Source: a virus. From it: 31,563 nucleotides of DNA. The stretch covers positions 1-31,563 of the IMG/VR virus record IMGVR_UViG_3300046006_004498; one strand, written 5' to 3'. A model generated the notes under the pieces. It made no database searches, had not been told where the DNA came from, and saw nothing but the letters and a program-made list of their open reading frames with translations. Of the stretch, positions 1 through 31,563 are shown piece after piece. A program made the position numbers and the translations under genes. Numbering within the stretch: the first letter of the stretch is position 1; each line of letters begins with the position of its first letter.

Positions 1-73
1 AAAAATAAATATATAAAATATAAAGCGGTTTAATTTTTTTTATTTATTGAGTGTACCAAGACTGTACAAACAT

Positions 74-104
74 AAAAAAAGGCAAGAGATAAAAACCTCT
101 TGCC
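74..104 (-). terminator. Intrinsic terminator at the left flank
   Basis: GGCAAGAG at 81-88 pairs perfectly with CTCTTGCC at 97-104 around an 8-base loop. On the minus strand the stem is followed by seven T residues (A run 74-80). It sits just downstream of the minus-strand gene fragment ending at 130 and is most simply the terminator of that chromosomal gene, not part of the phage. Confidence 0.8.
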
Positions 105-129
105 TTCTCGATGTAATAGTGCTTAGATC

Positions 130-171
130 TTATTCAGCTACTGATACTTCTACAGGAGTACCTTCCCTTCT
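130..171 (-). pseudogene. 3' remnant of a host gene at the integration junction
   Basis: On the minus strand a short open stretch reads RREGTPVEVSVAE and then stops (TAA at 130-132). It is cut off upstream by an in-frame TAA at 172-174. A clean acidic C-terminus directly before a good terminator and directly outside the integrase gene looks like the displaced 3' end of a chromosomal protein gene into which the phage integrated. The rest of that gene would lie beyond the right end of the prophage. The host gene is not recognised, and the junction position (around 160-175) is inferred. Confidence 0.45.
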
Positions 172-341
172 TTACTATTTTTATTATACTTTATACAAAG
201 CCCTTAAAATGGATATTCATTCGATAAAATCGACCTTTAAAAGCTTTTTCATAATTAATTAAAATACATTTAACCACAATTAAATACATTTAATACTATT
301 ATTCACCTGCAAATAACCTGCAAAAAACAAGGGGATTTTTA

Positions 342-1478
342 ATGGCATATGGAATGATTAAAACTGCAAAAACTGGTGTATATTATAGACTTACAAAAAA
401 CAATGATAAAATATTTTTTATTACATATATGTTAAATGGAAAATTTATAAGGGAAAAAATAGGCCAACCAGCTGAGGGAATAACAATACAATTTTGTAGT
501 GCATTAAGATCCAAAAGAACTTCGATTGATAGACTTAAAGAAGATGCTCCTATGAATAAAAAAATTATTCCAACTTTTGATGAAGCTTTTGAAATGTATA
601 TCAAAAAAATTGAAGGTAAGAGTGATACTACAAATCAAATAAATAGATATAAACTTCATGTAAAGCCAACTTTTGGAAATCATAAACTTGATGATATTTC
701 TACTGAAATGCTAGAAGATTTTAAGAGAAAATCAAAGAACTTAATAAGCCCAAAAACCAAAAGACCTTATTCACCAAAAACATTAAATGATTGGTTAGAT
801 ATTATTAGTACAGTTTATAACTATATGAAAACTAATCAAGACTTAGATATTAAAAATCCAGCACATAATTCAAAACTTCAAAGAGAAAAAGTTGATAATG
901 ATAGAGAAAGATATTTAGATTTAGATGAAATTGAAAAATTATGGAAATCTATTGAAGAGAGAAAAGGGGATGAAGCGGTAACTTATAGGCTAAAACTCTT
1001 TGTAGCTTTATCTTTGAGTACAGGTGCAAGGCTTAGAAGCGTAATGACAATTTCCAAAGCTGATATAAATTTGCAGCAAGATACTATTATTATTAAAAAT
1101 CATAAATCAAATCGAACATATACGGGATTTTTACATCAAAATTGGAAAGAATTAATTGAGAATAGAATGAAAGATTTAAGACCAATTGATTATATTGTAA
1201 GTGGAACACCACAAGAAATAGTAAGGTCAGTTATTGGTCGAAATTTACAGCCATTATTAGAGCAGTTTAATAAGGGCATTGATGAAGCTGATACAAAAAG
1301 AAGAGTAGTAATACATAGTTTAAGGCATACCTTTGCAAGTTTACTTGCAATTCAAGGAACGCCTATTTATACTATTATGAGATTAATGGATCATAAAGAT
1401 ATGACCCAAACTACTAGATATTCCAAATTAAGTCCAGATAGTGTAAAAGATAGTGTTAATCAGTTGAAATTTAAATAG
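342..1478 (+). CDS. int: Tyrosine recombinase (phage integrase)
   Basis: A 378-residue site-specific recombinase that would insert and excise the element. An N-terminal Arm/SAM-like DNA-binding part (about 70-175) precedes the catalytic domain. Visible catalytic residues are Arg230 in GARLRS, a Lys near 254 (NHKSN), His325 and Arg328 in HSLRHTF, His351 in DHKDM and the nucleophile Tyr360 in TRYSKLSP, so the enzyme looks intact. The ATG follows AAGGGG with normal spacing. The gene lies at the left edge, reads inward and ends 8 bases inside the convergent excisionase-like gene. Length and motif order are typical of P4/phage integrases with an N-terminal DUF4102-like or Arm domain; which subtype is not certain. 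Confidence 0.95.
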   Translation: MAYGMIKTAKTGVYYRLTKNNDKIFFITYMLNGKFIREKIGQPAEGITIQFCSALRSKRTSIDRLKEDAPMNKKIIPTFDEAFEMYIKKIEGKSDTTNQINRYKLHVKPTFGNHKLDDISTEMLEDFKRKSKNLISPKTKRPYSPKTLNDWLDIISTVYNYMKTNQDLDIKNPAHNSKLQREKVDNDRERYLDLDEIEKLWKSIEERKGDEAVTYRLKLFVALSLSTGARLRSVMTISKADINLQQDTIIIKNHKSNRTYTGFLHQNWKELIENRMKDLRPIDYIVSGTPQEIVRSVIGRNLQPLLEQFNKGIDEADTKRRVVIHSLRHTFASLLAIQGTPIYTIMRLMDHKDMTQTTRYSKLSPDSVKDSVNQLKFK

Positions 1479-1716
1479 TTTTAGCTTCATTCTCAATAAT
1501 TTGTTTTGCTATTGCAATAACAGAATAGAGTGGTTTACCTTTTGGTTTATTATTTAATCTAGTAAATGGAATACCAATAGCTTCTGCTCTATCATCTTCA
1601 AGAGAGCGTTTTGATATTCCTAAAATTTTAGCAGCTTCTTCTGTATTAAGTACAATTTTGCCAGTTTGCTGAGCAATAATAGATGCTAATGTTTTTGAAT
1701 CTTCAAGTTTACTCAT
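1471..1716 (-). CDS. Small HTH protein, probable excisionase
   Basis: 81 residues. The centre reads LNTEEAAKILGISKRSLEDD, the usual form of a MerR/AlpA/Xis-type winged helix-turn-helix (about 22-45), followed by a basic segment (RLNNKPKGKPLYS) that resembles the wing. It is the last gene of the leftward operon, overlaps its upstream neighbour by an ATGA-type junction and converges on int with an 8-base 3' overlap. Position beside int and small size suggest a recombination directionality factor, but a transcription regulator of int would look the same. Family recognition is by motif only. Confidence 0.6.
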   Translation of the reverse strand: MSKLEDSKTLASIIAQQTGKIVLNTEEAAKILGISKRSLEDDRAEAIGIPFTRLNNKPKGKPLYSVIAIAKQIIENEAKTI

Positions 1717-2225
1717 TTTGATTTCCTCTTCTTTTTTTTAAAAATCTTTTTTGTCATAATAGAATTATAAATATCTTCTGCACATTTATAATGTAATATT
1801 AAATCATTTTCTTTTCTATCATCGTGCTTTTGATAATATCCTTGAAGTAAAACAAAATCTATTTCTTTAAAAGTTGTATAGCCTTTTTCATCAAAGATTC
1901 TTAAAACTTCAATTGCTAAAAAAGATGGAATCCAGCCTTTTCCTATTGTAAAATGTTTTTTTACAGTATTTCCGATAATATTATAGTATTCACTCATTAG
2001 TGGATTAAATTTGATTGTTTTCATAACATCTTCATAGGTATTATTGTTGTTTTCTATTATTTTTCTGATTCTTTGCACTGAACTAGCAACAATATCTTCT
2101 TCAATTACACAAGGCCTACCTTTACCTTCATTTGTTAGACGTTCTGCCTGAACAAGCTGGAAGTGAAAATATGCTTGGATAAATTTGTATTTATACGTTC
2201 TTAAATCATATATAAATGCGTTCAT
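1713..2225 (-). CDS. Uncharacterised protein in the par operon
   Basis: 170 residues, not recognised. It is rich in Lys, Ile and Tyr, contains an Asn run (IENNNNTYEDV) and ends in a strongly basic tail (KKIFKKKKRKSK) that could contact nucleic acid. No signal peptide or membrane segment is seen. Its start codon overlaps the parB stop by one base (TAATG) behind a GAGGAAAT ribosome site, so it is translationally coupled to parB, and its end overlaps the excisionase-like start. Conserved spacing argues it is a real gene and may act with the partition or excision functions; that is inference. Confidence 0.7.
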   Translation of the reverse strand: MNAFIYDLRTYKYKFIQAYFHFQLVQAERLTNEGKGRPCVIEEDIVASSVQRIRKIIENNNNTYEDVMKTIKFNPLMSEYYNIIGNTVKKHFTIGKGWIPSFLAIEVLRIFDEKGYTTFKEIDFVLLQGYYQKHDDRKENDLILHYKCAEDIYNSIMTKKIFKKKKRKSK

Positions 2226-3280
2226 TATATTTCCTCGATAGTTATTTTATATGTTTTACCTATTTTAAAAGTACGCATACCACCACTTGCATAATTAACA
2301 AAATAAAAAAAACCTTCATCTTCAAAACTTATACTTTTATCATCTTCCGCTTTTTTACTAGTAAATACAAACTTTTGTTTTTCTTCCTCTATGTCTATTT
2401 GCGTAAGAAAAAAACTATATTCTTCTTCAATATATCCTTCTTTAAGGTAACTTGGATATTTCATATGTGCTTTGAGTAAAGCATTACCTTTATTATATGC
2501 TTCAATAATATCACTCTCATAAATTGTTCCATCTTTACAAGATATCTCAAGTTCATATTTTTTTAAATTTTCCCTCGGGGAATTTTCTTCTAAAACCTCA
2601 AAAACTCCATCATCATATCTTTTCTCTTTCTTGGGTTTAAAATCCTTAATGTCATCCCTGGTGATCTCACGATTATTATATTTTTCAAAAACCTCTTTTT
2701 GAGTATCTTTATCTTTTACTCTTGCGATTTCATCCATAACACCAATTGAAATAGGTATTTTATTTTGTTCAATATGATCTATGATTTCACTATCAAGCTT
2801 TAAGCAGCTAAAAGACTTACTTACAAAGCTATCTGATTTTCCAATTTTTGTTGCTAAATCTGATTTTTTTTCATATCTTCCTGAATCCCAAAGTTTACAA
2901 ATATGTTTTGCTACTTCAAAATCTGTTAAATCATTTCTTTGAATATTTTCAATCAAAGTTAGTTCTTCAACAACTTCATTTGAAGCATCAATAATATGTG
3001 CTTTGATAGTTTTAGATTGATTATGTAAGTGAGCTTTGTATCTTCGTTCACCTGAGATAATCATATATCCATCAAATTTTTTTACAACTGTAATTGGTTG
3101 AAGTAATCCATGCTCTTTGATAGTAGCTGCAAGTTGTTCTATATCATTAAATTGTTTTCTTGGTTGCTCAGGGTTTGGATAAACTTTTGTGATTTCAAGT
3201 TCACTAAATGGACTTATTCCGGCTGTTCTAGTTTTTCCAGCTGTAACAGCTCCGATTTTTGAGAAATCAGGGTTTTTCAT
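2225..3280 (-). CDS. parB: ParB/Spo0J-type centromere-binding partition protein
   Basis: 351 residues. The N-terminal ParB/sulfiredoxin-fold domain (about 25-115) contains PNPEQPRKQF, the GERRYKA box II and TLIENIQRNDL, which in this family form the CTP-binding pocket. A helix-turn-helix follows (about 130-165, SDLATKIGKSDSFVSKS). The C-terminal 120 residues are acidic and not recognised; in ParB proteins this part dimerises. The protein would bind parS sites and work with the ParA ATPase encoded two genes upstream. One copy of the dispersed palindrome proposed here as parS lies inside this gene at 2569-2582. Unlike classical operons, a YopX-like gene separates parA from parB. Confidence 0.93.
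   Translation of the reverse strand: MKNPDFSKIGAVTAGKTRTAGISPFSELEITKVYPNPEQPRKQFNDIEQLAATIKEHGLLQPITVVKKFDGYMIISGERRYKAHLHNQSKTIKAHIIDASNEVVEELTLIENIQRNDLTDFEVAKHICKLWDSGRYEKKSDLATKIGKSDSFVSKSFSCLKLDSEIIDHIEQNKIPISIGVMDEIARVKDKDTQKEVFEKYNNREITRDDIKDFKPKKEKRYDDGVFEVLEENSPRENLKKYELEISCKDGTIYESDIIEAYNKGNALLKAHMKYPSYLKEGYIEEEYSFFLTQIDIEEEKQKFVFTSKKAEDDKSISFEDEGFFYFVNYASGGMRTFKIGKTYKITIEEI
2569..2582. repeat. Dispersed palindrome copy 1 (candidate parS), within parB
   Basis: TTTCCCTCGGGGAA: TTTCCC, two-base centre, then GGGGAA, one mismatch from the perfect dyad. Read on the minus strand its right flank (GGGAAAATTTA) matches the flank of copies 3 and 4. It is the most diverged of five copies, perhaps because it is constrained by parB coding. 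Confidence 0.6.
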
Positions 3281-3282
3281 GT

Positions 3283-3753
3283 TTAGCCTTTTAATAGTTC
3301 AGGGTTTTTGTAAATATTTCCTATTACTTCAAACCAATGTGTTATATTAAAGTTTTCGCTAGTTCCCCACTCAGGAACATTGTGATTTCCCTTTTCATAT
3401 TTCACAACATAATTTCCAAATTTCCAATCCATACCATTTATTGAACCATTAACTCCTGCTAAAATATCACCATCATAAATTTCAGTTTCATTTTTATCTT
3501 TATTTTCAGTAAATTGTATATTTTCAATATGCACCCATCCTTTTAAATGCTCATCATCGTCTGGAAATAACTTAATAAATCTTCTTTCTGTTCTTATTGT
3601 TTCTAAAAATTTATCCCATCTATTATTTTCAAAATCAAATAAGTATGATAAAAAACTAGAATCTGTACCATATGCTTCTGAAACATATATTACACCATCA
3701 TGTCTTTGCATAACAGCTTTAAACTTTATTTCTCTATTAGTTAATAAGCTCAT
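3283..3753 (-). CDS. YopX family phage protein
   Basis: 156 residues. The start NREIKFKAVM, the central ENIQFTENKDKNETEIYDGD and the end FEVIGNIYKNPELL are the three recognisable blocks of the YopX family, found in many phages and conjugative elements and of unknown biochemical function. It begins with a 17-base overlap into parA and ends two bases before parB, so it is embedded in the partition operon. The usual length for the family is 120-160 residues. Whether it helps partition or is merely cargo cannot be told from sequence. Confidence 0.85.
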   Translation of the reverse strand: MSLLTNREIKFKAVMQRHDGVIYVSEAYGTDSSFLSYLFDFENNRWDKFLETIRTERRFIKLFPDDDEHLKGWVHIENIQFTENKDKNETEIYDGDILAGVNGSINGMDWKFGNYVVKYEKGNHNVPEWGTSENFNITHWFEVIGNIYKNPELLKG

Positions 3754-4339
3754 CCCTCAATCCTTCAATCTCTTCAATTGCTTGTTTATTTCCTGTATCA
3801 AATACACTTTTCCCAAAACCTAAAGTATCTTTATAAATTTTTCTACTTCTGACTACTGTTTTCAATAGCTTCATCTTTTCATTTGAAACAATTTGTTCTA
3901 TGCTTGTAAACTCTTTTAGAAGAGGGTGGATATTATTTAGGACCACATTTATTGATGTTGCATCTATGTCTTTTAAAATTGCTTTAAAAGTTTCAAATCC
4001 AATAATCTCAGTTACACTTGAACTAACTGGAATAAGTATCTTATCAGCCTTATTCATAGCGATTCTGTTTATATCTGAATCGAAACCGCCCAAATCAACA
4101 ATTAAATGCCCGTGATTATCTTCAAATATATCAAGCAGTTCATCTGCTGTTTGTGGTTGTAAAACTTGCATAAATGGGTTTTCATTTAATGCGTTTATAA
4201 AAAATAGAGTTTGTTGAAAATCTAAATCCACAATTCTTACTACTTCACCAGCTGCATGAAGCGAGTGAGCTAAATTCCAGGCAAGAGTTGATTTTCCAAC
4301 TCCACCTTTTGTGTGTGCTACTGTTATTATTTTTGACAC
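3737..4339 (-). CDS. parA: ParA-family partition ATPase
   Basis: 200 residues, a short P-loop ParA/MinD-type ATPase without an N-terminal helix-turn-helix, so probably of the type Ib-like compact class. The deviant Walker A motif KGGVGKST is at 11-18, Walker A' region VRIVDLDFQQT near 35-45 and Walker B HLIVDLGGF near 78-86. It would form an ATP-dependent gradient on nucleoid DNA that moves ParB-parS complexes. Start overlaps the upstream 79-residue gene by 13 bases and its end overlaps the YopX gene by 17. Lack of an HTH means it is unlikely to autoregulate by itself; ParB or an unidentified protein would do that. Confidence 0.93.
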   Translation of the reverse strand: MSKIITVAHTKGGVGKSTLAWNLAHSLHAAGEVVRIVDLDFQQTLFFINALNENPFMQVLQPQTADELLDIFEDNHGHLIVDLGGFDSDINRIAMNKADKILIPVSSSVTEIIGFETFKAILKDIDATSINVVLNNIHPLLKEFTSIEQIVSNEKMKLLKTVVRSRKIYKDTLGFGKSVFDTGNKQAIEEIEGLRDELIN

Positions 4340-4566
4340 ATCTTGTCCTTCTTTATATTTAATTTTAATCTTCCATCTTGTGCAGCATCAACTATTTTAT
4401 GAAGTCTAGTCCAAGTAGATGTTGTTATGAAGTTTTGGATGCAAAATACTGAAACAATATTCATTAATTTAAGTATTTCATGTATATTTCCTTCTTGGAG
4501 TTGCTTCTTATTTATTCTTTGCTTTATAATAAAAGATGGTCGCGCTGTCGTTTTAAAAAACCTCAT
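4327..4566 (-). CDS. Small basic protein upstream of parA
   Basis: 79 residues, basic (MRFFKTTARPSFIIKQRINKKQ at the N-terminus exceeds no known signature), not recognised. It has a good GGAGAG ribosome site seven bases before the ATG, an ATGA overlap with the preceding 29-residue membrane ORF and a 13-base overlap with parA. That tight packing supports expression. The middle (ILKLMNIVSVFCIQNFITTSTWTRLHKIVDAA) is moderately hydrophobic and may be helical. Confidence 0.6.
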   Translation of the reverse strand: MRFFKTTARPSFIIKQRINKKQLQEGNIHEILKLMNIVSVFCIQNFITTSTWTRLHKIVDAAQDGRLKLNIKKDKMCQK

Positions 4567-4652
4567 ACTCTCTCCAATACAATACTAAGTAAAGTTAATA
4601 TAAATGCAAATGCTATTAGTTCCCATATTTCTAATTTTGTTATATTAAACAT
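4563..4652 (-). CDS. 29-residue single-pass membrane peptide
   Basis: A very small ORF that reads MFNITKLEIWEL then a hydrophobic stretch IAFAFILTLLSIVL ending ERV. AGGAGA lies at normal distance before the ATG, and the stop overlaps the next start as ATGA. This is one transmembrane helix of about 17 residues with polar ends. The function is unknown; small phage membrane peptides can be toxins, holin-like or exclusion proteins. Its support comes from its ribosome site and exact coupling between two genes. Confidence 0.6.
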   Translation of the reverse strand: MFNITKLEIWELIAFAFILTLLSIVLERV

Positions 4653-4660
4653 CTTTTCTC

Positions 4661-4984
4661 CTATAAATTTTTATATTCATCAAAATTTGTCGCAATAAAT
4701 AAATAATGAGCTTTTTTTTGATTATTGTCATCTAGTGAAGATTTAAATATTTTATAAAGCTCTTGGTAGTTATTATCAACTAAAAAATTAGGTTTATCTT
4801 TTAAATCATTCAACTTATTTTGAATGAACTTTATCCTTGTTTCTTTCATCTGAGCCATCATCATTGCAACATCTTTTGGAGTGATTTTAACTCCTAGATA
4901 CATGCTCCATGACTCACAAACTGGTGTAAAATCATCACCATAAATCATCTTTTCTTTTTTTAATAATTCTTTATCTACTTTCAT
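4661..4984 (-). CDS. DUF6378-like phage protein
   Basis: 107 residues. YGDDFTPVCESWSMYLG followed by VKITPKDVAMMMAQMKETR matches the pattern YGD-x(n)-W-YLG-ITP-DVA-MM typical of DUF6378-type phage proteins, which usually sit among nucleotide-metabolism and early genes. The biochemical role of the family is not known to me. The C-terminal half is charged and probably helical. Promoted from upstream; a terminator-like hairpin lies between it and the small ORF at 5239-5322, so it may be expressed partly by read-through or from its own promoter in 4985-5040. Confidence 0.7.
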   Translation of the reverse strand: MKVDKELLKKEKMIYGDDFTPVCESWSMYLGVKITPKDVAMMMAQMKETRIKFIQNKLNDLKDKPNFLVDNNYQELYKIFKSSLDDNNQKKAHYLFIATNFDEYKNL

Positions 4985-5035
4985 GTTTTTCCTTTTTGTT
5001 TTTTACTAAATAAAATCTACTTTTGTAAATTTTAG

Positions 5036-5075
5036 TTAATAAAAAAGCCACCTGATGCTGATTATTAGATGGCTT
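5036..5075 (-). terminator. Intrinsic terminator inside the leftward operon
   Basis: AAGCCACCT at 5045-5053 pairs with AGATGGCTT at 5067-5075 with one C-A mismatch. On the minus strand the stem is followed by TTTTTTATT. It divides the leftward operon between the dut side and the par side and would close the structured transcript described next. Confidence 0.65.
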
Positions 5076-5235
5076 AAGCACAATTTGGGTTTAACTCTTT
5101 CGAGTAACTAATGCTAATCAAACTTGAAGTGGGTGCAAAAAGTTTTATTAGAGGTTTTGACTTAAATTAAGCAATTCAAAAAAAATCTAATATGGAAGAA
5201 AGATTTGTTGGCTTAAGTCATTGCACCAACTAATC
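5076..5235 (-). ncRNA. Candidate structured RNA ahead of a terminator
   Basis: No ORF of note is seen here. Instead there are nested inverted repeats: GGTGCAA 5132-5138 with TTGCACC 5221-5227, TGACTTAA 5158-5165 with TTAAGTCA 5213-5220, and AAATCT 5183-5188 with AGATTT 5201-5206. A short stem ACTC/GAGT closed by a GAAA tetraloop (minus strand) lies near 5096-5107. With the terminator at 5036-5075 this gives a compact folded RNA of about 200 bases on the minus strand. It could be a phage small RNA or an attenuator controlling the par genes. No known family is recognised. Confidence 0.35.
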
Positions 5236-5238
5236 ATT

Positions 5239-5322
5239 TCATTTTTTTAGTTCTTCTTTTACTTCAAGGTTTTCAATATCTTGAAGTAGTTTTTTGATAG
5301 TTTTGAAAATATTAAAATACAT
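5239..5322 (-). CDS. 27-residue ORF downstream of dut
   Basis: Reads MYFNIFKTIKKLLQDIENLEVKEELKK, an amphipathic, probably helical peptide. It begins five bases after the dut stop; GAG about ten bases upstream is a weak ribosome site, so translation would rely on coupling to dut. Function unknown. It may be the translated start of the structured transcript that follows. Confidence 0.35.
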   Translation of the reverse strand: MYFNIFKTIKKLLQDIENLEVKEELKK

Positions 5323-5326
5323 AAAT

Positions 5327-6019
5327 TTATATCTCAGTAGCATCAGAAGCAATTAAATAATCTATATCATCTAATATGGTCTTTTTATTTTTTACAAATA
5401 GATTATAGTGAGTATCTAAATCTCTATAAAGTAGTTCAAATAGTTCTTCATCTGCTCCCCATTTTTCAGCTATTTCATAAGCTATAGCATTATCTTCTTT
5501 ACCCTTCCAGTCTTTGATATATGATCCATCTTTGTAACCATTGTCTTGTCTAAATTTATTCAAACAATTTTTAACTATGTATGCAATATAAACATCTTTA
5601 TTAGTCATATTCAAATATTCAAATATTTTTTTCATTACAATAAATCTATTCCATCTATTGTAATTTAATTCATCAACTAATTTATTTAAACTTAATCCAT
5701 CTAAATATCCATTGCTATTATTAAAATGGTCTTCAAAAGTTCTAGCAATAAGAGTCAAATCAATTTCGCCAGAACAATCGTATTGAAGTTGAATAGCATC
5801 ACTAATTCCAAAATGAAGTAAATCAATAGCTTCAACTTTTACATTATCCATATCAGGTTCTTGTTTTTTCCACCACTTGTAACCTAATGAGTCTAATAGC
5901 TCTCCACTTTCAACAATAATTGCACTATTCCAATTAAGATTTTTTTTAAGATAATCTTTAAACACTTTTTTATTAAATTCGTGTTGTAGTTCTACCATTT
6001 TCTTAAAAATTTTACTCAT
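5327..6019 (-). CDS. dut: Dimeric dUTPase (all-alpha NTP pyrophosphatase)
   Basis: 230 residues, the normal length of the dimeric dUTP diphosphatase found in Campylobacter, kinetoplastids and some phages. It hydrolyses dUTP to dUMP and pyrophosphate, keeping uracil out of replicating phage DNA. The metal-binding motifs are visible: LQHEFNK (11-17), NWNSAIIVESGELLDSLG (29-46, Glu37 and Glu40), KVEAIDLLHF with its Glu and Asp near 63-67, and the C-terminal FRQDNGYKDG-YIKDWKGKEDN that holds the uracil and phosphate contacts. AAAGGAAATT precedes the ATG. The 112-base gap upstream holds strong inverted repeats that may regulate it. Confidence 0.93.
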   Translation of the reverse strand: MSKIFKKMVELQHEFNKKVFKDYLKKNLNWNSAIIVESGELLDSLGYKWWKKQEPDMDNVKVEAIDLLHFGISDAIQLQYDCSGEIDLTLIARTFEDHFNNSNGYLDGLSLNKLVDELNYNRWNRFIVMKKIFEYLNMTNKDVYIAYIVKNCLNKFRQDNGYKDGSYIKDWKGKEDNAIAYEIAEKWGADEELFELLYRDLDTHYNLFVKNKKTILDDIDYLIASDATEI

Positions 6020-6055
6020 ATAATTTCCTTTTTTTTAATTTTATATTCACATCAA

Positions 6056-6140
6056 AGAGTAGTATTAGTTTAGATTTCACACATACTTCCATACTACTCT
6101 TGAATCTAAATATATGATTTAGAGATTAACTCTAAATCAT
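6056..6140 (-). promoter_or_regulatory. Structured leader between the DUF2303-like gene and dut
   Basis: Three perfect inverted repeats in 85 bases. ATGATTTAGAG 6114-6124 pairs with CTCTAAATCAT 6130-6140 (11 bp, five-base loop) and spans the stop codon of the upstream gene. AGAGTAGTAT 6056-6065 pairs with ATACTACTCT 6091-6100 (10 bp). TTTAGATT 6069-6076 pairs with AATCTAAA 6103-6110 (8 bp). The last two interleave, so the RNA must form either a pseudoknot or one of two exclusive hairpins. No T run follows, so it is not a simple terminator. It leads into the dut ribosome site. Confidence 0.55.
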
Positions 6141-6911
6141 AAATGAACTCACACCTTCACAGCTCTTACATACATCTTTTGTTAAATCTCTGATAGTTTT
6201 CTCAATGATTTCATCAAGTTTGTAGCAAACTAAATTAGCTATAAATCCACCATCTGTTGCTTCAAGGAATAGTTCACAATCAAATTGAACTTCAAGAGAT
6301 AAATCATTTTTATAAATAGGCATTTTAAAATGAATATATCTAGGTATTTCATAGTTTTTATTACCTGATTTTACTTCTGCATCAACCGTAAATGCTTTTA
6401 ATGTATTTCTTTGAACACTTTGGAAGTTTTTAGTAGCTTGAAGATTTTCAGCAACTTCAATAATGTCCATATCATCTGCTTTTGCATTATTGAATCCAAC
6501 AATACAACCTTCTAATCTTTTTAAGATTCTAATAAAATCTTTTTGACTTAAATCTCTATCTAAAATATTTTTAAATTCATCAAAATTTTTAGTGTTTTCA
6601 AGTTGCATTTCACAATATGAATCATGATAATCTGCTTCACTAAGAGTAGAGTAGTTGAATACTGTTTTTATTCTTGAATTGTTAAAAAATATCTTTGTAC
6701 CAGGTGTTTTATACTCTTTTACAAAAGCAATAAAATCATCTTTATTTAAAATACTTTGCTTTAAAACATGTCTAGCTATTTTATGTTCAAAATTTTTACC
6801 TCTATTTTCTTCAGCAACTTTATAATCTGTATGTATAACTTCTCTTCCATCTTCTAGTTTTGCAACTGGTTTTAAATCACCTTTTAGTGCGTTGAAAAAT
6901 GTTTTTATCAT
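6132..6911 (-). CDS. DUF2303-like phage protein
   Basis: 259 residues. Overall length, early-operon location and blocks such as DDFIAFVKEYKTPGTKIFFNN, FDEFKNILDR-LSQKDFIRILK and the C-terminal beta-rich part (FKMPIYKNDLSLEVQFDCELFL) resemble the DUF2303/YfdQ family of prophages, whose role is unknown. No membrane segment. It begins immediately after its neighbour (start at 6911 overlaps the stop of the 110-residue gene). Family assignment is from remembered pattern, so moderate. The stop codon lies inside an 11-bp hairpin. Confidence 0.6.
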   Translation of the reverse strand: MIKTFFNALKGDLKPVAKLEDGREVIHTDYKVAEENRGKNFEHKIARHVLKQSILNKDDFIAFVKEYKTPGTKIFFNNSRIKTVFNYSTLSEADYHDSYCEMQLENTKNFDEFKNILDRDLSQKDFIRILKRLEGCIVGFNNAKADDMDIIEVAENLQATKNFQSVQRNTLKAFTVDAEVKSGNKNYEIPRYIHFKMPIYKNDLSLEVQFDCELFLEATDGGFIANLVCYKLDEIIEKTIRDLTKDVCKSCEGVSSFMI

Positions 6912-7243
6912 TAGTTATCCTTTTTAAAATCCATAACCATTTGGTTTGGTCTGTTTCGTGTTGGCAAGTATGTTTGATGATTAACAAAAAATGCACCTGT
7001 AATCTTTGAAGTTGGAAGTTTTGCTCTTGTGCTTCCTGATATAGTTATCATTTCATCATTTGTTTTACTAATAGTAAGTTCAATGATAATAGATGATTTT
7101 TTATCTTCTAAACAAGTAGCTTTAACAGCTTTTTGTAAATTGCTAGCAGCTTGACGGGTTAACTCACCCCCACCAATACTTTTCATTGCATCAATTAATG
7201 TTTCTATCTCAGCTGGATATATTTCAGTATTATTCGCATCCAT
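6911..7243 (-). CDS. First gene of the leftward early block, unknown
   Basis: 110 residues from the ATG at 7243, chosen because AAAGGAATCA lies just upstream; an in-frame start at 7291 would add a poorly supported 16-residue extension. Not recognised. It has a short helical N-terminus (ETLIDAMKSIGGGELTRQAASNLQKAV) then a beta-rich part (SSIIIELTISKTNDEMITISGSTRAKLP). Such proteins commonly sit directly before DUF2303 genes, and the two probably work together, perhaps in DNA binding or recombination. The function is not known. Confidence 0.7.
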   Translation of the reverse strand: MDANNTEIYPAEIETLIDAMKSIGGGELTRQAASNLQKAVKATCLEDKKSSIIIELTISKTNDEMITISGSTRAKLPTSKITGAFFVNHQTYLPTRNRPNQMVMDFKKDN

Positions 7244-7556
7244 ATTGATTCCTTTTAAATTTATTATGAGACTACTCATAAAAAAGAGCAACTTTCACCA
7301 ACCTAATCAAACTGATTTTTGATAAGTTCAAAAAAAAATAAACAAAACTAAACAAAAGATTTTCCCTTTCTTTTATTGGTAATTTAGATTGTTGCTCTTT
7401 TGTATAAATAGTTATAGTTGTTTTCTGTTCTTGGTAAACTATGCCTTAACCTCAATAAACTCAATCAATCTTTAACCTCTAGGGCGACTGATACCACTAA
7501 CGCTTTAATTTTCGTTTTTGTAAACAAGTGGGTTTGAACAATGTGTTTTAAAATAA
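7244..7556. other. Non-coding stretch upstream of the leftward block
   Basis: No convincing gene. AAAAGAGCAAC at 7282-7292 and GTTGCTCTTTT at 7391-7401 form an 11-bp inverted repeat around a 98-base loop. TTAACCTC occurs twice in direct orientation about 25 bases apart (near 7446 and 7473), resembling regulator half-sites. Candidate minus-strand -10 hexamers occur (for example TATAAC near 7411-7416), so this is probably a leader and promoter region for the leftward genes. None of these assignments is firm. Confidence 0.35.
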
Positions 7557-7593
7557 CTTATGTTTTTACGCATAAGAGAACCTTTGATATAAT
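7557..7593 (+). promoter_or_regulatory. Promoter with dyad for the 64-residue gene
   Basis: A perfect -10 TATAAT at 7588-7593 with no clear -35, as is usual in Campylobacterota. Just upstream CTTATG 7557-7562 and CATAAG 7571-7576 form a dyad around eight bases, covering the -35 zone, a plausible operator. Transcription would start near 7600 and read into the ORF at 7630. Confidence 0.55.
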
Positions 7594-7629
7594 ATTTTCG
7601 ACCAAAAAAACTTATACAAAGGCTCACTT

Positions 7630-7824
7630 ATGGATAATAGAACCAATACTAAAGGACATTATTTGCGTGACATCAAAGAAGGCATCGAAAAAGATCGCTT
7701 CTATGAGTTGTCAGTAATAGCTATTTCTAATGAATTTAGAGGTGAAAACCTAGTAGACTATTTCAAATCACATGGATTTAAAATAGAACTAGAAGGTGAT
7801 GTATATATATTTACATCTTTATAA
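7630..7824 (+). CDS. Small acidic protein, unknown
   Basis: 64 residues, MDNRTNTKGHYLRDIKEGIEKD onward is not recognised. It has its own promoter with a dyad at 7557-7593 and an AAAGG site seven bases before the ATG. Pattern suggests a compact helix-strand fold (ENLVDYFKSHGFKIELEGDVYIFTSL). It points right while its neighbours point left and overlaps the 3' end of the next gene by six bases, so it lies antisense to any transcript coming from the left operator cluster. It may be a small regulator. Confidence 0.6.
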   Translation: MDNRTNTKGHYLRDIKEGIEKDRFYELSVIAISNEFRGENLVDYFKSHGFKIELEGDVYIFTSL

Positions 7825-8073
7825 AGGGGTCGGCGTATCAAGCCACTCCACTCCACATTCAATATATAAAGGTTTCCAGTATGTATTGATTTCTTCTACT
7901 GTCATATGCCACCACATTTTTCTCATTTTTTTTACTAATTCAGCTTTTTTTTTAGCTAAAAGCTTTTCTTTCTCATCTGGATTTTCCATTCGATAGAAAT
8001 ACTCTGGTGGATAATCATAGTTTTTTTCATTTGGGTCATCTTCTGTATAATAAAGCGGTGGTGGATTTTTCAT
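7819..8073 (-). CDS. Repressor-controlled small protein
   Basis: 84 residues, Pro- and Tyr-rich N-terminus (KNPPPLYYTEDDPN) then a charged Lys/Glu helix (DEKEKLLAKKKAELVKKMRKM) and a Trp-rich end. Not recognised. AAAGGTATTAA precedes the ATG. It is the first gene behind the left operator/promoter pair at 8139-8204, so it should be silent in the lysogen and made early on induction, the place occupied by N in lambda. No sequence likeness to N is claimed. Confidence 0.65.
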   Translation of the reverse strand: MKNPPPLYYTEDDPNEKNYDYPPEYFYRMENPDEKEKLLAKKKAELVKKMRKMWWHMTVEEINTYWKPLYIECGVEWLDTPTPL

Positions 8074-8138
8074 TTAATACCTTTAATCTAAAATTTCAAA
8101 GAACTTATATCAAGGATTTGATATGCTTGTTTTGAAAT

Positions 8139-8204
8139 AGTAAGATATACTTACTTAAAAATTAATTAAATAAGTAAGAATTACTTACATATTTTTGTAT
8201 TATA
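8139..8204 (-). promoter_or_regulatory. Left operator-promoter (OL/PL-like)
   Basis: AGTAAG-ATATA-CTTACT at 8139-8155 is a perfect 17-base dyad, and AGTAAG-AATTA-CTTACA at 8173-8189 has one mismatch. The same element recurs three times before the cro-like gene, so both clusters should bind the repressor encoded at 9975-10610. A minus-strand -10 TATAAT lies at 8199-8204, which places the start point inside the second operator. Repressor binding would block leftward transcription. Confidence 0.75.
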
Positions 8205-8228
8205 TTGTTTTGATTAATAGTATTTTAT

Positions 8229-8242
8229 TTTCCCACGGGAAA
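8229..8242. repeat. Dispersed palindrome copy 2 (candidate parS)
   Basis: TTTCCCACGGGAAA, two perfect six-base arms around AC, followed by TTTTA. Intergenic, between the left operators and the terminator of the repressor operon. Confidence 0.7.
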
Positions 8243-8252
8243 TTTTAGGCAT

Positions 8253-8287
8253 AAAAAAAGGCTAGATAAATTAATATCTAGCCTTTT
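8253..8287. terminator. Bidirectional terminator ending the repressor operon
   Basis: GGCTAGATA 8260-8268 pairs with TATCTAGCC 8275-8283 around AATTAA, flanked by an A run (8253-8259) and a T run (8284-8287). It lies 16 bases after the lipoprotein stop and would end leftward transcripts of cI, the nuclease-like gene and the lipoprotein before the left operators. Confidence 0.9.
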
Positions 8288-8303
8288 AAGTATTATTTAT
8301 AGA

Positions 8304-8900
8304 TTATAAATATCGTTTTATAAATTTATTTTCCAGTTCATTAAAGAATACGCTTCTGTATTTTTTAATAAGTTCTTGATAACCTTTTTTAATATCTTCT
8401 TCAAAAGAGGCACTATTTTTTATTGTAATTACATCATTATATGAATATGAATTTATAACTTTTCCATTTTCTTCTATTTCAAATAATATGTTTAAATTTA
8501 GAGAATAATCCGTATCTGCTCCAGCAGCAAATACACCAACTAAAGGTATTTTCTTAGCTGATGAAAAAATCCAATAAGGAACGGCTTCTTTTATTGTAAT
8601 ATTTAAAGTTCTATTTGAACTTGTATTAAATAGTAATTTAGAAAAATATTCATTTATGTCTTTTTCAACTACGCTAGTAGTTGATTCTTTTGTTGGTATA
8701 GGCATTTTTGAATCACCATAACCTGAATAATCAACTTTTATTTCTTTTTCAACTTTTTCTATTGATATAGTTTTAATATTAATATTTAAAGGAGTTTGGT
8801 TATTGAAGTGATTGGTACCTAAATCAACTTCCATAGGTTTAATAGTACACCCTGCAAAAAGCAACATAATAAAAAGAATAAAAAAACTATATTTTTTCAT
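8304..8900 (-). CDS. Predicted lipoprotein of the immunity operon
   Basis: 198 residues. The N-terminus MKKYSFFILFIMLLFAGC is a lipoprotein signal with the lipobox LFAGC, so Cys18 would be lipidated and the protein anchored in the membrane. The mature part is beta-rich with one moderately hydrophobic stretch (WIFSSAKKIPLVGVFAAGA). It overlaps the end of the nuclease-like gene by 14 bases and is followed by a terminator, so it is the last gene of the cI operon and should be made in lysogens. Mature domain not recognised. A surface exclusion or lysogenic-conversion role is inferred from position, which matches rexB in lambda. Confidence 0.8.
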   Translation of the reverse strand: MKKYSFFILFIMLLFAGCTIKPMEVDLGTNHFNNQTPLNINIKTISIEKVEKEIKVDYSGYGDSKMPIPTKESTTSVVEKDINEYFSKLLFNTSSNRTLNITIKEAVPYWIFSSAKKIPLVGVFAAGADTDYSLNLNILFEIEENGKVINSYSYNDVITIKNSASFEEDIKKGYQELIKKYRSVFFNELENKFIKRYL

Positions 8901-9951
8901 TGTTCAGCCTATCTATAATAGCTAATATTTCATTTTTATATTTGTAAATATCTTCAATATTTTCTATAGCAAATTTTTCTTCTTTTTTATCTTCTATATG
9001 TAAAGCTAAATACTTTTGTTTTGTATTAAATAATAATCTACAAATCCATTTTCTATTATTATCATCTAACAAAATTCCAAAATAGCTCTTGGTATCTCTT
9101 GCAAATATTCTATTTAATTGCATTTTTTCAGCTAATATTGATTTGATAATGAAGAATCCTTGAAGCTCTTCTTCTGTCGTATCAATACCATTATTATCAT
9201 CTTCAATTATTTCTTCTTGTTCATTGTTTATTTCAACATTTAGTTTTGATTTTAATGAATTTATTTTATCTTGAGCCATATCAGAAATTATTTCAGAAAA
9301 AGCAGATTTTACATAAGCTTTGAACTCCTCTATAATATTTTGTCTAAGTGGTTTTGATGCTAATTTTGTTGCAAAAATTCTAATAAAATCTTCTGATGGT
9401 TCTTTTACTTCTTCTTTAAAAATGTTTTTTATTCCAGTAATATATTTTTTAGTTTCAGCACTTGTAAGTATTTTATCAACATCAAAGTTACCACTTTTAA
9501 ATTTATCTAATTCTCTGATATCTCTATCTTTTAAGTTTAACATATTAAAAATAAAGAAAGGTACAGGGTCCATTTTGTTTGGTTTTTCTAAATCAGTAAA
9601 AAATCTATACTCTATACCATTTGTTAAAATAGCAAATTTACTTTCTGTTACTGTAAAATATCTCTCAAGCTGTGTTGCATGATTGTTTAGATTTTCAGTA
9701 TGAGCCTTAGCTTCTATTAAAATTAATGGATTACCATCATACATGATTGCATAATCAACCTTTTCATTTTTCTTTTTGCTTATATCTGCTGTAAATTCAG
9801 GAACTACAACAGTTGGATCAAACACATCATAACCTAATGCACTAATAAATGGCATAATAAAAGAATGTTTAGTTGCTTCTTCTGTTAATACATTATCTTT
9901 TAAAGTACTAATTCTTTGAGACAAAATATTTAATTTTTCAATAAATTCCAC
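8887..9951 (-). CDS. HsdR-N-like PD-(D/E)XK nuclease-family protein
   Basis: 354 residues from a GTG behind AAAGGAAATA. The first 130 residues show the pattern of stand-alone HsdR N-terminal (COG4748-like) proteins: TEEATKHSFIMPFISALGYD with Glu24, VDYAIMYDGNPLILIEAKAH with Asp66, Glu80 and Lys82, then QLERYF and FAILTNGIEYRFF. These are the residues of a PD-(D/E)XK nuclease core. A helical linker (about 150-250) leads to a C-terminal domain of about 95 residues. There is no helicase motor, methylase or specificity subunit. It lies 23 bases after cI, so should be lysogen-expressed, in the place of rexA in lambda. Defence against other phages is an inference; nuclease activity is untested. Confidence 0.8.
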   Translation of the reverse strand: MEFIEKLNILSQRISTLKDNVLTEEATKHSFIMPFISALGYDVFDPTVVVPEFTADISKKKNEKVDYAIMYDGNPLILIEAKAHTENLNNHATQLERYFTVTESKFAILTNGIEYRFFTDLEKPNKMDPVPFFIFNMLNLKDRDIRELDKFKSGNFDVDKILTSAETKKYITGIKNIFKEEVKEPSEDFIRIFATKLASKPLRQNIIEEFKAYVKSAFSEIISDMAQDKINSLKSKLNVEINNEQEEIIEDDNNGIDTTEEELQGFFIIKSILAEKMQLNRIFARDTKSYFGILLDDNNRKWICRLLFNTKQKYLALHIEDKKEEKFAIENIEDIYKYKNEILAIIDRLNNEKI

Positions 9952-9974
9952 GCTATTTCCTTTTTTTAATTAAA

Positions 9975-10610
9975 TTAACGACCAATCATCTTTAATCTAG
10001 CAGCTCTATTATTTCTTTTAGAGCTTACAATGTGTACTACTTTATGATATATTAACTTATCCATTGTTAAATTATCATCTTTTCTAACAGTTTTTATTTT
10101 AAAATTATCACTTATGTTATAAGGTATGAAATTTATTAAATAGTTTTCATTATCTTCAAAAAAAACTTTTATGGCACTTTCATCATCAATTTTATAATAA
10201 ACTATATCCCCATTTTGCACTTTAATAGATGGGTCTATTATTGCTCTATCTCCATCATATATTTCAGTTGCCATACTGTCACCACAGGCAATGACTGCGT
10301 AAAGATTTTTATTCCATTCATCTTCTTGTATATATGTTTTTAAGTTTTCTTCTTGTAAACAATTATTTTCTAGTACACCACAAGATGCAGTGCCTACGAT
10401 AGGAATAAATTTAACATTTTTTTCTTGACTGCTTAAATCTACTCCAAGAATTAAAGATAATTTTTTCATATTTTCATAAGTAGGAGTATTACTGTTTTTT
10501 TCATAATTAGTAATTGCATTTCTAGTCACACCAATTAATTTAGCTAACATTTCTTGAGATAGTTTTTTATCAAGTCTTGCTTTTTTTAGTCGCTCACCGA
10601 AATTATCCAT
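9975..10610 (-). CDS. CI-like repressor with LexA/S24 autocleavage domain
   Basis: 211 residues from the ATG at 10610 (AAAAGGT upstream; a TTG three bases earlier is less likely). An N-terminal HTH (LSQEMLAKLIGVTRNAITNYE, 17-37) is joined to an S24 peptidase domain. Cleavage-site region TASCGVLEN gives Cys77-Gly78, the pair used by UmuD instead of the Ala-Gly of LexA and lambda CI. Catalytic Ser112 (GDSMA) and Lys148 (SAIKVFF) are present. It should keep the lysogen by binding the five AGTAAG-N5-CTTACT operators and be inactivated through RecA after DNA damage. It heads an operon with the nuclease-like and lipoprotein genes. Confidence 0.93.
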   Translation of the reverse strand: MDNFGERLKKARLDKKLSQEMLAKLIGVTRNAITNYEKNSNTPTYENMKKLSLILGVDLSSQEKNVKFIPIVGTASCGVLENNCLQEENLKTYIQEDEWNKNLYAVIACGDSMATEIYDGDRAIIDPSIKVQNGDIVYYKIDDESAIKVFFEDNENYLINFIPYNISDNFKIKTVRKDDNLTMDKLIYHKVVHIVSSKRNNRAARLKMIGR

Positions 10611-10628
10611 CAAATACCTTTTTATATT

Positions 10629-10701
10629 GTAAGTAATACTAACATATATAATGTAAGTATATCTTTCTATTTAAACCAACTATAAGTAAGAATAACTTAC
10701 T
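10629..10701. promoter_or_regulatory. Right operator region (OR-like, three sites)
   Basis: Three sites with five-base spacers: GTAAG-TAATA-CTAAC at 10629-10643, GTAAG-TATAT-CTTTC at 10653-10667 and the perfect AGTAAG-AATAA-CTTACT at 10685-10701. A plus-strand -10 TATAAT lies at 10647-10652 between the first two, serving the cro-like gene. The repressor promoter on the other strand must lie in the same 100 bases. The perfect site is nine bases before the cro-like ATG, where it may also affect translation initiation or a second start point. Confidence 0.8.
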
Positions 10702-10709
10702 ATTTCAAA

Positions 10710-10952
10710 ATGAAAGAATTTAAAGTTAAAAAAATATCAAAAGAATTAAATATCAGTCACTCTGCTGTTAGTCAATGGTTTAGTGGTTGTACCATGCCAA
10801 AATATAATTATATGGTGTATTTATATAAAAACTACCACATTCCATTTTTAGCATGGCAAGATATTCAATCTTATATTAATGAAAGTATAACGGCTAATAC
10901 AGGCTCAATGGAAATAGAAAACAACTGTAAATCTATGAAGGAGAAAATATGA
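10710..10952 (+). CDS. Cro-like HTH regulator
   Basis: 80 residues. ISKELNISHSAVSQWFSGCTMP (9-30) is a clear helix-turn-helix of the Cro/C1 kind; the rest is helical with a polar tail. It is the first rightward gene across the operator region from cI. No Shine-Dalgarno sequence is seen before the ATG, which is only nine bases from the perfect operator, so initiation may be weak or from a very short leader. Stop overlaps the next start (ATGA). It probably competes with the repressor at the shared operators. Confidence 0.8.
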   Translation: MKEFKVKKISKELNISHSAVSQWFSGCTMPKYNYMVYLYKNYHIPFLAWQDIQSYINESITANTGSMEIENNCKSMKEKI

Positions 10953-11455
10953 AAGAAAATAGACGAAGCAATGCAAGAATCTTTGACCAAGGGTTGTTGG
11001 TAACTGTTCAAAAATCAATCGTTCGTGATATTAAAAGAAATGATTCTGATAAAGAAACATTTGCAGCCGAAATAGGTCTTACAAAAGGTACGCTTGAAAA
11101 CAAATGGACTTTTTCATGTAAAACCAATGATTTTACAATACATGAACTAATTCAGATTATGGAATTAACAGGTGATATATCTCCTCTTGAATATATCGGG
11201 CACATGTTTGACTTAGCTGTTATATCTACAAATACAGAAAATAAAATCACACCTGAACAATTAAGCCAACTTGCTGATGAATCTCAAATACAAAGTAATG
11301 AATCTTTTGCAACTATTAAAAAAGCTTCAAAAGATGGAGTTTATACGACCGAAGAGATAGAGCAAATGAAAAAAGAAGCATTAGAAGCTATTGAAGCAAA
11401 ACAAAGAGAACTAGATGCTATCAAAAAAATTATACCTAGTGACTTGGAGGATTAA
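10949..11455 (+). CDS. CII-like phage regulatory protein
   Basis: 168 residues. An N-terminal helix-turn-helix region (DKETFAAEIGLTKGTLENKW, about 35-54) followed by FTIHELIQIMELTGDISPLEYI resembles the phage regulatory CII/Cp76 family; the last 45 residues form a Glu/Lys coiled coil (TTEEIEQMKKEALEAIEAKQ). AAGGAG stands before the ATG, and it is translationally coupled to the cro-like gene. Position after cro and before replication genes fits cII. DNA-binding targets are not identified. Confidence 0.65.
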   Translation: MKENRRSNARIFDQGLLVTVQKSIVRDIKRNDSDKETFAAEIGLTKGTLENKWTFSCKTNDFTIHELIQIMELTGDISPLEYIGHMFDLAVISTNTENKITPEQLSQLADESQIQSNESFATIKKASKDGVYTTEEIEQMKKEALEAIEAKQRELDAIKKIIPSDLED

Positions 11456-11456
11456 A

Positions 11457-11582
11457 ATGAATGAAGCATTGCATATATTAATGAAATTAAAAGATAGTAA
11501 CCAAGTCCAAAATAATCATGTAATTACACATTTAAGTCTAAATGATGAAAAACCAGTTGAAATTTTTAGGAGTAGCAAATGA
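11457..11582 (+). CDS. 41-residue protein, unknown
   Basis: Reads MNEALHILMKLKDSNQVQNN and continues to FRSSK. Support comes from a perfect GGAGG seven bases before the ATG, a start one base after the preceding stop and an ATGA overlap into the next gene. No known domain. Its location between cII-like and replication genes is typical of small early regulators. Confidence 0.6.
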   Translation: MNEALHILMKLKDSNQVQNNHVITHLSLNDEKPVEIFRSSK

Positions 11583-11815
11583 ATTATGAAGCAAATTCAA
11601 CCAAAAAAGAACAAAAACCAATTAGTAAAATAGTTGAAGAATATTTAGTCGACGGTAAAAATGTGGATTTAGACTTTTTGAGTGATAAAGGGCATGATGT
11701 AAGGAATTTATCCATAATTATTGGACGATTAAAAAAGAAATATCCATATATTGAAACCTCGTCAAAAGTGAGCAGAGCTGGTAAATCAATTAGTGTTTAC
11801 TCAATGCCTATGTAA
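11579..11815 (+). CDS. Small winged-helix-like early protein
   Basis: 78 residues. ISKIVEEYLVDGKNVDLDFLSDKG-VRNLSIIIGRLKKKYP then a strand pair (IETSSKVSRAGKSISVYSM) looks like a compact winged helix, with the R/K-rich turn as wing; a strict family match is not claimed. TAGGAG precedes the ATG and the gene is coupled to the 41-residue ORF. It may bind DNA in replication or regulation. Confidence 0.65.
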   Translation: MNYEANSTKKEQKPISKIVEEYLVDGKNVDLDFLSDKGHDVRNLSIIIGRLKKKYPYIETSSKVSRAGKSISVYSMPM

Positions 11816-11824
11816 TTACACAAT

Positions 11825-12022
11825 ATGGGGAAAGCCACAGAATTGATTGAGTTTAAAACGGGTCGTAAAATTGAAATTAATAGTGCCAAAGAGTTAATAG
11901 AGATTCTTAAATATTGTAATCCCATGATGATTAGACACTATCAAAATCAGTTAAAAAATACAATCATTCATAGCTTTGGTGAAGAGATAAAATTAAAAAG
12001 AGTAGTTTATAATGAGAAATAA
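11825..12022 (+). CDS. Small early protein, unknown
   Basis: 65 residues, MGKATELIEFKTGRKIEINSAK onward with a helical centre (ELIEILKYCNPMMIRHYQNQLKNTI). No domain recognised. No clear Shine-Dalgarno sequence is seen before the ATG, although GGGG immediately follows it. Gap to the preceding gene is nine bases and to the initiator gene 12 bases, so it is in the replication operon. Confidence 0.55.
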   Translation: MGKATELIEFKTGRKIEINSAKELIEILKYCNPMMIRHYQNQLKNTIIHSFGEEIKLKRVVYNEK

Positions 12023-12034
12023 GGATGGGGAAAT

Positions 12035-12874
12035 ATGAGTGTTAAAATGATGGCAAAAGCTTGGGATACAGATGTAAGTGGAAATGATTTATTAGTATTA
12101 CTTGTGCTATGTGATTTTTCAAATGATGAAGGAGAATTACATCCATCACTTTCAACTATATCAAAAAAAGCAAAAGTAGGAAAAACAACACTTGGATATA
12201 TTTTAAGAGCTTATGAAAAAATAGGTGTAATTACACGATTAAGAAGAAAGAGAGAGAATAACTCTGATACTTCAAACTTTTACAAAATAAACACACTTTC
12301 GTTTGATTCGATTGCATATAAAAAAGCATATCAAGAAATTAGAAATTACAATCAAGATAAATCACAATGTGACACCCCTAATGAAGTAGAAAAAAGGTCA
12401 CAATGTGACACCCCTGATGAAATAAAAAAAGGTCACAATGTGACACCCCCGTTGTCACTCAGTGTGACACCCCCGTTGTCACTCAGTGTGACACCCTATA
12501 TGAACCATCATATTAACCATCATATGAATAAGAAAAAATATATACAAAAAGAAAATGAAAATGAAGATTTGAAAATCAAACCAAAAGAGTTGGTAAATTT
12601 CTACAAAGAAAATATTTCTAATCTTCAAGCCAAAATCAAAGAGGTTGCTTCAACTAATGCGATGGCTTTGTGTCCTGATGGATTAGAGAAAATATTAATC
12701 GGTTTAAGAAACTATGCAAATGATTTACCAAAAGATGCATTTCATATCACAAACTTAGAAAAATTTATCAAAGAAAAGTTTTATTTGGATTATCAAGAGC
12801 CTACTAGAAAAAATACGCCTTTGAACCCGTTGATTATTTCAGATAAAAAATATACTGCAAGTGAGGAATTCTAA
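12035..12874 (+). CDS. Replication initiator with N-terminal winged helix and internal iterons
   Basis: 279 residues. The first 95 form a winged-helix domain like those of phage O/DnaD-type initiators (LLVLLVLCDFSNDEGELHPSL, then SKKAKVGKTTLGYILRAYEKIGVI). Residues about 108-160 are low-complexity and encoded by the iteron array at 12362-12498. A C-terminal helical domain (about 180-279, PKELVNFYKENI ... FIKEKFYLDY) probably contacts the helicase or loader encoded next. GGGGAAAT precedes the ATG. As with lambda O, the protein would bind iterons inside its own gene and recruit the helicase via the DnaC-like protein. Confidence 0.8.
   Translation: MSVKMMAKAWDTDVSGNDLLVLLVLCDFSNDEGELHPSLSTISKKAKVGKTTLGYILRAYEKIGVITRLRRKRENNSDTSNFYKINTLSFDSIAYKKAYQEIRNYNQDKSQCDTPNEVEKRSQCDTPDEIKKGHNVTPPLSLSVTPPLSLSVTPYMNHHINHHMNKKKYIQKENENEDLKIKPKELVNFYKENISNLQAKIKEVASTNAMALCPDGLEKILIGLRNYANDLPKDAFHITNLEKFIKEKFYLDYQEPTRKNTPLNPLIISDKKYTASEEF
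12362..12498 (+). repeat. Iteron array, probable replication origin
   Basis: Five copies of TGTGACACCC(C/T) begin at 12368, 12404, 12439, 12463 and 12487. The first three sit in the dyad-bearing unit TCACAATGTGACACCCC; the last two are exact 24-base tandem units starting GTTGTCACTCAG. Spacings are 36, 35, 24 and 24 bases. The 35-base step changes reading frame, so the repeats encode QCDTP twice and then NVTPP/SVTPP: conservation is at DNA level. AT-rich DNA follows from 12510 (AATAAGAAAAAATATATAC), a fitting unwinding region. Confidence 0.85.
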
Positions 12875-12875
12875 G

Positions 12876-13511
12876 ATGACAATGCGAATGAAAGATTTTA
12901 ATTTGAAAGATATTATCGGAAAAGATGCAGCAGAACAAAACGATGTTCAATCGAATATTTTAAAATCAAATGTTGAGCATATACGACAATATGCGAATAT
13001 TCCTACAAGATACAAAGATGCTGAATTTGTTGCGAAAGTAGAGAATCAAGAAAAATTAATAGCAGCTATCAAAGCAAACTTCAATGGTAAAAACTTTAGT
13101 CAAATAAGAGATATGCTTATCTATGGTGGTGTTGGAACTGGTAAAACTCATCTTGTAGTTGCGATGCTTAATAAAATCATTAACGCAAATATCTATTGCA
13201 AATATACAACAGAACATAATCTTTTAGATTTATATTTTCAAAAAAAATATGATGAGTTTAATGCATTTAAAAAAGTAAACATCTTAGTGATTGATGAAAT
13301 AGGTAAGAGAGAATTAGTTGACTGGCAAATGATTCAATTAGAAGAACTCATTAGCTACAGATACAATGAATTGTTACCAACAATATTTATCACAAATATG
13401 AATGAGAGTGAGTTTAAATCTTTTGTAGGTGATAGAGTTGCCTCAAGATTGAGAGAGAATAAAGTAATAAGAGTAATGATGGATGGCCAAGATTTAAGAG
13501 GTGGATTGTAA
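12876..13511 (+). CDS. DnaC-like helicase loader ATPase
   Basis: 211 residues from the ATG at 12876, which follows GAGGAA and starts directly after the initiator stop; an in-frame GTG at 12861 is less likely. An AAA+ domain shows Walker A GGVGTGKT (84-91), Walker B NILVIDEIG, the sensor FITNMNESE and an arginine-finger region DRVASRLREN. This is the DnaC/IstB-like fold that loads replicative helicase on origin DNA. Paired with the iteron-binding initiator it mirrors lambda O-P or DnaC-bearing phages. Confidence 0.9.
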   Translation: MTMRMKDFNLKDIIGKDAAEQNDVQSNILKSNVEHIRQYANIPTRYKDAEFVAKVENQEKLIAAIKANFNGKNFSQIRDMLIYGGVGTGKTHLVVAMLNKIINANIYCKYTTEHNLLDLYFQKKYDEFNAFKKVNILVIDEIGKRELVDWQMIQLEELISYRYNELLPTIFITNMNESEFKSFVGDRVASRLRENKVIRVMMDGQDLRGGL

Positions 13512-13513
13512 TT

Positions 13514-14227
13514 ATGGAAGTAAATATTTTCTCAAATTTAGATGAAGTTATAAAAGGTCTTAATGATTTAGAAAAGAGACAATTGCCTTTTGCAATTATG
13601 AAGGCTACTAATGATTTGGCTTTTGATTATTGGGATAAACAGAAAAAAGAGGTAGCTGGTCAATTATCTTGGAAGAATGCAAAAGCACCTAATACAATTA
13701 GAATATTAAAAGCTACAAAACAAAAACCATATGCAGATGTATTCGCTGATGAATCACACTGGGGTTATTATGCATTAATGCAACACTTTAATGGTGGTGA
13801 TAGACATAGAAAAGGATTAGAGAAAAGAATGATTGCTAAAGGATATATGTATAAATGGGAAATACTAACACCATCACCAGGTGTAAAAGTTCCAATGGGA
13901 ATATATAATCAAATAATAGCTCAATTAAAAATTGATGATGAAGTAGGGTACTTAGCTAATGAAACAAAAAGAAGTAAGAAAAGAAATATTGCTAAAAATA
14001 AATCAAGGTATTTCATCATTACAGGTAAGTCTAAGTCTCAATTAGCACCAGGTATATATGCTCGAATACCAGGGGCTGAGAGTCCAGTTTGTATGCTTAG
14101 GATTTCGGAGAAACCAGAATATATAAAAAAGTTTGACATGGAAACTACATTGCTTAAGGTATATGATAGAAGAGGTAACGAATATTTCAAAAAGGCATTA
14201 GATTATGCAATCTCAACAGCTAAATAA
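13514..14227 (+). CDS. Lambda Z-like minor tail (tail completion) protein
   Basis: 237 residues. LEKRQLPFAIMKATNDLAFDYWDKQKKE near the N-terminus and ARIPGAESPVCMLRISEKPEY plus a helical C-terminus (NEYFKKALDYAIST) resemble the prophage minor tail protein Z family, which completes the tail at the head-tail joint. AGAGGTGG precedes the ATG. It is displaced: in lambda, Z lies between FII and U, but here it is upstream of cos and terS next to the replication genes, so it would be at the far end of the packaged linear genome. Assignment is by pattern. Confidence 0.65.
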   Translation: MEVNIFSNLDEVIKGLNDLEKRQLPFAIMKATNDLAFDYWDKQKKEVAGQLSWKNAKAPNTIRILKATKQKPYADVFADESHWGYYALMQHFNGGDRHRKGLEKRMIAKGYMYKWEILTPSPGVKVPMGIYNQIIAQLKIDDEVGYLANETKRSKKRNIAKNKSRYFIITGKSKSQLAPGIYARIPGAESPVCMLRISEKPEYIKKFDMETTLLKVYDRRGNEYFKKALDYAISTAK

Positions 14228-14231
14228 TAAA

Positions 14232-14300
14232 AAAGGTACTCCTGAGACTTTGCAACCAGTGAGGGTAGTGCGAACCCCGAGAGTTACGGAGTTTTATAAT
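14232..14300. other. GC-rich non-coding block, probable cos region
   Basis: Directly before terS, a gap of 129 bases contains a stretch far richer in G+C than its surroundings (14235-14290), with ACTCC 14238-14242 inverted as GGAGT 14287-14291 and an inner ACCAGTGAGGGTAGTGCGAA segment. Cos sites of lambda-type phages lie just upstream of terS, and terL here is of the cos-cutting gpA kind, so this is the best place for cosN/cosB. A -10 like TATAAT at 14295-14300 could start late transcription. The exact nick positions cannot be read. Confidence 0.5.
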
Positions 14301-14356
14301 TTTAAAGTTGGTTGTAGCTTTTTATTTTTATGTTGTAGTAGTAGGATATAGTATTT

Positions 14357-15013
14357 ATGAGATTAAATCAAAGCAAGTTTGCAAAAGAAGTTGGATGCTC
14401 TCAACAAAATATTTCTAAATTAATTAAAAAAGGTATCTTGGAAGCAGGGGATGATAAAAAACTTGATTTTGAATATTCTTTACAAAAATTAAGAGATTAT
14501 GATTTACTTGATGATAAGAATAAGATGAAAAAGAGCAGAACTGCAAAAGATGATGATACAAAAATTGAAGAAACATTTTCTTTACCTTTTGATGCTCCAA
14601 CTGGATATAAAACTTTAGCTGATTTAACTCCTGAAGAAAGAGAGCAGATAGAAAAAGAAGAAATAGAATCTTTTAAAGAATTGGAATCAAAGAAAAAAGA
14701 AGCTGCTAAAAGAAATATTAATATAGATGAAGATATGGATTTAAGAAGCTTTAATTATGCAAGTGCAAAAGCTCATCGCGAGCATTATATGGGACAAATT
14801 GCTGAGCTAGATTATCAAATAAAATTGGGTGATTATGTTTCTAAATCTGAGGTTGAACAAACTTTTTTTGAAGCATCAAGGAAAGTAAGAGATATGCTTT
14901 TAAACTATCCCAATAAAATGTCTATAAGGGTCATCGGAAAAAAAGATATTAAGGAAATAGAGTCAATCATGATGGAAGAAATTAGATATATTTTAGGGAA
15001 TTTATCTGCATGA
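14357..15013 (+). CDS. terS: Terminase small subunit (Nu1-like)
   Basis: 218 residues. The N-terminal winged helix (NQSKFAKEVGCSQQNISKLIKKGIL, 4-28) recognises the packaging site. A low-complexity linker and a long charged coiled coil (about 95-130) follow, and the C-terminal half (SAKAHREHYMGQIAELDYQIKLGDYV ... YILGNLSA) matches the DNA packaging protein Nu1 type and should bind TerL. It directly precedes and overlaps terL (ATGA). Somewhat longer than lambda Nu1 (181 residues). Confidence 0.88.
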   Translation: MRLNQSKFAKEVGCSQQNISKLIKKGILEAGDDKKLDFEYSLQKLRDYDLLDDKNKMKKSRTAKDDDTKIEETFSLPFDAPTGYKTLADLTPEEREQIEKEEIESFKELESKKKEAAKRNINIDEDMDLRSFNYASAKAHREHYMGQIAELDYQIKLGDYVSKSEVEQTFFEASRKVRDMLLNYPNKMSIRVIGKKDIKEIESIMMEEIRYILGNLSA

Positions 15014-16890
15014 GTGCAAATCGTCTTATTAACTTTGAACTATTAGAATATTTCAAAAAAGGTTTTACTCCTGACCCCGTTATGACTATTAGTGAATGGG
15101 CTGATAACTTTAGAATTCTTCCAAGCGAGAGTTCAAGTGAGCCAGGACAATACAGAACGGAGCGTATGCCTTATCTTGAAGAGATTGCTTATGAACTATC
15201 TCCACAAAGCCCTACAGCTGAAATAACAGTGATTAAAGGTACACAACTTGGATTTACAGAACTTGGAAATAATATGCTATTTTGCTATGCAGATTTATAC
15301 CCATGTCCTATGCTTCAAATTTTACCAACGGAATCAGCCGTTAGAACTCATTCCTCTGATAAACTTTGGTCATCTATAAAAGCATCACTAAGATTGAAAA
15401 ATACATTTAGGGAAAAGAAAACAAAAGATGGTTCTAGTATTACTTCTCTTGTTTTTAAGGGTGGAAGCATTGCTCTTGGATGGTCAAACTCTGCTACAAC
15501 ATTTGCATCTATGAGTAGAAGAATTGTAATCTGTGATGATGTTGATAGATGGCCAGCAGAAATTGAGGGCGGTGAGCCTCTTGATTTGGCAAAAAATAGA
15601 GCCGAGGCATTTCCTAATAATAAAAAAATATATATAAATTCTTCACCTGCAAAAAAACATAATTCTAAAATACTCCCAAAGTATGAAACGTCGTCACAAG
15701 CTCTTTACACTATGAAGTGCCCTCATTGTAATGGTGATGTAGTTTTTGAAAAAGATGGTTTTAAATTTAATCGCGATGAAGATTATCAACTTATTGATGA
15801 TGTTGTATTTGTATGCTCAAACAATGGATGTATCATTGAAGAACATCAAAAATACGAGATGATGAAAAAAGAAAATGGTGCAAGATATGTTCATAAATTT
15901 TCCCAAAGAGAGCACAAAGGGTATAGAGTACCTAGTTACTACTCACCATTTGCGAAATGGAATGAAATATTTCAATCTTTTTTAGATGCGATAAAAGAAC
16001 AAAAGCAAAAAAAAGAAAACACAAAACTTGCAGGTTGGACCAACACAAAAGATGCAAATGTTTGGGAAGAAACTATTGTAAAACTTGATGTAAATGAATT
16101 TTTAAACAGACATGAAGATTATATATCTGATGTTCCAAGTGGTGCTTATATATTAACAGCTGGTGTCGATACACAAGATGATAGACTTGAATGTGAAGTT
16201 GTAGGTTGGGGTAAATATGGTGAGAGTTGGTCAATAGGAAAATTTATATTAGAGGGTGACCCAAAATATCAAAGGGTTTGGGAAAAGCTAGATAAAATCT
16301 TGCAATCACCATTTAAACATGAAAGTGGAATAGATATGAAAATAATGGGAATGGGTGTGGATTCAGGAGGTCATAGAACTGAGTTTGTTTATGCTTATTG
16401 TAAATCACGAATAGAGCAAAATGTGTTTTGTTTAAAAGGTGATAATGCTGTTGAAACACCTATTTTAAAGATTAGTTCATCAAGAGCAAGTAAAGGTGCA
16501 TTTAGACTTTATATGATTGGAGTTAATAGTGCAAAAGATGTTGTTTATGGTCATTTAACTACAAAAGAAGTAGGACCAGGATATATGCACTTTCCTAGAA
16601 AACCTGAATACAATGAAGAGCATTTTAAACAGCTTACAGGTGAGAAAAAAGACAAAACAACTGGAAGATGGAGTAAGTTTAGAACTAGAAATGAAGCACT
16701 TGATATTAGAGTTTATTCTATGGCTGCATTGAAGATTCTTGAAAATCAATATTATCCAAATGGTATAGACTGGGATGAAATAGAAGTGGAGTTTAACGCA
16801 AGAGTTGAAGCAGAACTAAACAACATTAAACAAGTAGAGAAAGAGAGCGTAGAGCATAATTCATTTAGTGATTGGAGGGATATGTACTAA
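15010..16890 (+). CDS. terL: Terminase large subunit, lambda gpA family
   Basis: 626 residues, typical of the gpA family (lambda gpA 641). It packages DNA into proheads and cuts cos. ATPase: an atypical Walker A VIKGTQLGFTE near 75, adenine-binding and coupling segments, and Walker B IVICDDVDRWP near 175. A zinc-ribbon follows (CPHCNGD then CSNNGC, about 236-275). The nuclease domain begins at GVDTQDDRLECEVVGWG near 390, with its metal-binding Asp. Starts with ATGA overlap on terS. A canonical head gene order follows after an inserted cassette. Confidence 0.95.
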   Translation: MSANRLINFELLEYFKKGFTPDPVMTISEWADNFRILPSESSSEPGQYRTERMPYLEEIAYELSPQSPTAEITVIKGTQLGFTELGNNMLFCYADLYPCPMLQILPTESAVRTHSSDKLWSSIKASLRLKNTFREKKTKDGSSITSLVFKGGSIALGWSNSATTFASMSRRIVICDDVDRWPAEIEGGEPLDLAKNRAEAFPNNKKIYINSSPAKKHNSKILPKYETSSQALYTMKCPHCNGDVVFEKDGFKFNRDEDYQLIDDVVFVCSNNGCIIEEHQKYEMMKKENGARYVHKFSQREHKGYRVPSYYSPFAKWNEIFQSFLDAIKEQKQKKENTKLAGWTNTKDANVWEETIVKLDVNEFLNRHEDYISDVPSGAYILTAGVDTQDDRLECEVVGWGKYGESWSIGKFILEGDPKYQRVWEKLDKILQSPFKHESGIDMKIMGMGVDSGGHRTEFVYAYCKSRIEQNVFCLKGDNAVETPILKISSSRASKGAFRLYMIGVNSAKDVVYGHLTTKEVGPGYMHFPRKPEYNEEHFKQLTGEKKDKTTGRWSKFRTRNEALDIRVYSMAALKILENQYYPNGIDWDEIEVEFNARVEAELNNIKQVEKESVEHNSFSDWRDMY

Positions 16891-17117
16891 TGGCAAAAAA
16901 TCATTTAATTGCAAGTAAATCTTTTTGGGATGGAAGAACCAACCTAAACAACAAACCATCTTTGAGTTATAGAACCATAGAAGTAATCCAGCATCTAATG
17001 AATGAAGATGAAATAGCTCTTGGAATCGCTATTGAAAAGCTTATGATTAATCCGAATTTGTATAGAGAAACTCTTGATAAATTGAAGTGTGATTATCCTG
17101 ATATTGAGGAGGAGTAA
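16890..17117 (+). CDS. Small protein after terL, unknown
   Basis: 75 residues from the ATG at 16890 (TAATG overlap with terL, GGAGGG about 12 bases upstream). The reading frame extends upstream to a TTG at 16872, but that start would lie inside the ribosome site. Not recognised; two helices (LSYRTIEVIQHLMNEDEIALGIAIEKLM) and an acidic tail (DYPDIEEE). In lambda the gene after A is W, so this could be a small head-completion or packaging helper; a gpW-like gene is found further on, at 19255. Confidence 0.7.
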   Translation: MAKNHLIASKSFWDGRTNLNNKPSLSYRTIEVIQHLMNEDEIALGIAIEKLMINPNLYRETLDKLKCDYPDIEEE

Positions 17118-17118
17118 A

Positions 17119-17132
17119 TTTCCCTCGGGAAA
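17119..17132. repeat. Dispersed palindrome copy 3 (candidate parS)
   Basis: TTTCCCTCGGGAAA with perfect six-base arms, flanked AAA on the left and ATTTTA on the right. Intergenic, two bases after the stop of the small gene behind terL, at the left border of the inserted cassette. Confidence 0.7.
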
Positions 17133-17159
17133 ATTTTATGTTTATCAAAATATTATTTT

Positions 17160-17432
17160 TTAATTATCAGGGATACCACAGTCTTTTTCTACTAATACAA
17201 CTCCACTTTTTAAGACCTTACTCCCATATTGTTCATCTGTCGTATCTGCCTATTCTTCTAAATAAGCATAGTGATCAAAATTTGTGAATTTTAAATGAGC
17301 AAATAATATTTTTTTGCCATCATCTGCAATAAAACTTTCTAAATCTGAAAAATAACCGTATTGTCTTTTTACTTCTAATGTTGTTTTAATTTTGCTAGTG
17401 TTGTATAGTTTTCCATTATATCTTACTTTCAT
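17160..17432 (-). pseudogene. Small protein gene interrupted by an in-frame TAG
   Basis: From the ATG at 17432 the frame reads 60 residues (MKVRYNGKLYNTSKIKTTLE ... YAYLEE), meets TAG at 17250-17252 and then stays open for 29 more codons (ADTTDEQYGSKVLKSGVVLV ... CGIPDN) to a TAA at 17160-17162. One C-to-T change (CAG to TAG, Gln) would explain it. The upstream part has the character of a small beta protein. It follows the 115-residue gene 18 bases downstream, behind AAAAGGAT. A truncated 60-residue product, TAG read-through, or a recent pseudogene are all possible. Family not recognised. Confidence 0.55.
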
Positions 17433-17450
17433 CTTCTATCCTTTTTCATT

Positions 17451-17798
17451 TTATTTAAAAATATGTCTAAACATATTCAACATGTCAGTATAGTTAATTG
17501 AGTCATATCTGTTCTCTATCCAATATTTTGAATCTGTTTTTTCTGCTTTATCTTGAAAAAAAGTCTCAAATTCCAAATCCATTTGTTGTATTTTTTCTAA
17601 ATCATTTTTATAGTAACTTCTAACATCAACTTTTATTCTTTCATTATATAGTTTAATTATGTTTGCTAAGTTTTCTTGTCTTAATTTTTCTGCCCATGCA
17701 ATTTGCTTTTCAGTTCCCAAAAGAGTTGGTAAATTTGTTATCTCAACTTTATTCTCTATAAAGTTTGCTTTTGCTTTTATAATTTCATACTTAATCAT
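17451..17798 (-). CDS. Conserved 'EKQIAWAEKLR' phage protein
   Basis: 115 residues. TNLPTLLGTEKQIAWAEKLRQE (about 22-43) is a motif seen in many uncharacterised phage and plasmid proteins; the rest is charged and helical with a W-rich segment (DSKYWIENRYDSINY). Function unknown. AAAAGGAT precedes the ATG. It is transcribed leftward, against the late operon, from the control region at 17823-17967, with the TAG-interrupted gene downstream of it. Confidence 0.65.
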   Translation of the reverse strand: MIKYEIIKAKANFIENKVEITNLPTLLGTEKQIAWAEKLRQENLANIIKLYNERIKVDVRSYYKNDLEKIQQMDLEFETFFQDKAEKTDSKYWIENRYDSINYTDMLNMFRHIFK

Positions 17799-17822
17799 CT
17801 TCTATCCTTTTTCATCTTATTT

Positions 17823-17967
17823 ATACCGTAATTATAAGGTAATAATTACCGTTTGTCAAGAGATTAAACTTAATTTTTGTTTAAATTTATAAATTCATAG
17901 GTAACTATTGCTGTTTTTATTAAATTTATGTTATTATTCTTTAAATAATCGGTAAAAGGTAATAAAA
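17823..17967. promoter_or_regulatory. Divergent control region of the inserted cassette
   Basis: GGTAATAATTACC at 17838-17850 is a perfect 13-base dyad 40 bases before the leftward gene. Near the rightward gene, GGTAAA 17951-17956 and GGTAAT 17958-17963 are direct repeats just before its ATG, overlapping the ribosome site, and ATAGGTAACTAT lies near 17897-17908. The shared GGTAA core suggests one regulator serving both directions, most simply the protein encoded at 17968. Confidence 0.55.
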
Positions 17968-18333
17968 ATGATAGAATTAAAAGATATTACAGATATAAAA
18001 CTTGCAAACTATATAGGTGTTGCAGAAACAAAAACGTTAAGAAATTGGAAAAAGCTGGAAAATGATAGTTTAATTCCTCCAGTTGGGAAACATAATTTAT
18101 ATAAAGCTGCTAAAACATATATGTATCTAAATGCATACAAAGAAATAAATGAGGAAGAATGTGAAGTATATAATAATATGGAAATCTTATTTAGTGCCTT
18201 TGAAACTTTAGAATCTAATTTAAATATAGATACAAGCAATTTAAATGAAGAAGTAAAACAAGCGATTTTAAATACAAATAAGACGGCTTTAAAAAGTATT
18301 AAAGAGATATTAGAAGATATAAGAAGTATCTAA
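17968..18333 (+). CDS. Probable DNA-binding regulator of the cassette
   Basis: 121 residues. The start IKLANYIGVAETKTLRNWKKLENDSLIPPVGKHNLYKAAKTY (10-50) has the layout of a helix-turn-helix with a trailing wing, as in phage HTH adaptors; the C-terminal half is a helical coil (ESNLNIDTSNLNEEVKQAIL). The GGTAA repeats directly upstream make autoregulation plausible. It is coupled to the next gene (stop and start share one base). Not assigned to a named family. Confidence 0.6.
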   Translation: MIELKDITDIKLANYIGVAETKTLRNWKKLENDSLIPPVGKHNLYKAAKTYMYLNAYKEINEEECEVYNNMEILFSAFETLESNLNIDTSNLNEEVKQAILNTNKTALKSIKEILEDIRSI

Positions 18334-18923
18334 TGTCGCAACAACAAAAGATTTGGGATTATTTACAAAGTAATAGCATTACAACAAAAGAAGAAATTAT
18401 TAATGTTCTAAATATAGATAAAAAAGCAGTTGTAACATATGTAAGTGCTTTATATAAATGTAATTATTTAATGTTTTGTATAGGACTAAAAAGAGCGAAA
18501 GCAAATAACATTTTTAAACTTGTTAAAAATACGGGAACGAAAGCTCCCCTATTAAACAAAGGTATATTAAAAGATTTTAATATCAAAGAAGAGATACAAA
18601 TAGCAAAAGAAATAAAAGTTAGCAATAACTTTAATTCTCAAATAAATTTAAAAGATATTTTAGATTCTTTTATAGCAGTAAATAAAGAAGAAATACTACT
18701 TAGCGAGGTTTCTAAAATCTTTATATCTAAAAAAAAATTAACTACACAATTTGGAAATAGTTTTTTAAAAAGATGGATAAAAAAACTAGAACTCAATAAA
18801 ACAATTGCTTTTACAGGCAATACTTATAGAAATAGTAAAATCTATCTTATAGATTTAGAAAAGATAAAACAAATTAGAAAACAACTTGATACTGTTATCG
18901 ATTATAATTTAATACTTAAATAA
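18333..18923 (+). CDS. Winged-helix-like protein, unknown
   Basis: 196 residues. Residues 1-65 (QKIWDYLQSNSITTKEEIINVLNIDKKAVVTYVSALYKCNYL) form a typical winged helix used for DNA binding; a second such unit may lie at the C-terminus (EILLSEVSKIF ... TQFGNSFLKRWIKKLELNKTIAFTGNTYRNSKIYLI). No clear ribosome site; translation probably re-initiates after the upstream gene. It is the last gene before the terminator at 19079-19128. Together with the previous gene it looks like a two-protein regulatory unit. Role unknown. Confidence 0.6.
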   Translation: MSQQQKIWDYLQSNSITTKEEIINVLNIDKKAVVTYVSALYKCNYLMFCIGLKRAKANNIFKLVKNTGTKAPLLNKGILKDFNIKEEIQIAKEIKVSNNFNSQINLKDILDSFIAVNKEEILLSEVSKIFISKKKLTTQFGNSFLKRWIKKLELNKTIAFTGNTYRNSKIYLIDLEKIKQIRKQLDTVIDYNLILK

Positions 18924-19018
18924 TTCATCTTATCTAAATTAATTTATTTAACTAAATTTTACGATTTTGCTTGAAAAAATGACAAATTTACAAAATTTAG
19001 CAAAAAATTTAGCAGATT

Positions 19019-19128
19019 TTGACATAGAAAATAAAAAAAAATATATGAAAAATGATATTTACTAACTACTACAAATATAAAAAAGGTTGTAAAAAACTAC
19101 CATAAAACCAATACTTACAACCTTTTTT
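19019..19128 (+). ncRNA. Candidate short RNA: promoter and strong terminator
   Basis: TTGACA at 19019-19024, a 17-base spacer and TATATG at 19042-19047 make a near-consensus promoter, uncommon in such AT-rich DNA of this host type. Only 30 bases further a perfect 14-base stem begins, AAAAAAGGTTGTAA (19079-19092) with TTACAACCTTTTTT (19115-19128), a bidirectional terminator. Transcription would give an RNA of about 75 bases. The terminator itself is certain; the RNA gene is a proposal, since the hairpin may simply end the cassette transcript. Confidence 0.35.
19079..19128. terminator. Bidirectional terminator closing the inserted cassette
   Basis: A 14-bp perfect stem with a 22-base loop and T runs on both strands. 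It separates the cassette genes from the head genes, so the latter need their own promoter, antitermination or read-through. Confidence 0.85.
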
Positions 19129-19180
19129 ACAACTACTACAAAAAACTACAACTAAAATACCATAATTTTTAAAAAAAAGG

Positions 19181-19257
19181 TAGGGTGGATTTTATACCCT
19201 AAAAAAGATTTTCTAAAAACTTTAAAATGCCATTACCAAAACAAAAAAAGGGTAATG
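19181..19257 (+). promoter_or_regulatory. Hairpins around the start of the gpW-like gene
   Basis: TAGGGT 19181-19186 pairs with ACCCTA 19196-19201. CATTACC 19231-19237 pairs with GGTAATG 19251-19257 and would bury the ribosome site (AAAGGG) and the first start codon. The GGTAAT core equals that in the control region at 17823-17967, so this may be a further target of the cassette regulator or a translation-level switch. The remaining bases of 18924-19254 are AT-rich, with a direct repeat AATTTAGCA near 18990-19015 and no gene. Confidence 0.4.
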
Positions 19258-19491
19258 ATGGCAAAAACAATAGGTGATCAATACGATGCTATTTTATTAA
19301 AAATTGAAAATGCCGAAGGTGTACAATCTTACCAAACAAGTTCGGGTGAACAAATGACAAAGGCAAATCTAGCAGTTCTATACAAAGAGAGAGATAGAAT
19401 TCTTGATAAAATCGAAATTTATGGAAGAAACTATATCGATGGTCAAAACACTACACCCATGGGTGATGTTTCATTAGTGAGTTTTTCATAA
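19255..19491 (+). CDS. gpW-like head-tail connector
   Basis: 78 residues, short like lambda gpW (68). Layout fits: an N-terminal helix, a beta hairpin (GVQSYQTSSGEQMTKAN) and a second helix (LAVLYKERDRILDKIEIYGR). gpW closes the portal ring before tail attachment. Two in-frame ATGs (19255, 19258) follow AAAGGG. Directly before the portal gene, as in lambda, with which it overlaps by one base. Confidence 0.75.
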   Translation: MMAKTIGDQYDAILLKIENAEGVQSYQTSSGEQMTKANLAVLYKERDRILDKIEIYGRNYIDGQNTTPMGDVSLVSFS

Positions 19492-21020
19492 TGAATTTTA
19501 TTGGTAGATCTATTGCAACAGCTGCTAACTTATTAACATTTGGTGCTTTAGGTAGAGAATATAAAAGAGCATTTTATGAAGGTGCTAAACAAACTAGATT
19601 AAATAGAGATTTTAATATTTCTAATAATCACTTTGAACTTCAAGTTGCAGGAGATAGAGATTTATTAAGAGCAAGAGCTAGATGGCTTAGTGCTAATAAT
19701 CCTATTTGCAAATCTATTGATAAATCAATCATTAAAAATGTAGTTGGAACTGGAATAACTTTACAGTCAAAAATTAGTAAAGATGAAGTTAAAAATGCAG
19801 ATGAACTAAATAAAAGAATCGAAGCTTTATGGAATGAGTTTACTAAAAAAGAGAATTTTGACATTACATCAAGAGCTTCTTTTAGACAGTTCCAAAAAAT
19901 GCTTTTAAAATCAAAACTTACAGATGGTGAAATACTTATCAACTGTGTTTGGACAAAAGACAAAAAATTCCCTATTAAATTTCAACTAATAGAGGTGGAC
20001 CAACTGGACATTTCAAAAAATAAAAACGGAGATAATACTGTTTTTTCAGGTGTTGAAGTTGATAGCGTTGGAAAACCTGTTGCTTATCATATAAAAACTT
20101 CAATCAATAGCTTTAAATCTGAAAGATTTGATGCAAAAAATATAATCCATTTTTATGATAGTGAAAGAGCAACTCAATACAGAGGTATAACTGACTATGC
20201 CCAAACAATCAATAATTTAAAAGATTTTGCAGCATATAACGATAGTGAAATTATAAAAAATAGAGTTTTAGCATCTTTTGCAACATTTATCAAATCAACT
20301 AATGTTGGTGGAAATATGTTTGGGGATAAAAAAGCTGGTGAATCAATGGGAAGTAGCGACCCTATAAAAGAGATTACAGCTGGAATGATTAAATATTTAA
20401 GACCAGGGGAAGAGGTTCAAAGTATTCAATCAAATCAACTTGGAAATTCTTATAACGATTTTATGGTTAATACTACAAGAATAATAGCAGCAGGTAGAGA
20501 CATATCTTATGAACTAGCAGTTAGAGATTACTCAAAAGTAAATTTTTCAAGTGCAAGAGCTGGACTTATCCAAGATAACAAAAGATTTGATGATGAACAA
20601 ATGATGATTGTTGAAGATGCACTTATTCCAATGTTTTCTCTATTTTTAGATGCTGTTATATTAAGTGGTGCTTTACAAGTACCAAATGATTATTGGACAA
20701 ATAAAGAGAAATATGTAAAAGCTACTTGGATTATGCCAACTAGGGAATGGGTTAATCCTCTCCAAGATATTAAAGCTATTAGAGAAGAAATTGACCTTGG
20801 TATTACAAGTAGAACAAGAGCTGCTGCTGGAAAAGGTAGAAATTTTGAGGACATTATTGATGAACAAGTAAAAGAAGAACAGATGATAAATGAAAAACGA
20901 AAAAATGCTGGTTTGACAGTTGATATTGTTGATGAAACTAATACTAAAAATACAAAACGAATTTCCCACGGGAAAATTTTAAAAAGGAGGAAAAGTGGCA
21001 AGGAAAAAACAAGAAGTTGA
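19491..21020 (+). CDS. Portal protein, lambda gpB family
   Basis: 509 residues (lambda gpB 533). The recognisable start FELQVAGDRDLLRARARWLSANNPICKSIDKSIIKNVVG and the central FQLIEVDQLD ... GVEVDSVGKPVAYHI, FDAKNIIHFYDSERATQYRG and YSKVNFSSARAGLIQD are hallmarks of lambda-type portals, which form the dodecameric DNA channel at the head vertex. The last residues (ISHGKILKRRKSGKEKTRS) are basic and encoded by the DNA holding palindrome copy 4. It overlaps the next gene by 26 bases. Confidence 0.92.
   Translation: MNFIGRSIATAANLLTFGALGREYKRAFYEGAKQTRLNRDFNISNNHFELQVAGDRDLLRARARWLSANNPICKSIDKSIIKNVVGTGITLQSKISKDEVKNADELNKRIEALWNEFTKKENFDITSRASFRQFQKMLLKSKLTDGEILINCVWTKDKKFPIKFQLIEVDQLDISKNKNGDNTVFSGVEVDSVGKPVAYHIKTSINSFKSERFDAKNIIHFYDSERATQYRGITDYAQTINNLKDFAAYNDSEIIKNRVLASFATFIKSTNVGGNMFGDKKAGESMGSSDPIKEITAGMIKYLRPGEEVQSIQSNQLGNSYNDFMVNTTRIIAAGRDISYELAVRDYSKVNFSSARAGLIQDNKRFDDEQMMIVEDALIPMFSLFLDAVILSGALQVPNDYWTNKEKYVKATWIMPTREWVNPLQDIKAIREEIDLGITSRTRAAAGKGRNFEDIIDEQVKEEQMINEKRKNAGLTVDIVDETNTKNTKRISHGKILKRRKSGKEKTRS
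20962..20975. repeat. Dispersed palindrome copy 4 (candidate parS), in the portal gene end
   Basis: TTTCCCACGGGAAA followed by ATTTTAAA, in the last codons of the portal gene, just before the ribosome site of the protease-capsid gene. Its flanks match copy 3. Confidence 0.7.
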
Positions 21021-22893
21021 GCAAAAGCTAAGTGGTTTAACTACACAAAGAAATTTTGTTATTGATAAAAGTGCAATAAATGAAGAGACTAGAACTATAT
21101 CTTTTGTGCTTATTTCAGAAGAAAATGAGGGTGAAAGATACGACTGGTGGACTGATGAAAAATTTATCGAAAAACTTGATGTAAATGGAGCTAGATATGA
21201 AAGACTTAATACTTTTTTTAAAGACCATATACGATCCGTAGATTCTGCAATAGGAAAAGTTGTAAACATAAGAGTTGAAGATGGAAAACTAAAAGCAGAT
21301 GTAATCTTTGGAACAGATGAAGATTCAGAAAAAGTATTTAGAAAATATATCGATGGAATTTTAACTGATTGCTCTATTGGCTACAAGATTATAGCAACAA
21401 GAGTAGAAGAAAGAAAAGGTGAACCAACCCTTGTTACTGTAGTTGAATTTGAAATTTATGAATTAAGTGCAGTTGGTATTGGTTTTGACAAAGGTGCAAA
21501 AGTAGGTCGAGAATTAAATTTAAATGGAGGAGATAATCCAATGGATGAAGAGTTAAAAAAAGAATTAGAGTCATTAAGGTCTGCGGTTGATGGTTTAACT
21601 GCTGAACAACAAACAAGAAAAAAAGAGCTTGAAGATATAGAAACAGAAGCTCAAAGAGCTTTAACTACAAGTGTAAAAGATGAGAAAACAAGAACTTCAG
21701 GAATTATGGATTTAGTTGCTGGTGGACATTTATCTCTTGATAGAGCAAGTACATTTGTAAAAGATGGAACTTCTATTGATCAAGTTAGAAAAGCTGTGAT
21801 TGATGAAAAATCAAGAAGTTCTCATACTGTTGTAGTTGGTGGTGTTCCTGATGCTGCAAATATGATGAGAGATGTTGAAAATTCAATTCTTTCAAGATGT
21901 GGAGTAAAGATTACTGATGTAACTGCAAGTGCAAACTACTTTAGAGGTGCAACTTTAACAGATATGGCTAGACATGTTTTAGGTATTAATTCTATGGATA
22001 GAATTGATATTGCACAAAGAGCAATGAGTAATGACCAATTTACTTTATTACTTGGAAATATTGCAAATAGAGTAATGGTCGCAAATTTTGAAGAGCAATT
22101 AGGAACTTACGATATTTGGACAACAAATGTAGATTTACCAAACTTCAAACTTCAAACAGATGTAAGTGTTAAAAATCCAAATGGAAGATTATCAAAACTT
22201 AAAGAAAAAGGTGAGTTAGAAAACCTTGAATTAGACGAAAATGGTGAAGCGTGGAAACTTGAATCTTATGGTAATAAATTTACATTTACAAGACAAATGC
22301 TTATAAATGATGATTTAGGAGCATTTACAAATATTGTTGCAGCTTTTGGAGAAATGGCAAAAAGAACATCAAATGGTTTAGTTTATGATTTATTGCAAGC
22401 CAAAGGTGATTTTGCAAATTACAAAATGAGTGACAATAAAGCATTATTCCATTCGGACCATAAAAATACTGCAACTGCAGCTGCATTAAGTAGTGATTCT
22501 TTGACTGCTGCAAAAGCAATTATGAGAAGACAAATGGATGGAAAAACTGCATTAAATATTGCTCCAAAATATTTAATTGTATCTCCTGAAAATGAAGAGA
22601 CAGCTAGAAAATTATTGACTAGTGATTCTAGTTTAGGTCAAAACAATAGTGGAGTAACAAATATTCATAGAAATTCTTTTGATTTGATTATTGAAGGCGA
22701 ATTATCTGCAAATCCTTGGTTCTTAGCAGCTGCTAAAAAAACTATTAAAACTGGTACTTTAGCTGGAACTGGTGGACAACCAATAGTTCAAGAAAAAATG
22801 AAATCAGCTGGTGGAGTAGAGTTTGAGTGTTTATATGATTTTGGTGTAATGGTTGAAGACTTTAGAGGTCTATATAAAAATGCAGGGGTGTAA
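20995..22893 (+). CDS. Prohead protease-major capsid fusion protein
   Basis: 632 residues from a GTG behind AAAAGGAGG. Residues about 20-175 are an HK97-type (U35) prohead protease: His78 in FFKDHIRS and Ser127 in LTDCSIGYKI are the likely catalytic pair. Residues 183-240 are a charged coiled coil, probably the scaffold or delta domain. Residues about 280-632 are an HK97-fold major capsid protein resembling Mu-like gpT (DIAQRAMSNDQFTLLLGNIANRV, TFTRQMLINDDLGAFTNI, FHSDHKN). Fusions of these two are known in some phage families. A strong internal start at 21541 would give free capsid subunits. Replaces lambda genes C, Nu3 and E. Confidence 0.9.
   Translation: MARKKQEVEQKLSGLTTQRNFVIDKSAINEETRTISFVLISEENEGERYDWWTDEKFIEKLDVNGARYERLNTFFKDHIRSVDSAIGKVVNIRVEDGKLKADVIFGTDEDSEKVFRKYIDGILTDCSIGYKIIATRVEERKGEPTLVTVVEFEIYELSAVGIGFDKGAKVGRELNLNGGDNPMDEELKKELESLRSAVDGLTAEQQTRKKELEDIETEAQRALTTSVKDEKTRTSGIMDLVAGGHLSLDRASTFVKDGTSIDQVRKAVIDEKSRSSHTVVVGGVPDAANMMRDVENSILSRCGVKITDVTASANYFRGATLTDMARHVLGINSMDRIDIAQRAMSNDQFTLLLGNIANRVMVANFEEQLGTYDIWTTNVDLPNFKLQTDVSVKNPNGRLSKLKEKGELENLELDENGEAWKLESYGNKFTFTRQMLINDDLGAFTNIVAAFGEMAKRTSNGLVYDLLQAKGDFANYKMSDNKALFHSDHKNTATAAALSSDSLTAAKAIMRRQMDGKTALNIAPKYLIVSPENEETARKLLTSDSSLGQNNSGVTNIHRNSFDLIIEGELSANPWFLAAAKKTIKTGTLAGTGGQPIVQEKMKSAGGVEFECLYDFGVMVEDFRGLYKNAGV
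21526..21543 (+). promoter_or_regulatory. Internal ribosome site and start in the protease-capsid gene
   Basis: GGAGGAG (21526-21532) is followed eight bases later by ATG at 21541, in frame at residue 183, right where the protease ends and the coiled coil begins. Translation here would yield a 450-residue scaffold-capsid protein, in the manner of lambda Nu3 nested in C. The Shine-Dalgarno sequence could also be just the codons for Gly-Gly-Asp. Confidence 0.55.
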
Positions 22894-22895
22894 TT

Positions 22896-23237
22896 ATGAG
22901 TATAGTAAAACAAGCAATTGAAAAATATAATGGAAGGGTTATTCCTTTTGTTTGTACAGGAACCGTAACCGTGGGTGATGTTGTTCCTGTTGGTGTAAGT
23001 ATGGTAGGAATTGCAGTTAATTCAGGGCTATCAGGTGAAAAAATTTCTTTAGAAATCGAAAAAGTATGGACTATAGCTGCAAAAACAACCGATGTAATTG
23101 CAGTTGGTGATGTTGTTTATTGGGACAATACAGCAAAAGTTTTAACTTTGACAAATACTAATAATATTTATGCTGGTAGAGCTATTTCAGCAAAAGCTGC
23201 AGTAGCTGGAACTATTGATGTAAAGATTAATGTGTAA
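22896..23237 (+). CDS. DUF2190-like capsid decoration protein
   Basis: 113 residues, all beta, with GRVIPFVCTGTVTVGDVVPVG, KVWTIAAKTTDVIAVGDVVYWDNTAKVL and AGRAISAKAAVAGTIDVKI, the pattern of DUF2190 proteins that sit after major capsid genes and are thought to stabilise or decorate the shell. GGGGTG precedes the ATG. Place equals that of lambda D. Confidence 0.82.
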   Translation: MSIVKQAIEKYNGRVIPFVCTGTVTVGDVVPVGVSMVGIAVNSGLSGEKISLEIEKVWTIAAKTTDVIAVGDVVYWDNTAKVLTLTNTNNIYAGRAISAKAAVAGTIDVKINV

Positions 23238-23515
23238 TGACATTTAAAGAGATGAGAATTGCAGATTTAGCAGTGATTTATAACACTGAGGAATTTGCGA
23301 TAAATGCAACTTACAAGGGTGGAGAAATTCCAGTTCTTTTTGAAAATGATTATGAAGTTGAAGCAATCTCAAACAAGGTAATAAGTACACCAACTGCTGG
23401 TGTACTTGATATTAAATCAGGGGATAAATTTGTAATTGATGGTCAAAATTATAAGTGCATTCATTTTGATCATCTAAAAACTTTTAAAACAATAATAGTG
23501 ATAAGTAAAATATGA
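23237..23515 (+). CDS. FII-like head-tail joining protein
   Basis: 92 residues, beta-rich (FAINATYKGGEIPVLFENDYE, then TPTAGVLDIKSGDKFVIDGQNYKCIHF). The 'contents of a small beta barrel with a T-x-G-D-x-x-x-x-x-G-x-x-Y' form is that of lambda FII/gp7-like attachment proteins, joining tail to head. Overlaps DUF2190 by one base and the next gene by an ATGA junction. Assignment mostly by size, fold pattern and position. Confidence 0.65.
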   Translation: MTFKEMRIADLAVIYNTEEFAINATYKGGEIPVLFENDYEVEAISNKVISTPTAGVLDIKSGDKFVIDGQNYKCIHFDHLKTFKTIIVISKI

Positions 23516-23796
23516 GACTAAATGAAGCAATAGAAAAAATAAAAGATTCAATCTCTCTTGATGCAGATGCCTATGAAATAAAACTTATAAAAAGAAATTT
23601 TATAGGTATCTCAAAATATATAGCAGTCATTGCAGTTATTTCAAAAGAGGGTTTGATTGATGATAGTGTGATTGAGGGAATTGTTACCATGATTGAAAAT
23701 GGTGATGATGAATTTTCAATTGAAGAAACTCAAGTAGACATGAAAGATTTTAATTTTGATATTTTACTTATAAATGCAGAAATAAATTTAAGATAG
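23512..23796 (+). CDS. Probable tail terminator (U-position) protein
   Basis: 94 residues, helix then strands (LIKRNFIGISKYIAVIAVISKEG, then an acidic stretch). Not recognised by sequence. It occupies the slot of lambda U, between the joining protein and the tail tube gene, and no other candidate for U is seen; hence the call. It is shorter than gpU (131 residues), so another neck role is possible. Confidence 0.45.
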   Translation: MRLNEAIEKIKDSISLDADAYEIKLIKRNFIGISKYIAVIAVISKEGLIDDSVIEGIVTMIENGDDEFSIEETQVDMKDFNFDILLINAEINLR

Positions 23797-23804
23797 GACT
23801 TTAA

Positions 23805-24728
23805 ATGGCAAAATCAATTACGGACAAAACGGTTGTTTTATTTAAATATGGTGGAGCGCCTGTTGCTACAAATGCAGTGACTGCTGCGAAAGCTCCTTTT
23901 GTAAAACCCAATATAAAATCAAAATCTTACAAAGATGTAGGAACGGGAAAACTTGGAACCTCAAAGACATATATTGACCCTCACCAAACAGATACCAGTA
24001 TTGATATTGAGGTTCTATTAAGAGGTAGCGACAAAACAGGTGTTGCTCCAAAAACAGCACCAAAGATTGCTGAACTTTTAAAAGCAGCAGGGCTCAACGA
24101 AACACAAGGAACTGCTGATATTACATACGCACCAAATCATGCAGATATTAGTACATCAACTTGTGTAGTATATCAAGACGGTGAAAAGAGAAGTATTACA
24201 GGTGCAATTGCAGATATGAAAATAGAAGGAACGGTTGGTGAGGCTGCAAAAGTTACTTTTACAGTACAGGGATTTACATCACCTGAACCAATAATTGAAG
24301 CTAATCCAACTGTTACTTTAGACACAAATACACTAATGATTGTTTCAAAAATTACAGCAATTACATTAGCAGGTTCAGTGTTGAATATAACAAAATTTGA
24401 GTTCACCTTAAACAATGAAACAAAGTTAGATTACGCAACCGCAATGAGTGAATTTGTAAGAAAAGATTTTGCTCCAAAAATCAAACTTTCAGGAATAAAA
24501 ACTAAAGGTGATTTAACCGCTTGGACAGATTTAACCGCGGCTACTGTTAAAGAAATTATTATCGTATTAGGTTCAGGAGCTGGGAAAACAGTAACAATAA
24601 CGGCAACACAGACCATGACTTCGGACATGGAAGAAAACGATAACGACGGAACAGTTGGTTACGACAGAACTTTTGACTTACAAGGTGATGCAAGTGGTGA
24701 AAATCAATTTAAAATAAAATGGTCTTAG
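23805..24728 (+). CDS. Major tail tube protein
   Basis: 307 residues, rich in Thr, Ala and beta strand. Following AGGA, it starts MAKSITDKTVVLFKYGGAP. The first 150 residues show a tube-protein pattern (KDVGTGKLGTSKTYIDPHQTDTSI ...; VYQDGEKRSITGAIADMKIEGTVGEAAKVTFTVQG), and the rest repeats a similar fold, perhaps a second domain (SVLNITKFEFTLNNETKLDY). It precedes the G/GT chaperone genes, as V does in lambda. Forms the long non-contractile tube. Confidence 0.8.
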   Translation: MAKSITDKTVVLFKYGGAPVATNAVTAAKAPFVKPNIKSKSYKDVGTGKLGTSKTYIDPHQTDTSIDIEVLLRGSDKTGVAPKTAPKIAELLKAAGLNETQGTADITYAPNHADISTSTCVVYQDGEKRSITGAIADMKIEGTVGEAAKVTFTVQGFTSPEPIIEANPTVTLDTNTLMIVSKITAITLAGSVLNITKFEFTLNNETKLDYATAMSEFVRKDFAPKIKLSGIKTKGDLTAWTDLTAATVKEIIIVLGSGAGKTVTITATQTMTSDMEENDNDGTVGYDRTFDLQGDASGENQFKIKWS

Positions 24729-24737
24729 GAGTAAAAA

Positions 24738-25025
24738 ATGAGATTTAAAAAACATAGAGCGAAAGTTGAGTTTGAATATGAGTTTGAAGATGGAAAGGTA
24801 GAAACTTTTATTTATTTATCTACAACAACAAATCAAATAGAACAAACTTTCGACATTAAAGAAGATGATGTAAAAGGACAGCTTGACTTTTCAATGAATA
24901 TTTTAAAAGAGAATATTGTTGGTAATAGAATTGATGATTTAATTGTAGAAATAAAAGAAGGAAATATCTTTGATTTTAAAGCCGAGTTAGATGCCGAATT
25001 GGGAAAGCAGAAAAAGAAAAGATAG
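24738..25025 (+). CDS. Tail assembly chaperone, G-like
   Basis: 95 residues, behind AGGAG. Charged small protein (VEFEYEFEDGKVETFIYLSTTT) ending ELGKQKKKR. Position between tube and tape-measure genes and the slippery site GGGAAAG near its end identify it as the G member of the G/GT pair that solubilises the tape-measure protein. The stop is TAG at 25023-25025; a -1 shift avoids it and gives the 199-residue GT form. Confidence 0.8.
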   Translation: MRFKKHRAKVEFEYEFEDGKVETFIYLSTTTNQIEQTFDIKEDDVKGQLDFSMNILKENIVGNRIDDLIVEIKEGNIFDFKAELDAELGKQKKKR

Positions 25026-25336
25026 AAAAACTCTATCTTTGGTCTGAGCAGAACGCAAAAGGTGTTGGCGAGCTATTTATTGAAGATGAAGACAAACAAG
25101 AGTTGTTAGAAAATCCATTATCAAATATTGTGATTATAGATAATGAAGAACATTCAAAAGTGATAAATGTTTTTTTGCAAGCTCCTTTTGAATATGGATT
25201 TGCAGGTCCAGTTGGTAAAAAATATGAAGCTGTAAAAGATTTTTTAAAGTGGAATGGGTTGGATGTGAAGTTTTGGACGCCTGTAGTTTTACATATGGGT
25301 AAGATTTGGATAGATAATATTAAGAGGTCGGAATGA
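25001..25336 (+). CDS. T domain reached by -1 frameshifting (GT fusion)
   Basis: The slippery heptamer G-GGA-AAG lies at 25001-25007 in the G frame, identical to lambda's. After a -1 shift the frame continues from 25007 (AEKEKIEKLYLWSEQNAKGVG ...) without a stop to 25336, adding 109 residues to the first 90 of G. That frame is closed just upstream (TAA at 24977-24979), so it has no start of its own other than a TTG at 25103. Downstream part (EYGFAGPVGKKYEAVKDFLKWNGL) is the T domain that contacts the tail tube. Ends in an ATGA overlap with the tape-measure gene. Confidence 0.85.
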   Translation, partial: GKAEKEKIEKLYLWSEQNAKGVGELFIEDEDKQELLENPLSNIVIIDNEEHSKVINVFLQAPFEYGFAGPVGKKYEAVKDFLKWNGLDVKFWTPVVLHMGKIWIDNIKRSE

Positions 25337-27570
25337 ATAAAGATTTAAGAATAAGATTAAAAGTAGATGCAAATACTGGTGAACTTATTATTGCTCAAAA
25401 AGAGTTTGGGAAGCTTTCTACTGTTATAAATAAAAGCTCTGAATCAACAAAATCTTTTGGTCAAAACATAAAAAACCTTGCCGGCATCGGAGCTATTGCA
25501 TATACGATTAAACAAGGGTTTGATGCAATAGTTTTTGCTGCAAAAGATTTTACAACTACAGCTTCAGATTTTGAGAAATATGGAGCTACCCTTGAAACAA
25601 TTGAAGGAAGTTCACAAAAAGCGAAAGAGTCCTTAAAATGGATTGGTGTTTTTGCAAAACAAACGCCTTATGAATTAGATCAAGTAACAGAGGCGTTTGT
25701 ACAAATGAGAGTTTATGGTTTAAACCCAACTAATGGTTCTTTGAAATCACTAGGTGATGCTGCAAGTGCAATGAATAAACCTCTTCTTCAATCAGTTGAA
25801 GCAATGGCTGATGCAATGACTGGTGAAAATGAGAGATTAAAAGAGTTCGGAATTAAAGCTTCACAACAAGGGGATAAGATTGCTTATAATTGGACAGATT
25901 CTAGCGGTAAAGCAAAACATATAATTATCAAAAATAATAGTGAAATAATTCAAAATACTATTCAAGCTATTTTTAATAGTAAATATCAAGATGCTATGAA
26001 AAATCAAATGAGTACTTACGGTGGTATGGTTGCTAACTTAAAAGACCAATGGACTCAATTTAAAAAAGATTTTATGGATGCAGGTCTATTCGCTTTTATA
26101 AAAGCTTTTATTAAAACATTTACAGAATCGTTTACTAAAAGCTTTATGTTAACAGGTAGTGGGTTTGAGGCTTTAACTAATAGTTTTATTGATGGATTTA
26201 AAACAACAATTGGAGCTTTAGAAATAGTGTATCAAGGGTTTCAATCTCTAAAAGTAGTGTTTAATATTATCTCTATTGCGTTTAAAAGTGTTGTTGGTGG
26301 AATCCTTGTAGGACTTTCGACTTTGAATAATGCACTAAATGGTGTGATTGAAGGATACAACTTTCTAACTACTAGCTTCGGTGGGAAAGCAATTGAATTT
26401 AAATTTAATGATTTTTCTGAAGCTAGAGAAAAAATAAAAAACTCGATATCTGAAGATTTAACAGATATTTCAAGTGCATGGAAAAATGGAATGAATTCAA
26501 CTGGAATTGCTGATTCTTTTAACGCAAATCTTGTTAATAATTACAATCAAATAAAAAATGAAACAGACAAATTAATAAAATCAATTAAACCAGATGTTGT
26601 TGGTGCTGATGATGGAGCTTTTCAATTTGGGGGAGGGAATGGCGGGGGAGCTAGTAAGAAAAACAATGTTAACGAATCTATTGAAACAAGTTCATCCGTT
26701 GCTCAGTTTGATACCCACGTAAAAGCCTACGAAGACTTTTTAGAAGATAAAAAGAGAGCTTCTGAAAATTTTAATGATGATTATAACAGAAGTTTAAAAT
26801 CACAAACTCAATATCAAATATATGAACTTGATAAGCAAAAAGAAGAATATTCTTTATATGTTGATGATAAGAATAAACTAGATATTTGGTACACATCTGA
26901 ACTTGAACAAATTAAAAAAAATAGAGCAGATATTGAAAAAACTGGTTTAGATGGAATAAATGAAGCCTTTAGAGATTACGTTGAGGAAGCAGGTAATAAT
27001 TTTAAACAAATGAATAATCTATTTAAAAATGCTCTTTTTGGAATGGAAGATTTTTTAGTTGATTTTATAAAAACTGGAAAAGCTTCTTTTAGTGATTTTT
27101 TAAATTCTATTGCTGAAGACTTTATTCGCATGACAGTGCAAATGAATATCACTAAACCTTTAGCTCAAGCTGCTAGTACTATGAATTGGGGCTCAATGCT
27201 TTCAGGTTTTGCTTTTGCAACTGGTGGGATCATGTCAGCTTCTGGTTCACTTCCTTTAAAAGCATATTCAAATGGTGGTATTGCAAACACTCCCCAACTT
27301 GCACTTTTTGGTGAGGGTAGAATGAATGAAGCTTATGTTCCACTTCCTGATGGAAGAACAATACCTGTTACTATGAAAGGTGGAAATGGTGGAACTAATA
27401 TAGTTTTAAATATTGAGAATAAAACAGGTCAAGCAATAGATGCTAGTCAAATTAGTCAAATGACAAAAACAGATAGTGATAGTCGAAAAACAGAAGTTAT
27501 TTCAATCGTAATGGATGCATATAGTAGAAATACTATGAAATTTAGAGATTTAATTAAAGGTGGTAGATGA
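25333..27570 (+). CDS. Tail tape measure protein
   Basis: 745 residues, which by the usual proportion of residues to length implies a tail of roughly 110 nm. N-terminal tape-measure domain (DASDFEKYGATLETIEGS-like segment ASDFEKYGATLETIEGSSQK, near 80-100, then AFVQMRVYGLNPTNGSL), hydrophobic stretches near 295-345 (VVFNIISIAFKSVVGGILVG), a Gly-rich loop (FGGGNGGGA), coiled-coil (KEEYSLYVDDKNKLDIWYT) and the conserved lambda H-like C-terminus (SFSDFLNSIAEDF, ALFGEGRMNEAYVPLPDGR). Sets tail length and is ejected into the host. Confidence 0.93.
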   Translation: MNKDLRIRLKVDANTGELIIAQKEFGKLSTVINKSSESTKSFGQNIKNLAGIGAIAYTIKQGFDAIVFAAKDFTTTASDFEKYGATLETIEGSSQKAKESLKWIGVFAKQTPYELDQVTEAFVQMRVYGLNPTNGSLKSLGDAASAMNKPLLQSVEAMADAMTGENERLKEFGIKASQQGDKIAYNWTDSSGKAKHIIIKNNSEIIQNTIQAIFNSKYQDAMKNQMSTYGGMVANLKDQWTQFKKDFMDAGLFAFIKAFIKTFTESFTKSFMLTGSGFEALTNSFIDGFKTTIGALEIVYQGFQSLKVVFNIISIAFKSVVGGILVGLSTLNNALNGVIEGYNFLTTSFGGKAIEFKFNDFSEAREKIKNSISEDLTDISSAWKNGMNSTGIADSFNANLVNNYNQIKNETDKLIKSIKPDVVGADDGAFQFGGGNGGGASKKNNVNESIETSSSVAQFDTHVKAYEDFLEDKKRASENFNDDYNRSLKSQTQYQIYELDKQKEEYSLYVDDKNKLDIWYTSELEQIKKNRADIEKTGLDGINEAFRDYVEEAGNNFKQMNNLFKNALFGMEDFLVDFIKTGKASFSDFLNSIAEDFIRMTVQMNITKPLAQAASTMNWGSMLSGFAFATGGIMSASGSLPLKAYSNGGIANTPQLALFGEGRMNEAYVPLPDGRTIPVTMKGGNGGTNIVLNIENKTGQAIDASQISQMTKTDSDSRKTEVISIVMDAYSRNTMKFRDLIKGGR

Positions 27571-27899
27571 TGGCTATTTTCCCACAAATTGCACCAAACT
27601 CTTTTGAAGAGGATTATTTGATGCCTTTAAATTCTGTTAGCTATAGTGGTGGATATGAGCAATCAACTGCAAAATCTATAAGAGATTTACAAGTATTTTA
27701 TATGACTTTTGCTTCATTAAAAGTATCTCAAGCCGAGGAAATAAGAACTTTTTTAAAAGCAAATAAAGGGTTGAGTTTTTCTTTTGTTCATCCCTTAACT
27801 CTAATCGTTTATGAAGTTGCATATAAAGGTGAGAATTTAAAAATCAAATGGGAATCACCACTTTATAGAAGTACTTCTATTGTACTTCAAGAGGTTTGA
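27567..27899 (+). CDS. Lambda M-like minor tail protein
   Basis: 110 residues, same length class as gpM (109). FEEDYLMPLNSVSYSGGYEQ and KANKGLSFSFVHPL are typical of the M family at the tail tip, joining tape measure and tip complex. Overlaps the tape-measure stop (ATGATGG, two possible starts). Confidence 0.8.
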   Translation: MMAIFPQIAPNSFEEDYLMPLNSVSYSGGYEQSTAKSIRDLQVFYMTFASLKVSQAEEIRTFLKANKGLSFSFVHPLTLIVYEVAYKGENLKIKWESPLYRSTSIVLQEV

Positions 27900-27901
27900 A
27901 A

Positions 27902-28525
27902 ATGTTATCTAATATTACAAAAACAGAAAAAAACAAACTAAATAGCAACAGCGTTTGGCTGGTAATGTTAGAAATAAGTATTCCATCTGTTTCTGAGACT
28001 CTAAGAATTGTAAATAATAATGATGATGTATCTTGGAAAGGATTTACTTGGCTTAAATTTCCTTTTGAGTTGGATGAAATTTCACAAACTGCGAATGCAG
28101 AAACTAGCCAGTTCCAAATAAAAGTTGGAAATGTAAAAAATATTATCGGTCAATACATAAGACAATATGATGCTTATGTAAAAACAAATGGTTTTGAACC
28201 CATACGAGTAGTTTTATATATCGTAAATAGTAAAGATTTAGTTAATACAACACCCGTTTATAACACAAATTTAATACTTACAACTTCAAGTTTGAATCAT
28301 CTTGAGGTTAGTTTTACAGTTAGTGCCAGGGATTTATTCCGTGCTAGAACTCCACAAACTAGAATGTTTCCAAACTCTTGTAGATTCAAATTTAAATCTA
28401 CTCTTTGTGGGTATGCAGGAAGTGTATCTACCTGTGATAAATCACTTTCAAGATGCAGACAACTATTAAATTCTAAAAGATATGGCGGTTTTCCAGCTAT
28501 TGGAAATCAAGGAGTTTCAATATGA
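27902..28525 (+). CDS. Lambda L-like tail tip protein with cysteine cluster
   Basis: 207 residues from the ATG at 27902 (GAGG seven bases upstream; an in-frame TTG lies two codons earlier). The N-terminal part (VWLVMLEISIP, then TWLKFPFELDEISQT) is a tail-hub fold. The C-terminal segment holds four cysteines in the spacing SCRFKF, LCGYAG, TCDKS, RCRQL, followed by GGFPAIG. In lambda gpL this segment binds a 4Fe-4S cluster, so a cluster is expected here also. Links the tube to the K and J-like proteins. Confidence 0.88.
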   Translation: MLSNITKTEKNKLNSNSVWLVMLEISIPSVSETLRIVNNNDDVSWKGFTWLKFPFELDEISQTANAETSQFQIKVGNVKNIIGQYIRQYDAYVKTNGFEPIRVVLYIVNSKDLVNTTPVYNTNLILTTSSLNHLEVSFTVSARDLFRARTPQTRMFPNSCRFKFKSTLCGYAGSVSTCDKSLSRCRQLLNSKRYGGFPAIGNQGVSI

Positions 28526-28911
28526 TAAGTAGATTTATTGGTATTCCTTTTGTGTCTAAAGGTAGAACTTTTAGTGGCTGTGATTGTTACGGTTTAGTAA
28601 AGCTTTATTACAAAGAAGTTCTAAATATAGAAATTCCTGAAACTGTAATTACAGCAGAACAGCCAAGGCGAACTTTTGCAAATTATCTAAATGAGATTTC
28701 AAAAAACTGGATTTCAACAACTCCATTTAAAAATGCAGTAGTTGCAATGGCTGTAAATGCTGAACATCCAAACTTGGTAACTCATTTTGCAGTGATGATT
28801 GATGATAAAAGATTTATTGATACAAGAGAAAATATGAGTTCATATCTTACAAATATTGATGATGAAAAAATTAAAAACCAAATAAGAGGATTTTACACAT
28901 GGCAACATTAA
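28522..28911 (+). CDS. NlpC/P60 cysteine peptidase, K-like
   Basis: 129 residues. Catalytic Cys22 in CDCYGLV and the His in LVTHFAVMID (about 93) are visible, the marks of an NlpC/P60 peptidoglycan peptidase. In lambda K this domain is preceded by a JAB metallopeptidase domain that is missing here, so it is a short K, close to the form seen in many siphophages. Helps the tail tip cross the cell wall or processes the tip. ATGA overlap with the L gene. Confidence 0.88.
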   Translation: MISRFIGIPFVSKGRTFSGCDCYGLVKLYYKEVLNIEIPETVITAEQPRRTFANYLNEISKNWISTTPFKNAVVAMAVNAEHPNLVTHFAVMIDDKRFIDTRENMSSYLTNIDDEKIKNQIRGFYTWQH

Positions 28912-31563
28912 CAACTATTCTAAATCCTTTTAATCCAAATGAAAAAATAGTTAAAACTGTAAATAATTGTTTTATTTACGAGTGTTTAATTCCATATAGC
29001 CAAGATATAGAATTTGTTGTATCTTTAAATGGAAATATTACAGAAAAATATGAATATAAATTAAAAGAAAATGACTTTTTAGCAATCGTTCCAATCCCTG
29101 CAGGTAGTGGCGGTGGTGGTAAAAGTATTATCAGACTCGTTGCAACAGTAGCTCTTGCAGTTGCTGCACCTTGGGCGGCTGGCGCAATGATGGGGGCAAC
29201 AGCTGGGCTGGTTGGGGCTGGTGTTTATGGTGGAATGAGTGGAGCTTTAATATTCGGAGGATTACAAGCGGCCGTGATTGTTGGGGGAGGGATGCTAATA
29301 AATTCACTTTTACCAGCACCAACTTCTAGCGTTGGAACATCGACTGTCCTAAATGAAGTTTCTCCCACTTATGCTTATAGTGGCGGTTCAAATGCTAGAG
29401 AAATAGGAGCTACTTTACCTATCTTATTAGGAACAGCAAGAGTAACACCTCCTATAATTTCTAGCTATTTATCTTTAGAAGATGATAAGCAGCATCTAAA
29501 TATCTTAATGGCTGTAAACGATGGAGCTGTGAATAGTATAAGTGATATTGAAATTAATGGCCAAGCAATAGGAAATTTTAACGATATTGCATCTTACCAA
29601 ACATTAGGAACAATAAATCAAACAGCAATAGGAAACTTTAGAGATACAGCAATAACCATATCTTTAAATCGTGCCCTAAATGAATTAAACTATGAAACAA
29701 CATATACAACAACTTCGAATGGAGTAAATGAACTTGAAATTGTTATGCTATTACCTACGGGCCTATTTGTAATAGAAGACAATGGTTCTTACACATCAAA
29801 AACAATTACTTTTGAAATATCTTATAAAAAATGTAGCGATTTAGCATGGAGCACACAGAGTAAAACTATTTCAACTACTTATAAAACAAGCAAGAGGCTA
29901 TCTTATACTTTTAAAAACCTGGCTGCATCTGATTATGATGTAAAAATCAAAAGAATTACAGCTTTTGATACAAATACAAGAGTAGCTAATAGTTTAGTAT
30001 TAGACTATATAAATGAAATCGTTTATGATGACTTTGCTTATCCAGGTGTTGCACTATTAAGTATTAATGCAATGGCTACGGACCAGCTAAATGGAAGCTT
30101 TCCAACTGTTACTTGTTTAGTAAATAATACAGGAAATGTGAAACCAAAATCAAATCCAGCTTGGGCTTGCTATGATTTATTAAAACGTGAAGGAATTCCT
30201 GATAGTGATATTGATTTAACAAGATTCCAACAGTGGGCAGATCATTGTACTGCTAAAAATTTAACTGTTGGTTTATATTTAGATTCACAACAAGAGCTTC
30301 AATCAGCTCTAAATATGGTTTCTGTTTTAGGTCGTGGAATTGTATTGCAGTTTGGAAGTGTATTTACTCCAATAGTTGAAAAAGTAGTTGATATTCCAAC
30401 TCAAGGGTTTTTATTTACAGGTGGAAATATTATTGATAGTTCATTTTCAATCTCATATATTCCATACAACGAAAGAAGTAACACTATTGAAGTTACATAC
30501 TATGATGAAACAGATAGCTATAAAGCAAAAACAGTTCAAGTGCAATCACATGATTTTGATTCAAAAACTATGGAAATTAAATCTTCAATCAATTTATATG
30601 GTTGCACAAAAAGAGCAATGGCAGCATCTTATGCAAAATTTTTATTAAATAAAAATAGGTACATAAGTGAAACAGTATCGTTTACAGCCTTTGTGGATGC
30701 AATTGCTTGTAATGTTGGTGATGTAATAAAAGTAGGGGTTAAGTATATGACAAATACTTTGGCGGATGGAAGAATCTTAGGAGTTTTTGAAGGGAACTTG
30801 ATACTAGACCAAGAAGTTGAGCTATTAGACAATGAAGATTATGAAATTCAAATTAGATGTTCAGACGATGAAATCATAACCATAAATATTCCTTCGGTTA
30901 ATATGAACACTGTAACAGATACGATAGAAATTGGAAATTTCCCGCGGGAAATTAATAAATTTGATGTATATGCTCTTGGTAGACTTGATGCAGAAGCAAC
31001 AAATCTTTATAGAGTGACATCAATTGCAAGGGCTAGTGATTTAAAAAGAAAAATAACAGCAATCGAATATAACCCTGATGTTTATAGTGACAATGCAATT
31101 ATTGATGTAGAACCAATAGTATTAATTGATAATACAACAAATGTTCAAGTAGAAGAGGTTTTGATTCAAAAAGATGATGGAACTGTTGAAGAGGTGATAG
31201 TTGTATCGTTTAATGGAAATAAATTAACTAATATTATTTATTTAAATGGTAGAAAAATAGGAACAACATCTACAAACAATTATGAAATAAAAAACCAATT
31301 AACAAGAGGTAAAACATATGAAATAAAAGTGAACGATAAGGTTATATTACATACTTTTCAAGGCCTTTTAACAAAAGTTGCTCAACCTACAGATTTAAGT
31401 ATTAACTTGTTGTCTACAAATACAGTCATTTCATGGGCTTCGGTTGCTTTTGCAGTAGGGTATAAAATATATCATAATGACGTAGTAATTGAAGATAATA
31501 TAAAGTCAACTACTTTTAACTATAAGCTATTAACAGCTGGCACACATACTTTTAAAGTTGAAG
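28899..31563 (+). CDS. I-J-like tail tip/host specificity protein (partial, runs off edge)
   Basis: At least 888 residues, open to the window end. It overlaps the K gene by 13 bases. Residues about 1-150 resemble lambda I: a small ubiquitin-like start, IPAGSGGGGKSIIRLVATVALAVAAPWAAG with hydrophobic Gly/Ala helices that may be the I-type membrane-like region. From about 150 (SPTYAYSGGSNAREIGATLPILLGTARVTPP) it follows J family. The end (PTDLSINLLSTNTVISWASVA ... AGTHTFKVE) is a fibronectin type III-like module. It would form the central tail fibre that binds the receptor. The I and J parts are fused in one frame. Confidence 0.85.
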   Translation, partial: MATLTTILNPFNPNEKIVKTVNNCFIYECLIPYSQDIEFVVSLNGNITEKYEYKLKENDFLAIVPIPAGSGGGGKSIIRLVATVALAVAAPWAAGAMMGATAGLVGAGVYGGMSGALIFGGLQAAVIVGGGMLINSLLPAPTSSVGTSTVLNEVSPTYAYSGGSNAREIGATLPILLGTARVTPPIISSYLSLEDDKQHLNILMAVNDGAVNSISDIEINGQAIGNFNDIASYQTLGTINQTAIGNFRDTAITISLNRALNELNYETTYTTTSNGVNELEIVMLLPTGLFVIEDNGSYTSKTITFEISYKKCSDLAWSTQSKTISTTYKTSKRLSYTFKNLAASDYDVKIKRITAFDTNTRVANSLVLDYINEIVYDDFAYPGVALLSINAMATDQLNGSFPTVTCLVNNTGNVKPKSNPAWACYDLLKREGIPDSDIDLTRFQQWADHCTAKNLTVGLYLDSQQELQSALNMVSVLGRGIVLQFGSVFTPIVEKVVDIPTQGFLFTGGNIIDSSFSISYIPYNERSNTIEVTYYDETDSYKAKTVQVQSHDFDSKTMEIKSSINLYGCTKRAMAASYAKFLLNKNRYISETVSFTAFVDAIACNVGDVIKVGVKYMTNTLADGRILGVFEGNLILDQEVELLDNEDYEIQIRCSDDEIITINIPSVNMNTVTDTIEIGNFPREINKFDVYALGRLDAEATNLYRVTSIARASDLKRKITAIEYNPDVYSDNAIIDVEPIVLIDNTTNVQVEEVLIQKDDGTVEEVIVVSFNGNKLTNIIYLNGRKIGTTSTNNYEIKNQLTRGKTYEIKVNDKVILHTFQGLLTKVAQPTDLSINLLSTNTVISWASVAFAVGYKIYHNDVVIEDNIKSTTFNYKLLTAGTHTFKVE
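30938..30951. repeat. Dispersed palindrome copy 5 (candidate parS), in the J-like gene
   Basis: TTTCCCGCGGGAAA inside AATTTCCCGCGGGAAATT, a perfect 18-base dyad and the best copy of the five. It lies within coding sequence encoding NFPREI, where such a GC-rich run stands out from the surrounding AT-rich codons. Confidence 0.75.

Follow-up and report, generated by a model that had tools for sequence, protein, structure and literature searches.

The locus described here raises the question of whether two genes that occupy the position of rexA and rexB in lambda, one for a nuclease-like protein and one for a lipoprotein, act together as a new kind of prophage exclusion module, as a first-pass annotation of this DNA had proposed, or are separate genes that share a place behind the repressor. 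The stretch of DNA analysed (31,563 nucleotides, hereafter the window) is the 31.5-kb record of a temperate phage with an integrase gene (342–1478) and terminase, portal and tape-measure genes, and this phage is a prophage of a Campylobacter-like bacterium. Genes for ParB (ParB_N, E = 5.8e-20) and a ParA-like protein are also present, at 2225–3280 and 3737–4339, both on the minus strand, with the integrase gene on the plus strand; relatives of ParA and ParB are found in the related loci L002, L004 and L005 as well, and the combination of integration with plasmid-type partition is unusual in one phage. The immunity region contains the following features.

8140–8157, no strand assigned: second left operator site, with one mismatch
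8171–8188, no strand assigned: left operator, perfect match TAAGTAAGAATTACTTAC
8256–8287, no strand assigned: terminator-like hairpin of 13 pairs, with T-tracts on both strands
8304–8900, minus strand: lipoprotein gene, 198 aa, with a lipobox and homologues in L017 (83%) and L100 (46%)
8887–9951, minus strand: gene for an HsdR-N-type PD-(D/E)XK nuclease-like protein, 354 aa, identified by Pfam, PHROG 4225, alignment and model
9975–10610, minus strand: cI-like repressor gene, 211 aa, with HTH_3 and Peptidase_S24 (Pfam) and a PHROG match
10629–10646, no strand assigned: weaker right operator site
10683–10700, no strand assigned: right operator, perfect 18-bp match TAAGTAAGAATAACTTAC

The order on the minus strand is cI, nuclease-like gene, lipoprotein gene and hairpin, and the cI-like gene is divergent from a cro-like gene (10710–10952) and a cII (CP76)-like gene (10949–11455). 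A gap of 23 bp separates cI from the nuclease-like ORF, which has a GTG start preceded by AAAAGGAAATAGC and a stop overlapped by 14 bp by the lipoprotein gene, with the same coordinates and overlap as originally described. This spacing, the overlap that follows and the lack of a strong terminator between the genes suggest that all three are cotranscribed as a single operon. When the window was searched with the operator-like palindrome TAAGTAAGNNTNACTTAC, allowing up to three mismatches, all 10 matches fell within 8137–8191 and 10629–10700; the chance expectation is 2.3, and none of 100 shuffles reached 10. Since the matches cluster solely in these two segments, we regard the left operators as real, with the hairpin before them as the first-pass annotation had placed its terminator. 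Because the cI operon has OL-like operators at one end and OR-like ones at the other, the comparison with lambda is correct as anatomy: this is a lambda-like immunity region in the order OL, terminator, lipoprotein, nuclease, cI, OR, and the two genes do lie in the rexAB position. The relative L002 has similar operator-like sites, and a very similar hairpin follows its lipoprotein gene.

Phages with related repressors carry other genes at this place. Where the repressor is a cI relative of 76–77% identity, the stretch from cI to the left operators holds other cargo; in L115 (5676–7491) and in L116 and L117 (5638–8155) this cargo is quite different, including for example a small membrane-type protein and a 613-aa ORF on the opposite strand that looks ATPase/HSP90-like by eye.

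The nuclease-like protein matches HSDR_N (E = 3.2e-15) and HSDR_N_2 (E = 2.4e-10) in Pfam, both above the curated cut-offs, and its residues 1–350 of 354 align with positions 2–355 of 357 in the profile PHROG 4225 ('endonuclease'; E = 3.6e-125); searches with the PADLOC and NCBIfam profiles gave no match. The D - E-x-K active site of the HSDR_N fold is present as D66, E80 and K82. In an alignment of 94 sequences (the window protein and 93 homologues, with those that do not cover a position counted as gaps), E24, D66, E80 and K82 are identical in all sequences covering them (86, 87, 87 and 87 respectively). Both the numbering of these residues and the earlier description of an HsdR-N-like PD-(D/E)XK protein are correct. 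Comparison with the L002 gene gives dN of 0.034 and dS of 0.638 (dN/dS about 0.05), and the nuclease is thus under strong purifying selection.

An AlphaFold2 model of the protein (pLDDT 85) has an N-terminal nuclease domain at about residues 1–165, a helical linker, and a C-terminal domain at about 256–351, which is likewise conserved in the family, D286, Y290 and R305 among its residues. The modelled N-terminal domain aligns with DrdV (Z 12.2 over 137 residues, rmsd 3.0) and further with Vibrio HsdR 3h1t (Z 11.5), BpuSI (Z 9.3) and EcoR124I HsdR (Z 8.4), and in this model its fold is that of HsdR and type IIG nucleases. Foldseek against the PDB returned nothing at E ≤ 0.001, the top match being a putative HsdR (6.5e-3), and the PDB sequences include no credible relative; we therefore draw the link to HsdR from Pfam, the active site and the second-look structural alignment, Foldseek by itself being below threshold. 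The protein has in common with type I HsdR the N-terminal PD-(D/E)XK nuclease domain, but it is 354 aa long with a different C-terminal domain and no helicase motor, and its operon has no HsdM or HsdS. By Pfam there is no helicase domain in the protein itself, and no methylase or specificity family is represented among cI, the lipoprotein and the ORFs beyond, in agreement with the operon without methylase or helicase that had been reported.

By its sequence the protein is a further member of PHROG 4225, a described and functionally uncharacterised family, so that it is not of a new kind as a protein: the PHROG already names it, and E. coli records label a homologue 'type I restriction endonuclease'. 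We found no plating or biochemical test of the function of this family in the literature searched, which lay mostly outside subscription journals and preprints. A C. jejuni HsdR-N gene, DDV75_03095 (1044 bp), was found in a strain that resists phage but not in the sensitive one (PMC8713573), and from its name and length it may belong to the same family; for DDV75_03095 this is a correlation, the gene shown to be causal for the difference in resistance being McrBC (PMC8713573).

With no methylase to protect the host, unrestricted DNA cutting would be toxic, and a brake is needed. SNIPE, a nuclease bound to the membrane that cleaves phage DNA as it is injected, shows that one protein of this type can provide defence with no methylase, provided that it is confined (PMC13190303). 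It carries a GIY-YIG domain and a transmembrane anchor of its own, whereas the window nuclease has neither (no Pfam match to DUF4041 or GIY-YIG, and no 19-residue segment above 1.6), so that one has to postulate either a brake other than that of SNIPE or an ability to recognise modified DNA. Panchino gp28 of a mycobacteriophage is likewise a prophage-encoded restriction-type protein, active in the lysogen, but it is a single-subunit system that unites restriction, modification and specificity domains (PMC12487901), and no modification or specificity domain was found in the window nuclease.

Recognition of modified DNA would make the enzyme a type IV-like, modification-dependent restriction system whose C-terminal domain reads modified phage DNA. 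Such a system needs no methylase, and none is present; the nuclease domain is of the HsdR/type IIG kind, and the C-terminal domain (residues 256–351) faintly resembles the C-domain with which T4 MotA binds DNA (Z 6.9, rmsd 3.4, 85 residues). Values of Z <8 are in the range of common arrangements, however, and YjbR, frataxin and CapZ score nearly the same as MotA, all with Z <7; Pfam finds no known modified-base reader domain in the protein, and the fold matches of its C-terminal domain are weak. We consider this mode of action unlikely, though worth retaining as one form of the defence reading that we favour below, within whose likelihood it is counted.

The distribution of the family shows where such genes reside. 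Relatives of the PHROG 4225 type occur in at least 547 viral contigs, out of the 599 or more viral stretches matched in an alignment search, and 18 annotated phage records carry a member. Of the 10 phage records inspected, 9 place the nuclease within the lysogeny module, downstream of the repressor, in phages whose hosts belong to four phyla. ImmA is often its neighbour on one side or the other, and an integrase gene often follows; the lysogeny-module records are of Streptococcus, Enterococcus, Fusobacterium, Corynebacterium, Klebsiella, Terrisporobacter, Acetoanaerobium and Lacticaseibacillus phages, the last of these naming no repressor and its placement being read from gene order. A Porphyromonas phage has the gene in another region, adjoining HicAB. 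The commonest genes directly upstream in viral contigs are cI-like repressors or ImmA; of 73 such genes, no fewer than 19 have a match among phage repressor profiles, and 7 encode metalloproteases of the ImmA type. Full-length homologues in Fusobacterium phage FNU_1P, Corynebacterium phage Juicebox (gp33), Streptococcus phage IPP25 and E. coli (WP_000061477.1), with 36–45% identity, share the catalytic residues and are adjacent to cI in most of the phages. The window nuclease is not different in kind from these, but it is followed by a lipoprotein gene and not by an integrase, ImmA or other cargo.

Chromosomal copies are also common. A nuclease match, in some cases weak, is present in 44 of 298 Campylobacterota genomes, and the copies inspected are mostly single genes amid housekeeping genes; those in G021, G029, G127, G254 and G289 are broken by multiple stops, which indicates frequent loss of the gene. 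The E. coli homologue WP_000061477.1 (44% identity) is present in 186 of 5426 complete genomes (3.4%); in the two that were inspected, hicAB lies on one side of it and aldB on the other. HicAB is thus beside the nuclease in unrelated settings, at 8908–9520 in L281 and 4910–5522 in L282 (both E. coli) and at 3248–3882 in L063 (the Porphyromonas phage). Phage and chromosomal copies are intermingled in a 123-protein tree, whose supported branches require no fewer than 11 changes. From this and from the stand-alone chromosomal copies we conclude that the gene moves between phages and chromosomes with no fixed partner, and the interleaving and the decayed copies together represent the kind of turnover that defence genes would be expected to show. 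At L101 (6985–7356), a prophage-like locus from Campylobacterota, the nuclease stop overlaps the gene for a 123-aa protein with a signal-peptide-like start, an EVDFG...EAVGQALYYAMMTG stretch and no Pfam family.

Regulators such as ImmA are typically encoded in the lysogeny module too, and a role in control of the repressor can therefore be envisaged. More broadly, the nuclease could serve the phage's own regulation or maintenance, in repressor control, induction or stable lysogeny, and not exclusion; its gene comes immediately after cI or ImmA in phages from several phyla, which would allow for such a role. Against this, many intact chromosomal copies stand alone with no adjoining repressor, and the nuclease fold and active site suit the cutting of DNA. 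In addition, the L006 copy (6001–7706; 72% identical) is convergent with a cI-like gene and outside the cI operon, and must have another promoter there. We regard a purely regulatory role as distinctly unlikely.

We then consider whether the nuclease and the lipoprotein belong together. Among the closest nuclease relatives, phage and chromosomal (64–94% identity; L002–L006, L018 and L019) the lipoprotein is found only beside the 94% one, and at 71–77% identity other genes take its slot. In viral contigs the only homologue of the lipoprotein found is that of the relative L002/L017 (83%), and 1 of 298 Campylobacterota genomes has one (L100, 46%), as a lone gene between htpG-like and thioredoxin-domain-type genes with the nuclease of that genome on another contig. 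A conserved nuclease–lipoprotein module was accordingly rejected, several searches showing that the lipoprotein is rare and that the nuclease is usually without it. Unrelated lipoproteins do adjoin the nuclease more often than expected, in 15 of 118 co-directional neighbours versus 11 of 725 other ORFs at the same loci (p = 1.4e-7), which could be read as a recurrent nuclease-plus-lipoprotein design. This reading was removed by a control with ImmA, which is followed by a lipoprotein in 10 of 50 cases versus 8 of 51 for the nuclease (p = 0.61); the control set is unmatched for host phylum and seemingly mostly Gram-positive, and the lipoprotein caller is a simple pattern. The equal frequency after ImmA indicates that the neighbour enrichment reflects the lysogeny cargo slot and not pairing. 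The lipoproteins neighbouring the nuclease are mostly unrelated to one another, with no Ltp homology found among them by Pfam, and surface lipoproteins in general gather at the position after the repressor, Ltp of TP-J34 being a known case. The cI operon of this phage holds two independent cargo genes, each of which occurs without the other, and the proposal that they form one module does not survive the finding that the pair is not conserved together.

The lipoprotein itself has the lipobox LLFAGC18, as first reported, and a single hydrophobic stretch that constitutes the signal peptide; no hydrophobic segment follows it, the top 19-residue mean past residue 30 being 1.12. The match to LPAM_1, a generic lipoprotein signal in Pfam, is sub-threshold (E = 0.03), and Pfam gives no sequence match to Ltp or known exclusion lipoprotein families. 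Comparison with L002 gives dN of 0.084 and dS of 0.378, a milder constraint than on the nuclease. An AlphaFold2 model has pLDDT of 48 and is unusable, and no solved structure is credibly related by sequence. Its functional reading draws on gene position and the lipobox, and these suggest that it is probably a separate envelope exclusion protein, perhaps one that blocks injection. Ltp of Streptococcus phage TP-J34 is the nearest likeness, as a lysogeny-module gene product that is transcribed from the prophage and blocks DNA injection (PMC3952083). The two have in common a lipoprotein encoded in the lysogeny module; the window lipoprotein differs in its lack of a Pfam family match and in belonging to a Gram-negative envelope.

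These observations bear on a two-component exclusion system of the Rex kind, in which the nuclease-like protein would sense infecting DNA and signal to the lipoprotein in the envelope. The overlapping genes occupy the place of rexAB, with cI on one side and OL on the other, L002 retains both together, and prophage pairs of a cytoplasmic and a membrane protein are known in Butters (gp30/31), Sbash and CarolAnn (PMC7542560). Like RexA/RexB these are two genes in the slot of the cI operon, and as with Sbash gp30/31, CarolAnn gp44/43 and Butters gp30/31 a cytosolic and an envelope protein would be lysogen-expressed; unlike RexA/RexB and the Rex-like pairs, the window has a nuclease with an intact active site in place of RexA, a lipoprotein in place of a four-pass membrane protein, and an unconserved pairing. 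The lipoprotein is anchored outside the cytoplasm, where it would not be expected to touch a cytosolic nuclease directly, and it has no membrane-spanning segment past the signal peptide; Pfam shows no Rex or DUF4747 match up to E = 0.1; lipoproteins are equally common after ImmA; and a mere sensor would not need the invariant catalytic residues. We find such a system very improbable, and would not regard the pair as a sensor plus channel of the RexA/RexB type.

Hardly any more credible is a selfish homing-like or addiction gene that spreads itself or harms cells losing the prophage, which would fit a lone, patchily distributed gene with decayed copies and with phage and chromosomal copies interleaved, but which is opposed by the recurring functional slot that the nuclease occupies, homing enzymes usually sitting within their own cut site, and by the need of addiction for a protective partner, none being conserved and no antitoxin or methylase adjoining the nuclease in the window.

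We lean, with slightly better than even confidence, towards two independent cargo genes expressed with cI in the lysogen: a self-sufficient defence nuclease and a separate envelope exclusion lipoprotein. Both would be transcribed from the cI promoter. The nuclease would attack superinfecting DNA with its PD-(D/E)XK domain of the HsdR/type IIG type, and discrimination between self and non-self might come from the conserved C-terminal domain or from the state of the incoming DNA, whether modified, unprotected or being replicated. The lipoprotein would exclude phages at the envelope, much as lipoproteins of the Ltp type do by blocking the injection of DNA. An exclusion role for the locus, as the first-pass annotation suggested, is thus plausible, whereas the idea that the pair makes up a module of a new kind is not upheld, given its lack of conservation and the ImmA control.

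The nuclease–lipoprotein pair is then ordinary cargo, and the nuclease family is the part worth testing. PHROG 4225 is common, is located behind repressors in unrelated phages, keeps its active site strictly, has no methylase and is absent from the PADLOC library. Somewhat tentatively, and aware that the opposite is the safer assumption, we propose that it is an unrecognised one-gene, methylase-free anti-phage defence of temperate phages and bacteria of many phyla, in which the conserved C-terminal domain would enable the nuclease to spare the DNA of the host in some way so far undescribed, and which in this phage is placed beside an independent surface-exclusion lipoprotein. The E. coli homologue, with 44% identity, makes both phage restriction and the sparing of self directly testable in laboratory strains.
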